NCBI RefSeq assembly: GCF_014252955.1 | Contig: NZ_JACMIA010000001.1 | Location: forward strand, 1,488,001-1,552,000 | DNA: 64,000 nt | Reading direction: 5' to 3' | DNA from: Stappia sp. 28M-7 | GTDB lineage: Bacteria; Pseudomonadota; Alphaproteobacteria; Rhizobiales; Stappiaceae | Shown here: positions 1-64,000 of the stretch, piece by piece | Layout of the letters: every line of letters begins with the position of its first letter | Numbering within the stretch: position 1 is the stretch's first letter | Position numbers and translations under genes: made by a program | The notes under the pieces: model-generated | Told to the model about the DNA's origin: nothing | The model's database searches: none | The model's input: the letters and a program-made list of their open reading frames with translations, nothing else

Positions 1-412
1 GCTCCGGCGCCAGCGTGCGGGCGAGCGCCGCCCGGCGCTTCTCGCCGCCCGACAGCCGTCCCGGCTCCTCGCGGCCGGTCAGGCCGAGCACGTCCAGAAG
101 GTATTGCGCACGGTACGGGTCGTCCCCCGGCGCCAGCCCGCCGCTCGCATAGTCGAGCACGGTGGCATAGGCGGACAGGTCCGGCTCCTGCGGCAGGTAG
201 CGGATCGTTCGCCCCGGCTGCACGAAGCGCTCGCCGTGATCGGCCTCCACCAGCCCGGCGGCGATCTTCAGCAGCGTCGACTTGCCCGAGCCGTTGCGAC
301 CGACGAGGCCGATGCGATCGCCCTCGCCGACCTGCAGCTCGGCCGAGGTGAGGAGCGGCGTGCCGCCGAAGGTCAGGGCGATGTCGCGAAGATGGAGAAG
401 GGGAGGGGCCAT
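1..412 (-). CDS. ABC-F family ATPase, Uup-like (N-terminal part)
   Basis: The first 137 codons of an ABC ATPase run off the left edge; ATG is the complement of 410-412. Seen: Walker A GRNGSGKST near residue 40, a Q-loop-like LPQEPDLSAY segment, and the signature LSGGEKRRAALAR near residue 125. There are no membrane segments. The strongly basic signature followed directly by the next helix is typical of ABC-F proteins, cytosolic paired-ATPase factors acting on ribosomes or DNA rather than transporters. Uup is the closest recognised member, but the linker and second ATPase domain lie outside the window, so EttA-type or other ABC-F members are not excluded. Confidence 0.8.
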   Translation of the reverse strand, partial: MAPPLLHLRDIALTFGGTPLLTSAELQVGEGDRIGLVGRNGSGKSTLLKIAAGLVEADHGERFVQPGRTIRYLPQEPDLSAYATVLDYASGGLAPGDDPYRAQYLLDVLGLTGREEPGRLSGGEKRRAALARTLAPE

Positions 413-528
413 GTGCGTCCGGGTCGGGGTTGTGTCGGAAAATCGGTATGGGCGCGCGTCAGCGACCTGCGGCCGCGCTGCGTCAACTGCTGCGCGGCTC
501 GGCACCGTCCTAGGACGGAAAGCCTGTC

Positions 529-1269
529 TCAGTCCAGAGCCTTCACCCGGGTCAGCAGGGCGCGGGTCAGTGCCATCAGCTTGCGCATCTCCTCGCGCGC
601 CCGCTCCGGCTCGCGCGCCTCGACGGCGTCCAGCACGCGGGCATGCTGGCCGAGCGCGATTGGGTCGCTGACGCCCGGATCGGAGCTGATGCGGATCGAG
701 GCCCGCAGCGCGTTCTCGATGCAGGCGCCGAGGCCGGACAGCAGCGCGTTGCCGCCGGCCGCCAGCAGCAGCCGGTGAAAGCGCACATCCGCGTCCTGGG
801 TCGCCGGTGTGCGGTTGCCGTCGGCGATGCCCATGGCGTCCAGCGCCTCGCGCATGGCGGCGATGGTCTCGGCGTCGGCGTTCTGCGCGGCAAGGGCCGC
901 GGCCTCCGGCTCCACCATCTCGCGGATGGCGACCAGCTCGGCCAGCAGCTGGCTCTGCGGCACCACCTTCTGCCGCCAGGCCAGCATCTGGTCGTCGAGG
1001 AAGTTCCAATGGACTTCCGGGCGCACGCTGGTGCCGTGCTTGGGCCGCGAGGTGATCAGCCCCTTGCCGACCAGGATCTGCAGCGCCTCGCGCAGGCAGG
1101 TGCGGCTGACGCCGAGGCTGCCCAGCAGTTCGGCTTCCGTCGGCAGGGTCGCGCCGGGCTGGTAGGTGCCGTCGAGAATGCGCAGGGCGAGCGTCTCCGC
1201 CACTGCCGACTTGAGGTTGCCGCGCATCGGCTGGGATGCGACCGGCAGGCTGGTCTTGTCTTTCTGCAT
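529..1269 (-). CDS. GntR-family regulator, FadR/FCD subfamily
   Basis: A 246-aa protein with a winged helix-turn-helix at about residues 20-85 (motifs LPTEAELLGSLGVSRTCLRE and then the wing, GTSVRP) and an all-helical FCD ligand-binding domain at about 100-235. FCD proteins bind small organic acids or sugar acids, often with a metal, and usually repress a neighbouring catabolic operon. No catabolic gene adjoins it: the divergent neighbour is an L,D-transpeptidase. Its target therefore cannot be named from context. The length is normal for the family and the ATG at 1269 gives a complete N-terminus. Confidence 0.9.
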   Translation of the reverse strand: MQKDKTSLPVASQPMRGNLKSAVAETLALRILDGTYQPGATLPTEAELLGSLGVSRTCLREALQILVGKGLITSRPKHGTSVRPEVHWNFLDDQMLAWRQKVVPQSQLLAELVAIREMVEPEAAALAAQNADAETIAAMREALDAMGIADGNRTPATQDADVRFHRLLLAAGGNALLSGLGACIENALRASIRISSDPGVSDPIALGQHARVLDAVEAREPERAREEMRKLMALTRALLTRVKALD

Positions 1270-1366
1270 TGTCCCGGTGGGGCTTGTGCTTCGCCGTCTA
1301 TGCCTTCGGCTATTGCACCGGCCAAATCAAGAGAAAGCGCCGAATTTGGTCGCAGGAGGGTACTAA

Positions 1367-1382
1367 CCCGTATGCCGACGGG
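1367..1382. promoter_or_regulatory. inverted repeat between two divergent genes, possible operator
   Basis: CCCGT-6 nt-ACGGG lies in the 243-bp gap between the GntR gene and the divergent L,D-transpeptidase gene. Position suggests an operator, but the arms are only 5 bp in GC-rich DNA, so chance is a real alternative. Confidence 0.25.
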
Positions 1383-1512
1383 CATTCTCGCGCGAATTTT
1401 ATCGAATCTTGGCGCTGCGTTGCGCGCCTGCACTCGCGCGCGGCACGCTGATCGGATATTGAGGCGATAGCATCGCGAGGGGGCAAGGCGAGGCACCAGA
1501 CGGGAGCATGGA

Positions 1513-2274
1513 TTGACCAGCATGGACGCCGATACCAAAGACATTCGCCAGATCGCTAGCGCGGCCGAAGGGCCGCTGCGGCTCAGCCGGCGTGCACTCA
1601 TCATCGGCGCCCCGCTGGTGCTGGCGGCCTGCCAGAGCTCGGGCATCGCCACCACCGGTGCCGCCGTCACGCCGGCGGTCGTCAAGGGTCCGCCGCTGCC
1701 GGGCGAGGATTTCGACTACGCCTCGGCCTATGCGGCGGTGACCGACTACGACTTCAAGGTTCCTGCGCTCCCCTACAAGAAGTTCGATCGCAAGTACTGG
1801 CGCCAGGTCGTCGATTACGACAGCCGCCATCCGGCCGGCACCATCATCGTCGACCCTTACGGCAAGTTCCTGTACTGGACGTTGCCGGGCGGCAAGGCGC
1901 TGCGCTACGGCATCGGTGTCGGCAAGGCCGGCTTCGCCTGGTCGGGCGATGCCAAGGTCCGCGTCAAGCGCGTGTGGCCGCTCTGGCGCCCTCCTCGGGA
2001 GATGATCGCCCGCAACCCGCAGCTCGAGAAGTACTGGAAGGACGGCTATCCGCGCGGACCGCAGAACCCGCTCGGCGCGCGCGCCCTCGACCTGTGGCAG
2101 GGCAGCGTCGACACGCTGTACCGCATCCACGGCACCAAGGAGCCGAACAGCATCGGCCGCAGCGTGTCGTCGGGCTGTATCCGCATGTGGAACCAGGACA
2201 TCATGGACCTGTTCGAGCGGGTGCCGACCCACACCAATGTCGTCGTTCTGGGCAAGCCTTCGGCGAGTTCCTGA
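1513..2274 (+). CDS. L,D-transpeptidase (YkuD domain), exported lipoprotein
   Basis: A 253-aa YkuD-domain protein. The catalytic motif is visible near the C-terminus: HGTKEPNSIG, 3 residues, then SSGCIRMWN with the nucleophile Cys. These enzymes make 3-3 cross-links in peptidoglycan or anchor proteins to it, working in the periplasm. The N-terminus has a twin-arginine-like stretch (LSRRALIIGAPLVLAACQ) ending in a lipobox LAAC, so it is probably exported by Tat and lipidated. The TTG at 1513 has GGGAG 6 nt upstream; the ATG at 1522 is an alternative with a poorly placed SD. It is monocistronic and converges with the malonate regulator. Confidence 0.9.
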   Translation: MTSMDADTKDIRQIASAAEGPLRLSRRALIIGAPLVLAACQSSGIATTGAAVTPAVVKGPPLPGEDFDYASAYAAVTDYDFKVPALPYKKFDRKYWRQVVDYDSRHPAGTIIVDPYGKFLYWTLPGGKALRYGIGVGKAGFAWSGDAKVRVKRVWPLWRPPREMIARNPQLEKYWKDGYPRGPQNPLGARALDLWQGSVDTLYRIHGTKEPNSIGRSVSSGCIRMWNQDIMDLFERVPTHTNVVVLGKPSASS

Positions 2275-2280
2275 TCGGCC

Positions 2281-2994
2281 TCAGATTTTGAGCCGGCGCG
2301 CCTGTGCCGGCTCCACCCGGGCGAGCGAGGCGACGAAGTCGTTGAACCGCTCGCCCTGGATCAGGATATGCGAGCGCAGCGCCGCTTCCGCCTTGCGGTC
2401 GTCGCCTGCCACGATCGCGTCGACGATCTCCTTGTGCTCGCTCAGCGAATTCCCCACACGGTTTCGCACTCTCAGCTGAAGACGCCGATAGGGCTTGAGC
2501 CGGTTCTGCAGCGCTCTTGCCTGATCGGCGAGGAAGCCGTTGCCGCTGCCGCGATAGATCGTGTCGTGGAACGTCTCGTTGGCGTAGAAATAGGCGTCCG
2601 GCTCGCCGGCATCGGCCGCCGCCGTGCAGGCCTCGTGCGCGGCCAGCAGGTCCGCGTGCTCGCCCGCCGTCATCCGCCGGCAGGCCAGCCTTGCGCACAT
2701 CGCCTCCAGCTCCGCCATCACCTCGAACATCTCGATCAGGCGGGAGACGCCGATCTCCTGCACGAAGGCGCCGCGCCGGGGACGGATCTCCACCAGCCCG
2801 GATGCCGACAGCTCGATCAATGCTTCGCGGATCGGCGTGCGCGAGACGTTGAAGCGCTTGGCCAGCGACACCTCGTCGAGCCGCGTTCCGGGCGCGAAGA
2901 CGCCGGTGGCGATGTCGTATTCCAGCGCTTCACGCAGGATCTGGGCGGTGCGAAGAGCTGGCTTGTGTGGGGTCGGCGAGGCATCCATGCGCAC
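2281..2994 (-). CDS. matR: GntR/FCD regulator of the malonate operon
   Basis: A 237-aa GntR regulator with an N-terminal winged helix (about 15-80; SLAKRFNVSRTPIREALIEL) and an FCD domain (about 95-225). It is divergent from matPQMAB, and the intergenic region holds a perfect TTGTATACAA palindrome. The family knowledge used is that rhizobial MatR/GtrA regulators are FCD-GntR repressors of malonate uptake and metabolism genes. Assignment as malonate regulator rests on this context rather than on ligand residues. ATG 2994 is used; ATG 2988 is a possible alternative start. Confidence 0.85.
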   Translation of the reverse strand: MRMDASPTPHKPALRTAQILREALEYDIATGVFAPGTRLDEVSLAKRFNVSRTPIREALIELSASGLVEIRPRRGAFVQEIGVSRLIEMFEVMAELEAMCARLACRRMTAGEHADLLAAHEACTAAADAGEPDAYFYANETFHDTIYRGSGNGFLADQARALQNRLKPYRRLQLRVRNRVGNSLSEHKEIVDAIVAGDDRKAEAALRSHILIQGERFNDFVASLARVEPAQARRLKI

Positions 2995-3016
2995 ATTTTA
3001 TGCAAGCCCCGCTCCC

Positions 3017-3026
3017 TTGTATACAA
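3017..3026. promoter_or_regulatory. TTGTATACAA operator for the malonate GntR regulator
   Basis: A perfect 10-bp palindrome in the 169-bp region between the GntR gene (starts 2994) and matP (starts 3164). My recollection is that this same sequence was described as the MatR operator in Rhizobium; I cannot check that here. A TTGACT hexamer at 3033-3038 just downstream could be the -35 of the mat promoter, which would place the operator next to RNA polymerase. Confidence 0.7.
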
Positions 3027-3163
3027 AAACCGTTGACTTGAATGCATGCCCCGTGGTCACCTTCGGTCGAGACGGGCTGCCCCAGGGAAGAGGGGGGCGG
3101 TTATCGTCCGCACATGCAAGCCGGTGGCCGCGAACATGGCCGGCCGGCACTGGGAGGAAACCA

Positions 3164-4168
3164 ATGTTCAAGTCATTCACGAGGGCCGCTCTCGGCCTGA
3201 CCACCGCCCTTGCTCTCGCCGTGCCGGCCGCGCATGCCGCCGACGTCGTGCTCAAGGCCTCGCACCAGTGGCCGGGCGGCAAGGGCGACGTTCGCGACGA
3301 GATGGTCCAGATCCTTGCCCGCGAGGTCGCCAAGGCCAATGTCGGCGTCGAGATCAAGGTCTATCCCGGCCAGTCGCTGTTCAAGGCGAACGAGCAGTGG
3401 GGCGCCATGACCAAGGGCCAGCTCGACATCTCCGCCTTCCCGCTGGACTACGCCTCGGGCCGCCATCCGCAGTTCTCTGCGACCCTGATGCCGGGCCTGG
3501 TGCGCAACCATGACCGCGCCGGCCGCCTCAACACCTCGCCCTTCATGGACGACATCAAGAAGATCGTGAACGATGCCGGCGTCGTCGTCATCGCCGATGC
3601 GTGGCTGGCCGGCGGCTTCGCCTCCAAGAAGCAGTGCATCACCTCGCCCGACACGATGCAGGGTCAGGTGACCCGTGCGGCGGGACCGGCCTTCGAGCAG
3701 ATGCTGGTGGGAGCGGGTGCCTCGATTTCCTCGATGCCGTCCTCGGAGATCTATACCGGCCTGCAGACCGGCGTGCTCGACGCGGCCAACACCTCGTCCG
3801 GCTCGTTCGTGTCCTATCGCCTCTATGAGCAGACCACCTGCCTGACCGCGCCGGGCGCCAACGCCCTGTGGTTCATGTACGAGCCGATCCTCATGTCCAA
3901 GCGCAGCTGGGACAAGTTGTCGAAGGAGCAGCAGGACGCTCTCATGGCGGCCGGCAAGGTGGCCCAGGACTACTTCGCGGCCGAGGCCAAGGGGCTCGAC
4001 GACAAGATGATCAAGGCGTTCAAGGATGCCGGCGTCGAGGTCGTGGAGATGTCGCCCGAGAACTATGACGCCTGGCTCGCGATCGCCAAGGAGACTTCCT
4101 ACAAGAACTTCTCCGAGAACGTGCCCGGCGGCGAGGACCTGATCGCCAAGGCTCTGGCTGTCGAGTGA
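3164..4168 (+). CDS. matP: TRAP transporter solute-binding protein, malonate type
   Basis: A 334-aa DctP-family periplasmic receptor. A Sec signal peptide is clear (MFKSFTRAALGLTTALALAV, cleavage after AHA near residue 23), followed by the extracytoplasmic domain with the family pattern around NEQWGAMTKGQLDISAF and GLQTGVLDAANTS. The start is fixed by GGGAGGAAA at 3152-3160; the longer upstream open frame lacks a start with an SD. It captures the substrate for the matQ/matM permease encoded next. Malonate as substrate is inferred from the downstream matA and matB. Confidence 0.92.
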   Translation: MFKSFTRAALGLTTALALAVPAAHAADVVLKASHQWPGGKGDVRDEMVQILAREVAKANVGVEIKVYPGQSLFKANEQWGAMTKGQLDISAFPLDYASGRHPQFSATLMPGLVRNHDRAGRLNTSPFMDDIKKIVNDAGVVVIADAWLAGGFASKKQCITSPDTMQGQVTRAAGPAFEQMLVGAGASISSMPSSEIYTGLQTGVLDAANTSSGSFVSYRLYEQTTCLTAPGANALWFMYEPILMSKRSWDKLSKEQQDALMAAGKVAQDYFAAEAKGLDDKMIKAFKDAGVEVVEMSPENYDAWLAIAKETSYKNFSENVPGGEDLIAKALAVE

Positions 4169-4177
4169 TCGCGGTTT

Positions 4178-4200
4178 GCCGGCGGCAACAGACCGCCGGC
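4178..4200 (+). terminator. stem-loop after matP (attenuator or mRNA stabiliser)
   Basis: A perfect 8-bp stem GCCGGCGG/CCGCCGGC with a 7-nt loop, 10 nt past the matP stop and without a U-run. Such hairpins commonly hold binding-protein mRNA at higher levels than the permease mRNA. Confidence 0.55.
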
Positions 4201-4334
4201 ATTCGCCCTGCGCGGGGCCGGCACGGCCGGTCCCGCAACATCCAACACCTGCGCTTGCCGTTGCCGCCGGCCGACCTGCCGGCCGGGGAGGGGCTTTGCC
4301 CGGCGGGCGCCGATGCAACCGGAACCAAAAGGCG

Positions 4335-4820
4335 ATGTCCTTCTACATAACCGCGGTCTCGGCCGTGTCGCGCTTCTTCGGGCTGATCGCGATGGTGCTG
4401 ACGGGAAGCGCCGCGCTGGTCGTCACGCACATGGTCATCGTGCGCTATTTTCTCGGAGGCTCGACCGTCTGGCAGACCGAATTCGTCATCTATGCGCTGG
4501 TCGCCGCCACCTTCCTCGGCTCGCCTTACGTGCTGCTTAACAAGGGCCACGTGAACGTCGACCTGCTGCAGCTGCGTGCCGCCCCCGTTCCGCGCCGGAT
4601 CATGCAGACCCTGTCGGCGCTGGCCGGCATCGCCTTCTGCGCCCTGCTGGCCTGGTCGGGCTGGATCTATTTCCACGAGGCCTGGTCCTACGGCTGGCGC
4701 ACCAGCACCGTGTGGGCGATCCCCTTGTGGATCCCGTTGTTGCCGCTGCCGGTCGGCGTCGGTCTGATGGTCCTGCAATACATCGCTGAAATCATGAAAA
4801 TCCACGGAGGTGCGCGATGA
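4335..4820 (+). CDS. matQ: TRAP transporter small permease (DctQ family)
   Basis: A 161-aa integral membrane protein with four predicted transmembrane helices, ending in a 4-nt ATGA overlap with the large permease gene, which implies coupled translation. The ATG at 4335 (MSFYITAVSAVSRFFG) gives the normal DctQ length; an in-frame extension back to 4176 would add a Pro/Arg/Gly-rich tail that is not protein-like. The small subunit docks on DctM and helps receive substrate from the binding protein. Confidence 0.9.
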   Translation: MSFYITAVSAVSRFFGLIAMVLTGSAALVVTHMVIVRYFLGGSTVWQTEFVIYALVAATFLGSPYVLLNKGHVNVDLLQLRAAPVPRRIMQTLSALAGIAFCALLAWSGWIYFHEAWSYGWRTSTVWAIPLWIPLLPLPVGVGLMVLQYIAEIMKIHGGAR

Positions 4821-6133
4821 CGCCCATGCTCTGGGGCGCCGGCGTCCTCGTCGCGCTGCTCGCGCTTCTCGCGGTCGGAACGCCGATCGCCTTCGCCCTC
4901 GGCCTCGTGTCGATCCTGGCCCTGATCCTCGCCGACGGCTGGGGCAGCGTGTCGATCCTCGGCGAGACCTTCTTCGGCGGCCTGGCCTCCTTCGGCCTGG
5001 TGTCGATCCCCATGTTCATCCTGATGGGTGCGGCCGTTGCGTCCTCGCCCGCCGGCAAGGACCTCTACGAGGCGCTCGACCGCTGGCTGAACCGGGTGCC
5101 CGGCGGCCTCGTCCTGTCAAATCTCGGCGCCTGCTCGATCTTCGCCGCCCTTTCCGGCTCGTCCCCGGCGACCTGCGCTGCCATCGGCAAGATGGGCATC
5201 CCGGAGATGACCAAGCGCGGCTATCCGAACGAGATCGCCGCCGGCTCCATCGCCGCCGGCGGTACGCTCGGCATCCTCATCCCGCCGTCGGTCACCATGA
5301 TCGTCTACGGCATCGCCACCGAGACCTCCATCGGCCGCCTGTTCCTGGCCGGTCTTCTGCCGGGCTTCATGCTCACGGTCCTGTTCATGGCCTGGACCAT
5401 CTACGACTGCCGCCGTCGCGGCGTCGGGCTCGACATGCTCGGCCGCCGCTTCTCCTTCCGCGAGCGCCTCGAGGTGCTGCCGCGCGTGCTGCCCTTCCTC
5501 GGCATCATCGCGGCGATCCTCTACGTGCTCTATGGCGGCGTCGCCACCCCGTCGGAGGCCGCCGGCGTCGGCGCGCTGTTCTGCCTCATCTTCGTGGCCG
5601 TGATCTACCGGCTGTGGAAGCTTTCGCTCTACAGCTCGCTGTTCCGCGACACGCTGAAGGAAAGCGTCATGATCATGATGATCATCGGCGCCTCGGAGCT
5701 GTTCTCCTTCGCCCTGTCCTCGCTCTTCATCACCCAGACCATCGCCGAGTGGATCTCCCTGCTCGACGTCAACAAGTGGGTGCTGATGGCGATCATCAAC
5801 GCCTTCCTGCTGTTCGCCGGCTTCTTCCTGCCGCCGGTGGCGGTGATCCTGATGACGGCGCCGATCCTGCTGCCGATCATCATCCAGGCGGGCTTCGATC
5901 CCTACTGGTTCGCGGTCATCCTCACCATCAACATGGAGATCGGGCTGATCACCCCGCCGGTGGGCTTGAACCTCTATGTCATCAATGGCATAGCGCCCAA
6001 CATCACCCTGGGCGAGATCCTGCGTGGATCGCTCCCCTATGTCGGGTGCATGGTTGTCGGTATCGTCTTGCTGTGCCTGATGCCGGAGATCGCGCTCTGG
6101 CTGCCTAACCTCCTGATGGGACCCGCCCTATGA
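4817..6133 (+). CDS. matM: TRAP transporter large permease (DctM family)
   Basis: A 438-aa polytopic protein of the DctM/ion transporter superfamily, with about twelve hydrophobic segments. Family signatures include GGTLGILIPPSVTMIVYG and ITPPVGLNLYVING. It carries out Na+-driven uptake with matP and matQ. It overlaps the preceding gene by ATGA (4817-4820) and the following malonyl-CoA decarboxylase gene by ATGA (6130-6133), so the operon is translationally coupled. Confidence 0.93.
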   Translation: MTPMLWGAGVLVALLALLAVGTPIAFALGLVSILALILADGWGSVSILGETFFGGLASFGLVSIPMFILMGAAVASSPAGKDLYEALDRWLNRVPGGLVLSNLGACSIFAALSGSSPATCAAIGKMGIPEMTKRGYPNEIAAGSIAAGGTLGILIPPSVTMIVYGIATETSIGRLFLAGLLPGFMLTVLFMAWTIYDCRRRGVGLDMLGRRFSFRERLEVLPRVLPFLGIIAAILYVLYGGVATPSEAAGVGALFCLIFVAVIYRLWKLSLYSSLFRDTLKESVMIMMIIGASELFSFALSSLFITQTIAEWISLLDVNKWVLMAIINAFLLFAGFFLPPVAVILMTAPILLPIIIQAGFDPYWFAVILTINMEIGLITPPVGLNLYVINGIAPNITLGEILRGSLPYVGCMVVGIVLLCLMPEIALWLPNLLMGPAL

Positions 6134-7494
6134 GCAGCAGCAGCTTCTTCAACGACCTTCTCGCCTCCATCGCCGAGCAGGGCCGCCACTTCCTCGACCT
6201 TCGGCGGGACCGTCCGCCGAGCGGTCGGGCGCTCGGCGATCTGTGCGAGGCGCTGCTGTCGGGGCGCGGCGAGGCGTCCGGCGTCGCCCTGGCCAAGGAC
6301 GTGCTGGCGAGCTATGCGGCCCTGTCGCCGGAGGGGCGTGCCGAGTTCTTCGACGATCTCGCCGCCCGCTTCGGCCCGGACCGCGACAAGGTCGAGGAAG
6401 CTGCCCGCTCTGTGCTCGAGGACCCATTGGACGAGGCGCGCCTGCGCCGCCTGCACGCCGTCTCCGAGCCGCGCCGGCAGGAGCTGATCCGTCGGCTCAA
6501 CCTGGCGCCGGGCGGGACCTCCGCGCTGGTCGGCATGCGGCGTCAGCTGCTTGCGGGCCTGCGCGAGCATCCCGACTGGGCCAATGTCGACCGGGACTTC
6601 GAGCACCTGTTCTCCTCGTGGTTCAACAGGGGCTTTCTCGTGATGCGCCGGATCGACTGGTCGACCCCGGCGGTGATCCTGGAGCGGATCATCCGCTATG
6701 AGGCGGTGCACGAGATTCGCGACTGGGACGACCTGCGCCGGCGCATCGACGTGCCCGACCGGCGTCTTTACGCGTTCTTCCACCCCGCGCTCGTCGATGA
6801 TCCGCTGATCTTCGTCGAGGTGGCGCTCACCAAGGCGATCCCCGACGCGATCCCGCCGATCCTTGCCGAGCAGCGGACCGGTATCGACGCGGTCGAGGCC
6901 AACACGGCGGTCTTTTATTCCATCTCGAACTGCCAGGAGGGCCTGCGCGGCATTTCCTTCGGCAACTTCCTGATCAAGCAGGTGGTGGAGGAGCTGCGCC
7001 GCGACCTGCCCAACCTGAAGACCTTCGTCACCCTGTCGCCGGTGCCGGGTCTGCGCACCTGGCTCGGCAAGGCGCTGGCGGAGGAGGGCAATCCGGCCGT
7101 CTCGATCCTGACGCCGGAGCTGCGCGAACTGCTGGCAAACGGCGGCGGCGAGGCGCCGCTGCCGGAGGAGGCGCGCGAGCCCTTGCGGGCCCTTTGCGCC
7201 CATTACCTTGCCCGCGAGAAGCGCGGCGGCCGCAAGCCGCTCGATCCCGTCGCCCGCTTCCATCTGGGCAACGGCGCCCGGCTTGAGCGCATCAACTGGA
7301 ACGCCGATCCCTCGCGCAACGGCCTGCGCCAGTCCTTCGGCCTGATGGTCAACTATCTTTACGATCTCGGCGATATCGAGAAAAACCACGAGGCCTTCGA
7401 GGCTCAGGGGACGGTCGCTGCCGCCAGCTCCGTCATCCGTCTGCTGAAATCCGTCCCAGAACTCAGGACACAGACACCGGATCCCGTCGCATGA
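6130..7494 (+). CDS. matA: malonyl-CoA decarboxylase
   Basis: A 454-aa enzyme converting malonyl-CoA to acetyl-CoA and CO2. An N-terminal helical domain (about 1-185) is followed by a GNAT-fold catalytic domain. The residues expected at the active site are visible: Ser303 in TLSPVPGL, His379 in FHLGNGARLERINW, and Tyr409/Tyr411 in VNYLYDLGDIEKNH. The full family length is present. It sits between the TRAP permease and matB with ATGA overlaps on both sides, so uptake, activation and decarboxylation of malonate are made from one transcript. Confidence 0.95.
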   Translation: MSSSSFFNDLLASIAEQGRHFLDLRRDRPPSGRALGDLCEALLSGRGEASGVALAKDVLASYAALSPEGRAEFFDDLAARFGPDRDKVEEAARSVLEDPLDEARLRRLHAVSEPRRQELIRRLNLAPGGTSALVGMRRQLLAGLREHPDWANVDRDFEHLFSSWFNRGFLVMRRIDWSTPAVILERIIRYEAVHEIRDWDDLRRRIDVPDRRLYAFFHPALVDDPLIFVEVALTKAIPDAIPPILAEQRTGIDAVEANTAVFYSISNCQEGLRGISFGNFLIKQVVEELRRDLPNLKTFVTLSPVPGLRTWLGKALAEEGNPAVSILTPELRELLANGGGEAPLPEEAREPLRALCAHYLAREKRGGRKPLDPVARFHLGNGARLERINWNADPSRNGLRQSFGLMVNYLYDLGDIEKNHEAFEAQGTVAAASSVIRLLKSVPELRTQTPDPVA

Positions 7495-9008
7495 CGCAAG
7501 AAAACCATCTCTTCTCCCGTATCCGCGCCGCCATCCGCAACGAGCAGGCGCCCTTCATCGAAAAGCCCTCGGGAGAGGTCATCACCTATGGCGGGCTGCT
7601 GGCCCGCTCGGCCGCCTATGCCAATGCGCTCGTTGCCCTCGGCGTCAAGCCGGGCGACCGCGTCGCCGTGCAGGTGGAAAAGTCCGCCGATGCCCTGATG
7701 CTCTATCTCGGCACCGTGCGCGCCGGCGCCGTGTTCCTGCCGCTCAACACTGCCTATACCCCGGCGGAGATCGACTATTTCGTCGGCGACGCCGCTCCGG
7801 CCCTGCTGGTCTGCGATCCCGCTCGCAAGGACGCGCTTTCGCCCATCGCCGAAAAAGTCGGTGCGCGGGTCGAGACGCTGGATCCTGAGGGGCGCGGTAG
7901 CCTCAGCGATGCGGCGGATGCAGCCGCCACCGACTTCGACGACGTTGCCCGCGGCGCCGACGATCTTGCGGCCATCCTCTACACCTCCGGCACCACCGGG
8001 CGCTCCAAGGGCGCCATGCTCAGCCACGAGAACCTGACGTCCAACGCCTCGGTTCTCGTCGACTACTGGCACTACACCTCTAACGACGTGCTGCTGCATG
8101 CCCTGCCGATCTTCCACACGCATGGGCTCTTCGTCGCCACCAACGTGACGCTACTGGCCGGCGGATCGATGCTGTTCCTGCCGAAGTTCGATCTCGACGA
8201 GATCCTGCGCCTGATGCCGCGCGCCACCACCATGATGGGCGTGCCGACCTTCTATGCGCGCCTGCTCGGCACCGACCGCTTTACCCGCGAGCTCGCGGCC
8301 CACATGCGCCTGTTCGTCTCCGGCTCGGCGCCGCTCTCGGCCGAGGTGCACAAGGCGTTCAGCGCCCGCACCGGCCACGCCATTCTCGAGCGCTACGGCA
8401 TGACCGAGACCAACATGAACACCTCCAACCCCTATGACGGCGACCGCCGTCCGGGCACCGTCGGCTATCCGCTGCCGGGCGTGGAGCTGCGCATCGCCGA
8501 TCCGGACAGCGGCAAGGTGCTGGCCCAGGGCGAGGTCGGCGTCATCGAGGTCAAGGGCCCGAACGTTTTCAAGGGCTACTGGCAGATGCCGGAAAAGACC
8601 GCGTCGGAGTTCCGCACCGACGGCTTCTTCATCACCGGCGACATGGGGCTCATCGACGAGCGCGGCTACGTCTCCATCGTCGGCCGCGCCAAGGACCTGA
8701 TCATCTCCGGCGGCTTCAACGTCTATCCGGCCGAGGTCGAGGCAGCGATCGACGAGATCGAGGGCGTGGCGGAGAGTGCGGTGATCGGCGTGCCCCATGC
8801 GGATTTCGGCGAGGGTGTCGTCGCCGTGGTCGCCCCGCACAAGGGCGTTTCGCTCGATCCGGAGGCGGTGGTCGCCCCGCTCGCCGAGCGCCTTGCCCGC
8901 TTCAAGCAGCCGAAGAAGGTCTACGTGCTACCCGAGCTGCCGCGCAACACCATGGGCAAGATCCAGAAGAACGTCCTGCGCGACATGTACAAGGACACGT
9001 TCGCCTGA
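7491..9008 (+). CDS. matB: malonyl-CoA synthetase (AMP-forming)
   Basis: A 505-aa member of the acyl-adenylate-forming superfamily. The P-loop is YTSGTTGRSKGAML at about residue 165, the adenylate motif is ERYGMTETNMNTSNP, the hinge is GRAKDLIISGGFNVYPAEVE, and the C-terminal catalytic Lys is in TMGKIQKNVLRD. It makes malonyl-CoA from malonate, CoA and ATP, feeding matA. It is the last gene of the operon and is followed by a strong terminator. Confidence 0.94.
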   Translation: MTQENHLFSRIRAAIRNEQAPFIEKPSGEVITYGGLLARSAAYANALVALGVKPGDRVAVQVEKSADALMLYLGTVRAGAVFLPLNTAYTPAEIDYFVGDAAPALLVCDPARKDALSPIAEKVGARVETLDPEGRGSLSDAADAAATDFDDVARGADDLAAILYTSGTTGRSKGAMLSHENLTSNASVLVDYWHYTSNDVLLHALPIFHTHGLFVATNVTLLAGGSMLFLPKFDLDEILRLMPRATTMMGVPTFYARLLGTDRFTRELAAHMRLFVSGSAPLSAEVHKAFSARTGHAILERYGMTETNMNTSNPYDGDRRPGTVGYPLPGVELRIADPDSGKVLAQGEVGVIEVKGPNVFKGYWQMPEKTASEFRTDGFFITGDMGLIDERGYVSIVGRAKDLIISGGFNVYPAEVEAAIDEIEGVAESAVIGVPHADFGEGVVAVVAPHKGVSLDPEAVVAPLAERLARFKQPKKVYVLPELPRNTMGKIQKNVLRDMYKDTFA

Positions 9009-9032
9009 CGGATCGGTCTTGCGGATAAGCTC

Positions 9033-9070
9033 AAAGGGCCGGCGGTGCGTCTTGCACCGCCGGCCTTTTG
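9033..9070. terminator. bidirectional intrinsic terminator, end of mat operon
   Basis: A 12-bp perfect stem (9037-9048 with 9054-9065), 5-nt loop, flanked by AAAG on the left and TTTT on the right. It sits between the convergent matB and rhodanese genes and should stop both transcripts. Confidence 0.9.
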
Positions 9071-9077
9071 CGTTTCG

Positions 9078-9641
9078 TCAGAACAGGTTCTCGACGGTGG
9101 TCAGGCCCAGCACCAGCCAGTCCTGCATGCCGCCGCGATAGTAGTGGATCTTCTCGGCCGGAAAGCCCTCGCGCACCATGGCGCGGATCGCCTGCGGGCT
9201 CTGGCCGCAGGCCGGGCCGTTGCAGAAGGCGAAGACGTCCAGCGCGCCGCTGCAGTCCCACTTGCCCTGCTCGCCGGAGCAGCCCAGCTCGTCGAGCCGC
9301 ATCGACACTTCGGTATAGGGAATGTGGATCGAGCCGGGGATCGTCGACTTCACCCGCCACTCCATCGTCCGCATGTCGACGACACGGGCGTTTTCGTCCT
9401 GGAGCGCGGCCAGCACTTCCAGCTCGCCGGCCGGATGCACGCCGGGCACCGGGATCATCGGCTGCAGCACGCCGCCGATCAGCTGGGTCTCGTTCATCGT
9501 GCGGGTGATCTCGACCGGCCCGTCCTCGGTCTGGATGGTGACGGACTTGGTGTCCGGACCAAGATCGAGAGCTTCTTCCGCGGCAAGCGGAAGCGTCGAG
9601 GCGGTCAGGCCCATCGCCACGAGGGCGGTCAAAAGGCGCAT
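9078..9641 (-). CDS. exported rhodanese-domain protein
   Basis: A 187-aa protein with a Sec signal peptide (MRLLTALVAMGLTASTLPLAA) and one rhodanese domain at about 70-185. The expected catalytic Cys is in FCNGPACGQSPQA, followed by the typical GFPAEKIHYYRGGMQDW ending. Single-domain periplasmic rhodaneses move sulfane sulfur or act in redox repair; the substrate is unknown. An upstream region of about 60 residues resembles the rhodanese-like proteins found next to PQQ or thiosulfate genes, but no such genes are here. Confidence 0.87.
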   Translation of the reverse strand: MRLLTALVAMGLTASTLPLAAEEALDLGPDTKSVTIQTEDGPVEITRTMNETQLIGGVLQPMIPVPGVHPAGELEVLAALQDENARVVDMRTMEWRVKSTIPGSIHIPYTEVSMRLDELGCSGEQGKWDCSGALDVFAFCNGPACGQSPQAIRAMVREGFPAEKIHYYRGGMQDWLVLGLTTVENLF

Positions 9642-9778
9642 CGGATTTCCTCCCGTTGGGCTGTCGGCGCAGCCCTGTTACACATTCATGATTTCGAATG
9701 CGTGGCCGTTACGCAAGCCGGAAATGGTCGCGCCTTGCGTTTTGTCGGAAGGAACGGCTGGAAGGGACGGAAAGGGAA

Positions 9779-9805
9779 GGGCGCCCGGCGGCAAGCCGGG
9801 CGCCC
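9779..9805 (-). terminator. stem-loop after the chemoreceptor gene
   Basis: A perfect 11-bp stem GGGCGCCCGGC/GCCGGGCGCCC, 5-nt loop, 12 nt past the stop of the minus-strand chemoreceptor and followed on that strand by a pyrimidine run. Confidence 0.7.
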
Positions 9806-9816
9806 GTTCCAGGTGT

Positions 9817-11619
9817 CTAGTGTGCCTTGCCGCGCGTCGCGGGGGCACTGGCGGGCTGATGCCGGCGCCGCTCGAGGCTGCTGAGTTCCGTGTCGAATGC
9901 TTCCGACAGGGCGTCTAGCGCGGCCAGCACCTCGTGGCTCGCCTTGTCCAGATCGCCGAGGCGTGCGGCGGCGACATCGCTATCGCCGATGGCATGGGCG
10001 GCAAGCGCCGCCTTGGCTGCGGCATGCACGCGCTGGTGCGGCGCCTGTACGGCCAGATAGGCCGGATGCGCGCGCACGGCTTCGTTGTCGATGGCATCGT
10101 ACCACTGCCCGAAGCGGCAGCCGTGATGGTCCGGCACCGCATCGACGGTCCAGTCGTCGCGGCCGATGACCGTGTCCACAACCTTCTTCTTGAACAGGAC
10201 GTGGTCGATCTTCGCCATCTCGCAGAGCGAGCGATGCGAGGTCGCGTTGAACCAGGTCTGCGCGTTGTTGGAGAAGCGGTCGTTGCTGGCCTGCAGCGTC
10301 GCGCTCATCGAGATCAGCTGGCGGTCGTTCTCGGCGGCAAGGTCGGCAACGCCGGTGATGCTCACCGCGATCTCCTGGCTCGATTCCTTCTGCTGGCCGA
10401 GGATCTGGGAGATCTCCTGCATCCGGGCCGAGACTTCGCTGATCTGCGCGCTGATCGAGTGCATTTGCTCGTTGGCGCCCGAGATCGTCTCCTGTCCGCG
10501 CGTCACCGCCTCGCAGGAACTGTCGATGGCCATCTGCGTCGTGCTCATGCCCGCGCGCAGCGCCGCGATGCGCTGGGTGATGTCCTCGGTCGCCTTCGCC
10601 GTCTGGGTGGCGAGGCTCTTCACCTCGCTGGCGACGACGGCAAAACCGCGGCCCGCCTCGCCGGCGCGCGCCGCCTCGATCGTGGCATTCAGCGCCAGCA
10701 GGTTGGTCTGGCTGGCGATGCTCTCGATCACCGACAGGAATTCGCCGATCTGCTCGGACGCCTTCTGCAGCTCGGCGAGGTTGGACGAGCTCTCCTGCGC
10801 GGTTGCCGCGATCTCGCCCATGCAGCGGGACACGTCGTCCATCGCCCGCAAGCCGTGTGCCACCGCCTCGTTGGTGGCGTCGGCCTGGCGTGCGGCGCTG
10901 TCGCTGTTGCCGGCGATCTGCTCGACCGAGGTGACCAGTTCCGTCGCGGCGGCGGAAATTGCCTGGCCGCTTTCGCGCGCCCTGCGGGTGTTGCGCGAGA
11001 AGGTGGCCATGCCGATGGCCACGTCATTGATGTCGGACACCGTGCCGGCCAGGCTGCGCAGCGAGGCCAGCTCGTTGTCCATCTTGTTTTCCTGCGCCTG
11101 TTGGCGCAGCACGCCGTTCTCGTACGCGTCGTAGGAGACGATCATGTCGAGGAAGGTGCGGCTGACCAGCACCTGCAGCGCCTCGGCGAGCTTCGTCGGC
11201 TGCAGGCGGTGACGGCTGGCGAGCGCGGGGATCGCCTCCACCAGCAGCCGGCCGTAGGAGGCCAGATACCACTTCGGTTCCAGGTTGATGCGCACATGCG
11301 CTTCGCCGATCCTCACCGCACGCGCCTCGAACTCCGCGTCCGGCTCGTGGTTGAAGATGTAGTCCCAGTGGTCGGTCTGGGCATTTTTCAGCCGAGGCAC
11401 GTTCTCGCCCTTGGCGCCCAGCTTGGGCGCCAGCGAGGGGTGCTTGGAGATGCTGGCATAGAAGCCGTCGAGAATTTCCGGCATGGCCGGCTTGAGCTTC
11501 TGCCACACGGCCCTGGCCTGGTCGGTGGTAAACTCGTCGGCACCGATGAAACCGGCAATCTCCTCGCCAATATTCTGGGATTTCTTCGAGGGCCCGGTTT
11601 TCCGCGCTGCACTTGCCAT
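9817..11619 (-). CDS. globin-coupled methyl-accepting chemotaxis protein with CZB domain
   Basis: A 600-aa soluble chemoreceptor with no transmembrane segments. N-terminal protoglobin sensor about 15-175, with the likely haem proximal ligand His108 in [15 protein letters not shown]. The MA signalling domain spans about 200-445, with the conserved tip at 300-330 ([20 protein letters not shown]). The C-terminal CZB domain is at about 465-545. Its zinc set is His473, Cys501, His528 and His532, with spacings 28, 27 and 4 as expected for the 3His/1Cys CZB site. It probably senses oxygen or another gas through haem, with zinc- or oxidant-dependent modulation, and signals to CheA. No che genes are nearby. 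Confidence 0.93.
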
Positions 11620-11864
11620 TCTTTGTCCTTCGCCAGTCGAGACGCTTTACGGAGGTTTCGGACAGTCGGGTAAACAGTGAGCTAACAGTTCTGAAATATC
11701 GAATGTTTTCGAGCTTTTGCCGGCAAGCCGGTCGGCCCGCTTTGGAGCGCGGGGCGAATCGCCGATAGTGGCGGGGTTCCCGCGAATGGCCCTTGCAATG
11801 CGCAGGCCGGGCTGCCATGCCGGCGGGACCGTTCGACTTCCACCACACGAGACCATCGGCACGC

Positions 11865-13346
11865 ATGACTGTCAGCATCGACATGGGCGAGGTGAGGGGA
11901 GCGGGCTCGGCCGCCTCCTGCCAATTCGATCTCGAGGAGCTGCTCGCAACGCGCCTGCTCGTCCAGGGCAATTCGGGCTCCGGCAAGTCTCACCTGTTGC
12001 GCCGCCTGCTGGAGCAGAGCGCACCCTGGGTGCAGCAGGTCGTCATCGACCCGGAAGGCGATTTCGTCACCCTCTCCGAGCGCTTCGGCCATGTGGTGGT
12101 CGATGCCGCAGGCAGCGAGCGCGATCTTGCGGTCATCGCAACGCGTGTGCGCGCCCACCGTGTTTCCGTCGTTCTCAACCTGGAAGGGCTCGAGCCCGAC
12201 CGGCAGATGAAGGCCGCCGCCGTCTTCCTCAACACCCTGTTCGAGGCCGAGCGCGACCACTGGTATCCCGTCCTTGTCGTTGTCGACGAGGCGCAGCTCT
12301 TTGCACCGGCCGCGTCCGGCGATACGGGCGAGGAGGCGCGCCGCGTTGCCCTCGGTGCCATGACCAACCTGATGTGCCGTGGCCGAAAGCGCGGCCTTGC
12401 CGGCGTCATCGCCACCCAGCGTCTGGCCAAGCTTGCCAAGAACGTTGCCGCCGAAGCCTCCAACTTCCTGATGGGCCGGACCTTTCTCGATATCGACATG
12501 GCCCGTGCCGCTGATTTGCTGGGCATGGAAAAGCGTCAGGCCGAGGCCTTCCGCAATCTCGACCGCGGTCATTTCGTGGCGCTCGGGCCGGCCGTTTCGC
12601 GCCGTCCCATGACGGTGCGCATTGGTGCGGTGGAGACCGCCGGCCGCGGCGGCGGTCCGCGTCTGACGCCGCTGCCGCAGGGCCGTCCGGAGGATCTGCA
12701 GGACCTTCTGTTCCAGCCGGCAAGCCAGGACGAGCGGGTTGCCGCCGAGCGCCCGCCGGTGCAGCACGCGATTCCCGCCTCCGAGGTGCTGGAGCGCCTG
12801 ACCCGTCAGGCGGCCAAGCGTGAGGAGGCGGAGACCGAGCCGCTCGACCGCGAGGCGCAGGACAAGGCGGTGGACGCCGTGATCGCCGAACTGCTCGGCG
12901 ATGGCGAGGCCGCGTTCCAGCCGATGGCCGCCCTCTATCAGGACTTTCTCGTGCGCTGCCGCATCGCCCGCCTGCCGGGCCGCCCGCCGGAACTGCCCGA
13001 GTTCCGCCAGCGTGTCGCGCTCGCGCGTGCCGGCGTCGAGGCCAGCGACATCGACCCGTCCGTCTGGTCGGCCGCCGAAACGGTCGCCGGCAGCCTTCCG
13101 GAGGAAATGCGCGGCGTCTATCTGCTGCTCGCCAAGGCGGCGCTGGAAGGGCGCCCCTGTCCGCCCGACAGCGAGATCGCCCGCGCCTATGGTACCCGTT
13201 CGCCGGGCCGTGCCCGCTGGCTCCTGACCCATATGGAGGAACAGGGCGTTCTGGTCTGCGCCAACGACCTGCGGGGCAACCGCATCGTCACGTTGACCGA
13301 CCTCGACTGCCAGACGGCGCCCCAGTCTTCGCGCGCGGCCGGCTGA
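11865..13346 (+). CDS. HerA/DUF87-like ATP-binding protein
   Basis: A 493-aa P-loop ATPase. Walker A is QGNSGSGKSH at about residue 34 and Walker B is VLVVVDEAQLF at about 140. The CRGRKRGLAGVIATQRLAKL stretch resembles the HerA/FtsK helicase core. The C-terminal 100 residues are helical and may hold a winged helix. HerA-type ATPases pump DNA in repair, conjugation or defence, but no NurA-like nuclease or defence partner adjoins, so the function is open. ATG 11865 is preferred because the upstream extension (from 11793) lacks homology-like sequence. Confidence 0.75.
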   Translation: MTVSIDMGEVRGAGSAASCQFDLEELLATRLLVQGNSGSGKSHLLRRLLEQSAPWVQQVVIDPEGDFVTLSERFGHVVVDAAGSERDLAVIATRVRAHRVSVVLNLEGLEPDRQMKAAAVFLNTLFEAERDHWYPVLVVVDEAQLFAPAASGDTGEEARRVALGAMTNLMCRGRKRGLAGVIATQRLAKLAKNVAAEASNFLMGRTFLDIDMARAADLLGMEKRQAEAFRNLDRGHFVALGPAVSRRPMTVRIGAVETAGRGGGPRLTPLPQGRPEDLQDLLFQPASQDERVAAERPPVQHAIPASEVLERLTRQAAKREEAETEPLDREAQDKAVDAVIAELLGDGEAAFQPMAALYQDFLVRCRIARLPGRPPELPEFRQRVALARAGVEASDIDPSVWSAAETVAGSLPEEMRGVYLLLAKAALEGRPCPPDSEIARAYGTRSPGRARWLLTHMEEQGVLVCANDLRGNRIVTLTDLDCQTAPQSSRAAG

Positions 13347-13359
13347 GCCGGAAAAGCCT

Positions 13360-13385
13360 CTGCGGTCACGAAGAGTTGACCGCAG
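13360..13385 (+). terminator. stem-loop after the HerA-like gene
   Basis: A 9-bp perfect stem CTGCGGTCA/TGACCGCAG with an 8-nt loop, 14 nt past the stop. It is followed by A residues, not T, so termination is plausible rather than certain. Confidence 0.5.
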
Positions 13386-13559
13386 AAAACCGCGCGTTTT
13401 GCGCGATTGCTCTCCTTGTCAGTCCTGACAGGCCGGTCTAATCTTTCCGGTGTTTTCTCATGCATTGCGCGGTTTCGGTCGTTTGCCGGGGGCTCGGGCC
13501 GCATGAACCTCCCGGCCCGGCTGCCTGAGCCGGCGGGTCAGCCTTGGGGTTGTTGCCAG

Positions 13560-14681
13560 ATGAGTTACCGGAGCGTACCCGCCGTCGGAACCGCCATCGT
13601 CGCGTTGGCGCTTGCTGGCGGCGTCGCCTATCTCAGCTGGACCGAAGGACCCTCTCTCTTCGCCTCCGCTTCCTCGACCGTATCCACTGCCACCGCCTCT
13701 CCGGGGGCAGCTGGCGCCGGCCAGCGCCGCGGCGTTGCCGTTGAGACCGCCGCCGTCGGCGTGCGTGACGTGGTGGAGGACATCCGCGCCTTCGGCACGC
13801 TGGTCGCCAATGAGTCCGTCGTCATATCGCCGGAGATAGCGGGCCGCGTTGCGCGCATCGGCTTCCAGGAAGGGCAGCGGGTCGAGGAAGGCGATGTGCT
13901 GGTCGAGCTCGACGCCCAGATCCTGCGGGCCGAACTCGACAAGGCCAAGTCGGAAGTCTCCCTTGCCGAGGCCAATTTCGAGCGCGCGCGCAAGCTTGCC
14001 GAGCAGGGCAGCGGCACCTTGCGCGCCCGCGACGAGACCTCGCAGGGCTACACGGCGGCGCAGGCCAATGTGGCGCTGGCCGAGGCGCGCCTTGCCAAGA
14101 CCTCGATCGCCGCGCCGTTCTCCGGCATCGTCGGCTTCCGCGACATCAGCGTCGGCGCCTATGTCAGCCCCGGCGATCGCATCGTCGAGCTCGCCAGCAT
14201 CGATCCGCTGAAGGTCGAGTTCCGCGTCTCCGAGACCTATCTGCCGAACCTGCGCACCGGCCTGCCGGTCACCGTCACCGTCGACGCGCTGCCCGGCGAG
14301 ACGATCACCGGCAAGATCACCGCCATCGACCCCATCGTCGATGTGTCGGGCCGGGCCATCCGCCTGCGCGCCGAACTGCCCAACCCGGACGGGCGCCTGT
14401 CTCCCGGCCTGTTCGCCCGCATCCGCATCGTCATCGAGGAGCGGTCCGAGGCGATGGTGGTGCCGGAAGCGGCGGTCTTCCGCGACGAGGGCAAGCTCTT
14501 CGTCTACCGCCTCGAGGACGGCAAGGCGGTCAAGACGCCCATCGAGATCGGCCTGCGCAGTCCGGGCGACGTGGAGATTCGCGCCGGTCTTGCCTCCGGC
14601 GCGGTGGTCATCACCGCCGGCCAGCTGCTGCTGCGCGATGGCGCTGCGGTCGAGGTGGTCGACGGTCCGCGCGGGGGCTGA
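13560..14681 (+). CDS. RND efflux periplasmic adaptor (HlyD/MFP family)
   Basis: A 373-aa adaptor with one N-terminal hydrophobic anchor (about 8-28, no lipobox). It has a split biotinyl-lipoyl-like domain (GRVARIGFQEGQRVEEGDVL and TSIAAPFSGIVGFRDISVGA), a central coiled-coil hairpin and beta-barrel domains. It would link the inner-membrane pump encoded next to an outer-membrane channel; no TolC-type gene is adjacent. ATG 13560 gives the usual length. ATG 13503 would add 19 residues, and neither has a strong SD. Confidence 0.88.
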   Translation: MSYRSVPAVGTAIVALALAGGVAYLSWTEGPSLFASASSTVSTATASPGAAGAGQRRGVAVETAAVGVRDVVEDIRAFGTLVANESVVISPEIAGRVARIGFQEGQRVEEGDVLVELDAQILRAELDKAKSEVSLAEANFERARKLAEQGSGTLRARDETSQGYTAAQANVALAEARLAKTSIAAPFSGIVGFRDISVGAYVSPGDRIVELASIDPLKVEFRVSETYLPNLRTGLPVTVTVDALPGETITGKITAIDPIVDVSGRAIRLRAELPNPDGRLSPGLFARIRIVIEERSEAMVVPEAAVFRDEGKLFVYRLEDGKAVKTPIEIGLRSPGDVEIRAGLASGAVVITAGQLLLRDGAAVEVVDGPRGG

Positions 14682-14684
14682 GCC

Positions 14685-17600
14685 ATGCTCGAGTTCTTCG
14701 TCCGCAAACCGGTCTTCGCCACCGTGGTCAGCCTGATGGTGCTGCTGCTCGGCCTCGTCGCCTTCTTCCGCCTGGCCGTGCGCGAATATCCCAACATCGA
14801 CCCGCCGGTCGTCTCCGTGCGCACGGACTATCCCGGCGCCAGCGCCGAGATCATCGAGTCCCAGGTCACCCAGGTCCTGGAAGGCTCCATCGCCGGCATC
14901 GGCGGCGTCGAGGTGCTGGAAAGCCGCTCGCGGCCCGAGTCCAGCCGCATCACCGTCCGCTTCCTGCTGACCGTCGATCCGGACGAGGCCGCCAACGAGG
15001 TGCGCGACCGCGTCAGCCGCGTGCGCGGCCGCCTGCCCGACGAGGTGTCGGAACCGGTCGTCTCAAAGGTCGAGGCGGACGCGCAGGCGATCATCTTCAT
15101 CGCGCTGACCAGCGACCGGAACACCGCCATCGAGGTCTCGGACTATGCCGACCGCTATATCCGCGACCGGCTGCAGAACCTGCCGGGCGTGGCGGAAGTG
15201 CGCATTTTCGGCGAGCGGCGCTACGCCATGCGCATCTGGGTCGACCGAACGCGCCTTGCCGCCTACGAACTGACCGTCCAGGACGTGGAAAGCGCCCTGC
15301 GCCAGCAGAATGTCGAGGTGCCCTCGGGCCGCATCGAGAGCCTCGACCGCGAGTTCACCGTGCTCTCGCGCACCGGCCTCACCACCAGCGAGCAGTTCCG
15401 CCGCATCGTCGTCAAGGACGCCGGCGGCTTCGCCGTGCGGCTTGGCGATGTCGCGCGTGTCGAGATCGGGCCGGAGGACGAACGCCGCACCACCCGCTAC
15501 AAGGGCGAGAACGCGGTGATCCTGGGCATCGTCAAGCAGGCGACGGCCAATCCGCTCGACGTCTCGCGGGCGATGAACGACGCGATGCCCGACATCCGCC
15601 GCGACCTGCCGGCGGGCATGAACGCCGACATCTCCTACGACCGCTCGATCTTCATCGACCGCTCCATCGAGGCCGTGTTCACCACCATCGGCGAGGCGGT
15701 GGTGCTCGTCGTTCTGGTGATCTTCTTCTTCCTGCGCTCGCTGCGGGCGACGCTCATCCCCATGGTGACGATCCCGGTCTCGCTGATCGGCTCCTGCATC
15801 TTCATCTATGCGCTCGGCTTTTCCATCAACACGCTGACGCTGCTGGCGATGGTGCTGGCCATCGGCCTCGTCGTCGACGATGCCATCGTCGTGCTGGAGA
15901 ACATCCACCGCCACATCGAGAACGGCATGAAGCCGGTCCGTGCGGCCATCGTCGGCATCAAGGAGATCTCCGGCGCCGTCGTCGCCATGACGCTGACGCT
16001 CGCCGCCGTCTACACCCCGGTGGCCTTCGCGGACGGGCGCACCGGCAAGCTCTTCACCGAGTTCGCGCTGACGCTCGCCGCCGCCGTGCTGATGTCCGGC
16101 ATGGTGGCGCTGACGCTCTCGCCGATGATGTGCTCCAAGCTGCTCAAGGAGCACGAGGAACGCGGCCGCGTCTCCGCCGCCCTGGAGCGCGGGCTGAATG
16201 CCCTGAACGACGGCTACAAGTACCTCCTGCTTCTGTCGCTGAAGGTGCGCTGGCTCATCGTGCTGATGGTCTTCGCGGTCGCCGGCGGCTCCTGGGTGCT
16301 GCTGACGACGCTGAAATCGGAACTGGCTCCGCTGGAGGATCGCGGCGTCCTGTTCATCTCCGGGTCGGCGCCGGAGGGCTCGACCATCGACTTCACCAGC
16401 CGTTATGCCACGCAGGTGGAGACGCTGCTCGCCGAGGTTCCCGAGGTGCGCTCCTATTTCGTCATCGCCGGCTCGCCGGAGGTCACGGACATCACCTCCT
16501 TCTCGCAGCTGGTGCCGTGGGAGGATCGCGAGCGCAGCCAGATCGAGATCGGCGGCGAGCTGCAGCCGCAGATCCGCCGTGTTGCGGGCCTGCGCGCCTC
16601 GGTCAACCATCCGGGCTCCTTCGGCGTCAGCGCCCGCTCGCGGCCCATCGAGTTCATGATCCTCACCTCCGAGCCCTATGAGCGGCTCGACGAGATGGTC
16701 AACACGTTCCTGGAGGCCATCGAGGAGAACCCGAACCTCGTCAACGTCACCAGCGATCTTGCGCTGAACAAGCCGCAGATCGAGGTGGAGCTCGACCGCG
16801 ACCGCGTCGCCGACATGGGCGCGGGCGTGCTCACCGTCGGCCGCACCATGGAAACGCTGCTCGGCGGGCGCAAGGTCACCCGTTTCAACATGAACGGCGA
16901 GCAGTACGACGTCATCGTCCAGGTCGACCCGTCCGGCCGCCAGACGCCGGGCGATCTGGAGGATATCTACGTTCGCGCCCAGAACGGCTCGATGGTCCAG
17001 CTGTCCAACCTGATCAGCGTGCGCGAGACCGTTTCGCCCAAGGAGCTCAACCGCTTCAACCAGCTGCGCGCGGCCAAGATCGCCGGCAACCTCGCCCCCG
17101 GCTACTCGCTCGGCGAGGCGCTGGACTATCTTGAGGCGACGGCGCAGCGCGTGCTGCCGTCCACCGCGCGCACCGATTACGGCGGCGTCTCGCGCGAGTT
17201 CCGACAGACGGGGTCCAGCCTCGCCTTCATCTTCGTGCTGGCGCTCGGCTTCATCTATCTGGTGCTGTCGGCCCAGTTCGAGAGCTTCGTCGATCCCTTC
17301 ATCATCATGCTGACGGTGCCGCTGTCGATGCTGGGAGCACTGGCGGTGATGCACCAGACTGGCGGCACGCTCAACATCTACAGCCAGATCGGCCTGATCA
17401 CGCTCATAGGCCTGATCACCAAGCACGGCATTCTCATCGTGCAGTTCGCCAACCAGCTGCAGGAAGAGGGCAAGAGCCGGTTCGATGCGGTGGTGGAGGC
17501 GGCGGCCCTGCGCCTGCGTCCGATTCTCATGACCACCGGCGCCATGGTGTTCGGCGCGGTGCCGCTGGCGCTCGCCGGCGGGGCGGGCGGCGAAAGCCGC

Positions 17601-17741
17601 CAGGCCATCGGCTGGGTCATCGTCGGCGGCATGTCCTTCGGCACGGTGCTCACCCTCTTCGTCGTGCCGACCGCCTACACGCTCTTCGCCCGCGACCGTT
17701 CGCGCACGGCCGCCGTTCCCGCGGCCCATCCGGCGGAATAG
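14685..17741 (+). CDS. RND-family efflux transporter permease (AcrB/MexB-like)
   Basis: A 1018-aa RND pump with the standard two-fold repeat and 12 transmembrane helices. The N-terminus MLEFFVRKPVFATVVSLMV is typical. Helix 4 carries the paired aspartates (GLVVDDAIVVLENIHRHIE) needed for proton coupling. It starts 3 nt after the adaptor stop, so the two are co-transcribed. HAE-type RND pumps export hydrophobic drugs, bile salts or fatty acids. There is no local regulator, so the inducer is unknown. Confidence 0.95.
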   Translation: MLEFFVRKPVFATVVSLMVLLLGLVAFFRLAVREYPNIDPPVVSVRTDYPGASAEIIESQVTQVLEGSIAGIGGVEVLESRSRPESSRITVRFLLTVDPDEAANEVRDRVSRVRGRLPDEVSEPVVSKVEADAQAIIFIALTSDRNTAIEVSDYADRYIRDRLQNLPGVAEVRIFGERRYAMRIWVDRTRLAAYELTVQDVESALRQQNVEVPSGRIESLDREFTVLSRTGLTTSEQFRRIVVKDAGGFAVRLGDVARVEIGPEDERRTTRYKGENAVILGIVKQATANPLDVSRAMNDAMPDIRRDLPAGMNADISYDRSIFIDRSIEAVFTTIGEAVVLVVLVIFFFLRSLRATLIPMVTIPVSLIGSCIFIYALGFSINTLTLLAMVLAIGLVVDDAIVVLENIHRHIENGMKPVRAAIVGIKEISGAVVAMTLTLAAVYTPVAFADGRTGKLFTEFALTLAAAVLMSGMVALTLSPMMCSKLLKEHEERGRVSAALERGLNALNDGYKYLLLLSLKVRWLIVLMVFAVAGGSWVLLTTLKSELAPLEDRGVLFISGSAPEGSTIDFTSRYATQVETLLAEVPEVRSYFVIAGSPEVTDITSFSQLVPWEDRERSQIEIGGELQPQIRRVAGLRASVNHPGSFGVSARSRPIEFMILTSEPYERLDEMVNTFLEAIEENPNLVNVTSDLALNKPQIEVELDRDRVADMGAGVLTVGRTMETLLGGRKVTRFNMNGEQYDVIVQVDPSGRQTPGDLEDIYVRAQNGSMVQLSNLISVRETVSPKELNRFNQLRAAKIAGNLAPGYSLGEALDYLEATAQRVLPSTARTDYGGVSREFRQTGSSLAFIFVLALGFIYLVLSAQFESFVDPFIIMLTVPLSMLGALAVMHQTGGTLNIYSQIGLITLIGLITKHGILIVQFANQLQEEGKSRFDAVVEAAALRLRPILMTTGAMVFGAVPLALAGGAGGESRQAIGWVIVGGMSFGTVLTLFVVPTAYTLFARDRSRTAAVPAAHPAE

Positions 17742-17790
17742 GGCGGGCTGCGCTCCATCGCGGGCGCGAGGCCTCGCTTCTCTCTCGGAC

Positions 17791-17950
17791 GTCATCCCGG
17801 TCAAGCGCAGCGCAGAACCGGGAACCATTGGCTGCCAGAGCGGGGCAATTTTATGGTGCGGTCGAGAAGACTCGAACTTCCACCTCGCCTCGACCTCTCA
17901 GCGGCGTCTTCCCGGACGAGGCCGAAGGCCGAAGATCCGGGACCGGAGAG
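17791..17950. repeat. dispersed intergenic repeat, two units in opposite orientation
   Basis: 17791-17843 matches the opening of the repeat units at 28765 and 29279 (core CCATTGGCTGCCAGAGCGG). 17911-17950 matches the reverse complement of a second segment of those units (29062-29099 and 29544-29583). Each unit itself contains inverted arms such as CCCGG...CCGGG. The 334-bp gap 17742-18075 contains these repeats and a tRNA fragment and no recognisable gene. Confidence 0.75.
17854..17883 (-). pseudogene. 3' fragment of a tRNA-Leu gene, including CCA
   Basis: Read on the minus strand this is a full T-arm (GGAAG-TTCGAGT-CTTCT), the 7-nt acceptor 3' strand CGACCGC, then ACCA, as in alphaproteobacterial tRNA-Leu. 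The 5' part of a tRNA is absent; the adjoining DNA is intergenic repeat. This is what an attachment-site duplication left by a tRNA-targeting integrative element looks like, though a random duplication cannot be excluded. Confidence 0.75.
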
Positions 17951-18075
17951 GCACAAGCGTTTGTGGGACAGTTCCGGAGCGTACCCCAGAGGCCCTCGGC
18001 TCCCCGATCCCGGGTCTCGCGATGCTCGCCCGGGAGGACGCCGGGATGGGTCGAAGAGCGGGTGGCCCGCCCCCC

Positions 18076-18885
18076 TCACGCCCGGCTGATCGCCCGTGCG
18101 GCCGATTGCGCCAGCGGCGCGAAGCGCTGGGCAAAGTCTTCCGGCTGCCATTCCGACAGGGAGCCGGCCACATGGATCGCGGCGACCGGCCGACCGTCCG
18201 GCCCGGTGATGGCGGCGCCGATGGCGATCTCGCCCGGCACCACCTCTTCCAGCGCCAGCGCATAGCCGAGCTCCCGCGCCTCGCCCACCTTCTCGCGGAT
18301 CGCTGCAGGATCGGTGATGGTCTTCGGCGTGATCTGGATGAACTGCGACCGGACGAGGATGTCGTCGACCTCCGCGTCCGGCAAAAGCGCCATGATCGCC
18401 CGTCCGCCGCTTGCACAGAATGTGGGCACGGAGTGGCCCACCAAAGTGGCGAAGAATGTCTCCCGCTTGCTCTGGTTGCGCGCGGCATAGACCACACGCA
18501 GGTCGTCGAACAGGCTGAGGTCGACGCGCTCGCGCACGTTGCGCCGCAGCTCCAGCAGAATCGGCGTTGCCCGCTCCACCAGCGGATTGAGCCGCAGATA
18601 GTCGAGCGAATGGTCGAGCAGCCGCAGCCCCGGCACGAAGCCGCGGTCGGTCGGGTCCCGCTCGATGTAGCCCAGCTGTCGCAAGGTATGGACGAACCGT
18701 TGCGCCGTGCTCTTGCCCATGCCGGCGGCGGCGGCGATCTCGGCTAGCGTCAGCGGGGCGTCCGCCTTGTGGAAAGCCGCCATCACATCGGCGGCACGGG
18801 CAATGGAGCGGACGAACAGCGGGTCTTGCACCTGTTCGTCTGGTGTCCCGGCCTTTGGCCTGGCGCGCGGCGACCAGCTGGTCAT
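18076..18885 (-). CDS. IclR-family transcriptional regulator
   Basis: A 269-aa protein with an N-terminal helix-turn-helix (about 25-85; AAGMGKSTAQRFVHTLRQLG) and the IclR effector domain (about 105-265; features FCASGGRAIMALLP and AIGAAITGPDGRPVAAIHVAG). It is divergent from the M81/ABC/M20 operon and probably controls it. An 18-bp palindrome in the shared 240-bp intergenic region is the likely operator. The effector is presumably a peptide-derived or acylated amino acid handled by the operon, which is inference only. Confidence 0.9.
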   Translation of the reverse strand: MTSWSPRARPKAGTPDEQVQDPLFVRSIARAADVMAAFHKADAPLTLAEIAAAAGMGKSTAQRFVHTLRQLGYIERDPTDRGFVPGLRLLDHSLDYLRLNPLVERATPILLELRRNVRERVDLSLFDDLRVVYAARNQSKRETFFATLVGHSVPTFCASGGRAIMALLPDAEVDDILVRSQFIQITPKTITDPAAIREKVGEARELGYALALEEVVPGEIAIGAAITGPDGRPVAAIHVAGSLSEWQPEDFAQRFAPLAQSAARAISRA

Positions 18886-18925
18886 GTCGGTCTCCCTCGA
18901 GAAACGGTCTGCTTAGAAAACAGCA

Positions 18926-18979
18926 TTGACTCGTCAACTTCAGCATTCGTATCGTAGAAAAATAATACGATCGTATTAT
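18926..18979. promoter_or_regulatory. operator palindrome and candidate promoter of the peptide operon
   Basis: 18962-18979 is a perfect 18-bp AT-rich palindrome, ATAATACGATCGTATTAT, striking in GC-rich DNA. A TTGACT (18926-18931) with TATCGT 18 nt later could be a promoter for the plus-strand operon, placing the palindrome near the transcription start. The binding protein is most likely the divergent IclR regulator. Confidence 0.65.
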
Positions 18980-19125
18980 ATTTCAATACGAACTGGAGTT
19001 CCGATGGTTCGCAGGCTGGATCGAGGTCTGAAACTCCTCTGCGTGGCACCTGAATATGGTGCCCCGCTCGCACGCGCCGCTCACGCCGCAGCGTCCTCCA
19101 GCCTCGCCATCTGCGGAGCCGTTCG

Positions 19126-20667
19126 ATGAGCCGCCGCGTCGCCCTTGCCGGCTTCCTGCACGAGACCAACACCTTCGCGCCCTCGCTCGCCACCATGGCC
19201 GAGTTCGAACAGGGCGGCGGCTATCTGCCGCTGTCGCGGGGCGAGGAGGTCATGGAGCGCTCGCCCGGCGTCAATCTCGGCATTTCCGGCGCCATCGCCC
19301 ATGGCCGCGCCGCCGGCTGGAACATGGTTCCGGTTCTGTGGACCGGCGCCATTCCCTCCGCCCATGTCACGCGCGAGGCCTATGAGCGCATCGCCGGCGA
19401 GATCGTCGAGGGCATCGCGGCCGCCGGCCCGCTCGACGGCGTCTGCCTCGACCTGCACGGTGCGATGGTCGCCGAGCATCTCGACGACGGCGAGGGCGAG
19501 CTGATCGCCCGCGTGCGCAAGGTCGTCGGCCCGGATGTGCCCATTGCCGTCAGCCTCGACCTGCACGGCAACACGACGCAGCTCATGGTGGAGTCCGCCG
19601 ACCTGCTGGTCGCCTTCCGCACCTATCCGCATGTCGACATGGCCGAGACCGGTCGCCGTGCGGCCGAAGGGCTGGACCGCTTGATGCAGCGCGGCAAGCC
19701 CTTTGCCCATGCGTTCCGCCAACTGCCGTTCCTCATCCCGATCCCCTGGCAGTGCACCTTCATCGAGCCGGCCCGCACCCTTTACCGGGAGCTGGAGGAG
19801 ATGGGGGGCGGCGACGTCGCGAGCCTCTCCTACTGGATGGGCTTTCCGGCCGCCGACATCGCCGATTGCGGCCAGACCGTGCTGGCCTATGGCGAGACGC
19901 AGGAAGCGGCCGACCGGGCCGCCGACCGCCTGGTCGCGCGCATCATGGAGAGCGAGGCCGCCTTTGCCGGACGGGCCTTCGACCCGGACGAGGGCGTGCG
20001 CGAGGCCATGCGCCTTGCCAAGGACGCTACCCGCCCTGTCGTCATCGCCGATACGCAGGACAATCCCGGCGCTGGCGGCGATTCCAACACGATGGGCATG
20101 CTGAAGGCCCTGCTGCGCAACGGTGCGCAGAACGCGGCCATCGGCCTCATCATCGATCCCGCCGCCGCCCGCGCCGCCCATGCGGCCGGGGAGGGGGCGG
20201 AGATCGCCATCGCGCTCGGCGGCCAGTCGAACGTTCCCGGCGACAGCCCGCTGGAGGCGACGTTCCGCGTCGAGGCCCTGTCCGACGGATCCCTGCATGC
20301 GACCGGCCCCTACTATGGCGGCACCCGCATGAATGTCGGCCCGTCCGCGTGCCTTTCCATCGACGGGGTGCGCGTCGTGGTGGCCAGCCACAAGGCACAG
20401 ATGGCCGATCTGGCGATGTACCGCTATGTTGGTATCGAACCGACACGCATGGACATCCTCGTCAACAAGAGCTCGGTGCATTTCCGAGCCGATTTCGACC
20501 CGATTGCCGAGACCGTTCTCGTCTGCACCGCCCCGGGGCCCATGCCCCTCGATCCGGCGGATCTTGCGTGGACGAAGCTGCGTCCCGGCATGCGCCTGTC
20601 GCCCGGTGGTCCGGCTTACGACCCGGACCGTGCCGCGGCGCAGATGCCGCAACCTGTGGAGGGCTGA
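19126..20667 (+). CDS. M81 family metallopeptidase (MlrC-like)
   Basis: A 513-aa member of the M81/MlrC family, zinc enzymes named for microcystin breakdown but widespread next to peptide transporters. Seen: FLHETNTFAPS at the N-terminus, DLHGAMV and DLHGN metal-site motifs, TYPHVDMAETGRRAA, and the C-terminal MlrC domain from about 305 (VVIADTQDNPGAGGDSNT). There is no signal peptide, so it is cytosolic. It is the first gene of the operon, upstream of a peptide ABC transporter and two M20 hydrolases. It probably opens an unusual or cyclic peptide or amide; microcystin itself is not implied. Confidence 0.88.
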   Translation: MSRRVALAGFLHETNTFAPSLATMAEFEQGGGYLPLSRGEEVMERSPGVNLGISGAIAHGRAAGWNMVPVLWTGAIPSAHVTREAYERIAGEIVEGIAAAGPLDGVCLDLHGAMVAEHLDDGEGELIARVRKVVGPDVPIAVSLDLHGNTTQLMVESADLLVAFRTYPHVDMAETGRRAAEGLDRLMQRGKPFAHAFRQLPFLIPIPWQCTFIEPARTLYRELEEMGGGDVASLSYWMGFPAADIADCGQTVLAYGETQEAADRAADRLVARIMESEAAFAGRAFDPDEGVREAMRLAKDATRPVVIADTQDNPGAGGDSNTMGMLKALLRNGAQNAAIGLIIDPAAARAAHAAGEGAEIAIALGGQSNVPGDSPLEATFRVEALSDGSLHATGPYYGGTRMNVGPSACLSIDGVRVVVASHKAQMADLAMYRYVGIEPTRMDILVNKSSVHFRADFDPIAETVLVCTAPGPMPLDPADLAWTKLRPGMRLSPGGPAYDPDRAAAQMPQPVEG

Positions 20668-20772
20668 TCCGCCATCGGCGAAAGGTCTCAAGGGGTTTGC
20701 GTTGCGGAGCGGGAGGAGTTTCCGCTTCAAAAATAAAAAAGAAAATCACCTGACCAGAAAAAGGGAAGCATC

Positions 20773-22413
20773 ATGTTGCATGACACTGTCACCACCTGTC
20801 AGCCCCGCAGCCGCAAGGGCTGGGCGATGAAGGCCCGCCACACCGTCGCCGGCCTGCTCGCCGGTGCGTTGCTGGCCGGTACCGGTCTCGTCACCCCGGC
20901 CGACGCTGCCGGCAAGACCATCACCGCGGTGATGCACTCGGGTCTGCGTGTGCTCGACCCGATCATCACGACGGCGCATATCAGCCGCAACCACGCCTAC
21001 ATGATCTACGACGTCCTGGTCGCGGTGGATGAGAACTTCACCCCGCGCCCGCAAATGGCCGACTGGACGGTCTCCGACGATGGCCTCGTCTACACCTTCA
21101 CCCTGCGCGACGGGCTGAAGTTCCATGACGGCGCCCCGGTCACCTCGGCCGATGCCATCGCCTCGCTGACCCGCTGGGGCAAGCGCGATTCCGGCGGCCA
21201 GCTGATCTTCGACATCACCGCAAGCCTCGAGGCCAAGGACGACAAGACCTTCGTCTGGACGCTGAAGAGCCCGTTCCCGGCGCTGCTCGACACGGTCGGC
21301 AAGCAGTCGGCTCTGCCGCCCTTCATCATGCCCGAGCGCGTCGCCAGCGGCCCGGCAGATGCGGCGATCACCGAATATGTCGGCTCCGGTCCCTTCGTCT
21401 TCGTCGAGGAAGAGTACCAGCCGGGCGTCTCCGTCACCTATCGCAAGTTCGAGGACTACGTGCCGCGCGACGAGCCGGCGAGCTGGATGGCCGGCGGCAA
21501 GGTGGTGAACGTCGATGAGGTCAAGTGGGTGACCATGCCGGACGCCCAGACCGCCATCAACGCGATCATGTCGGGCGAGATCGACTATATTGAACAGGTG
21601 CAGATCGACCTTCTGCCGATCCTCGCCTCCAGCGAGGACGTGACGGTCGAGACCCGCGACGATCTCGGCTACCAGACCATCGGCCGGATGAACTTCAAGC
21701 ATCCGCCCTTCGACAACAAGAAGATCCGCCAGGCCGCCCAGATGGCCCTCAGCCAGGCCGATGTCCTCGGCACGCTGATCGGCAATCCGGACTACTACAC
21801 GGTTTGCGGTGCGATCTTCGGCTGCGGCACCCCGCTCGCCGACGAGTCCGGCGCCGAGACGCTGACCTCCGGCGGTGACATCGAAGGTGCCAAGAAGCTG
21901 CTCGAGGAAGCCGGCTATGACGGCACCCCGATCGTCCTGATGCAGCCGACGGATGTCGTCAGCCTCACCGCCCAGCCGGTGGTCGCGGCCCAGGCGATGC
22001 GCAATGCCGGCTTCAACGTCGACATGCAGCCGATGGACTGGCAGACGCTCGTGACGCGCCGCGCCAGCCAGGCCAAGCCCTCCGAGGGCGGCTGGAACAT
22101 CTTCTTCACCAACTGGCTGGTGCCGGAGATCAACTCGCCGCTCATCAGCCCGATGCTGAACGGGCGCGGCGACAACGCCTGGTTCGGCTGGCCGACCGAC
22201 GAGACGATGGAGGCCCTGAAGGCCGAGTTCATCGCCGCCGATACGCCGGAGAAGCAGAAGGAAGTGGCGGTCAAGATCCAGAAGCACACTCTGGACAACG
22301 TCCTCTACATCCCGCTCGGCCAGTACGCCTCGCCGCAGGCGCGCAGCAACAAGCTGACCGACATGCTGCCCTCGCCGGTTCCGGTCTTCTGGAACGTCAA
22401 GAAGGCGGACTGA
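20773..22413 (+). CDS. ABC transporter substrate-binding protein, SBP family 5 (peptide type)
   Basis: A 546-aa family-5 binding protein with the usual DppA/OppA/GsiB-like architecture. The signal peptide is MKARHTVAGLLAGALLAGTG from the second Met (20827), with cleavage at the ADA/AG region. The ATG at 20773 has AAGGGAA upstream and adds 18 polar residues, so the start is uncertain between 20773 and 20827. It delivers the substrate to the two permeases encoded downstream. The specificity is not readable from sequence. Confidence 0.9.
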   Translation: MLHDTVTTCQPRSRKGWAMKARHTVAGLLAGALLAGTGLVTPADAAGKTITAVMHSGLRVLDPIITTAHISRNHAYMIYDVLVAVDENFTPRPQMADWTVSDDGLVYTFTLRDGLKFHDGAPVTSADAIASLTRWGKRDSGGQLIFDITASLEAKDDKTFVWTLKSPFPALLDTVGKQSALPPFIMPERVASGPADAAITEYVGSGPFVFVEEEYQPGVSVTYRKFEDYVPRDEPASWMAGGKVVNVDEVKWVTMPDAQTAINAIMSGEIDYIEQVQIDLLPILASSEDVTVETRDDLGYQTIGRMNFKHPPFDNKKIRQAAQMALSQADVLGTLIGNPDYYTVCGAIFGCGTPLADESGAETLTSGGDIEGAKKLLEEAGYDGTPIVLMQPTDVVSLTAQPVVAAQAMRNAGFNVDMQPMDWQTLVTRRASQAKPSEGGWNIFFTNWLVPEINSPLISPMLNGRGDNAWFGWPTDETMEALKAEFIAADTPEKQKEVAVKIQKHTLDNVLYIPLGQYASPQARSNKLTDMLPSPVPVFWNVKKAD

Positions 22414-22430
22414 TCGGGTCCTGAGATCCG

Positions 22431-22456
22431 CCGCCCGGCCCTTGCGGGCCGGGCGG
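22431..22456 (+). terminator. stem-loop between binding-protein and permease genes
   Basis: A perfect 11-bp GC stem CCGCCCGGCCC/GGGCCGGGCGG with a tetraloop, 17 nt past the binding-protein stop, no U-run. Position fits partial termination or mRNA protection that sets binding protein above permease. Confidence 0.65.
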
Positions 22457-22652
22457 ACGGCTCGCAAGATCTCGTGAAGCGCGTCTTTTCGAACAGACGC
22501 AGGCTGCGATCCCCGATGCGGACCGGCACTGCCGGCCCGCGCCCCCGTCCCGTGGGCGCGCCCATCATGGCGTGAAGCGGTGGGCCCTCGCACCTCGACG
22601 TCCGGCGGAACAAGCGGTTCCGCGCAACCAGGTCCAGGAGCAGCAACCCGCG

Positions 22653-23594
22653 ATGCTAGGCTATATCCTGCGGCGCATCCTCGCCGTCATCCCGGTGATG
22701 ATCATCGTCGCCGTCTTCGTCTTCCTGCTGTTGCGGCTGACGCCGGGCGATCCGGCGGCGATCATCGCCGGCGACATGGCAACGCCCGCCCAGCTGGAGC
22801 GTATCCGCACCTCGCTCGGTCTGTCCGAGCCCCTTCATGTCCAGTTCGTCACCTGGGTCGGGCTGTTGCTGCAGGGCGACCTCGGCACCTCGCTGATCTC
22901 CAACACGGCGGTCACGACGATGATCGGCCAGCGCATCTGGCCGACGATCAACATCGCCATCATGACCATCCTGCTGTCGGTGGCGATTGCCGTGCCGATG
23001 GGCGTGCTCGCCGCCTGGCGGCACCGCACCTGGGCCGACTACGCGGTGATGAGCTTTTCGGTGCTCGGCTTCTCGATCCCCGTCTTCGTCATCGGCTACA
23101 TCTTCATCCAGGTCTTCTCGATCGAGCTGCGCTGGCTGCCGGTGCAGGGATATGCCGCCCCGTCCGACGATTTCGGCCGCTTCCTCGCTAGGGCGATCCT
23201 CCCGTGCCTGACGCTGGCGACGATCTATGTGGCGCTGATCGCCCGCATGACCCGCGCCTCCATGCTGGAAGTGCTCGGAGAGGACTATATCCGCACCGCC
23301 CGCGCCAAGGGCGTGACCGAGCGCATCGTCCTGTTCCGCCATGCGCTGCGCAACGCGGCCGTGCCGATCATGACCATCATCGGCACCGGCTTCGCGCTGC
23401 TGATCGGCGGCGTCGTGGTGACCGAGAGCGTGTTCAACATTCCCGGCATTGGCCGGCTCACGGTCGATGCGATCCTTGCCCGCGACTATCCCGTCATCCA
23501 GGCGATGATCCTGCTGACCAGCGGTCTCTACGTTTTCATCAACCTGCTGATCGACCTGTCCTACACCCTGTTCGACCCGAGGATCCGCTACTGA
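22653..23594 (+). CDS. ABC transporter permease (DppB/OppB type)
   Basis: A 313-aa permease with six membrane helices; the N-terminal LGYILRRILAVIPVMIIVAV and LRLTPGDPA are family hallmarks. The EAA loop is at about 225 (LGEDYIRTARAKGVTERIVL). The ATG at 22653 has CAGGAG 12 nt upstream and gives the typical N-terminus; the in-frame extension from 22572 is rejected. It forms the channel with the next gene. Confidence 0.92.
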   Translation: MLGYILRRILAVIPVMIIVAVFVFLLLRLTPGDPAAIIAGDMATPAQLERIRTSLGLSEPLHVQFVTWVGLLLQGDLGTSLISNTAVTTMIGQRIWPTINIAIMTILLSVAIAVPMGVLAAWRHRTWADYAVMSFSVLGFSIPVFVIGYIFIQVFSIELRWLPVQGYAAPSDDFGRFLARAILPCLTLATIYVALIARMTRASMLEVLGEDYIRTARAKGVTERIVLFRHALRNAAVPIMTIIGTGFALLIGGVVVTESVFNIPGIGRLTVDAILARDYPVIQAMILLTSGLYVFINLLIDLSYTLFDPRIRY

Positions 23595-23651
23595 TGGCCC
23601 GCCCGTTCCAGGACCTTGCGTCCCTTGCCCAGAGGAAAAGGAGGGCGCGCG

Positions 23652-24536
23652 ATGCAGGCTGACCCGCAACCCGCCTCCCGCATGCAGTGGCTGTTCGGGG
23701 CCATCGCCCTGCCGGCCGGCTGGCGCCTCGGCGCCGGACCCGTGATCGCCGCCATCGTGCTGGTGGTGATCGCCGCCTCGGCGCTGCTCGCGCCCGTCAT
23801 CGTCCCGCACGATCCCATGACCATGGACGCCGTCCAGCGGCTCAAGGGACCGAGCGAGATGTATCCGCTCGGCACCGATGCCTATGGCCGTGACGTGCTT
23901 TCGCGCGTCGTCACCGGCGGCCGCATCTCGCTGCTCATCGGCGTCGGCGCTGCCGTCGTCAGCGTGCTGATCGGCCTGATGATCGGCCTCGTCTCCGGCT
24001 TCTTCCGCACCGCCGATGCCATCATCATGCGCGTGATGGACAGTCTGATGGCGATCCCTTCGATCCTGCTGGCCATCGCGCTGGTCGCGCTCAACGGGCC
24101 GAGCATCTGGTCGGTCATGGCGGCCATCACGATCCCGGAGATCCCGCGCGTGGTGCGCCTTGTGCGCTCCGTCGTGCTGTCGGCGCGCGAGGAGCCCTAT
24201 GTCGAGGCGGCCATCGCCCTCGGCTCCTCCATGCCCAAGATCCTGTGGCAGCACCTGATGCCCAACACGCTGGCACCGCTGACCGTGCAGGGCACCTATA
24301 TCTGCGCCTCCGCCATCCTCACCGAGGCGATCCTCTCGTTCCTCGGCGCGGGCGTTTCCACCGAGATCCCGACCTGGGGCAACATCATGGCCGAGGGCCG
24401 CGTCTACTTCCAGCTCAAGCCCTCGCTGATCTTCTGGCCGGGCCTGATGCTGTCGCTGTGCATCCTGTCCATCAACCTGCTCGGCGACACGGCCCGCGAC
24501 GTGCTCGATCCGCGCCTGAAGAAGCGGGAGGCCTGA
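23652..24536 (+). CDS. ABC transporter permease (DppC/OppC type)
   Basis: A 294-aa permease with the DppC-type N-terminal cytoplasmic tail, first helix at about 30-50, then HPLGTD-like motif MYPLGTDAYGRDVLSRVV and EAA loop EEPYVEAAIALGSSMPKILW. AGGAGG directly precedes the ATG at 23652; the longer TTG-initiated frame from 23616 reads through that SD and is rejected. It is the second half of the membrane channel. Confidence 0.92.
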   Translation: MQADPQPASRMQWLFGAIALPAGWRLGAGPVIAAIVLVVIAASALLAPVIVPHDPMTMDAVQRLKGPSEMYPLGTDAYGRDVLSRVVTGGRISLLIGVGAAVVSVLIGLMIGLVSGFFRTADAIIMRVMDSLMAIPSILLAIALVALNGPSIWSVMAAITIPEIPRVVRLVRSVVLSAREEPYVEAAIALGSSMPKILWQHLMPNTLAPLTVQGTYICASAILTEAILSFLGAGVSTEIPTWGNIMAEGRVYFQLKPSLIFWPGLMLSLCILSINLLGDTARDVLDPRLKKREA

Positions 24537-24538
24537 CC

Positions 24539-26200
24539 ATGCTGTTCAAGACCCGCACATTCGACGAGGCTCCGAACGTCCTCACCATCACCGACCTGAC
24601 GGTGCGCCTTGCCGGCAATGCGTCCGCGCAGCCGATCCTCGACGGCATCTCGCTGCAGATCCGCGAGGGCGAGACGGTCTGTCTCGTCGGCGAGAGCGGC
24701 TCGGGCAAGTCGGTGACCTCGCTCGCCGTCATGGGGCTTCTGCCCAAGGGCGCGCTCGAGGTGACCGGCGGCCGCATCGAGCTGGAGGGCCGCAACCTCC
24801 TGGAGTTCTCGCCCCAGGCGATGCGCCAGATGCGCGCCAGCAAGATCTCGATGATCTTCCAGGAGCCGATGACGGCGCTCAACCCGGTTATGCGCGTCGG
24901 CGCCCAGATCGAGGAAGTGCTGGACACCCATGCCAAGCTTCCAGCGCGGGAGAAGAAGGCCCGCGTCCTGGACATCATGAACCAGGTGCACCTGCCGGAC
25001 GTGGAGCGCATCTATCGCTCCTATCCGCACCAGCTGTCGGGCGGTCAGCGCCAGCGCATCATGATCGCCATGGCGCTGATCCTGGAGCCCAAGCTGCTGA
25101 TCGCCGACGAGCCGACCACCGCGCTCGACGTCACCACCCAGCAGCAGATCCTCAGCCTGATCGCCGAGCTGCAGGAAAAGCACGGAACGGCGGTGCTGTT
25201 CATCACCCACGACATGGGCGTGGTGGCGGAGATCGCCGACACCGTCCACGTCATGCAGTTCGGCAAGCTCGTCGAGCATGCGCCGGTGGAGGAGCTGCTG
25301 CGCCGGCCGAAGGAAGACTACACCCGCCGCCTGCTGAAATCGGTGCCGAGCCTGACCCCGCGCGCCGCCCGTCCCGTGCCGGAGGGCGCTCCGGTGATCT
25401 CCGTCGACGGGCTGCAGAAGGTCTACGGCTCGCACGGCGTCTTCCGGAAGAGCAAGGAGACGCTCGCCGCCAGCGAGGTCTCCTTCACCATCGCCAAGGG
25501 CCGCACGCTGGGCATCGTCGGCGAGAGCGGGTCGGGCAAGTCGACCGTGGCGCGCTGCGTCATGCGGCTGATCGATCCGACCGACGGCACGATCCGCGTT
25601 GCCGAGAAGGAGATCGCCAAGCTGTCCCGGCGCGAGCTGCGACCGCTCCGGCGGCACATCCAGATCGTCTTCCAGGACCCGTTCCGCTCGCTCAACCCGC
25701 GCTGGACCATCGGCCGCAGCCTCATCGAGGGGCCGCTGAACCTTGGCACCGACAGGGACGCGGCGATGGCGAGAGCCCGCGAGCTGCTGAAGCTGGTCGG
25801 CCTGCCGGACGATGCCGTCGACCGCTACCCGCACCAGTTCTCGGGCGGCCAGCGCCAGCGCATCGCCATTGCCCGCGCCATCGCCATGGAGCCGGACGTG
25901 CTGGTTGCCGACGAGGCGGTCTCCGCCCTCGACGTGTCGGTGCAGGCACAGGTGCTGGAGCTGCTGGATGAGCTCCAGTCGAAGCTCGGCATCGCCATCC
26001 TCTTCATCACCCACGACCTGCGCGTCGCCGCGCAGATCTGCGACGAGGTGGTGGTCATGCAGCATGGCCGCGTCGTCGAGCATGACGCCGCCGAAAGGGT
26101 CCTTGCCGACCCCAAGCACCCCTATACCCGTGCCCTCATCGAGGCTGCCCCCGGCCGCGCCTGGGACTTTGCCAATTTCCGCGAGCTGCGGACGGCCTGA
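24539..26200 (+). CDS. fused double ATP-binding subunit of peptide ABC transporter (DppD-DppF)
   Basis: A 553-aa protein with two complete ABC domains. Domain 1 spans about 10-265 (Walker A GESGSGKS, signature LSGGQRQRI, Walker B LLIADEPTT). Domain 2 spans about 285-545 (Walker A GESGSGKS, signature FSGGQRQRIAIA, Walker B VLVADEAVS). Each is followed by the oligopeptide C-terminal extension. It replaces the separate DppD and DppF of E. coli. GGGAGG lies 6 nt before the ATG, which follows the permease stop by 2 nt. Confidence 0.94.
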   Translation: MLFKTRTFDEAPNVLTITDLTVRLAGNASAQPILDGISLQIREGETVCLVGESGSGKSVTSLAVMGLLPKGALEVTGGRIELEGRNLLEFSPQAMRQMRASKISMIFQEPMTALNPVMRVGAQIEEVLDTHAKLPAREKKARVLDIMNQVHLPDVERIYRSYPHQLSGGQRQRIMIAMALILEPKLLIADEPTTALDVTTQQQILSLIAELQEKHGTAVLFITHDMGVVAEIADTVHVMQFGKLVEHAPVEELLRRPKEDYTRRLLKSVPSLTPRAARPVPEGAPVISVDGLQKVYGSHGVFRKSKETLAASEVSFTIAKGRTLGIVGESGSGKSTVARCVMRLIDPTDGTIRVAEKEIAKLSRRELRPLRRHIQIVFQDPFRSLNPRWTIGRSLIEGPLNLGTDRDAAMARARELLKLVGLPDDAVDRYPHQFSGGQRQRIAIARAIAMEPDVLVADEAVSALDVSVQAQVLELLDELQSKLGIAILFITHDLRVAAQICDEVVVMQHGRVVEHDAAERVLADPKHPYTRALIEAAPGRAWDFANFRELRTA

Positions 26201-26237
26201 TCCCACGCGCCAACAACGATACCTGGAGGATTTCGAA

Positions 26238-27401
26238 ATGCCCGTATTGCCGCAGATCGCCGGTTATGCCGACGAACTCACCGCCATCCGCCGCGACTTT
26301 CACGAGCACCCGGAGATCGGGTTCCAGGAGGTCCGCACCTCCGGCATCGTCGCCGAACTCCTGCGCAAGTGGGGCGTCGACGAGGTCCATACCGGCATCG
26401 GCAAGACCGGTGTTGTGGGCATCATCAAGGGCAACGGCGAGGGCGGACGCACGGTCGGCCTGCGCGCCGACATGGACGCCCTGCCGATGGACGAGCTGAC
26501 CAACCTGCCGTATGCGTCCAAGAACCCGGGCGCCTTCCACGGCTGCGGCCACGACAGCCACACCGCCATGCTGCTGGGCGCGGCGCGCTATCTCGCCTCC
26601 ACCCGCAACTTCTCCGGCACGGCGGTGATGATCTTCCAGCCGGCGGAGGAGGGGCTGGGCGGTGCCCGCGCCATGCTCGCCGACGGCCTGTTCGAGCGTT
26701 TCCCCTGCGACGAGATCTACGGGATGCACAACAACCCGCTCGCCCCGCCGGAAGAGTTCGGCATCAAGCCGGGACCGGCGATGGCGGGAGCCACCTTCTT
26801 CGACATCACCATCAACGGTGTCGGCAGCCACGGCGCCATGCCGCACCATTCGCGCGATCCGATCGTCATCGCCAGCGCCCTGGTGCAGAACCTGCAGACC
26901 ATCGTCAGCCGCAATGTCGAGGCGACGGAGCCGGCGGTGTTCTCCGTCACCCAGATCCATTCCGGCTCGGCCTACAACGTGGTGCCGGACAAGGCGGTGA
27001 TCTCGGGCACGATCCGCTACTTCTCCGACCATGTGCGCGACGTCATCCACCAGCGTGCGGAGAAGATCTGCGCCGGCTTCGCCGAGGCTTACGACGTCGA
27101 GATCATCGCCGACCTGCGTCCGACCTTCGACGTGCTGATGAACGATGCCGATCTGGCCGAGGCCTATCGCGAGGCGGCGGGCGAGATCGTCGGCGCGGCC
27201 AAGGCGACGGTCACCAAGGACCTGATGACCGGCAGCGAGGACTTCGCCGACATGCTCAAGGTGGTTCCGGGCGCCTATTGCACCCTCGGCCACAAGGGCG
27301 ACGTGCCGGTCCACAATCCCGGCTTCCTGCTCGACGACGACATGCTGCCGGTCGGCGCCAGCATCATGGCCCGCATCGTCGAAAAGCGCATGCCGCTCTG
27401 A
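26238..27401 (+). CDS. M20D amidohydrolase (N-acyl/aminoacyl amide hydrolase)
   Basis: A 387-aa M20D enzyme of the hippurate/IAA-amino acid hydrolase type. The metal-site Cys and His are in HGCGHDSHTAM, the acidic pair is in QPAEEGLGGA, and the lid domain has GVGSHGAMPHHSRDP. TGGAGGA lies 7 nt before ATG 26238. It is cytosolic and follows the transporter ATPase by 37 nt, so it probably cleaves an N-acylated amino acid or dipeptide amide brought in by the transporter. Confidence 0.92.
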   Translation: MPVLPQIAGYADELTAIRRDFHEHPEIGFQEVRTSGIVAELLRKWGVDEVHTGIGKTGVVGIIKGNGEGGRTVGLRADMDALPMDELTNLPYASKNPGAFHGCGHDSHTAMLLGAARYLASTRNFSGTAVMIFQPAEEGLGGARAMLADGLFERFPCDEIYGMHNNPLAPPEEFGIKPGPAMAGATFFDITINGVGSHGAMPHHSRDPIVIASALVQNLQTIVSRNVEATEPAVFSVTQIHSGSAYNVVPDKAVISGTIRYFSDHVRDVIHQRAEKICAGFAEAYDVEIIADLRPTFDVLMNDADLAEAYREAAGEIVGAAKATVTKDLMTGSEDFADMLKVVPGAYCTLGHKGDVPVHNPGFLLDDDMLPVGASIMARIVEKRMPL

Positions 27402-27430
27402 CGCCCCGCAACCGTTTCAGGAACCTTCCC

Positions 27431-28561
27431 ATGAGCTATCTCGACCTTCCGTTCGACACGGACACGATGCTTGCCGGCCTCAAGCCCTGGATCGAGTGCG
27501 AAAGCCCGACCTACGATGCCGCCGCCGTCGACCGGATGATGGACCTTGCCGCCTATGATCTTGCCGCCGTCGGCGCCGAGATCGAGCGCATCCCCGGCCG
27601 CATGGGCTTCGGTGGATCCTTGCGTGCGCGCCTGCCGCACAAGGACTTCGGCAAGCCCGGCATCCTCGTCTCCGGCCATCTCGACACCGTCCACCCCATC
27701 GGCACGCTGGAAAAGAACCCCTGGCGCGTCGAGGACGGGCGCTGCTACGGCCCCGGCATCCAGGATATGAAGGGCGGCAACTTCGTCACCGTCGAGGTGC
27801 TGCGCCAGCTCGCGCTTGCCGGCATCGACACGCCGCTGCCGATCACCGTCCTGTTCACGCCGGACGAAGAGGTCGGCACCCCCTCGACCCGCGAGCTGAT
27901 CGAGATGGAAGCGCGCAAGAACAAGTATGTTCTGGTGCCCGAGCCCGCCCATCACGACGGCTCCGCCGTCACCGGGCGCTTCGCCATCGCCCGCTTCAAC
28001 GTCAAGACCTATGGCCGGCCGAGCCATGCCGGCTGGGCGCTGAAGGACGGCCGTTCGGCGATTGCCGCCATGGCCCGCAAGATCCTCGAGATCGAGGCCA
28101 TGACCACGGAAGACTGCACCTTCTCCGTCGGCGTCATCCATGCCGGCCAGTGGGTCAACTGCGTGTCCTCCTCCTGCAAGGCGCAGGTCCTGTCCATGGC
28201 CAAGCGCCAGCACGACCTCGACGAGGGCGTGAAGCGCATGCTGGCGCTGAACGGCGAGGAGAACGACGTGGTGATCGAGGTGACGCGTGGCGTCACCCGG
28301 CCGGTCTGGGAGCCGGACGAGGGCACGCTCGCCGTCTACGAGACCGCTCGCGGCATCGCCGGCGAGCTCGGCTTCGACCTTACCCATTGCAGCGCCGGCG
28401 GCGGCTCGGACGGCAACTTCACCGGCGCGCTCGGCATCCCGACGCTCGACTCCATCGGCGTGCGCGGCGCGGGCCTGCATACGCTCAACGAGCATATCGA
28501 GGTCGACAGCCTCGTGGAGCGCGCCCGGCTCATCGCCGGCCTGTTCCTCAAGCTGAAGTAA
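27431..28561 (+). CDS. M20 family metallopeptidase (carboxypeptidase G2/ArgE-like)
   Basis: A 376-aa M20 peptidase. The canonical pieces are all present: VSGHLDTV with first-metal His, GPGIQDMKGGN, TPDEEVGTPSTR with the catalytic Glu pair, PSHAGWALKDGRSAI lid, and GLHTLNEHIE with the C-terminal metal His. AGGAA lies 7 nt before the ATG. It is the last gene of the IclR-linked operon and probably completes hydrolysis of the product of the M20D or M81 enzyme. Confidence 0.92.
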   Translation: MSYLDLPFDTDTMLAGLKPWIECESPTYDAAAVDRMMDLAAYDLAAVGAEIERIPGRMGFGGSLRARLPHKDFGKPGILVSGHLDTVHPIGTLEKNPWRVEDGRCYGPGIQDMKGGNFVTVEVLRQLALAGIDTPLPITVLFTPDEEVGTPSTRELIEMEARKNKYVLVPEPAHHDGSAVTGRFAIARFNVKTYGRPSHAGWALKDGRSAIAAMARKILEIEAMTTEDCTFSVGVIHAGQWVNCVSSSCKAQVLSMAKRQHDLDEGVKRMLALNGEENDVVIEVTRGVTRPVWEPDEGTLAVYETARGIAGELGFDLTHCSAGGGSDGNFTGALGIPTLDSIGVRGAGLHTLNEHIEVDSLVERARLIAGLFLKLK

Positions 28562-28581
28562 CGCGCGGCGCCCTGAAGCTG

Positions 28582-28625
28582 GAGGTGCCGAGACCCCTTC
28601 CGGGTCGGAAGGAGCTCGGCACCTC
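28582..28625 (+). terminator. long stem-loop closing the peptide operon
   Basis: Outer arms GAGGTGCCGAG/CTCGGCACCTC (11 bp perfect) enclose a second small hairpin (CCTTCC/GGAAGG). It starts 21 nt after the last stop; there is no strong U-run. Confidence 0.65.
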
Positions 28626-28764
28626 TCTCAAGTTGCGGCATCCCAAGACCCACCGGCGCAGCGGCCACCGCCCCTGCGCCGGTTTTGTCTTACGGTCTCT
28701 CTTCGCCTCGCGCGTAGCCTGAGCGGGCGAGGGGAGGGGCGCACAGACTTGCCTCCCCACCGAG

Positions 28765-29817
28765 GTCACCCCGGCCAAGCGCAGAGCCGGGGCCCATTGG
28801 CTGCCAGAGCGGTTGCGAGGGCACGTCCGCGCGAACTCCACGCACAGAGTGTCATCCCGCTTTCGGCGCAGCCGAAGACCGGGATCCAGTAACCCCGAAC
28901 GGCCGCGACTGAATCCTCGGCAGTTTTGCCGGACGGCGGTAGCTGCTGCCCTCGCACCACCCTCTCGTTTCGTCATCCCGGGCAAGCGCAGCGCGACCCG
29001 GGACCGGAGAGCAGAGGGCGTATGAGGTGCGCTCCGGGCCAAACCCGCACCCACGGTGGCTCCCCGGTCCCGGATCTTCGGCCTTCGGCCTCGTCCGGGA
29101 TAACGGAGGGAGGGGCTGGAGCGCATGAGCTACGCTGCCACCGTCCTCCGTATCGCTCCCGCTGAGGGTGCCAATGGGTCCCGGCTCTCCGGCTTAGCCT
29201 GCGGCCGGGATGACCTCCGAGGAAGAGCAGCCGGGATGACGGCCTGTGAGAGTGGCAACGGCCCGCATCCTCTCTGCCGTCACCCCGGCCAAGCGAAGCG
29301 CGAGCCGGGGCCCATTGGCTGCCAGAGCGGTTGCGAGGGCACGCTGGCGCGAACTCCACGCACAGGGTGTCGTCCCGGTTTCGGCGCAGCCGAAGACCGG
29401 GATCCAGTACCCCCGAAAGGCGGTAGCTGCCGCCCTCGCACCACCCTCTCGTTTCGTCATCCCGGGCAAGCGCAGCGCGACCCGGGACCGGAGAGCCGAG
29501 GGCCTTGCGAAGGTACTCTGGAACAACCCCGCATCCACGGTGGCTCTCCGGTCCCGGATCTTCGGCCTTCAGCCTCGTCCGGGATGACGGAGGGAGGGGC
29601 TGGAGCGCATGAGCTACGCTGCCACCGTCCTCCGTATCGCTCCCGCTGAGGGTCCAATGGGTCCCGGCTCTCCGGCTTCGCCTGCGGCCGGGATGACCTC
29701 CGAGGAAGAGCAGCCGGGATGACGGCCTATGAGACCGGCAACGCCCTCGCATCCTCTCTACCGTCACCCCGGCCAAGCGCAAGCGCAAAGCCGGGGTCCA
29801 TTGGCTGCCAGAGCGGC
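28765..29817. repeat. tandem 0.5-kb intergenic repeat (two full units and a partial third)
   Basis: Unit A 28765-29278 (514 nt) and unit B 29279-29762 (484 nt) are near-identical over most of their length; a third unit begins at 29763 and breaks off after CCAGAGCGG at 29817. Each contains several REP-like inverted segments (CCCGG...CCGGG pairs and CGGCCTTCGGCC). Short open frames inside are repetitive and lack SDs. The 28562-29857 interval therefore holds a terminator and repeats, no gene. Confidence 0.85.
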
Positions 29818-29857
29818 GGCAACAACGCGCCGGCCGAGCCCTACGCTTCCGATCGCG

Positions 29858-30370
29858 TCAGGGCTGAGCGCCCTGCTTGCCGCAGGGCTGGACGACGATG
29901 TCGTAAGCCTCTCTCATGCGCGAGATGTCGAACGATGCCTCGATGAGGACGGTGTCCTTGTCGCGCATGACCACGTCAAGCGTCCGGCCCCCGACAATCT
30001 GATCCAGGAAGGGCTTGGCCGTGTCGGCGTCCGGGAGGCTGAAGGCACGCTTGTTTTCAAAAGCGGGCATGGATACGGAGTGAGGCGGCCCCCCGTCGAT
30101 CCTGTACGTTACCTCGGCGGCATCTGCGTCGAAAATCCTGTCGCGGTGGGCGAACCACAAGCTTAGCCTGTCCATGATACAGGTCATGAGAAACGCTGTG
30201 CCCTCGCCGCTTTCGGGCTTGCTCCATAGCACTCCTGACGTGATCACGGTCTCGGTCTGGTTCGGCCCGCCATCGATCTTCCATTCCGCGCTTGTGGTGC
30301 TGCCTGTCTGCGCGCTGGCCGCGCCTATTGTGAGTGCCAGCGCAGCGAGTGCCATTCCCGATTTTTGCAT
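29858..30370 (-). CDS. small exported protein of unknown function
   Basis: A 170-aa protein with a Sec signal peptide (MQKSGMALAALALTIGAASA, cleavage before QTG). The mature part looks like a single beta-rich domain with two Cys (in LMTCIMDRLSLWF and VVQPCGKQ), which could form a disulfide. I do not recognise the family. The IDGGP motif occurs twice (WKIDGGPNQTET and YRIDGGPPHSVS), which may reflect a repeat. Its gene is alone or led by the doubtful ORF at 30402. Confidence 0.75.
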   Translation of the reverse strand: MQKSGMALAALALTIGAASAQTGSTTSAEWKIDGGPNQTETVITSGVLWSKPESGEGTAFLMTCIMDRLSLWFAHRDRIFDADAAEVTYRIDGGPPHSVSMPAFENKRAFSLPDADTAKPFLDQIVGGRTLDVVMRDKDTVLIEASFDISRMREAYDIVVQPCGKQGAQP

Positions 30371-30401
30371 AGTGTTTCCTTGTTCGACCTGAGTTCCGAT
30401 C

Positions 30402-30653
30402 TCAGCACATCGGCACGTTGTCCGTCCATGTCTCTTGCTCTGCTGGGGGGGAGCGGCTGGGATGTGCGCTGTGCCGGGTATCCGTTCCTTTCGCCTCCTG
30501 TTCGGGTTTTACTTCTTCCGGCAGGTTTTCAGTGCCGGCGAACGCTTTTGTCGCAGGTTCGCGATCCTTGATCTTTTTGGTTTTAATGCCTAGATCAGGT
30601 TCATGTCTGAAGCTGTTCTGAAAATTTTGTTCGGGTTCGTCCGGGAGACACAT
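30402..30653 (-). CDS. possible small hydrophilic protein, unsupported
   Basis: An 83-aa open frame, rich in Glu, Lys and Pro, no membrane segment, no recognised domain. It would sit 31 nt upstream of the exported-protein gene on the same strand. The composition is unlike the Arg/Ala/Gly-rich shadow frames nearby, which is why I keep it; the SD is weak and third-position GC is low. If it is not real, 30371-30764 has no gene. Confidence 0.3.
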   Translation of the reverse strand: MCLPDEPEQNFQNSFRHEPDLGIKTKKIKDREPATKAFAGTENLPEEVKPEQEAKGTDTRHSAHPSRSPPAEQETWTDNVPMC

Positions 30654-30764
30654 GTGTTTCCCGGAGCAGAACCGTATTGAGCCAAGCTTCAAGACGTTCT
30701 TGCTCCGGGTCTCCTTCACGGTTTCCCAGGTTCGCGCGGCCGCCGGCCGCGCCCGGAGAGCAAG

Positions 30765-30950
30765 ATGTCCAGAAGAATACAGCCCCTCATCTGTTTCCAT
30801 TGCCGGCAGGAATCGCCGCGCGCCGCCGCCCGCTGTCTGCATTGCCAACAGCCGCTTCTCCCGTCTGACAGGGCCCTTCAGTCGCGCCTGATGCTGCGCT
30901 CGGCGCGCCTGCGCGCAGCAGGGCCCGAGACGGCGGCGTATAGCAAATGA
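30765..30950 (+). CDS. zinc-ribbon mini-protein coupled to mscS
   Basis: A 61-aa protein with two CxxC knuckles spaced as a small zinc ribbon (ICFHCRQESPRAAARCLHC, about residues 9-27) and a basic C-terminus. The stop overlaps the start of the mechanosensitive channel gene (ATGA, 30947-30950), which argues that it is translated. Function unknown; zinc-ribbon stubs of this kind can act as regulatory or protein-binding modules. Confidence 0.6.
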   Translation: MSRRIQPLICFHCRQESPRAAARCLHCQQPLLPSDRALQSRLMLRSARLRAAGPETAAYSK

Positions 30951-31876
30951 GCCGGGTGTCGGATGCGGTGCTACGGGTGATGTGGCCGGGCCTGAGCACG
31001 GCCGCCTTCGTTGCCGCCCACTTGCTGCACCAGCCGCTTTTCGAGCTGTTGGGGTTGGGCCTGCCGGCCAGGGCCATCTTTGTCCTGACGGGAGGCGCGG
31101 CCTATTTCTCTGCTGCCTGGCTGGGCGGACGGCTTGCCGGGCTGGCGCTGGAGCGGACCGGTTCCCGTCGGCGCCGGGTGCCGAAACTGCTGCCGGAACT
31201 CGTTTCCGCGGCATTGTTTCTGGCCGCCGGCATCGCGACGGTGATGCTGGTGGTCGGACAGAGCCTGAGCGGCGCATTGGCCGGCTCCGGCCTTGTCATC
31301 GCGGTTCTGGGGTTTGCGCTGCGCAACACGCTGGCGGACGTCTTCTCCGGTATTGCGGTCGGCGTCGAGGCGCCGTACCGGATCGGCGATTGGGTGGCCA
31401 TCGACGACCTGACCAATGGCCGGGTGATCGAGATCGGCTGGCGCACCACCCGGCTTTCGACGCGGGACGACACCTATGTCATCCTGCCCAACAGCCAGAT
31501 CGCCCGTCAGAAGCTGGTCAATTACAGCGCCCCCAACCGGACGTACCGGACCCGCGTGCAGGTCGTCCTCGATCACGGCATCCCGGTTCTCGATGCCAAG
31601 GTTCTGCTGGCCGAGGCGGCTGCACGCGCCGGGATCATCGTCGCGATGCCGGCGCCCGACGTGCGGGTCGCCTCCTACGACGTGGACGGCATCCGCTACC
31701 ATGTGCGCTTCTGGGTGCCGAGCTTTGCCGATGATGTGGACTGCCGGGATGCGGTGTTCACGCAGATCGACACCGCCTTGCGTGAAAGGGGGCTGCCGCT
31801 GCCGGTCGGCGGGCTGCGGCTGCTTGGCCCGCAGCCGGAGGCGTCGGCAGAGCCGCGCGCGGTTGCCGCGTCCTGA
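30947..31876 (+). CDS. MscS-family mechanosensitive ion channel
   Basis: A 309-aa protein with about four N-terminal membrane helices, then the pore-lining TM3-like helix (LAGSGLVIAVLGFALRNTLA, about 108-127) and the cytosolic beta domain (YRIGDWVAIDD, ILPNSQIARQKLVNYS). MscS channels release solutes on osmotic downshock. It is a short-form member without extra periplasmic domain. It is translationally coupled to the preceding zinc-ribbon gene. Confidence 0.9.
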   Translation: MSRVSDAVLRVMWPGLSTAAFVAAHLLHQPLFELLGLGLPARAIFVLTGGAAYFSAAWLGGRLAGLALERTGSRRRRVPKLLPELVSAALFLAAGIATVMLVVGQSLSGALAGSGLVIAVLGFALRNTLADVFSGIAVGVEAPYRIGDWVAIDDLTNGRVIEIGWRTTRLSTRDDTYVILPNSQIARQKLVNYSAPNRTYRTRVQVVLDHGIPVLDAKVLLAEAAARAGIIVAMPAPDVRVASYDVDGIRYHVRFWVPSFADDVDCRDAVFTQIDTALRERGLPLPVGGLRLLGPQPEASAEPRAVAAS

Positions 31877-32002
31877 GGGGGGATCGGGTCGCGGATCCGC
31901 TTGCCCAGGCGACGGCGTGCTCTGTCTGGAGCCTTGCCGAAGCAAAAGCCGATCGACCCCGGACCGAGGCTGCGGCAATTCAGCTGTGTATCTGAATTTG
32001 AA

Positions 32003-32079
32003 TGGTCGGAGTGGCAGGATTTGAACCTGCGACCCCCTCGTCCCGAACGAGGTGCGCTACCAGGCTGCGCTACACTCCG
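32003..32079 (-). tRNA. tRNA-Pro (CGG)
   Basis: A full cloverleaf on the minus strand, 77 nt including encoded CCA. Acceptor CGGAGTG/CACTCCG, anticodon stem CCTCG/CGAGG with loop TTCGGGA (anticodon CGG), T-arm GCAGG-TTCAAAT-CCTGC. Confidence 0.97.
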
Positions 32080-32330
32080 AACCTTCGTCCCGCCGGCTGG
32101 GCCAGTCGGGTGGAGAGCGATTTTCCGGGCCGGGAGACCGGCGCTCATCCGTGGTGTGGCGGGTTCATATCACCGGCAATCGGGCTCCGCAACCCTGTGC
32201 GTGAAAGGTTTTTCTTCCTGCCTGTGGATGACGGCGGGCGGGGCGGATTTAAGCTGTGCGCGCGGCTTCGCGCGCCTAAGGCGCTGCTTGCGCGGCGCGG
32301 GCGCGCTCGCTATACAGGCGGCCTGCGATT

Positions 32331-32405
32331 TGGGGCGTAGCCAAGCGGTAAGGCAGCGGTTTTTGGTACCGCCATGCGCAGGTTCGAATCCTGCCGCCCC
32401 AGCCA
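32331..32405 (+). tRNA. tRNA-Gln (TTG)
   Basis: 75 nt including encoded CCA. Acceptor TGGGGCG/CGCCCCA, anticodon stem GCGGT/ACCGC with loop TTTTGGT (anticodon TTG), T-arm GCAGG-TTCGAAT-CCTGC. A TATAC -10-like box is at 32311-32315. The prophage starts shortly downstream without disrupting it. Confidence 0.97.
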
Positions 32406-32419
32406 GCTTTTCAGCTCGT

Positions 32420-32603
32420 TGCATCAATCTGCCGGGCTCCGCGTGATTACCCCTGTTCGAATCGTTCGGCGTGATCATACGATCTCCTGCATGAGCGGGG
32501 ATAACGTCCCGGCGCGTTCGTCGGTCGTGCCTCTTGTAGCGCGCAAAATCGGTTGGCACTTCGCGCAAGTTCAAATGACAACAGAAACCGAAGCGCGCGA
32601 GGC
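32420..32603. other. candidate right terminus of the Mu-like prophage
   Basis: This 184-bp non-coding strip lies between tRNA-Gln and the last phage gene. Mu-family ends begin 5'-TG; TGCATCAATCTG at 32420 is a candidate. Three related blocks, AATCTGCCGGGC (32426), AATCGTTCGGC (32460) and AATCGGTTGGC (32548), could be transposase-binding sites R1-R3. The exact end cannot be fixed without the other terminus and its 5-bp target duplication. Confidence 0.3.
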
Positions 32604-33188
32604 TCAAGCGGCGCGGTCGGCCGGCCCTGCCGCGCCCGGCTTCAGGCAGGCCTGCGGCGCGGTGTTCAGAAACCCGTGCTCGGCAAGGTGCCACATGGTT
32701 TTCGTCAGCAGGTCTAACCCCATTGGTGCCAGTGCGCGCCTCCACAACGTGGCGGCCGTTTCGCCCGGCTCCACGAAACACCAGTCCTGATAGACGACCG
32801 CGCCGTCATCCACCCCGTCCTCCAACTGGTAGACCGTCCCCCCGGTCACGCGGTCACCGGCGCTTATGGCCCCCTCAACGGCGTGGCGGCCCTTGTGAAG
32901 AGGCAGCAACGACGGGTGGTAGCCTACCGACCATGCCGCCGACGCGCGGAGCCACGCGGGCACGTACAGGAACGAGTGCGCTGAAACGAGAAGGTCGACG
33001 GCCGGGAGCCCATAGAGGTCCCCGATAGCACCTGCGCAGATGAAGACGTCGGTTCCCGAAATGTGGGCCGCCTGGGCAAGCCGATCTTCCGGCGACGGGG
33101 CGATGACGTACTCGACCGCACCGAACGCCCTGGCCGCCGCAAGCACTTCACTGCCGAGCCACTTCTGGCCGATGATCGCAATCTTCAT
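32604..33188 (-). CDS. formyltransferase-fold protein in phage com/mom-like operon
   Basis: A 194-aa protein of the formyltransferase fold (PurN/Fmt catalytic domain). Seen: an N-terminal Rossmann-like start MKIAIIGQKWLGSEV, GYHPSLLPLHKGRHAVEGAI with the catalytic-type His91, GGTVYQLEDGVDDGAVVYQD with Asp127. The Asn of the usual Asn-x-His pair is Gly89 here, so either chemistry or assignment differs from tetrahydrofolate formyltransferases. It overlaps the ABC-GNAT gene by ATGA, so it belongs to the same operon. It probably formylates, or transfers a related one-carbon group to, the base or intermediate made by that protein; this is inference. Confidence 0.82.
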   Translation of the reverse strand: MKIAIIGQKWLGSEVLAAARAFGAVEYVIAPSPEDRLAQAAHISGTDVFICAGAIGDLYGLPAVDLLVSAHSFLYVPAWLRASAAWSVGYHPSLLPLHKGRHAVEGAISAGDRVTGGTVYQLEDGVDDGAVVYQDWCFVEPGETAATLWRRALAPMGLDLLTKTMWHLAEHGFLNTAPQACLKPGAAGPADRAA

Positions 33189-34294
33189 TGTCCCGACTCC
33201 ACATATCTAAAGCCCTGCACGGCCCGGAAGTGCCCCCCGTATCCCGTTCCTGCGTGCTTTGTGCGTCGGATGCTGGCAGCGGATTTGGCCTTGTTCGCCC
33301 CGTAGAGGTTGCAGGAAACCTGCGCCCAATCCCGATGACGGCGGAGCGCGGCTGCAAGCCCCGGATGGGAGGTGTGGAAGAGGGTCGGCATGGGTTTGCC
33401 GAATCTGTTGTGCCCCCTGCGCCAGCGGGCGCAGATTGCATTGAGAAATCGGAGGCCGACCCCCGCGCCTTGCCATTCGGGCATGATCACAAGACGACAG
33501 GCGCGCGCCTCCACCATGCCCGGCCGGGTCGAGAATGCTACGTGCGCCACCGGGGCGCCCTCGACACACCCGACGTAGCACGTCGCGGCGATCATCTTCG
33601 GCAGCTTCAGATAGTGATGCGGCTCAAACTGCGGCCAAAACTCCCAGCCGCATTCGTGGATGTCGAGGGCGATGTCTGGTCGCCGTCGAAGATACCTCCC
33701 GGTGAACTGGCCGCTCGCGGTGTCATAGACCCAATCGGGCGAGAGCCAGTCCACAATGTCACGATGGCACGACAGCAGCACCGCTTGGCCGCTGGTTCGA
33801 CGCCAGGCCTTCGCGAAGGCAAGCGCGCCGATGCGAGCTATCTGGCGGTCGACGACAGAGGTGAACTCGTCCACCACCACCCGTGCCGGGCGCTCGCATA
33901 CGATGCGGGCGAGATCGGCCCGAAAGCGCTCGCCGTTGGAAAGGACGTGATACGGCCGAAGCCAGGCCGGCACGCTGCCAAGGCCGACAGCCGCAAGAGC
34001 GGCCGTCACCTCGTCAAACGCCCCATGGGGCGCGATAGCATCGACAATCGGGGCATCGGCCGGCCAGCCGGCCGCTTCATAGAAAGCACCGGCGCCGAAG
34101 ATCTCGCGGCCGATGGATGTCTTGCCGGAGCCGGACGGGCCCACGACGAGCCCGATAGACCAGTCGTCACCTTCAACCGGAAGATCGGCCGCAATGTCGA
34201 CGTTCGCGCCCGTCTCGACATTGAAGAGGGACTGCACCCGTGCGGCGCGGTAGCTGTCGAAGTGGTCGCAGCGGTGGCGGATGTCGATCCTCAT
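33185..34294 (-). CDS. ABC-type ATPase fused to a Mom-like GNAT acyltransferase
   Basis: A 369-aa two-domain protein. Residues about 20-205 are an ABC-class ATPase with no membrane partner: Walker A GPSGSGKT (52-59), signature LSNGER (118-123), Walker B VVVDEF (140-144), H-loop His177. Residues about 210-369 are a GNAT domain with the acyl-CoA loop QGAGVG (275-280) and HHY (226-228), which I also associate with Mom-type proteins. Mu Mom is a GNAT-related enzyme that modifies adenine in phage DNA. The fused ATPase may recognise or remodel DNA. It starts within an ATGA overlap of the preceding small gene. Confidence 0.85.
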   Translation of the reverse strand: MRIDIRHRCDHFDSYRAARVQSLFNVETGANVDIAADLPVEGDDWSIGLVVGPSGSGKTSIGREIFGAGAFYEAAGWPADAPIVDAIAPHGAFDEVTAALAAVGLGSVPAWLRPYHVLSNGERFRADLARIVCERPARVVVDEFTSVVDRQIARIGALAFAKAWRRTSGQAVLLSCHRDIVDWLSPDWVYDTASGQFTGRYLRRRPDIALDIHECGWEFWPQFEPHHYLKLPKMIAATCYVGCVEGAPVAHVAFSTRPGMVEARACRLVIMPEWQGAGVGLRFLNAICARWRRGHNRFGKPMPTLFHTSHPGLAAALRRHRDWAQVSCNLYGANKAKSAASIRRTKHAGTGYGGHFRAVQGFRYVESGQ

Positions 34295-34476
34295 GTGACC
34301 ACCACCTTGAGCCGGGCGCCCTGAAGGGCCTTCAAACCCTCGTAGAGGGCACGTTGAGAGGCTTCATCAGGGCAGACAGCAATAACGCCATACTGCTCGC
34401 GGTAGCGGTTTCCGGGTGGTACGCCGGGGCATTTCGGGTCAAGCGGCGGGAGATCGGATTTGGCTTTTCCTGCCAT
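34291..34476 (-). CDS. 61-aa protein between com and the ABC-GNAT gene
   Basis: A small protein with Pro-rich N-terminal half (PPLDPKCPGVPPGNRY) and a C-terminal stretch, YGVIAVCPDEASQRALYEGL, of a kind I have seen in phage proteins but cannot name. The ATG at 34476 lies 2 nt after the com stop and its own stop overlaps the ABC-GNAT start (ATGA), so it is a coupled member of the operon. Upstream in-frame extension to 34620 overlaps com and is a shadow. Confidence 0.7.
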   Translation of the reverse strand: MAGKAKSDLPPLDPKCPGVPPGNRYREQYGVIAVCPDEASQRALYEGLKALQGARLKVVVT

Positions 34477-34478
34477 GG

Positions 34479-34640
34479 TTATTCCCTGTCCGGCAGCTCG
34501 GGGCGCTCGGGTTGGGGCTCGGCAGGCCTCAGTGCATTGATGGTCCCGCAGCGCGGGCACTTGATCTCGATCACCCCACATATCGCGTACCGCTCGGCAC
34601 GCATCAAGAGGCGTCGGCATATGCAGCGGATGGACTCCAC
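34479..34640 (-). CDS. com: Com-family zinc-finger translational activator
   Basis: A 53-aa protein starting with GTG (complement 34638-34640), with GAGG 6 nt upstream. Sequence features match phage Mu Com: start (V/M)ESIRC, RRLLMRAE, then GVIEIKCPRCGTIN with the second knuckle Cys28/Cys31. Mu Com binds mom mRNA and opens its translation start; here the downstream genes are the 61-aa ORF and the Mom-like ABC-GNAT. The first knuckle reads Cys6-Ile-Cys8, one residue shorter than the C-x-x-C of Mu Com, and an extra Cys21 is present. Zinc binding may therefore use a different set. Confidence 0.8.
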   Translation of the reverse strand: MESIRCICRRLLMRAERYAICGVIEIKCPRCGTINALRPAEPQPERPELPDRE

Positions 34641-34659
34641 TCTTGACCTCAAATAGACA

Positions 34660-34703
34660 GACCCCGCTGCTGATCGGATCCGGTCAGTAGAAGCGGCGGG
34701 GTC
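34660..34703. promoter_or_regulatory. large inverted repeat upstream of com, probable operon control site
   Basis: Outer arms GACCCCGC (34660) and GCGGGGTC (34696) enclose an inner imperfect palindrome, CTGATCGGATCCGGTCAG (34670-34687), with a central CGGATCCG and two GATC sites. It lies 19 nt upstream of the com GTG. It may be an operator, a promoter element or a terminator separating the fibre operon from com. Mu mom is controlled through GATC methylation, so the two GATC sites are notable, but a Dam enzyme is not typical of this host group. Confidence 0.5.
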
Positions 34704-34756
34704 GCTGTTGAGGGTTGCTTGCAGCGTGTGGGGGACTGGTTGGCGCTAGACCCCAC

Positions 34757-34803
34757 GGCCCGGAAGTCGCATTCCGGGCTCCCCGCTCCTTCGTCGGAGC
34801 GGG
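34757..34803. terminator. two adjacent stem-loops at the end of the tail-fibre operon
   Basis: Stem 1 is 34782-34803 (CCCGCTCC/GGAGCGGG, 6-nt loop). Stem 2 is 34758-34779 (GCCCGGAA/TTCCGGGC, 6-nt loop). Both follow the DUF4376 stop on the minus strand within 50 nt. There is no clear U-run; tandem hairpins still make this the likely end of the tail transcript. Confidence 0.6.
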
Positions 34804-34807
34804 CGTC

Positions 34808-35377
34808 TTACTCGGGGTCCGGCACTGGTTCCGGTTCCGGCTCGGGCTCGGGCTCAGGCTCGGGCGCCGTAAAGGCCGCTTCCACGGCCTCCCGTGTGAC
34901 GATCACGCCGGCCTCGATGTCCGCCGCCACGGCCGCCTCGATGGCGAAGGAGGCGCGCACATGCTCGCGCACGGCCAGGGCGAGCTCCTGCACATCCGCA
35001 TTGGCCAGCGGCCTGAAGAGACCATCGGCGAACTTCCACGGCTCCCCATCGACCCGGTTCCCGCTGGTCACCGCCACGTGCTCGGCCAGGACCTTGGTCT
35101 GGCTCTGCCGATCGGTGTGCACCGGCCAGCCGCGCCACCCCATCCCGCCGACCTCGGTCTGCCAGCGCAGATCGGCCGCAAGCGCGATCAGCTCGGCCGG
35201 CAAAGGTGCCGGAGCGGGCGGCCGGGCAAAGCCCGTCTCCGGATCGTGCAGGTCGCCGATCACCGCCTCGTCGGCGTCCGCCAGATAGCCGTTCTCGACC
35301 CCGACTTCCGGCCCGGCCATGATGATGTTGACCACGACACCATCGACCACATGCGCGCGCGCTCTCACTTCGCTCAT
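34808..35377 (-). CDS. DUF4376 tail-fibre-associated protein
   Basis: A 189-aa protein with a DUF4376 domain (about 95-160; HTDRQSQTKVLAEHVAVTSG and FRPLANADVQELALAVREH), found on phage tail-fibre or fibre-assembly proteins. The N-terminus (MSEVRARAHVVDGVVVNIIM) is the short beta segment typical of this group. The C-terminus is a low-complexity Glu-Pro run (EPEPEPEPEP). It overlaps the fibre gene by ATGA and is the last structural gene. Confidence 0.82.
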   Translation of the reverse strand: MSEVRARAHVVDGVVVNIIMAGPEVGVENGYLADADEAVIGDLHDPETGFARPPAPAPLPAELIALAADLRWQTEVGGMGWRGWPVHTDRQSQTKVLAEHVAVTSGNRVDGEPWKFADGLFRPLANADVQELALAVREHVRASFAIEAAVAADIEAGVIVTREAVEAAFTAPEPEPEPEPEPEPVPDPE

Positions 35378-36414
35378 CCGATCACCCTCACTCTGACTTC
35401 GCCGCGTGCGCCAGGCGCACCGCCACCACCGCCGCCGCCAGGAGGCGAGCCGGCCTGGCCGCCGTCGCCACCCTTTCCGCCGAACAGCGAGGCCCCGCCG
35501 GGCCGGTTGCCGCCGCCGGGGCCTTGCCCGCCCCCGCCGCCGCCATAGCCGGCGGCCTCTCCGTTGCCTGTACCGGTCACCCCGCCGCCCTTACCCCCGC
35601 CGAAGACAGGCGACCAGATTGCCCCGTTGCTCCCGTCCGCACCCGAACTGCCGCCTTGACCGGCAGAGCCCCATCCGCCGCCGCCACCGCTGCCGAAAAG
35701 GCCGCTCGCGCCACTGTATCCACCGCCGCCTCCAAAGGCGGTGACATGCGAACCGAAAGAGCTTGTCCCGCCGGTGCCGCCCGGCTGAGTGTTTGTTACT
35801 CCGCCGGCACCCACCTGAACGGGCTCCGACGCGCCGAGTTCGCCGAGGCGCATCCAGCGCCAGACATAGGCGCCACCACCGCCGCCGCCGCGATAGGTGT
35901 TGTTGGCAAGGGAGCCGCCGCCGCCGCCCCAGGCTTCGATCAGGGCCAGGGCATCGGCCCCCAGGCCGGTCGGCTTCGTCCATGTGCCGGACGCGGTGAA
36001 TACCTGATAGTCCAGCGCCGCCGAGCCGCCCCCGCCGCTGCCGGACGCGATCACGAAGGCGCCCGAAAGAAACACGACGAGATAGACGGTTCCGGCCATG
36101 AACTCGCGCTGTGCGAGCGGGCTGCCGTCTGCCTTGGTGAGCGGGTAGTAGGGATTGCCCGCATGCACCCTCAACCGGGCCGCGCCGGTGTTGGATACGC
36201 TCGGCCGGCAATAGAATGCCATGCCCGGAACGACGTCGGCATCGAGCACCGGGTCCACCTCGATGGTGTAGTCGTTGCCCGTGTTGGTCATGCTGGTCGG
36301 CCGCATGGCGCTGGCATCGAACAGCATGCGGACTTTTTCGGCGACCGCGTCCATGTAGGTCGCGCCCGTCACCGGCGACGGAGAGATCGACGTAGGCAGT
36401 TTTCTGTCAGCCAT
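35374..36414 (-). CDS. tail fibre/adhesin with glycine-rich C-terminal half
   Basis: A 346-aa protein. The N-terminal 140 residues look like a fibre attachment domain. From about 150 there is a WTKPTG motif and then a long Gly-rich region with many GGGGG runs separated by short loops. This resembles polyglycine-sandwich adhesins that recognise outer-membrane proteins in other phages. Receptor specificity should reside in the loops between the Gly runs. The ATG at 36414 (MADRKLPTS) overlaps the end of the tip gene by 8 nt; the extension to 36444 is rejected. Confidence 0.8.
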   Translation of the reverse strand: MADRKLPTSISPSPVTGATYMDAVAEKVRMLFDASAMRPTSMTNTGNDYTIEVDPVLDADVVPGMAFYCRPSVSNTGAARLRVHAGNPYYPLTKADGSPLAQREFMAGTVYLVVFLSGAFVIASGSGGGGSAALDYQVFTASGTWTKPTGLGADALALIEAWGGGGGSLANNTYRGGGGGGAYVWRWMRLGELGASEPVQVGAGGVTNTQPGGTGGTSSFGSHVTAFGGGGGYSGASGLFGSGGGGGWGSAGQGGSSGADGSNGAIWSPVFGGGKGGGVTGTGNGEAAGYGGGGGGQGPGGGNRPGGASLFGGKGGDGGQAGSPPGGGGGGGAPGARGEVRVRVIG

Positions 36415-39400
36415 TGATGGCCTCCCATATTTCCGGCGCCTCATCGACCAACGTCAGCTGGCCGGTCAGGTTCTTGCCGTTGCGAATTTCCGAGACGATC
36501 ATCCGCCGGTACTCGCGCCCCAGAGTGCCCGTGACGACGAGGCACCCCACGTCGAGGGTAAGCCGGCCGGCGACGATCTCCTTGGGCACGGGCACCGCCA
36601 ATGTCAGGGTGGCGGTTTCCCCGGCCGCGTTCGAAAGCGCGTGTACCGAGACCACGCCGTCCGTCCGGCGGATCGCGATTCCGGTGCGCAAGCCGACCTC
36701 CAGCATGTCCGCCACAGCCAGCAGGTTGGCGGCGGCCAGCATGTCGGGGGCGTTCTTGACGTCGACGGTCGCATCGAGCACGACGGCCGTCACATTGCCG
36801 CCCACAGAGATCAGGTCGCGCATCCGCCCGAAGCCGCTGTGCCGCGTCAGGATGTCGTGATTGACCGCGACCAGTGATCCTCGCCGGCAGCGGATCGCTT
36901 CCACAGGTGCCGTGAAATCGTAGAAGGTCGAGCGATACCGCGCCTGGGCGAGATCGAAGTTCGCCCGGTCGATGACCTTGGCTTCGTCCACGAGCCCCTC
37001 ATAGGTCACCTGCTCGGTTCGGGCGTCGGTGCCTACCGCGTCGGATCGATAGACGGTGAGCTGCCGCTCGGTGTCGCCCTGCGCAATGTCGTGGAAGGTG
37101 ACGCGCAAGCCGGCGGGCAGTCGGGCGAAGGCCTTGGTCCACTGGAACGCCTGCAGATTGCGCGGCGAAAAGACCTGCACCGGCGCCTCGGCCGAGCGGT
37201 CGCGGTCGCGGATCACCCCCCATGTCTCGGACTGATAGGGGCGCGCGTAGCCGCAGCTCGCGATGATGCGCAGGAGCGCGTCCAGGCCTTCGCCCTCCGC
37301 CACCATGTCGCAGGTGTAGTTCTTCCCGTAGCAGTCCGCCCGCCAGTCCAGAATGCTGTCCAGGTCGATGACTTCGAGCGGGATCGGATCGGCGTTGAGG
37401 CTCCCCGTCATCGCTTCGAGCAGCCACGGGGCCGGATTGCGGCTGGGGGCAAGCACGTGCACCGACTGGCGCGATGTGTCGTGCTGCCGCCAGCCGGGCC
37501 AGACTCGCAAGGGACCCGCATCGGCCGGTGCGGACCAGTCGACCGGAACGACAGGGATGCCCGCGACCGCCCAATCGTTGGCGGATGAGGGGCGCAGATA
37601 CCCACCGGCATCCACACCGGCATAGACGTCCCCCCACAGAGCGCCGCCGGTGGTGTGGGCTTCCCCGATCAGGACGCCGTCGATCCAAAGGCGCATCCGG
37701 CCGACATTGATCCGGATGTCCCAGGCGACACGGTGCAGCTCGCCGTCGAAGGGCAGCATGTCGAGCGGCACCTTCAGGATCACCGTGTTGTAGTCGCTGG
37801 CGGCAAGGGTCGGGCCGCCGTTGCCGGCCCGCGCGACCAGGCGACGGCTATTGTCGACATGGATGGAGGCGCCCACGCCGGTGCCGCCTTCTTCCCACAG
37901 TACCGACCACGGCGCCGGATCTGCCGGCAGGCGAACGTCGCATTCGAAGGCAATGGAGGCGGCCTTGTTGAAGAACCCGTCCGCAATGATCGCGAGAGGC
38001 GCCACCGCTACGGGGGCGACATGCTGCCGGCCGTCCGGCCAGACACGCAAGGTGCTGGCACCGGAGCGATCCGTCCACCACAAGCCGCCCGATGCCACAC
38101 CCGCGAAGCTGCCGTCGCCGGTCGAGGGGCGCAGGTAGCCGCCCCAATCGCTGCCGGCATAGACCGAGCCCGAAAGCGGTCCCCCGCCCGTCGTGTGCGC
38201 TTCGCCGATCAGAACGCCGTCGATCCACAGCCGGACGCGGCCGGGATTGATCCGGATATCCCAGGCGATCAGGTGCACTTGACCGTCCGCCCCGACAGGC
38301 ACCTTCAGAACGGCCGTGTCGGCGGTGCTCGCCTGCACCGCCGCAGACCCGCTGCCGGCCCGCAGAACCATTTGCCCGGTGTCGCTGATGCACAACGACG
38401 CGCCGACGCCCGCTCCGCCGTCCTCCCAGAGGACCGACCACGGCGCCGGTGATGTCGGCAGCCGGACGTAGCACTCGAAAGCGATGTTCTGGGTCTTGTC
38501 GAAAGTCCCGTCCGGAATCGTCGCCTCCTGGGCAATGGTGACCGGCCCGACCGGCGGCGTCATGTAATCGGGGGCCACATAGCCGCCGAGATCCCGCACG
38601 AGGCCGGATGCCAGGACGGACAGCTGGCCAAGCGCCCGGTTGCGAACCCGCACGGAGATCAACGAGACGTCCCGTCGCGAAACGGGCGGCCGGTGCTGGA
38701 CCGATACGGCCCGGCGCAGCGTGAGCGTGTCGAGCAGCCCTTCGCGGGTGAGCGGCAACGTCCCGCCCTCGTTGGCCCCAAAAAAGTCCCAGATTGCACC
38801 GTTGTGCTGGTAGGTGCTGGACGTGAACAGGGCGTTGCGGAAGGTCGCGCCGCGAATGACCTCGATCTCGTAGACACCGGCCGGCCAGGAGACGCGATCC
38901 AGATAGACGGTGACCTGATCGGCTTGGAGGTTGAGGTTGCGCACATTCGTCGTGTCTTCGGTGCCGAGCCGATAGACATCGCCGCCGGCCCCGGCGGAGA
39001 AGTAGCTGTCGGCCGACCAACCGCCGCCGCCAGGAGCCAGCGTCTGTTCCGGCACCCACTTGCGGGCCTCGACGAAGCCGCGCGAGGCCGGAGGCGGAAT
39101 CGGGTTGCCCGCGGCCGCCTCGCCGAACAGGAACTTCACCTGAAGCCGGCGCTGTGCCTGCGTGCTGTCCATGTAGTGCAGCTCGGGCAGGTGCCTCCAG
39201 GCGCTGTCTCCGCGCCGACGCATGCGGATGCGAAGCGGGATGCGCAGCTTGTCGGTCAGCGCGTCCTGGCGCAGCAAGCCGGCGCTGAAGAAGTGCACCC
39301 AGATCTCGTCCGGCCGATCAATCGACGCCATGCCGTGGAACACGGGCACGCTGCCCGCGAAGACGACCTGATTTTCCGGGTCGACGGAATGGACGGACAT

Positions 39401-40234
39401 CTGGATGCCCAGATCGTCCGTGCGCCCGATCCGGCGCACGAGACTTGGTGCCGGCTCGCCCGGCCGCCCCTCACGCACCTCGATCTCAAGGCCGCTGTCG
39501 CTTTGGCCCGAAGAGCCGTCCCAGGTGGTCTCCCCGAGACGGATGTCCCGCAGCTTGTGCGGGCCGGCAAGCACGTGCACGGCTTCCGCCAGCTCGTCCT
39601 GGCCGACCAGCTCGATCACCGGCTGGCTGGCGAAGGGCGGGAAGACGCGCCGGGTGCCGATGACGCGCGGCACGGCGGCATTCGGGGCAAGCACGTTGCC
39701 GGAGACAGAGGCCGGGTCGAGCGTCACCCCGCCATCGGCCTGGCCGGGTTCGGCGCCGCGAGTCGGTGGCGCGGTGACGGCCGAAATGATCAGCGACCCG
39801 ACGATACCGACGCTTGTGGCGATCAGCTTGGCGCCGAGCGATCCCGCCGCGATGCCGAGCGCCGGAATGCCGGCCGAGGCGATGCCCGCAGTCGCGAAGG
39901 TCAGGGCGATGGCCGCCACGATGGCGAGGATCTGCTTGCCGCCACGGCCGCCCTCGCGCACCGGCGCGTGGAAGGTGACATGGATGGTGCGGCCGGCAGC
40001 GGTGCCCGCTTTCGGGCGCACATGATGCCACATGGTACGGGGCACCGGCTCGCCGTCGATTGTCACCACGCCGCGTGTCGCGAAGTCGGCCGGCAGGCAC
40101 GCCGCGCGGGAAACGATCTCCGCCACCGACAGGCCTTGCGGCCACAGGTCCACCCTCGGCGAACCCAGAGCCATCGGTGCGCGCCAGATCGTGGCTAGAT
40201 GTGCCGGCCGGTCAGCCGGTGCCGCCTGAAGCAT
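36407..40234 (-). CDS. tail tip attachment protein (phage lambda J-like) with duplicated LamG-like insert
   Basis: A 1275-aa protein. N-terminal hydrophobic helices (about 105-160; ILAIVAAIALTFATAGIASA) are followed by the J-type core (NAAVPRVIGTRRVFPPFASQP, QDELAEAVHVLAGPHKLRDI). The C-terminal third has the tip-assembly region (YGKNYTCDMVAEGEGLDALL). Between them, about 565-740 and 742-920 are two copies of a concanavalin-like/LamG domain sharing WDIRIN, LWIDGVLIGEAHTTGG and GGYLRPS. It forms the tail tip and contacts the host surface. ATG 40234 overlaps NlpC; the frame above it is a shadow. Confidence 0.88.
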   Translation of the reverse strand: MLQAAPADRPAHLATIWRAPMALGSPRVDLWPQGLSVAEIVSRAACLPADFATRGVVTIDGEPVPRTMWHHVRPKAGTAAGRTIHVTFHAPVREGGRGGKQILAIVAAIALTFATAGIASAGIPALGIAAGSLGAKLIATSVGIVGSLIISAVTAPPTRGAEPGQADGGVTLDPASVSGNVLAPNAAVPRVIGTRRVFPPFASQPVIELVGQDELAEAVHVLAGPHKLRDIRLGETTWDGSSGQSDSGLEIEVREGRPGEPAPSLVRRIGRTDDLGIQMSVHSVDPENQVVFAGSVPVFHGMASIDRPDEIWVHFFSAGLLRQDALTDKLRIPLRIRMRRRGDSAWRHLPELHYMDSTQAQRRLQVKFLFGEAAAGNPIPPPASRGFVEARKWVPEQTLAPGGGGWSADSYFSAGAGGDVYRLGTEDTTNVRNLNLQADQVTVYLDRVSWPAGVYEIEVIRGATFRNALFTSSTYQHNGAIWDFFGANEGGTLPLTREGLLDTLTLRRAVSVQHRPPVSRRDVSLISVRVRNRALGQLSVLASGLVRDLGGYVAPDYMTPPVGPVTIAQEATIPDGTFDKTQNIAFECYVRLPTSPAPWSVLWEDGGAGVGASLCISDTGQMVLRAGSGSAAVQASTADTAVLKVPVGADGQVHLIAWDIRINPGRVRLWIDGVLIGEAHTTGGGPLSGSVYAGSDWGGYLRPSTGDGSFAGVASGGLWWTDRSGASTLRVWPDGRQHVAPVAVAPLAIIADGFFNKAASIAFECDVRLPADPAPWSVLWEEGGTGVGASIHVDNSRRLVARAGNGGPTLAASDYNTVILKVPLDMLPFDGELHRVAWDIRINVGRMRLWIDGVLIGEAHTTGGALWGDVYAGVDAGGYLRPSSANDWAVAGIPVVPVDWSAPADAGPLRVWPGWRQHDTSRQSVHVLAPSRNPAPWLLEAMTGSLNADPIPLEVIDLDSILDWRADCYGKNYTCDMVAEGEGLDALLRIIASCGYARPYQSETWGVIRDRDRSAEAPVQVFSPRNLQAFQWTKAFARLPAGLRVTFHDIAQGDTERQLTVYRSDAVGTDARTEQVTYEGLVDEAKVIDRANFDLAQARYRSTFYDFTAPVEAIRCRRGSLVAVNHDILTRHSGFGRMRDLISVGGNVTAVVLDATVDVKNAPDMLAAANLLAVADMLEVGLRTGIAIRRTDGVVSVHALSNAAGETATLTLAVPVPKEIVAGRLTLDVGCLVVTGTLGREYRRMIVSEIRNGKNLTGQLTLVDEAPEIWEAING

Positions 40235-40629
40235 GCGATCCTCTCGCGTACGGTGAAATGAGTGATGGGAACGATGATGGCGTCGCAGGCCGCCTCGACA
40301 TGCAGCACGTGGCCGGGATCGACCATGACGCCGACATGACCGGTACTGGACCCGCCCGAAAGACGCATCACGCACACGTCGAAGGCCGTTTGAGCCCCCG
40401 TTTCAACCGCCTGCCAGTCCTCGCCGTCCTTTCCTTGAGAAACGGCGCGGGCGACGGCGATCAGCGCCCGCGCGGAAATTTCGCCGTAATCAGGCAGTGC
40501 GATGCCGAGCTCGCGCTCGTAGACCAGCCGCACCAGCCCCCAGCAGTCGACGCCGGCCGGCGTGCGTCCCCCGTCCTGCCATGGCAGGCCGACATAGGCA
40601 GCGCTCCAGTGCAGCGGGGACCGGGTCAT
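40195..40629 (-). CDS. NlpC/P60 tail-tip peptidase
   Basis: A 144-aa NlpC/P60-type protein, the lambda K position. The catalytic Cys is in AGVDCWGLVRLVYER and the His in STGHVGVMVDPGHVLHVE. It should cut peptidoglycan stem peptides during DNA entry or help tail-tip assembly. ATG 40629 is given; a GTG at 40641 would overlap the preceding stop (GTGA) and add four residues. The rest of the longer open frame up to 40995 is antisense-like shadow of the previous gene. Confidence 0.88.
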   Translation of the reverse strand: MTRSPLHWSAAYVGLPWQDGGRTPAGVDCWGLVRLVYERELGIALPDYGEISARALIAVARAVSQGKDGEDWQAVETGAQTAFDVCVMRLSGGSSTGHVGVMVDPGHVLHVEAACDAIIVPITHFTVRERIACFRRHRLTGRHI

Positions 40630-40637
40630 CGGCGCGC

Positions 40638-41156
40638 TCACAGGTACAGCCCGGGAAAGGAGTCCTGTGTGGCGCGCATCGAGGGCCAGGCCTCCTGGGT
40701 GTAGTCCCAGGAGCGGATGGTGCCCGTGAGCTGCAACACGTCGCCGCGCACATCGACCAGCGCCAGATGGCGGGCCGTGTAGATGCGTTCGACGCTCGGC
40801 CCGAGCGCAACGCGCGGCTCGACGGTCAGGTTGAACTGGCTGGCCGCGACGACGTCCAGGTCGAGCCGGGCCGGCCCGTCGATTGCCAGGATCGCTTCGC
40901 CGATCCGCACGTCCACATTCTGCACCGTCAGTTCGGTGCGCGGCGGTGCATCCGTGTCGCTGAGCAGGCGGATGTCGAACTCGAAGCCGCGCCACGTCGC
41001 ACCGTCCATGACGTAGTCGGCGCCGTCAGAGACGATGCGCAGATCTTCCGGCAGTTGCCGATGGCTGATGCGCAGGAACACCAGGACGACTTCGTCCGTC
41101 TCCTGGGCCTCGATGTCCTGAACGACGCCGACCGGGATATCGCGGGAAACCGTCAT
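40638..41156 (-). CDS. DUF1833-type minor tail protein
   Basis: A 172-aa protein resembling the DUF1833 phage family (around SDGADYVMDGATWRGFEFDI and SWDYTQEAWPSMRATQDSFP). It sits where lambda-like tails encode tip protein L. It probably forms part of the baseplate hub that joins tape measure to tip protein. The adjacent genes abut within 12 nt. Confidence 0.8.
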   Translation of the reverse strand: MTVSRDIPVGVVQDIEAQETDEVVLVFLRISHRQLPEDLRIVSDGADYVMDGATWRGFEFDIRLLSDTDAPPRTELTVQNVDVRIGEAILAIDGPARLDLDVVAASQFNLTVEPRVALGPSVERIYTARHLALVDVRGDVLQLTGTIRSWDYTQEAWPSMRATQDSFPGLYL

Positions 41157-41160
41157 GGCG

Positions 41161-41520
41161 TCAGCCCCTCACCAGCGCGCGAAACGTGACTGTCCATGCC
41201 TCGGGCGCGAAATACGCGATGCCGTAAGGCGTCTCGTCGATCAGGGTTACCGTCACCACCGCATCGGTGCGCGGATGCCGGATCGTGAAGGGCAACACCC
41301 CGCCCGCGAGCGTGGACCGCACGAAGGTCTCGAAGGTCGCGGCCTGGGTGGTCGTCATCACGAAGGCGAACGTCACGGCCGACAGGTGCACGGTGCTCCG
41401 GCGCCGGCTGATCGGCGAGCCGACTTCGGGCTTGAACATGGTGACGGCCGGTTGCGGCGTCTCCTGGTAGGGATGCCGGTCGGCGCGTTGCGGCAGGGAG
41501 GCTGGCCATGCTGCGGTCAT
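41161..41520 (-). CDS. minor tail protein, lambda M position
   Basis: A 119-aa protein with a beta-rich pattern (VTFAFVMTTTQAATFETFVR, ETPYGIAYFAPEAWTVTFRA). It matches the size and position of the minor tail protein after the tape measure. It overlaps the tape-measure stop by ATGA (41517-41520). Exact family not recognised. Confidence 0.72.
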   Translation of the reverse strand: MTAAWPASLPQRADRHPYQETPQPAVTMFKPEVGSPISRRRSTVHLSAVTFAFVMTTTQAATFETFVRSTLAGGVLPFTIRHPRTDAVVTVTLIDETPYGIAYFAPEAWTVTFRALVRG

Positions 41521-43403
41521 CTGCGCACCTTGCTTGGGGTCGTTCCGAAGCGGGCGGCCTGCGCCTGGTCGAAGCCGCCGGTCGCATATTCCTGCTTCAC
41601 CCGCTCGATGATGACGTCGACGATCTCCCGACCGTCGCTGTCGCGGCGGCGCTCTTCGCGCACTTCCCCGCCCGCATTGTTGTAGATGTTGACCTCGGTA
41701 CCGCCGCCGCTTCCGATGCTGCGCAGCGACGAATTGGGCAGCACCTTGGCGCCCTGCGGCGTGCCGATAACCGGCTCGGGACCGCGCTCGCCGACGATGC
41801 CGAAGGTTCCGTTGGGGATGAGGCCGCCCTTGGCATAGAAGCCCGAGAACAGGGAAGACGACGACGAGCCACCCCCGAACAGGTTGCTGAAAAGGCCGCC
41901 AAGCAAGCCGCCGCCACCGTCGCCGCCCCCGGACGCGCCGTTCAGCTGGAACACCGCGTCGAGCACATCGTTCAGGATCTTGTCCGTGATCCGGTCGAGC
42001 GCCCGCAGGGCGTTGTCAGCCAGGGCATCCCAGACGTTCTCGCCATTCCGCACGGCCATCGCCAGGCTGGAAACCGAGCCTTTCAGGATGTCGTTGTATT
42101 CGCGCAAATCGGCCTTGGCGGTACGCTCGCGCTCGATTGATCCAATGAGGTCCTCGACAGCCTTACGCTCCTTGGGCGTTGATTCCGCCAGCGTTTCGCG
42201 GTGACGGATCATCTCCTGCTGCACCGTACTGCTAGCGCTGAGAACACCCAGCTCGTCGTGAAGCGACTGAATGAGCTTGTTGAGCGCCTCGCGCTGGCGT
42301 TCAGCTGCGTCGGCCGCCTTCTGACTGCTCCCGATGCCCGACCAGTCGAACTTGTCGCCGGGAGGGGTGTCTTCCTTGTCGGTTCGGGTGGGGGGCAGCG
42401 TCCAGCGCCGGTCGAACGCGCCGGGGCTCAGCCCGTTGCCGGAGAGCTGATCGCGGAACTCTTTCCAGCGCTTGACCGCATCGGGATCGGGCGGGGCGAC
42501 GGCATAGAGAACGTCGCCCGCCACCGTGTCGAGCCACCGCATTGCCGAGGTGACCGCGTTGACGCTGTCGACGATGATCTGGAATGCACCGGCGATGCCC
42601 TGGGCCATCGCCTTGGCATTCTCCACGAATTGCGGATCGGCAAGCATGTCCGCGAAGTCTTGCAACTGCGGCAGAACCGCCTCCGCAAGCTGATTGACCA
42701 GGCCGGCGCCCGCAGCCCAGATCCGGGTCATCGTGTCGTTGAAGACCTCGGCTCTTTTGCCGAACTCGGTCGAGATCGTCTTGCCCAGGCGGTCGCTTTC
42801 GGCCGCCATGTCGGCCAGTCCCTGGCGCCCGTTGTTCAGCAGCGGGATCAGCTCCGCGCCCGAGCGGCCGAACAACTTGATCGCCAGCGCAGTCTTGTTG
42901 GCGCCGTTCTCCATCCGGGCGAAGCGGTCGGCAAGGTCGATCATGACCTGATCGGCGCCGCGCAGATTTCCTTCGGCATCCGTCACGGCGATGCCGAGGC
43001 TCCGGAAGATCGCTGCGGAGGTTTTGTCGGCGCCCGATGCGACCTGCGCCATTACGTTGGTGAGCCGCGCCATGCCGCCCGAGAGCGAGCCAAGGCTGAC
43101 GTCGGACAGTTCGCCCGCCCAGGCGAGTCGCGAGAGGGCTTCCGTGGTGACACCGGCTCGCTGCGCCGCCTTGCTCATCGTGTCGGCGCTGTTGATGGAC
43201 GCGCGGACCAGGACGGCGAGCGCCGAGGCCCCGGCAGCGGTCGCCAACACCAGATTGCGACCCAGAACGAGGGCCTTTTTCGAAACCGCGTCGAAAACCC
43301 TTCCAAGGCCGTCTGCTTTGCCTTCGGCCTTGTCGATGTTCCGGTTGAACTTGTTGTCCCGCGTGTCGAGGTCGAGCAGCGCCTCGCCGAGTTTTTCACT
43401 CAT
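41517..43403 (-). CDS. tail tape measure protein
   Basis: A 628-aa protein from ATG 43403 (MSEKLGEALLDLDTRDNKFN). It has the standard tape-measure layout: N-terminal helical domain, a hydrophobic stretch (NLVLATAAGASALAVLVRAS), the TMP repeat-like LARLAWAGELSD region and a Gly/Ser-rich C-terminal segment (GGLLGGLFSNLFGG). It sets tail length and moves with DNA. Start overlaps the GT frame by 8 nt. Confidence 0.9.
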   Translation of the reverse strand: MSEKLGEALLDLDTRDNKFNRNIDKAEGKADGLGRVFDAVSKKALVLGRNLVLATAAGASALAVLVRASINSADTMSKAAQRAGVTTEALSRLAWAGELSDVSLGSLSGGMARLTNVMAQVASGADKTSAAIFRSLGIAVTDAEGNLRGADQVMIDLADRFARMENGANKTALAIKLFGRSGAELIPLLNNGRQGLADMAAESDRLGKTISTEFGKRAEVFNDTMTRIWAAGAGLVNQLAEAVLPQLQDFADMLADPQFVENAKAMAQGIAGAFQIIVDSVNAVTSAMRWLDTVAGDVLYAVAPPDPDAVKRWKEFRDQLSGNGLSPGAFDRRWTLPPTRTDKEDTPPGDKFDWSGIGSSQKAADAAERQREALNKLIQSLHDELGVLSASSTVQQEMIRHRETLAESTPKERKAVEDLIGSIERERTAKADLREYNDILKGSVSSLAMAVRNGENVWDALADNALRALDRITDKILNDVLDAVFQLNGASGGGDGGGGLLGGLFSNLFGGGSSSSSLFSGFYAKGGLIPNGTFGIVGERGPEPVIGTPQGAKVLPNSSLRSIGSGGGTEVNIYNNAGGEVREERRRDSDGREIVDVIIERVKQEYATGGFDQAQAARFGTTPSKVRR

Positions 43404-44093
43404 TGCCGCCCTCCGTCGCGGGCACTTCGATAACCGCAATCCCCATTGCCGCCAGCTGCTGCGGGCTTGCTTTCACCGCACGTCGGCGGCGGCCGCCGTT
43501 GGCCGCCCGTTCCAGATCGCGCATCGCACTGCGCGCATCCGCGGACTTCACCTGACCGGAGCCGAGTGCGACTGTGTCGATCCCGACAAGGCGCTCTTCC
43601 GCCTGCAGGCGGGGCAACATGGCGATGAAGGCCCTTACGAGCCCGCCGGGCGTGCGTGTGAGCCAGTCGTCGGGGGTGCCGCCGTAGAAGCGTTGGAGCC
43701 TTGGGATGATAGATCCCCAGTCCGTGCACTCTGCGCTGTTGCGCCCGTGAGCTTGCGAGCGATCGCTCCCGCCACGGCCAGCCGCCGCCGCATCAGGAGC
43801 TGCGTAAAAACCTCGCAGATCGCCATCTTCTGACTCTCGCTGAGGCCGGCGAGAACGGCGTCGGGCAGGTCGACCACGATCCGGCGCGTCACGTCGTCGA
43901 TGACGCCCGCCAGGACGTTTTCGGGGTCGCCGCTGCTTGCGAGCGCCTCGATCTCCTTGCCCGCCGTCGTCAGGCGCTGGGACTCCAGCACGGACAGCTC
44001 GTCCGGCGCGCGCAGCTCGTAGCGCTCGCCGTCGATACGGATGATCGGGCGCTTGATCAGCGTTTCGAGGTCGAGAATGGGCGTTTCGGCCAT
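43396..44093 (-). CDS. tail assembly chaperone GT, predicted -1 frameshift product
   Basis: The frame ending at 43396 (WGSIIPRLQRFYGGTPDDWL ... ATEGGNE) carries a plausible protein but has no ATG/GTG/TTG near its beginning, and it lies -1 relative to the preceding chaperone frame (43635-44093). This is the classical G/GT arrangement of long-tailed phages, in which slippage near the end of G makes a fused GT chaperone. The slip site is not certain; a GTTTTTA stretch at 43804-43810 in the G frame is one candidate. The coordinates give the whole fusion. Confidence 0.7.
43635..44093 (-). CDS. tail assembly chaperone G
   Basis: A 152-aa protein from ATG 44093 (MAETPILDLETLIKRPIIRI). It has the tail-chaperone pattern of an N-terminal beta region and helices (PDELSVLESQRLTTAGKEIE). 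It sits between the major tail protein and the tape measure. It should coat the tape measure during tail assembly. The C-terminal 25 residues after the expected slip region are low complexity, as expected for the unshifted tail. Confidence 0.82.
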   Translation of the reverse strand: MAETPILDLETLIKRPIIRIDGERYELRAPDELSVLESQRLTTAGKEIEALASSGDPENVLAGVIDDVTRRIVVDLPDAVLAGLSESQKMAICEVFTQLLMRRRLAVAGAIARKLTGATAQSARTGDLSSQGSNASTAAPPTTGSHARPAGS

Positions 44094-44132
44094 GGAAGGC
44101 CTCCCGTGCAAAGCGGTCAGGAACGGGCGAAG

Positions 44133-44738
44133 TTACGGCAGCGCGGGCTGATGCTGCTGCACGAGCTGCGCCAGCGCATCCCAGGGCTGCCCCTGGGTCG
44201 GGTCGAGCATGGCCGTGAACTCGAATGCGAGGCCGGCCGGCTCGGCCTTGCGGTACTGGATTTCCGGCCCACCGCTCATGAAGCAATAGGGAACCTGGTA
44301 CTGCATCCCCATCTCGTCGCCGTAGGGCGACGCGGTCGAGCGCACGAGCAGCGCCATGGTGTTGACCACCGGCCCCCGATAGAGCTGTTGCGTCTTGAAC
44401 CCCGGCGTTCCCGCACCGGCCGCCGTTGTCTGAAAGTTCCGGTTGTTGGCAGCCAACCTGTATTGCTCCAGCGTCAGGTCCCAGACCGTCAGCGAGATCA
44501 CGAGCCCTTCCTCGGACCGGAATGCCTTGACGGGCGCGGTCCGCCCCAGCGGCGTTACCAGGTTGACCTCCTGGCTGTGCGCGACGGTCACCCCTTCGGG
44601 GTCGTAATCGGCATCGCCGCTGGTGCCGATGATGTTCCAGGCGATGGGCGGCGCGGTGCCGAGCGCGGGGAACGCGGTGCCGGCCGGAGCCCACCACGCG
44701 GTGAACGGCGGAGCGATGATTTCGAACGGCGCGGGCAT
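44133..44738 (-). CDS. major tail (tube) protein
   Basis: A 201-aa beta-rich protein from ATG 44738 with AGGAGG upstream. The gene position, just before the chaperone pair and after the tail terminator genes, and the length match siphoviral tube proteins; QYQVPYCFMSGGPEIQYRKA and PAGLAFEFTAMLDPTQGQPW are typical phage-tail stretches. It polymerises into the non-contractile tube. The longer frame to 45074 is a shadow. Confidence 0.82.
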   Translation of the reverse strand: MPAPFEIIAPPFTAWWAPAGTAFPALGTAPPIAWNIIGTSGDADYDPEGVTVAHSQEVNLVTPLGRTAPVKAFRSEEGLVISLTVWDLTLEQYRLAANNRNFQTTAAGAGTPGFKTQQLYRGPVVNTMALLVRSTASPYGDEMGMQYQVPYCFMSGGPEIQYRKAEPAGLAFEFTAMLDPTQGQPWDALAQLVQQHQPALP

Positions 44739-44829
44739 CAGGACACCTCCTTGAGAGCGCAGGCAGGAAAAGTGGAGACCGGTTTTCCGTCCGCCTGCGC
44801 GGCAGCGGAACCGAGGGAGGCCGGCCCGG

Positions 44830-45249
44830 TCACGGCACGGCCTCCAGCGCGTGGAAGATCTGGAAAGAGTGAAAGGCGTAGGGCCAGACGGCATCGCGGT
44901 CGCGGCCGGCGGACAGGCCGCCAGCCACATCGGCCCAATGGATGAGGCACCCGGCGATGACTTTCCGGCGCAAGCCGGTGATCCGCAGCCGGCACATGCG
45001 CGCCAGGGCATTGGCCTCAAAGGGCGTCTCGCCATAGGCAAGCACGTCGACACGCTGTGTGTCGTGCCGGGCATAGGTTCCGGCCGTCAGGGATGAGCCG
45101 CCGGAAAGACTTACGACGATGGCAGCACGGGGCATGGATGCCGCTTCATCGGCCGGCAGCTCGCCGCCGAAGATGCGCGAGGCCGAGGCGGCGGCGATGT
45201 CGCCGTCCGTCTCCAGCCATTCCACCAGCGCCCTGATCGGATCCGCCAT
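44830..45249 (-). CDS. tail completion/terminator-like protein
   Basis: A 139-aa protein with the pattern of small tail-terminator proteins (MADPIRALVEWLETDGDIAA, RHDTQRVDVLAYGETPFEAN). It is the first gene of the tail operon, 14 nt downstream of a stem-loop. It likely caps the tail tube and joins it to the head. Family name not certain. Confidence 0.72.
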   Translation of the reverse strand: MADPIRALVEWLETDGDIAAASASRIFGGELPADEAASMPRAAIVVSLSGGSSLTAGTYARHDTQRVDVLAYGETPFEANALARMCRLRITGLRRKVIAGCLIHWADVAGGLSAGRDRDAVWPYAFHSFQIFHALEAVP

Positions 45250-45262
45250 TGCACTACCCCAA

Positions 45263-45346
45263 GACCCCGGCAGGGGCCGGGGTTACAGGAAGCGACTATG
45301 GCCGCAGCGACGAGCGCCGGACATCCGCGCAGCTGCGCGGGAGACG
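45263..45346 (-). promoter_or_regulatory. late-operon composite element, copy before tail operon
   Basis: The palindrome CCGCGCAGCTGCGCGG (45325-45340) is followed on the minus strand, 40 nt later, by a stem-loop (45263-45284, CCCCGGC/GCCGGGG) and then, 14 nt on, the tail operon start. 27 nt around the palindrome are identical to the copy before the capsid gene. Probable late promoter/activator site; a terminator role is the alternative. Confidence 0.6.
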
Positions 45347-45402
45347 CCGCTATTTCGAGGTGTGGGAGATCGGCCGGAGCATCCGGCCGCGCGCCTCAGC
45401 TG

Positions 45403-45855
45403 TCAAGGCGTCGTCTTGCGCCGCTTCGCCCGGCGCTGATACGAGGCCCGGATCCGGTCGGCGAGCTTCGGATATTCCACGTCGGCGGCCGGGCGAAGAT
45501 AAGGCCGCGCGGGGATCTTCACCTGTTTCACGACAGCGAATGTGCCGTCATCCAGACGGAAGCGGAGAGCCTTCGCGTTCTTCGGCTTGATCACGCCGCC
45601 GAGTTCTTGGATTCGCGCATAGACCACATCGCGCACGCCCCACGTGCCTTTGACGCCTTCGCTATGGGCTGCCGCATAGTCGGCGATGTCGATACCGCCT
45701 TCCAGAATTCCCGTCTGGTTATTCCAGGTATGGTTCCGTTTCGCGTGCACGACGCACGCGCCCATGGTCTGGTTGACGCCATCGATCTGCGCCGCGCGCA
45801 TGTCCTCTTTCACGGCCTTGCCGTACCACTTGAGCGACTTCGACTTGCGCGCCAT
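45403..45855 (-). CDS. head-tail joining protein, HK97 gp10-like
   Basis: A 150-aa basic protein from ATG 45855. IPARPYLRPAAD near the C-terminus resembles the ARPFLRPA motif of the HK97 gp10/virion morphogenesis group. GACVVHAKRNHTWNNQTGIL fits the N-terminal domain. Position next to the head-tail joint fits a tail completion or neck protein. ATG 45861 would add two residues. Confidence 0.8.
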   Translation of the reverse strand: MARKSKSLKWYGKAVKEDMRAAQIDGVNQTMGACVVHAKRNHTWNNQTGILEGGIDIADYAAAHSEGVKGTWGVRDVVYARIQELGGVIKPKNAKALRFRLDDGTFAVVKQVKIPARPYLRPAADVEYPKLADRIRASYQRRAKRRKTTP

Positions 45856-45991
45856 TCGCACATTCCTTTCGACGCCGCGTCCAATCAGGCCGTTTTTGTC
45901 CCGGTTGCTCCCGAATCGGCGCTTGCCTACGTGGACTCCGTAGCGTCTTCGGTGCTTCTATGGGTTGTCCATTCTCATCAGGAGAGAATTC

Positions 45992-46135
45992 ATGTCAGAC
46001 GATAAGCCGACGGCCCCGCCACCACCCGAGCGCTTCGAGAAGAACTATGTCCCGCCCGTAGTCACTCCGAACACGAACTATCAACCGAGTGCGCCCGCGC
46101 CCGCGGACACACCCCCTCCGCCGAAGAAGCCCTAG
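45992..46135 (+). CDS. 47-aa proline-rich moron protein on the opposite strand
   Basis: A small open frame (MSDDKPTAPPPPERFEKNYV...) preceded by AGGAG 7 nt upstream of the ATG, the only plus-strand gene I support in the prophage. Fifteen of 47 residues are proline. No domain is recognised and there is no signal peptide or membrane segment. It converges tail-to-tail with the membrane-protein gene on the minus strand; the two stop codons share one CTAG (46132-46135). Confidence 0.6.
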   Translation: MSDDKPTAPPPPERFEKNYVPPVVTPNTNYQPSAPAPADTPPPPKKP

Positions 46136-46761
46136 CCACGTTTCTTGAAACGGATGTCCACATGCCTTACGCGACCGGCTGGGACGATAGTCATATTGTC
46201 GCCCCAGACCGGATCCCGAACGTTCTCTTGCCTCTCCTCCTCCTTTTGGGTGCCGTCCTTCTCAAGGCGTGAAGAGTGAGTGACATAGAGCGCGATTGAA
46301 CCATCCGATCCGTAGATGAAGGGTGCGATAGCCGCATCACTGAATTTGGATGTGTCGTCGCACCTCAGTTCACGCCCGTCGTCGAGTACCACCATCACTT
46401 GCGAGACATTGTGGCTGGTGTCGGCAAATACAGCCGTCAGCACGGACGGGTCGTCATCTGCATAGCTGAGCTGGCCGCGCTGTAGCGCCCGCCTGATGAT
46501 ACGCCGTCCGAACCCGCGCCATGCCAGCCCGACGAGTACCACCAAAAGGAGAGCGATCGCGATTGCTGGCGCATCGCCAGTCTTGGGCTGCGCGATCTCG
46601 AAACAGGTCGTTGCGGTGATGCCGAATGCGACGGTCAGGAACGCGATGTCGATCTGGCGGTGGTGCGCGCGGATCCCCGCATAGGCGGCCAGATAGCCCA
46701 GATATCCGCCGCCTAGCGCCAACTGTAGGGCCAGGGGCGCGGAGAAAAATTCCAGGTTCAT
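46132..46761 (-). CDS. membrane protein, phage moron
   Basis: A 209-aa protein with about three N-terminal transmembrane helices (to about residue 80) and a soluble beta-rich C-terminal domain (ADTSHNVSQVMVVLDDGREL). GGAGG lies 6 nt before the ATG. It is inserted between the gp10-like and head-closure genes and is lower in GC than its neighbours. Not a recognised structural protein; superinfection exclusion or a lysogenic function is possible. A DUF6338-like similarity was considered but not supported. Confidence 0.75.
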   Translation of the reverse strand: MNLEFFSAPLALQLALGGGYLGYLAAYAGIRAHHRQIDIAFLTVAFGITATTCFEIAQPKTGDAPAIAIALLLVVLVGLAWRGFGRRIIRRALQRGQLSYADDDPSVLTAVFADTSHNVSQVMVVLDDGRELRCDDTSKFSDAAIAPFIYGSDGSIALYVTHSSRLEKDGTQKEEERQENVRDPVWGDNMTIVPAGRVRHVDIRFKKRG

Positions 46762-46803
46762 GTCGGCCTCCTTCTGAGGGTCGTGCAGTCTAAGCGAGAT
46801 CCG

Positions 46804-47148
46804 TCATCCAACGCGCTTTAAAGCCACTTCAAGATGGTTGTGCTTGTGCTGCACCGGGCCTTCCACCTTCAGGCGACCGGGAATGATCACATTGCCGACC
46901 CGGTCTGTCACGGCCGCGATCTCGTCGTGCTCGGCGATATCAGCGCTGAGGGCGAACAGCGCCCGCATGTCCTCGACCATGGCGGTCTTGTCGCCGTCGA
47001 CGATCTCGCGCGAGGAATTGGACCAAACGAAGCACGGCAGGATGCCGAGCGGCTGGAAATCCGGCGCCACCGGATTGTTCCAGCTGTCGCGCCCGCTCGC
47101 CTGATTGCGCTCGACGAGCGCCCGCATGGTGAGCCGACCGGCGATCAT
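46804..47148 (-). CDS. head closure protein
   Basis: A 114-aa protein with the pattern of phage head-tail adaptor/head closure proteins (MIAGRLTMRALVERNQASG, ALFALSADIAEHDEIAAVTD, VIIPGRLKVEGPVQHKHNHL). It follows the DUF2786 gene with an ATGA overlap. It should complete the neck after DNA packaging. Confidence 0.78.
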   Translation of the reverse strand: MIAGRLTMRALVERNQASGRDSWNNPVAPDFQPLGILPCFVWSNSSREIVDGDKTAMVEDMRALFALSADIAEHDEIAAVTDRVGNVIIPGRLKVEGPVQHKHNHLEVALKRVG

Positions 47149-47813
47149 GTCAGCGCCAGAGGGGCCGTGTTCTCGCCGTGCAGGCCGGCATTGAGGTTTA
47201 CCTCGCTGCCCGCGAGCGCGCCGCGCAGGCTATCGTTGTCGGTGCGGCCTCCGGATCGGTTCGCTTTTCGCGGCTCGACCCGGACGAGGCCGGGACGATA
47301 CGTCTCCAGGTACCGCCGCACGAGAGGGTCGGCCGGCCGCTCGGAGATCAGCGCCTTGATTTTCAGGTAAACCATGCCAGCCCAGCTCTCGCAGAACACG
47401 TCCGCCCGCAGGCGCTTGCGCGCCGGCTTGCAGCGCTTCAGGTGCGTCTTGATATACGCCGCGCGCTCGGCCTTCAGCCGGCGGAACAGGACCGCGAACG
47501 CATAACTCGCGATCTCCGCGCTTGCCCCCCGGCCGACGAAGGCGCGGTCGCGGCGCTCGTCGAGATAGCAGGTCACCTCAAGCGCCCGGCAGACGGTGTT
47601 CGCCAGGATCACTTCCCACACCGGCGGCCGTTGCACCCGGCCCGCGCGGGCGGTCGCCTCTTCGATGTCCGCCAGTTCCAGCTGCTCGTCGGTGACCCCG
47701 TGCGCATCCATCAGCTCGCGGGCCTTGGCGAGCGCCGCTGCGGCCTCGTTTTCATTGCCGCTGCGGGCGAGCGCGAGGCACTTGCGGATCTTGTCGATGA
47801 TCTTCTTGTCCAT
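47145..47813 (-). CDS. DUF2786 domain protein
   Basis: A 222-aa protein opening with a DUF2786 domain (MDKKIIDKIRKCLALARSGN, about 1-40), followed by a region found with it in phages (RALEVTCYLDERRDRAFVGR) and a basic C-terminus. The function of the family is unknown. It is embedded among head genes yet not needed for capsids elsewhere, so it may be a moron; the ATGA overlap with the head-closure gene shows co-translation. Confidence 0.82.
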   Translation of the reverse strand: MDKKIIDKIRKCLALARSGNENEAAAALAKARELMDAHGVTDEQLELADIEEATARAGRVQRPPVWEVILANTVCRALEVTCYLDERRDRAFVGRGASAEIASYAFAVLFRRLKAERAAYIKTHLKRCKPARKRLRADVFCESWAGMVYLKIKALISERPADPLVRRYLETYRPGLVRVEPRKANRSGGRTDNDSLRGALAGSEVNLNAGLHGENTAPLALT

Positions 47814-47822
47814 GGCCGCTCT

Positions 47823-48050
47823 TCACTCTCCCCGCACGCGCCGCCACAGCCGGGCCGCCCCGAGGTAACAACCGATCAGCGCGAACCAGACCACCGCGAA
47901 CGGCCAGAAGACCGTGATGATCAGACCCCAACCGAAGATGATCGATTGACCGTGGGCGGTCAGTTCGCCGGCCGCCGCCTTGAACATCAGCACGATGCAG
48001 GTCACGACGCCGGCCACATAAACCGCCGCCAGGAATGGGATCATGTCCAT
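47823..48050 (-). CDS. small two-helix membrane protein
   Basis: A 75-aa protein with two transmembrane helices (about 5-24 and 36-63) and a short basic tail (LWRRVRGE). It lies between the DUF2786 and connector genes. It is unlikely to be structural and no lysis role is evident from position; function unknown. Confidence 0.6.
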   Translation of the reverse strand: MDMIPFLAAVYVAGVVTCIVLMFKAAAGELTAHGQSIIFGWGLIITVFWPFAVVWFALIGCYLGAARLWRRVRGE

Positions 48051-48068
48051 TGTCTTCGCTTCGCCTCC

Positions 48069-48656
48069 TCAAGCCATCGGCATGGCGCTGCCGCCCAGGG
48101 CAACGCCGAGCCAGGCGAACACCGCCTCGCGAGCCTCCGCGCGCTCGGCACCGGTTGCACCCGTCCATGAATAGTCGCCAGCCCGTTCGCTCTTGAGGCC
48201 GGCCGCCGCCTGTCCCGGCGTATCGAGCAACATGATGCGGATGACGGCCTCGTCCCTCAGTCCCTGGGCACCGGTCGGCGTGTAGGTGACCGACACCAGC
48301 GGCGCCCAGTGAGAGCGACCGTTGTCGCCGTCCAGGAGCCGCAGCAGGGTGCGCCCGCCGTGCAGGACCCGGTAGTCGGACGGCGAAAGCGTGATGTCGT
48401 TTGACCCGCTGCCGCTCCAACTGGGGTCCGTCTCGGTGATGACCACCGGCTGGCCTGCATCGAGCGGCCGCGCGAGGCGGAGGGTGCGCAGGCCCCGCGT
48501 ATCCGGGTCGGACGGGTCCCCGAACTCCACGGTGATCGGCCCGGCCGGGCCGAAGCGGGCATCGATCTCCGCCTCGATGCCGGCGATCATCGCGGCAAGT
48601 TCGTCGTCGGGCAGATCCGACCTGGTGCGCGTTTTGACGCGATCTATGAGAGCCAT
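48069..48656 (-). CDS. head-tail connector protein (adaptor)
   Basis: A 195-aa protein from ATG 48656 with AGGAGG 6 nt upstream. MALIDRVKTRTRSDLPDDEL resembles the start of gp6-like/adaptor proteins, which sit under the portal as a 12-fold ring. The C-terminal half (AGDYSWTGATGAERAEAREA) also occurs in such proteins. The upstream in-frame extension to 48698 is not used. Confidence 0.78.
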   Translation of the reverse strand: MALIDRVKTRTRSDLPDDELAAMIAGIEAEIDARFGPAGPITVEFGDPSDPDTRGLRTLRLARPLDAGQPVVITETDPSWSGSGSNDITLSPSDYRVLHGGRTLLRLLDGDNGRSHWAPLVSVTYTPTGAQGLRDEAVIRIMLLDTPGQAAAGLKSERAGDYSWTGATGAERAEAREAVFAWLGVALGGSAMPMA

Positions 48657-48835
48657 TCGAAGCCTCCTGAAAAGTGCCGCTACTCTCCCGGCTGTCACGT
48701 CCCCCGTCAGACGTTGCAGCCGGGTCCCACGGCCCGGCGCCGCCTACTCGCCCCTCCCGTCACGCTGTGGTCCTGGCCGTTTGGTTCCTGGCCGTGACCG
48801 TCGCGCCGTTGCCCTCGGGGGCTTTCGCTTCGGGA

Positions 48836-49288
48836 TTACGCGCCGCCGCCGGCCGCCTCGACCTGCTCCCGGGCGGCCACCACCCAGGCGGCCCAGTCAG
48901 CCTCGCCGGCACCTGAGATTGTCACCGGCGGTTGCTCCGGATCGACGGCGGCGAGCCCGGCAAAGGTGACGATGCCGGCGGAGGCGAAGGCCGCCGCCGT
49001 CGCCTTGCCGACGCCCTTGAGCTTGGTGAGAACGTCGCCGGCCTGGCCTTCGCCCTTGGTATCGCTCGGCGCCTTCTCCTTGTCGCCAGCGGGCTTGCGC
49101 TCCTCGTCCTCACCGCCCGGCTTGCCCTTGCCGGTGAGCTTGCCGCCGACCAGGCCGAAGCGCTGCGCGGCGCTGTCCGGGATCTCGTCGCCTTCGGCCG
49201 CGTAGAGGAATGCGGCCGCCTTGTCGCCGTCGCGCACGAGGCGGCTCTTGTCCGCCGTCAGATACAGTCTTTCTTTCGCCGTCTGCAT
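48836..49288 (-). CDS. phage protein with helix-hairpin-helix C-terminal region
   Basis: A 150-aa protein. Charged central linker rich in Gly, Lys and Glu (about 55-85) and a helix-hairpin-helix-like segment (LTKLKGVGKATAAAFASAGI, about 87-106). It lies between the capsid group and the connector. It could be a head protein or bind DNA at the portal. The 48657-48835 gap shows nothing else. Confidence 0.68.
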   Translation of the reverse strand: MQTAKERLYLTADKSRLVRDGDKAAAFLYAAEGDEIPDSAAQRFGLVGGKLTGKGKPGGEDEERKPAGDKEKAPSDTKGEGQAGDVLTKLKGVGKATAAAFASAGIVTFAGLAAVDPEQPPVTISGAGEADWAAWVVAAREQVEAAGGGA

Positions 49289-49292
49289 GAGA

Positions 49293-49559
49293 TCAGCCCT
49301 CGTTGCTCGCCCACAGCACGTGCAGGTGTGCGCCGCTCGTGTCGGTGGTGTCGTTCTCGATGACGCCGCCCTTGGTGGCGTGGATGGAAAATTCCGCCGT
49401 ACGGTCGACCCGCGTCGGCGGGTTCCCGTCCGTGATGTGCTCGACCGACAGCAGGGTGTCGCCCGGCTTGATGCTGCCCGGCACCTTGTGCTCGCCGACG
49501 GGTCCGCCAGGGATCAGGGCGCAGCCCACGGGTCGGGAAAATCCGGTGATTGTCGGCAT
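49293..49559 (-). CDS. small phage head protein, possible decoration protein
   Basis: An 88-aa beta-type protein (FSRPVGCALIPGGPVGEHKV, AHLHVLWASNEG). It immediately follows the major capsid gene, the usual place of decoration or stabilisation proteins, but no motif confirms that. Confidence 0.62.
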   Translation of the reverse strand: MPTITGFSRPVGCALIPGGPVGEHKVPGSIKPGDTLLSVEHITDGNPPTRVDRTAEFSIHATKGGVIENDTTDTSGAHLHVLWASNEG

Positions 49560-49588
49560 GGTGATGCCCTTGGTTGCTTGGGATCGAA

Positions 49589-49625
49589 CCGGCCCCGCCG
49601 TGACGCGCGACGGCGGCGGGGCCGG
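49589..49625 (-). terminator. stem-loop behind the major capsid gene
   Basis: A perfect 12-bp stem (49589-49600 with 49614-49625) and 13-nt loop, 16 nt after the capsid stop on the minus strand. It probably protects the capsid mRNA end or lowers expression of the next genes. Confidence 0.7.
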
Positions 49626-49640
49626 AGGTCGGCTGGCCGT

Positions 49641-50951
49641 TTAGAGGCCGGTGACGTCGACGAATGCGGGGGGGCGGAAGAGGACCAGGGCAGCACGCAT
49701 GTCCGCGCGCACCGTCCGCTTGCCCTCCACGAACTGCGTGCCGGTATAGCCGACCTGAATGTCGACACCGGACCGCTCGAAGGCGCTGATGAAGGCAGGC
49801 TGGAACGAGCCGACAAGGCCGGCGCCGGCCGCGCGCGCCTCGGCCTGCACCACCGACAGACCCCACATGCGATCCGGGCCGGACTCGGACGGACTGCCCC
49901 AGATGTAGACGCCGTCGGTCGTGCGCATCAGGCGCACACCCTGCCAGTCTTCCGGATGCATCACGTGATGCGTCGGCACCGCACGGGCGCCCGTGCGAAC
50001 CTTGGTCATCGCCTTGTAGAAGGCGTCGGGCACCGGATCGGCGCCCCTTGCGTGGGTCTGGATGCCGGCGACGTTGACGATGCCGCGAAGGTTCGGCGCG
50101 GTGCCGTTGCCGACATAGACCTGCGTATCCAGCCGCTGGCGCACGCCGAAGGTGAGGCGGCCGTTGACGTAGCCGGACATCATCGGAACGTCGTCGAGCT
50201 GCTCGTCGGTCACCGGCAGGCTGTCGGTGATCTTGCGCACGTCGGAGGAGCGCTCGGTGAAGGCGAACGTCGCCTCGGCATAGGTGCCGCCCTCCGCCGT
50301 CTCCGCCGCTCCATGGGTACGGGTTGTCTCCTCCATGTACTTGATGGCGGCCTGCGAGGTCTGCGACATGGGGATGATGTCGATGAGCTGGAGCGGGCGC
50401 GTCGTGGCATCGACGAAACCCGGCAGGCGCATGCTCTCCGGCGCATAGCCGGAACCGGTGGACATCAGGGCCTTGGTCAGCAGCGTTTCGATCTGCATGC
50501 CCTTGGCCAGGATGTCGGAGGGCAGAACGTCGTAAGAAAAGTCGATGCCGCCCGGCGTGCCACGCTTGATCCACTCGGCATAGGCCTTTTCCTCGGCCAG
50601 CATCTCGCCGAGCGACTTCATCCGGGCGGCCTCACTCGGGTGGTTGCCCCGGCCGCCCGGCATGGGCGGACGGCCCCGGACCTTCTCGCGCTCCGCCAGT
50701 GCCTTGGCCGCGCGCTCGGCCGCCTCCAGCTTGTCCGCCTTCTCGCCCAGCTCGTTCAGCTCGGCGTCCAGCTGGTTGACCTTCTCGGCAACGGCGATGG
50801 AGCCCCGGACATTGTCGCCGAGGGATTTCACGCGGTTGAAGTCGTAGGACTTCTCGCCGCTGTCGGTGGTGACTTCGGCCTCGTCAAAGACCTTTTTCAG
50901 CTCGTCCTGCTTTGCCGCGAGCTTCTCGCGGACTTCATTGAGGGTCGACAT
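49641..50951 (-). CDS. HK97-type major capsid protein
   Basis: A 436-aa capsid protein. The first ~120 residues form a charged coiled-coil scaffold domain (KLAAKQDELKKVFDEAEV) that the protease should remove. The rest is the HK97 fold (IDIIPMSQTSQAAIKYMEET, DDVPMMSGYVNGRLTFGVRQ, HHVMHPEDWQGVRLMRTTDG, ending ALVLFRPPAFVDV). It is the first gene of an operon that begins with the composite element at 51006. Confidence 0.94.
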   Translation of the reverse strand: MSTLNEVREKLAAKQDELKKVFDEAEVTTDSGEKSYDFNRVKSLGDNVRGSIAVAEKVNQLDAELNELGEKADKLEAAERAAKALAEREKVRGRPPMPGGRGNHPSEAARMKSLGEMLAEEKAYAEWIKRGTPGGIDFSYDVLPSDILAKGMQIETLLTKALMSTGSGYAPESMRLPGFVDATTRPLQLIDIIPMSQTSQAAIKYMEETTRTHGAAETAEGGTYAEATFAFTERSSDVRKITDSLPVTDEQLDDVPMMSGYVNGRLTFGVRQRLDTQVYVGNGTAPNLRGIVNVAGIQTHARGADPVPDAFYKAMTKVRTGARAVPTHHVMHPEDWQGVRLMRTTDGVYIWGSPSESGPDRMWGLSVVQAEARAAGAGLVGSFQPAFISAFERSGVDIQVGYTGTQFVEGKRTVRADMRAALVLFRPPAFVDVTGL

Positions 50952-51005
50952 CGCGTCTCTCTTGTCGCTGAGGCCTCCGCGTCCGCGCGCGGCCTGAATG
51001 GATGC

Positions 51006-51090
51006 GCCCGCGTCGGCGCGGGCTCGGTAACGTCAGCGAGTTTGGAGAGGTATCGGGTCCGCCGACATCCGCGCAGCTGCGCGGGAGACG
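51006..51090 (-). promoter_or_regulatory. late-operon composite element, copy before capsid operon
   Basis: Palindrome CCGCGCAGCTGCGCGG at 51069-51084; 45 nt later on the minus strand a stem-loop (51006-51023, GCCCGCG/CGCGGGC), then the capsid start 54 nt on. The 27-nt core is identical to the tail-operon copy. The protease gene ends 225 bp upstream, so this is the only gap within the head genes and the natural place for a promoter. Confidence 0.65.
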
Positions 51091-51272
51091 GCCCAAGGGA
51101 GAGCTGCGGAAGGGGGGTCGAGCGGCGCGAAGATACCCCGACTGGCCGGAGAAAATCCACCCGCGATGGTGGCGGCTGCATCCGGGGGCGCCGGCAAGCC
51201 GACAGCATCGCCGTCAAAGGGGTTTCAAAGGGGGCAGGACGCGCGAACGCAGGTTTCGCGCCCGATCATGCA

Positions 51273-51298
51273 CCACGGGGCACCAGCGCGCCCCGTGG
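51273..51298 (-). terminator. stem-loop after the prohead protease gene
   Basis: CCACGGGGC/GCCCCGTGG, 9 bp perfect, 8-nt loop, 17 nt past the protease stop. No U-run. Together with the element at 51006 it fills most of the 363-bp gap 50952-51314, where I see no gene. Confidence 0.6.
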
Positions 51299-51314
51299 CG
51301 CCGAATTTACGGAT

Positions 51315-52049
51315 TCAGGACCGAGCGCGGCGGCGCGCCGAGGCGGTGAGCAGATTGGCCGCGACCCGTTCGAGTTCCGCATTGGCCTTCTGCACGGCGT
51401 CCTCGTCCGCCTGTCCGCCCGCCAGCAGCGCATCCAGGCGGGCTTTCAGAGCCGCCAGCTGTTCGACACGCGTCGGGCTGAGCGGGCGCCCATCGGCCGC
51501 CCGCAGGGCCTTCACGTCGCCGGCCCGCTGGATGGCGTCGCCGAGATCCGCAATCAACTGGTCGAGCTGCTCCGCAAAACCCGTGCGCGACTTAAGCGAC
51601 AGGGTGCCGGTGCCCGCGCCGGCACCGCGTACGACGGTCGAGATCTCGTGGACATCGAGGCGCTTCAGGACGCGCACCACGGCCCCGTCGCGCAGCTCGC
51701 GCCCATGATCGAGCGCGTCGAAGCCGTAGGACCATTCCTGCACGCTCTTGCCAGTGGCGAGGTCGAACTTCAGGGCGGCGTGCCAATCCCGGCCGACGCT
51801 CGAGTCAAGGTTGAGATGCAGGTCGGCATAGGCCGCATCGCCCTTCTCGTGGATCCGCGCCTTGCCGAACGGCATCGCGTTGCGATTGTGGGCGGGCAGC
51901 AGGGGCACCCACTGTTCTTTCCAGGCGAAGGCGCCGGGCATGTAGGTGTCGCCGTCGTGGTCGATGGCCGACAGCGAGGCGATCTTTGCCAGCCCCTTGC
52001 CGGCCTCGTCCATGTCCGTGACCGTCAGGCCCTTGGTTTCGGTCTCCAT
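51315..52049 (-). CDS. HK97-type prohead protease (S78)
   Basis: A 244-aa protein from ATG 52049 with GGAGAGGA upstream. A protease fold spans about 1-160: HDGDTYMPGAF, LLPAHNRNAMPFGKARI (His), GKSVQEWSYGFDALDHG (Ser in WSYGF), and KRLDVHEISTV. A helical C-terminal tail follows (about 165-244), with a repetitive ALKARLDALLAGG region that may act as scaffold. It cleaves capsid scaffold segments during maturation. Confidence 0.9.
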   Translation of the reverse strand: METETKGLTVTDMDEAGKGLAKIASLSAIDHDGDTYMPGAFAWKEQWVPLLPAHNRNAMPFGKARIHEKGDAAYADLHLNLDSSVGRDWHAALKFDLATGKSVQEWSYGFDALDHGRELRDGAVVRVLKRLDVHEISTVVRGAGAGTGTLSLKSRTGFAEQLDQLIADLGDAIQRAGDVKALRAADGRPLSPTRVEQLAALKARLDALLAGGQADEDAVQKANAELERVAANLLTASARRRARS

Positions 52050-52050
52050 G

Positions 52051-54159
52051 TCAGTCCTCTCCTTCGCCGAAATGTGGCGCAAAGCTCAGTGTGCCGTTGG
52101 GGTGCTCGTCCGCCGCCATCTGGGCAGCTTCATCCGCCGTCACGATGGAGCCGTCGCGGGCGATATGCTCTTCCAGGGACCGGCCCGGACCAAGCCGGCC
52201 GTCGAAGACGACGAAGCGTTGCACGCCCGCCGCCTTGGCCCGCTCCACCGTCGAAACGTTCTGGGCGTACTTGGTCTCGGTGCGCGCGATCGTCCTCGCC
52301 CGGATACCCGGCGATTGCCACGGGCCGCCCTCGACATACTCCGAGATCCGGGCGGCGAGCTGCTCGGCACCTTCGCCCGCCGCCCGGCCATCGGCCAGGG
52401 CCTCGAATAGGGCTTTGCGGGTCTGTGCCTCCAGGTCGACCAGGCCGGCCCGCCGCCCGCCGGCGCCGACGATGGAGCGCGCGACCGGATCGGGCAGCGT
52501 AGCGGACAGACCGACCAGCTCGGCCGCGTCGGAAACTTTCTTCGCGACGTCGAGGTAATGCGCCTCATAAAGCTTCTGGAACGCCGTCCGATGCGCCGGG
52601 ATGCCGAGGGCGTCGAGGATCTGCGCCACGACTAGGTCGTTGGATTTGATCTCGCCGGCCCGAGCATCCTTCGGCGCGAGGTCCTCGTCCGCCAACACCG
52701 GCCGGGCAGCGGCCAGGGCGGCTTTGCCGAACGCGCCGAGGAACCGGTCGAGCCGCTGCTCCATGGCACGCTGCAGCCCGTCTTCCTGCTGTCGGAGCGC
52801 CCGCACATAGGCGGCACCCTTGCGCCGCTGCGATGACGTCGCCCGTGCTTTCTCGCCGGATTTCGGCTCCGGTGCCGGGAGTGCCCCACCGGGACGCACT
52901 GCCGGAGCCGATCCGGCCGGGGTTTCCAGTGCCATCGCCGGCCGCAGATAGATCTGATGCGACGGGTCCACGTCCCAGCCAAGCGCATCGCGCCCCTCGG
53001 CCAGCGTGATCAGTCCGCCGGCCACCTGCGACATGACGCGCGTCGTCAGCTTGTCCTCGTCGTCGGACAGTGCAAGGACCTCGGACGTATCCCATCCCGC
53101 CTTGAGGCCTTCGGCACGGCCGAAGTCGGGCACGAGCGAGCGATCCAGCTCGTCGGCGAAGGCGCGCCCCACTGGCAACACGCCGTTGCGCCAGGCCAGC
53201 TTGATCAGCTCGGTCATGGTGGCGCCGACCTTGGTCGATTGCAGACCGGCGCCGAAACCGACCACCGCTGCCGGGATGCCGAGCGAAGCGCAGACGCGTT
53301 CTTCGGCGATGTCCCGCGCCTCGCTCATGTTCATCTGTTGCGGGTTGAAACCGTACTGACTGACATCGGTCGGCGCGCCCATTACCAACGGCTCACCGCG
53401 CCGGTCGCCGCCGAAGGCCTGCCGGATCCACGCCTTGGTGGCCTTGACGTCGTCGTCTGAGACGTGGCCGCCGGACTTCGGGCTGAGCACCAGGCCGGGC
53501 ACGCCCATATTGCGCAGTAGCGAGGCGACGAAGTTGGAGCTTTCGAGATCCATGAAGATCTCGCGAATGACGCCGTCGAGCGGCGGGATGCCCTTGCGCG
53601 GATTGCGCGGATCGATCCCGTGCCGGAAGTGCACCACGTCGGCGGGGTCGATCCGCATCGGCGCGATGCCGCCGCCCGGCCTGTAGACGTAGTGGGTCAG
53701 GAACTCCGTCCCGTCGTCAGAGCCCTTCGGCTCCATCGTCCAGTGCGGCACGTACCAGAGCTCGGCCGGGCGGCCGACGCCATTGCGGACCTTCAGCCAG
53801 TAGGCGTTGCCGGCGAGGCACCAGGACAGCACCGTGCCCGCCCACAGCGCGATATCGCCATAATAGGGATTCGGCCGGGCGATCAAACCCAGGGCAGGAT
53901 GTTCGGCCACCTCCTCGCGCAGGCCGTTGCGGCCAACGCGATGGATCGTCAGGCGTGCCTCGGGCAGAGCGCGCTGGATCCACTGGATCGGCGCCGTCAC
54001 TACCGAAGCGTCGAGACCGTCGCCGATGGCCTTGCGATAGTCGTAGCGCGTGCGTGCCATGTTCGGCTGAAACAGCACCCAGCCCGGCGCGTGACGCATG
54101 GCGGACAGCAGCGCCTTTGAAAGCCATTTACGCATCTTGCGGGATCCAGTCGTCATCAA
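52051..54159 (-). CDS. portal protein fused to a MuF-type head morphogenesis domain
   Basis: A 702-aa protein. Residues about 10-410 are an HK97-family portal (PIQWIQRALPEARLTIHRV, HPALGLIARPNPYYGDIALW, GAGLQSTKVGATMTELIKLA, VMSQVAGGLITLAEGRDALG). After a linker at about 420-450, the C-terminal part has a MuF-like domain (RARTIARTETKYAQNVSTVE and DEHPNGTLSFAPHFGEG with Pro-x-x-C replaced by other residues). Portal and MuF are usually separate genes. ATG 54159 overlaps terminase by 32 nt; ATG 54135 is an alternative. Confidence 0.88.
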   Translation of the reverse strand: MMTTGSRKMRKWLSKALLSAMRHAPGWVLFQPNMARTRYDYRKAIGDGLDASVVTAPIQWIQRALPEARLTIHRVGRNGLREEVAEHPALGLIARPNPYYGDIALWAGTVLSWCLAGNAYWLKVRNGVGRPAELWYVPHWTMEPKGSDDGTEFLTHYVYRPGGGIAPMRIDPADVVHFRHGIDPRNPRKGIPPLDGVIREIFMDLESSNFVASLLRNMGVPGLVLSPKSGGHVSDDDVKATKAWIRQAFGGDRRGEPLVMGAPTDVSQYGFNPQQMNMSEARDIAEERVCASLGIPAAVVGFGAGLQSTKVGATMTELIKLAWRNGVLPVGRAFADELDRSLVPDFGRAEGLKAGWDTSEVLALSDDEDKLTTRVMSQVAGGLITLAEGRDALGWDVDPSHQIYLRPAMALETPAGSAPAVRPGGALPAPEPKSGEKARATSSQRRKGAAYVRALRQQEDGLQRAMEQRLDRFLGAFGKAALAAARPVLADEDLAPKDARAGEIKSNDLVVAQILDALGIPAHRTAFQKLYEAHYLDVAKKVSDAAELVGLSATLPDPVARSIVGAGGRRAGLVDLEAQTRKALFEALADGRAAGEGAEQLAARISEYVEGGPWQSPGIRARTIARTETKYAQNVSTVERAKAAGVQRFVVFDGRLGPGRSLEEHIARDGSIVTADEAAQMAADEHPNGTLSFAPHFGEGED

Positions 54160-55549
54160 GAGTACGGGTCTCGCCAGCAGGCTTGGCCGGAGTGAGCGGG
54201 CGCCACGGCTGCACCTTCACGCCGTCCGCCGCGTGGATCGCCAGCGCCAGGGCCCAGAAATGGTCGGCGTGACCGTCTGCGGTGCGCTCGGCGGTGAAGC
54301 GGACATTGCCGGCTGCCGTCACCTGTTTGGTGACGGAGCGCAGGTCGGCGCGGATCGGCCCGCTGTAGGGGATACGAATCCGTCGCTCCTCCATGCGAGA
54401 GCGCACCGGATAGGCAAGCGCTTCCTTTGACTGAACTGTGAAGGTCACGCCCTCGACCTTGTACTTGCCGAACTTCGCCTGGGCATCGTCGACCCAACCA
54501 ATGCCCAGGCCGGTGCCGTCGATTGCCGCCCGCGTCGCCTGTTCGAGCCACGGCCAGAGCACCTTCTCCTGCTCGGGCTTGGACTGGTTGCGAAGGGTAA
54601 TGACAGCGACCGTGTAAAGGACGTCGCCAAGCCGCTCCAAAACCCAGATGACCGTGAGGTCTTTCTTGCGGCCGATGTCGACACCAACATAGAGCTCGCG
54701 CCCCGCAGCCTTGGCCGCGTCCTGGATTTCCCAAAGGATGTCTCGCGCGTACTCGGCCGAGGCGATCAGGTCGTATTCGAGGAAAGCCGCATCGTCGTCG
54801 GCCGGCTTGCACATGTACTCCTGCTGGAAGCTTTCCTCGTCGGCCGCGCCGCTTTTCACCCAATCGAAATAGGCCGCTTCGTCCATCTCCTGCCGCTCGT
54901 CTTCGTCCGGCAGGGATTGCTGCAGCTTCCAGAGGAACCCGTCATCCAGCGCATTCTGCAGGGTGACGGTGTGCAGGCTGAGCTTCTTCGGGTTGCCGCC
55001 TTCCTTCACCTCGCGCACGAGCGTGTTGAAGAAATTCTTCGATCCGCGGTGGGTGGAAATCACCTCCATTTGCCCGCCCCAGGTGATGCCCGGATAGGCA
55101 ATCGACCAGAGCTTTCGCGGATCCGGGTGCAGGGCGAATTCGTCCAGCACGCGGCTTCCGCGCTTGCCGGCCTGGGCGTCCGGGTTGGAGCTCATGGAGT
55201 GGATGCGCCGGCCGTTGGCGAACTGCAGGACGAGCGCGCTGTGCTTCTTCTCGTCGTCGATCACCATCTCGCCCATATCGCGAGCGGCTATGTCGGCGAT
55301 GCCCGCCCACAGCTTGCAGTCTTCGAGAAAGAGGCGCGCCTGAATCTCGTCGCGCGACGACACCCATTCGTCCAGGCGCGCCGACACGAGGGCGATGCGC
55401 GACACCTGAGCATAGGCGGTCGACCAGGACAGGCCGATCTGGCGGCTCTTCTCGATCAGCTTCAGGCGCGACCGGTCGGCGATCCACCGCGCCTGATAGG
55501 GCAGGAAGATCGCCTCGGTATTGGCCGGGATGATGCGGGCGTTTCCCAT
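54128..55549 (-). CDS. terminase large subunit
   Basis: A 473-aa packaging motor from ATG 55549. The ATPase domain has a Walker A-like KSRQIGLSWSTAY and Walker B SRVLDEFALHP with coupling STHRGS. The nuclease domain starts YVGVDIGRKKDLTVIWVLE (catalytic Asp) and has ADGHADHFWALALAIHAAD near the end. The start overlaps the small-subunit stop (TGATG). Confidence 0.92.
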   Translation of the reverse strand: MGNARIIPANTEAIFLPYQARWIADRSRLKLIEKSRQIGLSWSTAYAQVSRIALVSARLDEWVSSRDEIQARLFLEDCKLWAGIADIAARDMGEMVIDDEKKHSALVLQFANGRRIHSMSSNPDAQAGKRGSRVLDEFALHPDPRKLWSIAYPGITWGGQMEVISTHRGSKNFFNTLVREVKEGGNPKKLSLHTVTLQNALDDGFLWKLQQSLPDEDERQEMDEAAYFDWVKSGAADEESFQQEYMCKPADDDAAFLEYDLIASAEYARDILWEIQDAAKAAGRELYVGVDIGRKKDLTVIWVLERLGDVLYTVAVITLRNQSKPEQEKVLWPWLEQATRAAIDGTGLGIGWVDDAQAKFGKYKVEGVTFTVQSKEALAYPVRSRMEERRIRIPYSGPIRADLRSVTKQVTAAGNVRFTAERTADGHADHFWALALAIHAADGVKVQPWRPLTPAKPAGETRTLDDDWIPQDA

Positions 55550-56142
55550 CAGGCGATGCCCGCCAGACGCTGGGTGATGAGCTGCATCGCTTCTTCGGAG
55601 ACGCCGTGCGCCTTGCCGATCCGCGACACATCCTTCGCGGCTTCCGCGACCTTGCGCTTGTGCTCGTCTTCCAGCGACCGCCGCAGCTCGGCCGCGTGCC
55701 GCTGGGCGGAGACGGCCGAGCGGTTGGCATTGGCGAGAGCGTTGATCTCCTTGGCGCTGAGGTCGCCCTGGGCAAGCAAGGCGTCCGCCGCCATCTTGAT
55801 CCGCTCCGACAGGGCAATCGTCATGCGGTCGGCGCCGTCTGGTCCCATGCTCTCGCAAAGCGCCTTCGACAGGCGCAGCCGCTCGTCGTAGTCGCGCCAC
55901 TCCCGCGCCCGGCGAACCGAGTAGCGGCTGAATGCACCCTTGGAGATCGAGGCAATGCCGCGATCCGCGAGCCGGGCATTGAATTCGGCGAGGATGATGG
56001 TTTGAGGCCGCTTGCCTTCGCGCAGCTCGGTGTTCACCCAGGCGAGATCCGCGTCGGCTTCCTCGGGGAGCATTTCCATGCTCGACAGCCGGCCGCGTCC
56101 GCGCCGACGGCCGTCGTCATCCTCGCCCGTATCGGTGGACAT
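55549..56142 (-). CDS. DUF3486 protein, terminase small subunit-like (Mu gp27)
   Basis: A 197-aa protein of the DUF3486 family (Mu gp27): GRGRLSSMEMLPEEADADLA, then SISKGAFSRYSVRRAREWRD and a helical C-terminus. It is placed directly before the large terminase, so a small-subunit role is likely. ATG 56142 follows the winged-helix gene's stop by a few nt in overlap; the extension to 56175 is less likely. Confidence 0.88.
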   Translation of the reverse strand: MSTDTGEDDDGRRRGRGRLSSMEMLPEEADADLAWVNTELREGKRPQTIILAEFNARLADRGIASISKGAFSRYSVRRAREWRDYDERLRLSKALCESMGPDGADRMTIALSERIKMAADALLAQGDLSAKEINALANANRSAVSAQRHAAELRRSLEDEHKRKVAEAAKDVSRIGKAHGVSEEAMQLITQRLAGIA

Positions 56143-56146
56143 CGGA

Positions 56147-56452
56147 TCAGCCCTCGTCCTCGGGCCAGGCAACACCGGCCAGCGGCCGGCGCCGCTCGAT
56201 ATGGTCGCGGCCTGCCGAGGTGAGACCGGCGATCACACGCTCGCCGTCCCGCTCAAGAGTGATCGCACCAAGCTCCTCGAGCACGGCGAGTTGCGTCCGG
56301 ACCCATTCGATGGATCGGGCAACGAGCCGCAGGTCGACCGCCTTCTGCAGAAGGTCCTCGCGCAAGTGGCCGTTGAACTCGGCCGCCAGTGCTTCGAGTA
56401 TGACCAGCCGGCCTTTCTCGGCCAGGAACTGCGCATATTTGGTCTTGGTCAC
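56147..56452 (-). CDS. Mu gp26-like winged-helix protein (VpaChn25_0724 family)
   Basis: A 101-aa protein with KYAQFLAEKGRLVILEALAA and RSIEWVRTQLAVLEELGAIT, the signature arrangement of the phage family named VpaChn25_0724. The fold looks like a small winged helix. Located with Mu gp25- and gp27-like genes. Function unknown. Confidence 0.85.
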   Translation of the reverse strand: MTKTKYAQFLAEKGRLVILEALAAEFNGHLREDLLQKAVDLRLVARSIEWVRTQLAVLEELGAITLERDGERVIAGLTSAGRDHIERRRPLAGVAWPEDEG

Positions 56453-56775
56453 CGCTCCATCTCCTTCAGCAGGAATTGCTCGACCCGGCGCACCGTCCTG
56501 TCGGTTCCGGCGATGCTCTCCTCGACGCGGCCGATGCTGCCCTTGATCTCGGCGACCGTGACGCGCAGCTCGTGCACGTCATCTTTTCGCGGCAGATGGG
56601 CGACTTCGTTTTCCAGCTTCTGGACGCGCCGGTCGTGCTCGGTCAGCTTCCGCTCGTGCCCGCCCAGCTTCTGCTCGTTGATCTTCGAGCGGGCGGTGAA
56701 CCACGTGTAGATCAGGCTCGCGATTGCCAGCAGGGACGCGAGTGGACCCGACCATGTTCTCACTTCTTCGATCAT
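56449..56775 (-). CDS. DUF2730 membrane-anchored coiled coil (Mu gp25-like)
   Basis: A 108-aa protein with one N-terminal membrane helix (PLASLLAIASLIYTWFTA) and a coiled-coil rest (HERKLTEHDRRVQKLENEVA). This is the DUF2730 form of Mu gp25. In some Mu-like phages it sits in the lysis cassette and may act as an inner-membrane spanin-like or structural factor. Confidence 0.82.
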   Translation of the reverse strand: MIEEVRTWSGPLASLLAIASLIYTWFTARSKINEQKLGGHERKLTEHDRRVQKLENEVAHLPRKDDVHELRVTVAEIKGSIGRVEESIAGTDRTVRRVEQFLLKEMER

Positions 56776-56987
56776 CGCCCCTCGCTTGCCCCGTCGCTGG
56801 CGCAGTCAATGCAGGTGGTGGCGGATGGCAGGGCCGCCCGCCGGGCTGGGGGAATCGGCTCGCCGCATACCCGGCAGTCCGACGCCCCCACACCGGCAAG
56901 CGCCGCGCGGGCGCGGGCAATGGCCGCTTCCCGTTCCTGCAGCACCCGCTGCTCGGCCAGTTCGATCTCGCGCTCGCCGATATTCAT
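56772..56987 (-). CDS. TraR/DksA-type zinc-finger protein
   Basis: A 71-aa protein from ATG 56987 with an N-terminal helix and a four-Cys zinc finger (CRVCGEPIPPARRAAL ... CIDC). TraR/DksA proteins bind in the secondary channel of RNA polymerase and retune promoters without ppGpp. A phage version may help shift transcription to late genes. It overlaps its neighbours by 4 nt on both sides. Confidence 0.88.
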   Translation of the reverse strand: MNIGEREIELAEQRVLQEREAAIARARAALAGVGASDCRVCGEPIPPARRAALPSATTCIDCASDGASEGR

Positions 56988-57256
56988 TCCTCGACCTCGA
57001 AATACCGCCATTCAGGCACCGAGACCTCGTAGACCGCTTCACGGCCGATGATCCGCTCATGTCGGCCGATCACCTCGTAGATGCCGGGCTTTCCGCCCGG
57101 CCGCGTCTGAAGGGAGTGGCCGTAGATGACCTTGTCGTCCTGCAGTCGCTGATAGATCTCCGCGACCGTCGCCGCTGACGTCTCAAGCACCACGAACCGG
57201 CGCCGACCGTCGCGCCGGATGTCGGTGAGGTCGATGCGATAGACCGCCGGCATCAT
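56984..57256 (-). CDS. small phage protein of unknown function
   Basis: A 90-aa protein starting MMPAVYRIDLTDIRRDGRRR (ATG at 57256 or 57253), with a predicted beta/alpha pattern, no membrane segment. It is coupled by 4-nt overlaps to holin and TraR-like genes. No family recognised. Confidence 0.68.
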   Translation of the reverse strand: MMPAVYRIDLTDIRRDGRRRFVVLETSAATVAEIYQRLQDDKVIYGHSLQTRPGGKPGIYEVIGRHERIIGREAVYEVSVPEWRYFEVEE

Positions 57257-57786
57257 GATCTCCGCATCAGCCGGATTGCCTCGACGCCGCGCGCGCCCAG
57301 CTCCTTCAGCGTGTGGCCGCCCATGTAGAGCGCCAGGAACCAGCTGGTCAGCGTCATCAGGACGCCCATGTCCATGCCCGCCGCGATGTCGGCGCCGGTA
57401 ATCGCGTCGACGATCGGGACGACCAGGAGCCGGACGGTCCACATGAAGCCGAGCAGATACATCCAGCCCCAGCGCCAGGCCGAGGGCCAGCCGCCTTGCG
57501 CCTGTTCGGCGGCCAGCAAGGCGAACTGTCCGTCCAGTCCGCGCGACCACAGGGCGATGATTTCCGGCATGCGTGCCTCGACATCGGCCACCGCACCCGC
57601 GAGCTTTTCCTCGGGCACGCTGGGCAAAGTCTCGACCTCGACACCGAGTGCGCCCGCCACTTCGCCGACGATCACCCCGGCAAGATGCTTGCCGGCCTCG
57701 CCGAAGCGCTGGCCGAGCACGCGGCCGATCAGGTCGGCGCCGAGTTTGGTGGCAACGCCGGCAATGAGAGAGACGACCGCGCTCAT
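57253..57786 (-). CDS. 3TM holin (GTA-type holin family)
   Basis: A 177-aa protein with an amphipathic N-terminus and transmembrane helices at about 105-125, 130-150 and 138-160 region (RWGWMYLLGFMWTVRLLVVP, MGVLMTLTSWFLALYMGGHT). It resembles the 3TM holin family first named in gene-transfer agents. It should open the inner membrane for the endolysin encoded immediately upstream (ATGA overlap at 57783). Confidence 0.86.
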   Translation of the reverse strand: MSAVVSLIAGVATKLGADLIGRVLGQRFGEAGKHLAGVIVGEVAGALGVEVETLPSVPEEKLAGAVADVEARMPEIIALWSRGLDGQFALLAAEQAQGGWPSAWRWGWMYLLGFMWTVRLLVVPIVDAITGADIAAGMDMGVLMTLTSWFLALYMGGHTLKELGARGVEAIRLMRRS

Positions 57787-58541
57787 GCCGTGTCCTCAGC
57801 GACGCGGCGTGCCTCGAAGGCGTAGGCGCGCTCCCGCTGGCGATTGAGGTGCGCGCGCCAGAGCAGCAGAGCGGCGACGGCGATCAGCGCCACTGCACCG
57901 CCGGCCACAAGCCACCCGGCGAGCGCGTCTCCCTGGTCGACCAGCACCTTGCCGCCACCGCCGGTACCGCCGCCGGAAACTGCGGTGGCAACGCCGCCGT
58001 TGCCCTGGGCCTTGGCGGTCTTGCCCGCCTTGGCGCTCTCGTCGGCAAGGCCGCTCTCGACATGAGGTGCGTCCATCGACGCGGCGAGCGCCCAGCTCAC
58101 CCACAAGGCTTCGCCGGACGTCACGCGCCGGGTCCACCCCTTGCCGAAGGTCTTCCAGTGCTTGAACGTCTGGTAGATCGACAGCCGGCGCTTGCAGAGC
58201 TTCTTGACCGTCTCATGGTGCGGCCCGCCGACCACCGCCATCAGGCTCTTGCGCGCGGCAGAAGGGCCGGAGGTGATCGCATAGTCGAACGTCGCGCCGT
58301 CGACACCAGGAGCGAGCGTGTCGCAGCCCGCCTTGTCCCAATAGCCGTCGCGATAGATCCGTTCGATCATCGCGGGCGAGAGCCGCTTCAGGTCTGCCAC
58401 CGTGGCGCCGGGCTCATAGCGGCGAAGGGTTGCGAGGGTGACACCGCGATAGGTGTGCCCGCCGGGGTCCTTCGGGTGGTTGACGTACCCGCCTTCCCAG
58501 GCGAGCGAGAAATCCAGCGACGGCGTGAAATTGTCCCGCAT
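57783..58541 (-). CDS. GH108 endolysin with C-terminal membrane anchor
   Basis: A 252-aa protein. The GH108 domain (about 5-95) has the catalytic Glu16 in LAWEGGYVNHPKDPGGHTYR, and a peptidoglycan-binding-3-like region follows (to about 175). Then a Gly-rich linker (GGVATAVSGGGTGGGGK) and one transmembrane helix (about 202-224; LAGWLVAGGAVALIAVAALL) precede a basic tail. It should cut the glycan strand; the C-terminal anchor is unusual. ATG 58541 follows the composite element by 25 nt. Confidence 0.88.
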   Translation of the reverse strand: MRDNFTPSLDFSLAWEGGYVNHPKDPGGHTYRGVTLATLRRYEPGATVADLKRLSPAMIERIYRDGYWDKAGCDTLAPGVDGATFDYAITSGPSAARKSLMAVVGGPHHETVKKLCKRRLSIYQTFKHWKTFGKGWTRRVTSGEALWVSWALAASMDAPHVESGLADESAKAGKTAKAQGNGGVATAVSGGGTGGGGKVLVDQGDALAGWLVAGGAVALIAVAALLLWRAHLNRQRERAYAFEARRVAEDTA

Positions 58542-58565
58542 GTCCGCATGCCTCGAATGCATGAG

Positions 58566-58649
58566 GAGCGCCGGACGACCCGGCGCTCTGTCATGTCACT
58601 CTGGCAAATTCAGATCGGGGATATCATCCGCGCGGGTGCGCGGGAGACG
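58566..58649 (-). promoter_or_regulatory. late-operon composite element, copy before lysis operon
   Basis: Arms CCGCGC/GCGCGG (58628-58643) with centre GGGT instead of AGCT, same flanks (ATC before and GAGACG after on the plus strand). 39 nt later on the minus strand is a stem-loop (58566-58588, GAGCGCCGG/CCGGCGCTC), then the endolysin start after 25 nt. The palindrome also encodes the last residues of the activator gene. Confidence 0.6.
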
Positions 58650-59025
58650 CTGGCTGGAACAGGTCGAGCTGTTCTGCCTCGGGCAACCGCCACCGGCGCA
58701 CGGTCGCGGCGTCCGCCCGGACTTTGCGGGCAATCTCGTTGAGGGTATCGCCCCGCGCAAACATCGCCTGGGCCACCCACCGCTTTGCCAGCGGCACCTT
58801 GTAGTAGCCCGGCCCCAGAGACCGGGCAAGACTGGCGATAGCGTCGGCCCCCATCGCGCGCGCGGTCTGGGAGCGCCCCGTGGGCACTTCCGGCAGGTAG
58901 ATATAGGACCCGCCGAACTCGCAGAAGAACTGGATCGCCCCGTCAACCCCGAGCGCATCGATGTAGCCGGCGAGATTGGCCGGCACATCGGGCATGGCAC
59001 GAGGATTGACGGGGGCCGTGGTCAT
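58624..59025 (-). CDS. Mor/C-family late transcription activator
   Basis: A 133-aa protein matching the Mor family of Mu activators: LAGYIDALGVDGAIQFFCEF, GGSYIYLPEVPTG, then LGPGYYKVPLAKRW and the C-terminal helix-turn-helix GDTLNEIARKVRADAATVRR. Mu Mor and C activate middle and late promoters. The gene lies just upstream of the lysis operon, with the first copy of the composite element at its 3' end. Whether it plays Mor's role, C's role or both is unresolved. Confidence 0.88.
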   Translation of the reverse strand: MTTAPVNPRAMPDVPANLAGYIDALGVDGAIQFFCEFGGSYIYLPEVPTGRSQTARAMGADAIASLARSLGPGYYKVPLAKRWVAQAMFARGDTLNEIARKVRADAATVRRWRLPEAEQLDLFQPASPAHPRG

Positions 59026-59672
59026 CACGCGTCCCGCTTGGCCAGGGCTTCGCGCAGGCGCACGCCCAGGACATTCATGAGGTCGATCCACTCGTCTCGG
59101 GAAAGCCCTGCATAGGGCTTGCCCGCCTGCATCTTGCCGACCCATGCGTCGAGAGAGGCGGCAGGCGCGGCGTCCAGACCCACGAGGCGCGCCCATTGGG
59201 CGAGCAGGATCTGGAAGCGGAAATCGTTCAACAGCGCCGGCTGCTTCCGATCCCGGCGGTACAGCCCATCGGCGCCGGTTTCGCGGCGGGTCCAGCTCTT
59301 GATAGCCTCAATCGCCTTTTCGGCATCATCGGCAACCCGCAGGAACCGCGCGTGCGCAAGGCCGGTCTGTCGGGTGACGAAAGCCATCATCGCCTCGTCG
59401 GTACCGCTCCGAACCACGCCGAGGTTGTAAGCCGCGATCCAGAGCGCCTGCAGCTTGCCGGCATATGGGCCGCTCGCGCGCTTCGATGCACCGGGTTTAA
59501 AAGCCGGTTTGAAGCCGAGGCGATGCAGCTCCCCGACGACGGCCTCACGTTGGGGCGGCGACATCTCCCGCAGGGAACGCGATCCGGTGACCCGCTCGTA
59601 CAGGTCGCGGGCGTCGTCGCCGGCAATGCCGAGCTGCTTGAGCCCGACGTGGATGATTGCGTGTGCTGTCAT
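59025..59672 (-). CDS. GemA-like regulatory protein (Mu gp16 family)
   Basis: A 215-aa protein of the GemA/gp16 family: MTAHAIIHVGLKQLGIAGDD, YRDLYERVTG-like DLYERVTGSRSLREMSPPQR, and SGPYAGKLQALWIAAYNLGV. GemA in Mu affects host gene expression and replication timing. The stop overlaps the activator start (TGATG). Confidence 0.88.
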   Translation of the reverse strand: MTAHAIIHVGLKQLGIAGDDARDLYERVTGSRSLREMSPPQREAVVGELHRLGFKPAFKPGASKRASGPYAGKLQALWIAAYNLGVVRSGTDEAMMAFVTRQTGLAHARFLRVADDAEKAIEAIKSWTRRETGADGLYRRDRKQPALLNDFRFQILLAQWARLVGLDAAPAASLDAWVGKMQAGKPYAGLSRDEWIDLMNVLGVRLREALAKRDA

Positions 59673-59675
59673 CTC

Positions 59676-59900
59676 CTAGCCCTCCTGATTGCAGATCGGG
59701 CACGGGATGCCGCGCCGGACCTCACTGTCCTGCATGTCGAACAGCCAGCCGGTGGAATGGCCGCAGCGCGAGCACTCGAAAAGCCCGCCTTTGGCCGTGC
59801 GCCAACCCGGCATGAGAGCGGGTGCGTGCCCCGCATCGGCCGCATGCATCATCACGCGGCGCCGCGTCTTCGGACGCTCCCCGAACAGGTCCGGGGTCAT
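59676..59900 (-). CDS. small zinc-ribbon protein
   Basis: A 74-aa protein from ATG 59900 with two CxxC pairs (FECSRCGHSTGWLF and IPCPICNQEG) forming a likely zinc ribbon. N-terminal region PDLFGERPKTRRRV. It overlaps the upstream gene by ATGA. Function unknown; such ribbons are common in early regions of Mu-like phages. Confidence 0.7.
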   Translation of the reverse strand: MTPDLFGERPKTRRRVMMHAADAGHAPALMPGWRTAKGGLFECSRCGHSTGWLFDMQDSEVRRGIPCPICNQEG

Positions 59901-60199
59901 GTCAGCACCCATCTGCCGGCCACGAGGTCGGTAAGCCAGCCGGGGCCGGCCAGCTCGGGCGTCCATTTGAGCTGGGCGGGCGTGCCGATCATCGCCTCGA
60001 TCTCGCGGATGAGGTCGAGCAGCCGCGTTAGCGTCTCCACCCAAGTCAGATCGCAGGTGCGGGGCACCGGCACGCGGTTTGAGGCGGGGCCGGTCAGATC
60101 GCAGGCGGTCAACACGTCGGAGCGGAGCACTTCCCGCAGTTCGATGAGCGACCGTTCCAGCAGATCTTCCGGCCTCGCGAAGTTGGTGCAGTTGGTCAT
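59897..60199 (-). CDS. early-region protein, unknown
   Basis: A 100-aa protein (start MTNCTNFARPEDLLERSLIE), mostly helical, no recognised domain. It is coupled to both neighbours through 4-nt overlaps, which supports translation. Confidence 0.68.
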   Translation of the reverse strand: MTNCTNFARPEDLLERSLIELREVLRSDVLTACDLTGPASNRVPVPRTCDLTWVETLTRLLDLIREIEAMIGTPAQLKWTPELAGPGWLTDLVAGRWVLT

Positions 60200-60528
60200 G
60201 ACTGCCCCCCTGCGTCGACATCCGGCCGCAGATCGTCGATGTGCACTCCGCAGCGCTGGCACACCTTCGGATTACCGGCTGCGGCTACGTGGCCGGCACA
60301 CTCGTTATCGGCCTGCGCGATCCTCCTGCGGGCGGCGCGCAGCCAGCTCTCTTTCGCTGCCTCCCGTCCCATCGTGGCGGTGCCGGCGATGCCGGCGAGC
60401 CGCATTTCGTAGGCTCCGGCTCTGTAATCGAACCGTGCTCCATGGACTGTGCCGAGTGTTTCGGGGGTGGAGCGCTCCACGATGGGCAACCACGCGCAGA
60501 GCGCCCCGATCTTGTCGCGAATTGCCAT
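60196..60528 (-). CDS. early-region protein with C-terminal zinc-like motif
   Basis: A 110-aa protein from ATG 60528 (MAIRDKIGALCAWLPIVERS). The C-terminal part has CAGHVAAAGNPKVCQRCGVHID, which could bind zinc. The longer frame to 60567 overlaps the DUF3164 gene and is not used. Confidence 0.68.
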   Translation of the reverse strand: MAIRDKIGALCAWLPIVERSTPETLGTVHGARFDYRAGAYEMRLAGIAGTATMGREAAKESWLRAARRRIAQADNECAGHVAAAGNPKVCQRCGVHIDDLRPDVDAGGQS

Positions 60529-61175
60529 CAAGACGCCCTCGCCAGATCGATGGTGACCGGCTGCCAAGGGGCATCGACCGAGGCTCGCTCATAGAAGCGC
60601 AGATAGGTCTTAGATCCGATCACGCGCATTGCCTCGCGGATCGCATCCATGGCGCGCCGCCACCGCTCATCCGCGATGTCGAGCCGCAGCAACATGAAGA
60701 TTTCCGTCTTGTTGATGCAGCCGGCCTTATCGGTGTTGAACGCTCGCGTCACGATGGCGCGGATTTCCGGTCGGCTGTCCGCCGACCACTCGTTCAGGCA
60801 TTCGTCGATAAGGGCCTTCGCAATTTGCAGCTCCGGGCCAAAGTCGATGAAGTCGGCCACCTTGACCTCGATCTTCATCGTGCCGTCGAAGCTGAGCAGC
60901 GTCTTGTTGCCTTTCCGACCACCAAGCGTGGCGCCGTATTCCTGGGCCAGAAGCGCGTCGAGAGATCCGATGTCCTCGAAGGTGTGCCCGCGAAAGCGGC
61001 TGATCTGAGCGCTGAGCGCGCGCGCGTGTCCCATGACCTTGCGGACCAGCTCGTCCTGCAGCTTGTCGGTCGGCTTCACCAGATCAAGCGGGACGAGCGA
61101 GCCCTTCGTATCGGTCATGTAGCGCTTGCCGTTGACGTCCAGGACGCCGTCCTCGGTTGCGGTGATCTCGGTCAT
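60528..61175 (-). CDS. DUF3164 protein
   Basis: A 215-aa protein of the DUF3164 family, a near-constant member of Mu-like early regions (DTKGSLVPLDLVKPTDKLQD, FRGHTFEDIGSLDALLAQEY, YGATLGGRKGNKTLLSFDGT). It is thought to bind DNA, but its job is unknown. Its stop shares a nucleotide with the next start. Confidence 0.88.
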   Translation of the reverse strand: MTEITATEDGVLDVNGKRYMTDTKGSLVPLDLVKPTDKLQDELVRKVMGHARALSAQISRFRGHTFEDIGSLDALLAQEYGATLGGRKGNKTLLSFDGTMKIEVKVADFIDFGPELQIAKALIDECLNEWSADSRPEIRAIVTRAFNTDKAGCINKTEIFMLLRLDIADERWRRAMDAIREAMRVIGSKTYLRFYERASVDAPWQPVTIDLARAS

Positions 61176-61576
61176 TGAATGCCTCCATGGCGTTGGTCGA
61201 GTGCGGAGCGGCCCGGTGCCGGGTCGCCCATGAGATTGCTGGTGGGATCGGGTTGGCTGGTCAGCAGGTGGTCGAGTAGCGGGCTCACCCGCCAGCGCCG
61301 ACCGAACGGGGCCTGCGGCGCCTTGGGAGCGGTAGCGGGCGCCGGCTGCGGCCGCTCGGCCGCCTCACTTCGCAGCGCCTCGCGCTGCCGCAGCTCGACA
61401 TCAATGGCGACGATCAGCCGGCTGATGGACCGGACGAGGTCAGGCCGGCTCGTGCCTCCGCTGAGCAGCCGAGCCGCGACCTCCGCCGCCGCAACCGAGG
61501 CCGGTGTGTCCACGCCGGACCCGTCGAAGACTGCCGCGAGGATCTCGTCGACCAGGTCGTGCAGGGCCTCGCTCAT
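61172..61576 (-). CDS. early-region protein, unknown
   Basis: A 134-aa protein with a helical N-terminal half (MSEALHDLVDEILAAVFDGS) and Pro/Ala-rich C-terminus. Overlaps both neighbours by ATGA. No family recognised. Confidence 0.65.
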   Translation of the reverse strand: MSEALHDLVDEILAAVFDGSGVDTPASVAAAEVAARLLSGGTSRPDLVRSISRLIVAIDVELRQREALRSEAAERPQPAPATAPKAPQAPFGRRWRVSPLLDHLLTSQPDPTSNLMGDPAPGRSALDQRHGGIQ

Positions 61577-61842
61577 GCCGCCGACCCTCCGCCATCGGGA
61601 GCCGCCGGCACCGGACGCGGCACCACCGGCAACCTCTCAACCTTGCCGGATGCGATGTCAGCTTCGGTGATCATGGCGGGGCCGGCGATGCTGGCCGCCT
61701 CCATGCTCCGGGCAAGCCGGACGGCGTCCCGAAGCATGAAGCGCATGACCCCCGTCATCGCGGGTTGCAACACAAGGGAGCCGTCAGATTTGGCGTTGGC
61801 GCCAATCCAGTTGAGCAGCGTTTCGAGATCGTTGGACAGCAT
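61573..61842 (-). CDS. early-region protein, unknown
   Basis: An 89-aa protein from ATG 61842 (MLSNDLETLLNWIGANAKSD), helical, no domain recognised. It overlaps the preceding helix-turn-helix gene (TGATG) and the following gene (ATGA). The longer frame to 61986 is a shadow. Confidence 0.68.
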   Translation of the reverse strand: MLSNDLETLLNWIGANAKSDGSLVLQPAMTGVMRFMLRDAVRLARSMEAASIAGPAMITEADIASGKVERLPVVPRPVPAAPDGGGSAA

Positions 61843-62216
61843 CAGCAGCCTCCCTTCAGCCGAGAGTGAGGGCACCCGCTGCGGCAGGCGTGGAACATCC
61901 GGACGCGGTGCGCGCTGGTCGGGGCGTACGGCTTGCCCTGCCAGTCGAGGCAAAGGTCCCGGCTGAGATCGCCGATGACGGGGCAATCGACGGTCAGCCC
62001 CATCAAAGCGCCGCGCACGCGTTCTTCGATCCGGGCGAGATCGCCCAGGTATCGAGAATTGATCACTTGGCTGACCGTGGGCTGGCTGTAGCCGATGCGC
62101 TTGGCCGCGCCGGCCAGTCCCTCACGGTCTGCCAGTGCTGCCAGCTCCCGCACCCAATCGGGCAAGGACTCCCCCCAGGCGGCGCCCGCCTTGGCGATCA
62201 TGGCGACGGGTGTCAT
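61842..62216 (-). CDS. helix-turn-helix protein with Cys-rich C-terminus
   Basis: A 124-aa protein from ATG 62216. Helix-turn-helix at about 25-55 (LADREGLAGAAKRIGYSQPT, VSQVINSRYLGD). The C-terminal half has four Cys and two His (TVDCPVIGDLSRDLCLDWQG, FHACRSGCPHS), a possible metal site. Overlaps the winged-helix gene by ATGA. It may be a regulator within the early operon. Confidence 0.78.
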   Translation of the reverse strand: MTPVAMIAKAGAAWGESLPDWVRELAALADREGLAGAAKRIGYSQPTVSQVINSRYLGDLARIEERVRGALMGLTVDCPVIGDLSRDLCLDWQGKPYAPTSAHRVRMFHACRSGCPHSRLKGGC

Positions 62217-62854
62217 GACGTGACCTCCTCGGCCACTACCTCGGCCGGGCCGTGGAGAGCATCGGTGTTGGGGTCGTAGACCACATGCGTGCGCAGCAGC
62301 TTCGGCGCCAGCGGACCGCTCGCCATCGAGGGCTTGAGCCGCCACTTCGCGCGGTGCGGGCCGACGCTCTCCTGCAGGACGGTCAGATATCCGGCGGCGG
62401 CGAGGTGCTTGATGTAGCTTTGAGCGGTCGGCACCGGCACCGAAACTTCGTCGGTGGAGGCGAAGGCTGCCAATTCCCGCAAGGTGAACCCGTCGCGCAG
62501 CAGATTGCGCATCGTGTTCCACATGAGCTGATTGGCGCGGACCGGCACACGCGAACCGTCCCGACGCAACCGGGGCGCCTCCTGGTGGCGTTGGACGAGA
62601 CGGTAGATCCGGCGGCCCCGCCGCCGTCCGCGGGCGGGTTCGCTTCCCGCATCTGCGAGAATGCCCGCCAGTGTGAGCCGGCGCAGATAGTCGGTAATAC
62701 CGTAATCGGCCGGATCGCAGCAGCGCTGGTCTACATCGTGGTGCGTGAACGTGTCGCCATTGCGCGTAAGGTCGAGGATGACGGACCACACGTGGTCGAT
62801 GCCGCGCAGCACCGGCCGACCGTTGATCGTCTTGAGCTTGAGGATCGCCGACAT
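62213..62854 (-). CDS. early-region winged-helix protein
   Basis: A 213-aa protein with two probable winged-helix parts: N-terminal (DHVWSVILDLTRNGDTFTHH, DYGITDYLRRLTLAGILADA) and C-terminal (LRELAAFASTDEVSVPVPTA, SYIKHLAAAGYLTVLQESVG). Abuts MuB and overlaps the next gene by ATGA. Likely DNA-binding accessory factor of the replicative region. Confidence 0.78.
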   Translation of the reverse strand: MSAILKLKTINGRPVLRGIDHVWSVILDLTRNGDTFTHHDVDQRCCDPADYGITDYLRRLTLAGILADAGSEPARGRRRGRRIYRLVQRHQEAPRLRRDGSRVPVRANQLMWNTMRNLLRDGFTLRELAAFASTDEVSVPVPTAQSYIKHLAAAGYLTVLQESVGPHRAKWRLKPSMASGPLAPKLLRTHVVYDPNTDALHGPAEVVAEEVTS

Positions 62855-63612
62855 CAGCCGCGCCCTCCCGCCCGCCGGATGGGTGTCTCGCCGGTGAAGA
62901 TCCGCCCCTCGTAGTCGGCGCGGGATACGGCACCTTTGCCGCGATTGCGCGCCCAGGCATGGATTTCGTGCAGCGTCGTGGCGATGCGGCGGGCACGGCC
63001 GGCCGTCTTAGCGCGGATATCTTCGAGCAGGTCGTCACCGATCTCGACCTGCGGGCACAGGATGCGGGCCAGTTCCGCCGTGTCTTCGAGGTCGCAGGGC
63101 TGCGCCAGCTGCCAGTCGAGCACCCGGTTGTGCACCCGCTCGAAGGCTTCGAGCTTGCGTGGCAGCAGCTCCTCGCCGATCAGAACGACGGGCACCTGGG
63201 TCGTTTCGTGGATGTCGCGGACGTATTCGATCATCTTGCCATCCACGAGCTTGTCGGCCTCGTCGATGATCAAGGGGCGGTTGGGTGCATCTCCCAGCCG
63301 GCGGATGATCTCGTCCATCATCTGCGCCACGGTGCCGCGCGGCCGGGGCTGCCCCGCCTCCTGCAGGATGGCTTCGCAGAGCGGCTTTGCCCGCCAGTAG
63401 TGGCGCACCTCGACGTAGATTGCGGCGGTCTTGTTCATGGCGTACTGCGCGGCCACCGACTTTCCGTACCCGCTGTCACCGCTGAAAACGCCGATCCCCG
63501 GCAGTCCCACCATGCGCGAGCGCAGCGCCTCGATCATCATCATCAGGGTTGCAACGTTCTTCAGCGGCGCGATGGACCCGCCCGTCTTGACCGTGTGCTC
63601 GTTTGCCGTCAT
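62854..63612 (-). CDS. MuB-like transposition target-selection ATPase
   Basis: A 252-aa AAA ATPase. Walker A FSGDSGYGKSVAAQYAM near residue 45 and Walker B RPLIIDEADKLVDGKM near 115. MuB proteins form filaments on target DNA, prevent self-integration and activate MuA. It lies directly downstream of the transposase, as in Mu. Confidence 0.9.
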   Translation of the reverse strand: MTANEHTVKTGGSIAPLKNVATLMMMIEALRSRMVGLPGIGVFSGDSGYGKSVAAQYAMNKTAAIYVEVRHYWRAKPLCEAILQEAGQPRPRGTVAQMMDEIIRRLGDAPNRPLIIDEADKLVDGKMIEYVRDIHETTQVPVVLIGEELLPRKLEAFERVHNRVLDWQLAQPCDLEDTAELARILCPQVEIGDDLLEDIRAKTAGRARRIATTLHEIHAWARNRGKGAVSRADYEGRIFTGETPIRRAGGRG

Positions 63613-63675
63613 GTTTCTGTCCTTCGTAATTGCTTGGGGCTCCGGTTCGCCGGGGCTCCTTTTTTTTGGGCGGGC

Positions 63676-64000
63676 CTAGCCGCCGAAATCCTCGTGCAGG
63701 GCCTGCAGGGCGCGGTATTCCGGCCCGGACCTGTAGCCCCCGAGCCACATCGCATCCTCTGTACTGATGGCCTCGCCGGCCTCGACACGCGCCATCAGGT
63801 CTTGCGCCCGGCGAAACCGGAGCTGCGGCGTTTCCTGGCGACGGATGGGGGTGACAGCCGGAGCAGCGGCGGCGGGTGCCGCCATCTCCTTGCGCATTTC
63901 GTCGAGCAGCTCCGCAGCGCGCTTCGGCTGCACGGGCGCTTCCTTGGGAGCGACAGCGTCGAGGGCGGCGGCGATGGCCGGCGTCGAGTGTTCCACTTCG
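63676..64000 (-). CDS. MuA-like transposase, C-terminal part
   Basis: The last ~107 codons of a larger gene whose beginning lies beyond the window. Seen is the helical C-terminal region (LRFRRAQDLMARVEAGEAIS, AMWLGGYRSGPEYRALQALH), typical of MuA-type transposases in alphaproteobacteria, where the tail interacts with MuB. The catalytic DDE domain is not visible. An apparent GTG start at 63996 is only an internal codon. Confidence 0.78.
   Translation of the reverse strand, partial: EVEHSTPAIAAALDAVAPKEAPVQPKRAAELLDEMRKEMAAPAAAAPAVTPIRRQETPQLRFRRAQDLMARVEAGEAISTEDAMWLGGYRSGPEYRALQALHEDFGG

Follow-up and report, generated by a model that had tools for sequence, protein, structure and literature searches.

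Does the operon at one end of a Mu-like prophage of Stappia sp. 28M-7, in the position where Mu carries com-mom, take the place of Mom, and what would it attach to DNA? The window analysed here, 64,000 nucleotides long, holds the operon as four minus-strand ORFs at 32604-34652, which encode a Com homologue, a 61-aa protein, an ABC ATPase-GNAT fusion (ABC-GNAT) and a formyltransferase-fold protein (FT). A gap of 2 nt separates com from the 61-aa ORF, and overlaps of 4 nt join the 61-aa ORF to ABC-GNAT and ABC-GNAT to FT, an arrangement that bears out the earlier note's claim of four coupled genes. The cassette sits at the tail-gene end of the prophage: eight of the ten same-strand ORFs scanned upstream have PHROGs matches at E <= 1e-5, with functions that include DNA transposition protein, endolysin, terminase, portal, major head and tail proteins, and a tRNA-Gln lies beyond FT at 32331-32405. 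ABC-GNAT is single-copy in its own genome. Of 87 genomes from the family, 5 contain true relatives (E <= 1e-151), its own genome counted, and the nearest named relative, at 84% identity, also comes from Stappia.

The central enzyme (33185..34294, minus strand, 369 aa) consists of an ABC domain at about residues 1-200 and a GNAT domain at about residues 203-369. Residues 1-366 are covered by phrog_11143, a family of 'unknown function', at E 7.4e-152. The Pfam matches of both halves of the window protein fall below gathering cut-offs. Among 31 aligned relatives, Walker A, the signature, the Walker B Glu, the D-loop and the H-loop are invariant in all 31, and the GNAT acyl-CoA loop Q-G-x-G-x-G and the F-x-x-H-Y-L motif are invariant or nearly so; PF00583 is matched by all 27 GNAT domains of alignment A2 (best 1.1e-9). 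The AlphaFold2 model has a pLDDT of 85, and Foldseek relates its ABC part to transporter-type ABC domains. The window protein is a phrog_11143-family member, an ABC ATPase with intact motifs fused to a GNAT. The two domains are separate overlapping ORFs, split at the domain border (residue 199-202), in 13 of the 80 viral loci listed (L168, L170, L173-L176, L179, L181-L184, L186 and L188). There is also an archaeal COG named 'ABC-type ATPase fused to acetyltransferase'; no paper naming it was found in the partial literature collection searched.

The earlier note had looked to a relationship between this GNAT domain and Mom, and the profile comparisons do not support one. Alignment of the two by hhalign gave a probability of 1.4% (P 0.037), the window GNAT had no match to PF25680, the Mom family, at E <= 0.5, and only 2 of 27 GNAT members touched that profile (best E 0.016). 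With the GNAT domain alone as the Foldseek query, the best matches were Ard1/RimI/SpeG-type GNATs, including Naa60, and the Mom structure 8bv8 was absent among the 50 listed of 1302 matches. Descent from Mom thus has no support from hhalign or Pfam. By Foldseek the domain resembles protein and polyamine acetyltransferases more than Mom, and at the level of sequence the outcome is one that the note itself had named as counting against its proposal.

Evidence on function came instead from the surroundings of related genes. Loci were gathered by similarity to the window ABC-GNAT, taking at most the best 80 per scan, and all counts describe that sample; own-genome copies, duplicate loci and weak ABC-only matches were removed before counting, leaving 138 loci. 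The family is widespread: IMG/VR has at least 595 stretches related to it. A plasmid search returned one weak match only, on the Delftia sp. KV29 conjugative plasmid NC_019312.1 (43423-44410), where part of the cassette, 70% identical in DNA, has a 'formyltransferase family protein' annotated beneath it.

The 61-aa protein (34291..34476, minus strand) has no Pfam match. It matches phrog_28816 (E 4.9e-10) and, in a single BLASTP pair, gp1 of Gordonia phage NHagos in its tail region (E 3e-9), with a weak match to Jace gp85 (E 0.001). Together with alignment A1, these matches identify it, as far as sequence comparison goes, as a stand-alone version of the C-terminal tail found on the ParB-like proteins encoded ahead of ABC-GNAT in other phages. 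PF02195 matches six of seven such upstream proteins at E 3.5e-4 or better; the exception is NHagos gp1, which is labelled ParB in its record. ParB-domain proteins are described as accompanying DNA-modification enzymes in the accessible part of PMC12783734. An anti-CRISPR identity for the 61-aa protein was rejected: it matches the ParB tail, and 'acr candidate' is a mere annotation in Porphyromonas gingivalis phage records, among them one for a tail peptide (L057:5876-6004) that looks misannotated.

Upstream of the tail stands Com (34479..34652, minus strand), 57 aa from a TTG start with an in-frame GTG four codons further on. It is a genuine Com homologue, as the earlier note had claimed, matching PF10122 at E 1.3e-9 and 37.8 bits (cut-off 22.9), and no other PF10122 match occurs in the genome. 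Its first zinc knuckle is C-x-C, one residue short, as in one other locus (L041), so that it lacks the two CxxC knuckles that 32 of 34 distinct Com ORFs from related loci possess; the window copy may be a weakened Com. In 35 of the 39 loci with Com, the tail ORF has at least one candidate start codon, by prediction, within com. We liken this to Mu, where mom starts within com, and such candidate starts would fit translational control.

Com is nonetheless only one of two front modules. Among 127 loci with at least 500 nt of upstream sequence, 52 have ParB and tail, 39 Com and tail, 23 the tail only and 13 neither. Com as an essential partner was rejected, since ParB-like genes take its place and it occurs in none of the 49 loci where the tail ORF is long (ParB-type). 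The same front modules also precede Mom. Com stands before Mom in 31 of 32 Mu-type loci and ParB in 67 of the 72 Appa-type loci whose upstream DNA was long enough (eight further loci being too short); neither occurs at any of 24 P. gingivalis-type Mom loci, and the tail profile was found in 0 of the 80 Appa-type loci listed. By these counts, and with the tail missing there, Com and the ParB N-domain serve either enzyme and the tail belongs to ABC-GNAT. A tRNA-Gly(ccc) adjoins the ParB-Mom pair in Microbacterium phages Appa and Bush (L103:4654-4728, L108:3654-3728), possibly linking glycine to the source of the Mom group.

Direct comparison of phage genomes revealed the two enzymes alternating at one position. 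The genomes of P. gingivalis phages 008a and 012a match at 88% identity as far as the end of the final tail gene, and at 82% over the last 93 nt; between these flanks, 008a carries 2010 nt encoding tail, ABC-GNAT and FT, whereas 012a carries 881 nt with a Mom-like gene whose identity to Mu Mom is 33% (E 1e-19). Arthrobacter phages EastWest and Martha are 70% identical over 1.15 kb ending within ParB, and again 79% and 67% identical past the enzyme. Their ParB N-domains align but the C-terminal parts do not, and tail-ABC-GNAT follows in EastWest where Mom follows in Martha. At com, Pseudomonas JD024 (Com-Mom) is 70% identical over 206 nt to Komp_PAO1_1 (Com-tail-ABC-GNAT-FT). The DNA-modification role that the earlier note had assigned to the operon is thus sustained by context, through a Com-led order like that of Mu com-mom and through the way Mom and tail-ABC-GNAT trade places at the same locus in each of two phage groups. 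Aeromonas phage PX29 (L067, L106) has both a Mom-like gene and ABC-GNAT, and exclusion between the two is therefore not strict.

The last gene, FT (32604..33188, minus strand, 194 aa), follows ABC-GNAT in 76 of the 108 loci with at least 700 nt of downstream sequence. In a tree built by a quick method from single-ORF proteins at an 88% identity cut (117 of 146 rows, split-ORF loci left out), all FT loci fall in one branch of 80 rows with SH-aLRT support of 100. FT is present in 64 of 69 assessable members of this branch, versus 0 of 34 outside it; the five members with enough sequence and no FT are L042, L112, L120, L137 and L143. The two genes also adjoin in Gordonia phages (10 records), Komp_PAO1_1 and P. 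gingivalis phage 008a. The suggested co-occurrence of ABC-GNAT and FT behind com holds for FT, a true partner within one clade, and fails for Com as the defining neighbour, with a ParB-like gene there instead in 52 of 127 loci. The FT homologue of Gordonia phages (gene 3, e.g. H56) is recorded as 'tRNA-methyltransferase' and looks misannotated.

FT has the formyltransferase fold (PF00551, E 8.6e-18), as had been proposed, and its type can now be specified. Its closest PDB sequence is 1s3i, a 10-formyl-THF dehydrogenase (E 1.3e-15); such dehydrogenases occupy the first six rows of matches (1.3e-15 to 3.9e-14), followed by Fmt and PurN. The Asn of the N-x-H motif is catalytic, and the PurN active site reads N-x-H-D. 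In the window, GYHPSLLP replaces N-x-H-P-S-L-L-P, and the dehydrogenase motif is IYHPSLLP, with Ile aligned to the catalytic Asn. Across 81 distinct FT motifs this position is Gly/Ala in 73, Ile/Val in 8 and Asn in none, and the His and D-x-G are retained in all 81. The best match and the Asn-less YHPSLLP motif place FT, by sequence, with the hydrolase-domain class of 10-formyl-THF dehydrogenase, and by analogy FT would be active without the Asn. Assignment as PurN was rejected: FT scores 46.4 bits against the TIGR00639 equivalog cut-off of 150.1, its PDB relatives are dehydrogenases, and the Asn occurs in 0 of 81 motifs.

Outside the FT branch, one clade carries other candidate supply genes. 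In the Jace-like branch (11 rows, support 95), 10 of 11 members have an aspartate decarboxylase (PanD) gene and/or a CoA-transferase-III-like gene; in a scan with Jace, PanD occurs in 14 and the CoA-transferase-III-like gene in 18 of 39 loci. PanD matches PF02261 at E 2e-33. CoA-transferase activity is doubtful, because the PF02515 match (E 2.2e-8) spans only about 104 of 366 profile positions. Seven near-identical viral contigs (L294-L299, L304) have two ABC-GNAT genes with PanD and the CoA-transferase-III-like gene between them. At FT-less loci of other branches, no recurrent donor-like gene appeared among the ten neighbour ORFs scanned, which included one peroxiredoxin-like (AhpC/TSA) gene and one ORF touching N6_Mtase; clustering of 421 neighbour ORFs chiefly brought out the ParB-like gene, at 19 loci.

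Gene content, co-conservation, alternation with Mom and motif states are read directly from the sequences, and on balance they favor a Mom substitute: a phage DNA-modification cassette that places an acyl group, furnished by a partner gene, on phage DNA. DNA is likely to be the target. Com would act on expression as in Mu, the tail peptide would dock on or control the ATPase half, and the ATPase would spend ATP to engage or remodel DNA, while the GNAT half, with its canonical acyl-CoA loop, would move the acyl group onto a base amine. A neighbouring gene would provide the unusual group, which for the window cassette is probably formyl-derived. It is very likely that FT works in the same pathway as ABC-GNAT. 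FT may take formyl from 10-formyl-THF, perhaps onto the CoA thiol to give formyl-CoA; in the Jace-like clade, aspartate decarboxylase and the CoA-transferase-like protein may yield beta-alanyl-CoA. Whether FT precedes the GNAT as acyl supplier is an evenly balanced matter. We favor that order for three reasons: in another clade FT has its place taken by genes that would likewise yield an acyl precursor, the acyl-CoA loop of the GNAT is retained, and 10-formyl-THF dehydrogenase passes formyl to a phosphopantetheine thiol, the same chemical end as CoA.

The opposite order, acylation and then formylation, was the one put forward earlier; it survives as one of two possibilities and is not the favored one. 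ABC-GNAT would add an aminoacyl group (glycyl-like or beta-alanyl-like) to the base, and FT would formylate the free amine on DNA. FT-fold relatives do formylate amines (GAR, Met-tRNA, amino sugars), PanD of the Jace-like clade would yield the amino acid beta-alanine, whose amine is free, and the tRNA-Gly(ccc) beside ParB-Mom hints at glycine chemistry in Mom. We nevertheless consider this two-step hypermodification unlikely: no gene for making an aminoacyl-CoA is seen beside FT, FT is absent from the PanD clade, and in the dehydrogenase hydrolase domain, FT's closest solved relative, formyl goes to water or a thiol and not to an amine. Less likely still is modification of a host protein or tRNA, for takeover or counter-defence, in place of DNA. 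The GNAT fold does best match the protein and polyamine acetyltransferases Ard1, RimI, Naa60 and SpeG, and phage GNATs can act on RNA polymerase according to the accessible part of PMC7824862; alternation with Mom at the same locus behind the same ParB or Com partner argues against such a target, as does the association of ParB-domain proteins with DNA-modification enzymes in the available text of PMC12783734. Finally, that FT is an independent metabolic gene for purine supply merely adjoining ABC-GNAT, as PHROG and record annotations reading phosphoribosylglycinamide formyltransferase would imply, is highly improbable given co-conservation in 64 of 69, nearest PDB relatives that are dehydrogenases and not PurN, and loss of the Asn in 81 of 81.

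Extending the Mom-substitute reading, we tentatively envisage a modular phage DNA-acylation machine, in which an ATP-driven GNAT with exchangeable acyl-supply genes and Com or ParB front modules replaces Mom. Supply would be formyl derived from formyl-THF here, and beta-alanine with a CoA-transferase in the Jace-like clade. The product in Stappia could be an N-formyl (or formyl-derived) base made via formyl-CoA, for which we found no report. The gene set in Mom's place suggests a second, still uncharacterised phage route to decorated DNA, possibly formyl-derived; if true, a widespread family would provide an enzymatic route to modified phage DNA besides Mom. The clade-specific supply genes turn an 'unknown acyl group' into named candidates that are open to testing by mass spectrometry in isolated phages, and matched natural pairs come from the exchanges with Mom.

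The core idea is already known, because Iyer, Aravind and colleagues (2013) predicted that an ABC ATPase-GNAT acylates a DNA base, a prediction restated in the accessible part of PMC7824862; the ATPase that the earlier note saw as going beyond Com-Mom is thus prior art, and the comparative findings are what is added here. The system described there, of Tenacibaculum phage pT24, has the same domain pair and matches the window ABC-GNAT at 30% identity over 96% of its length, and the accessible account mentions neither formyltransferase, Com, ParB tail nor Mom swap. A full-text search of a partial collection found no paper tying ABC-GNAT systems to formyltransferase, ParB or aspartate decarboxylase.

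Further systems resemble parts of the cassette. Like FT, the N-terminal hydrolase domain of 10-formyl-THF dehydrogenase (ALDH1L1/FDH) has xYHPSLLP and DxG and no Asn, but FT stands alone, with neither carrier nor dehydrogenase domain. The actinophage ParB-Mom pairs of Appa and Martha share the upstream ParB N-domain with the ParB-tail-ABC-GNAT loci, but lack the tail and have Mom as the enzyme. Mu com-mom is itself Com-led, lies at the right end of a Mu-like phage, employs a GNAT fold and alternates with the cassette at one locus. It differs in having no ATPase, tail or FT, and in a GNAT with no detected sequence relation to that of the window, which keeps the QGxGxG loop not seen in the Mom alignment.
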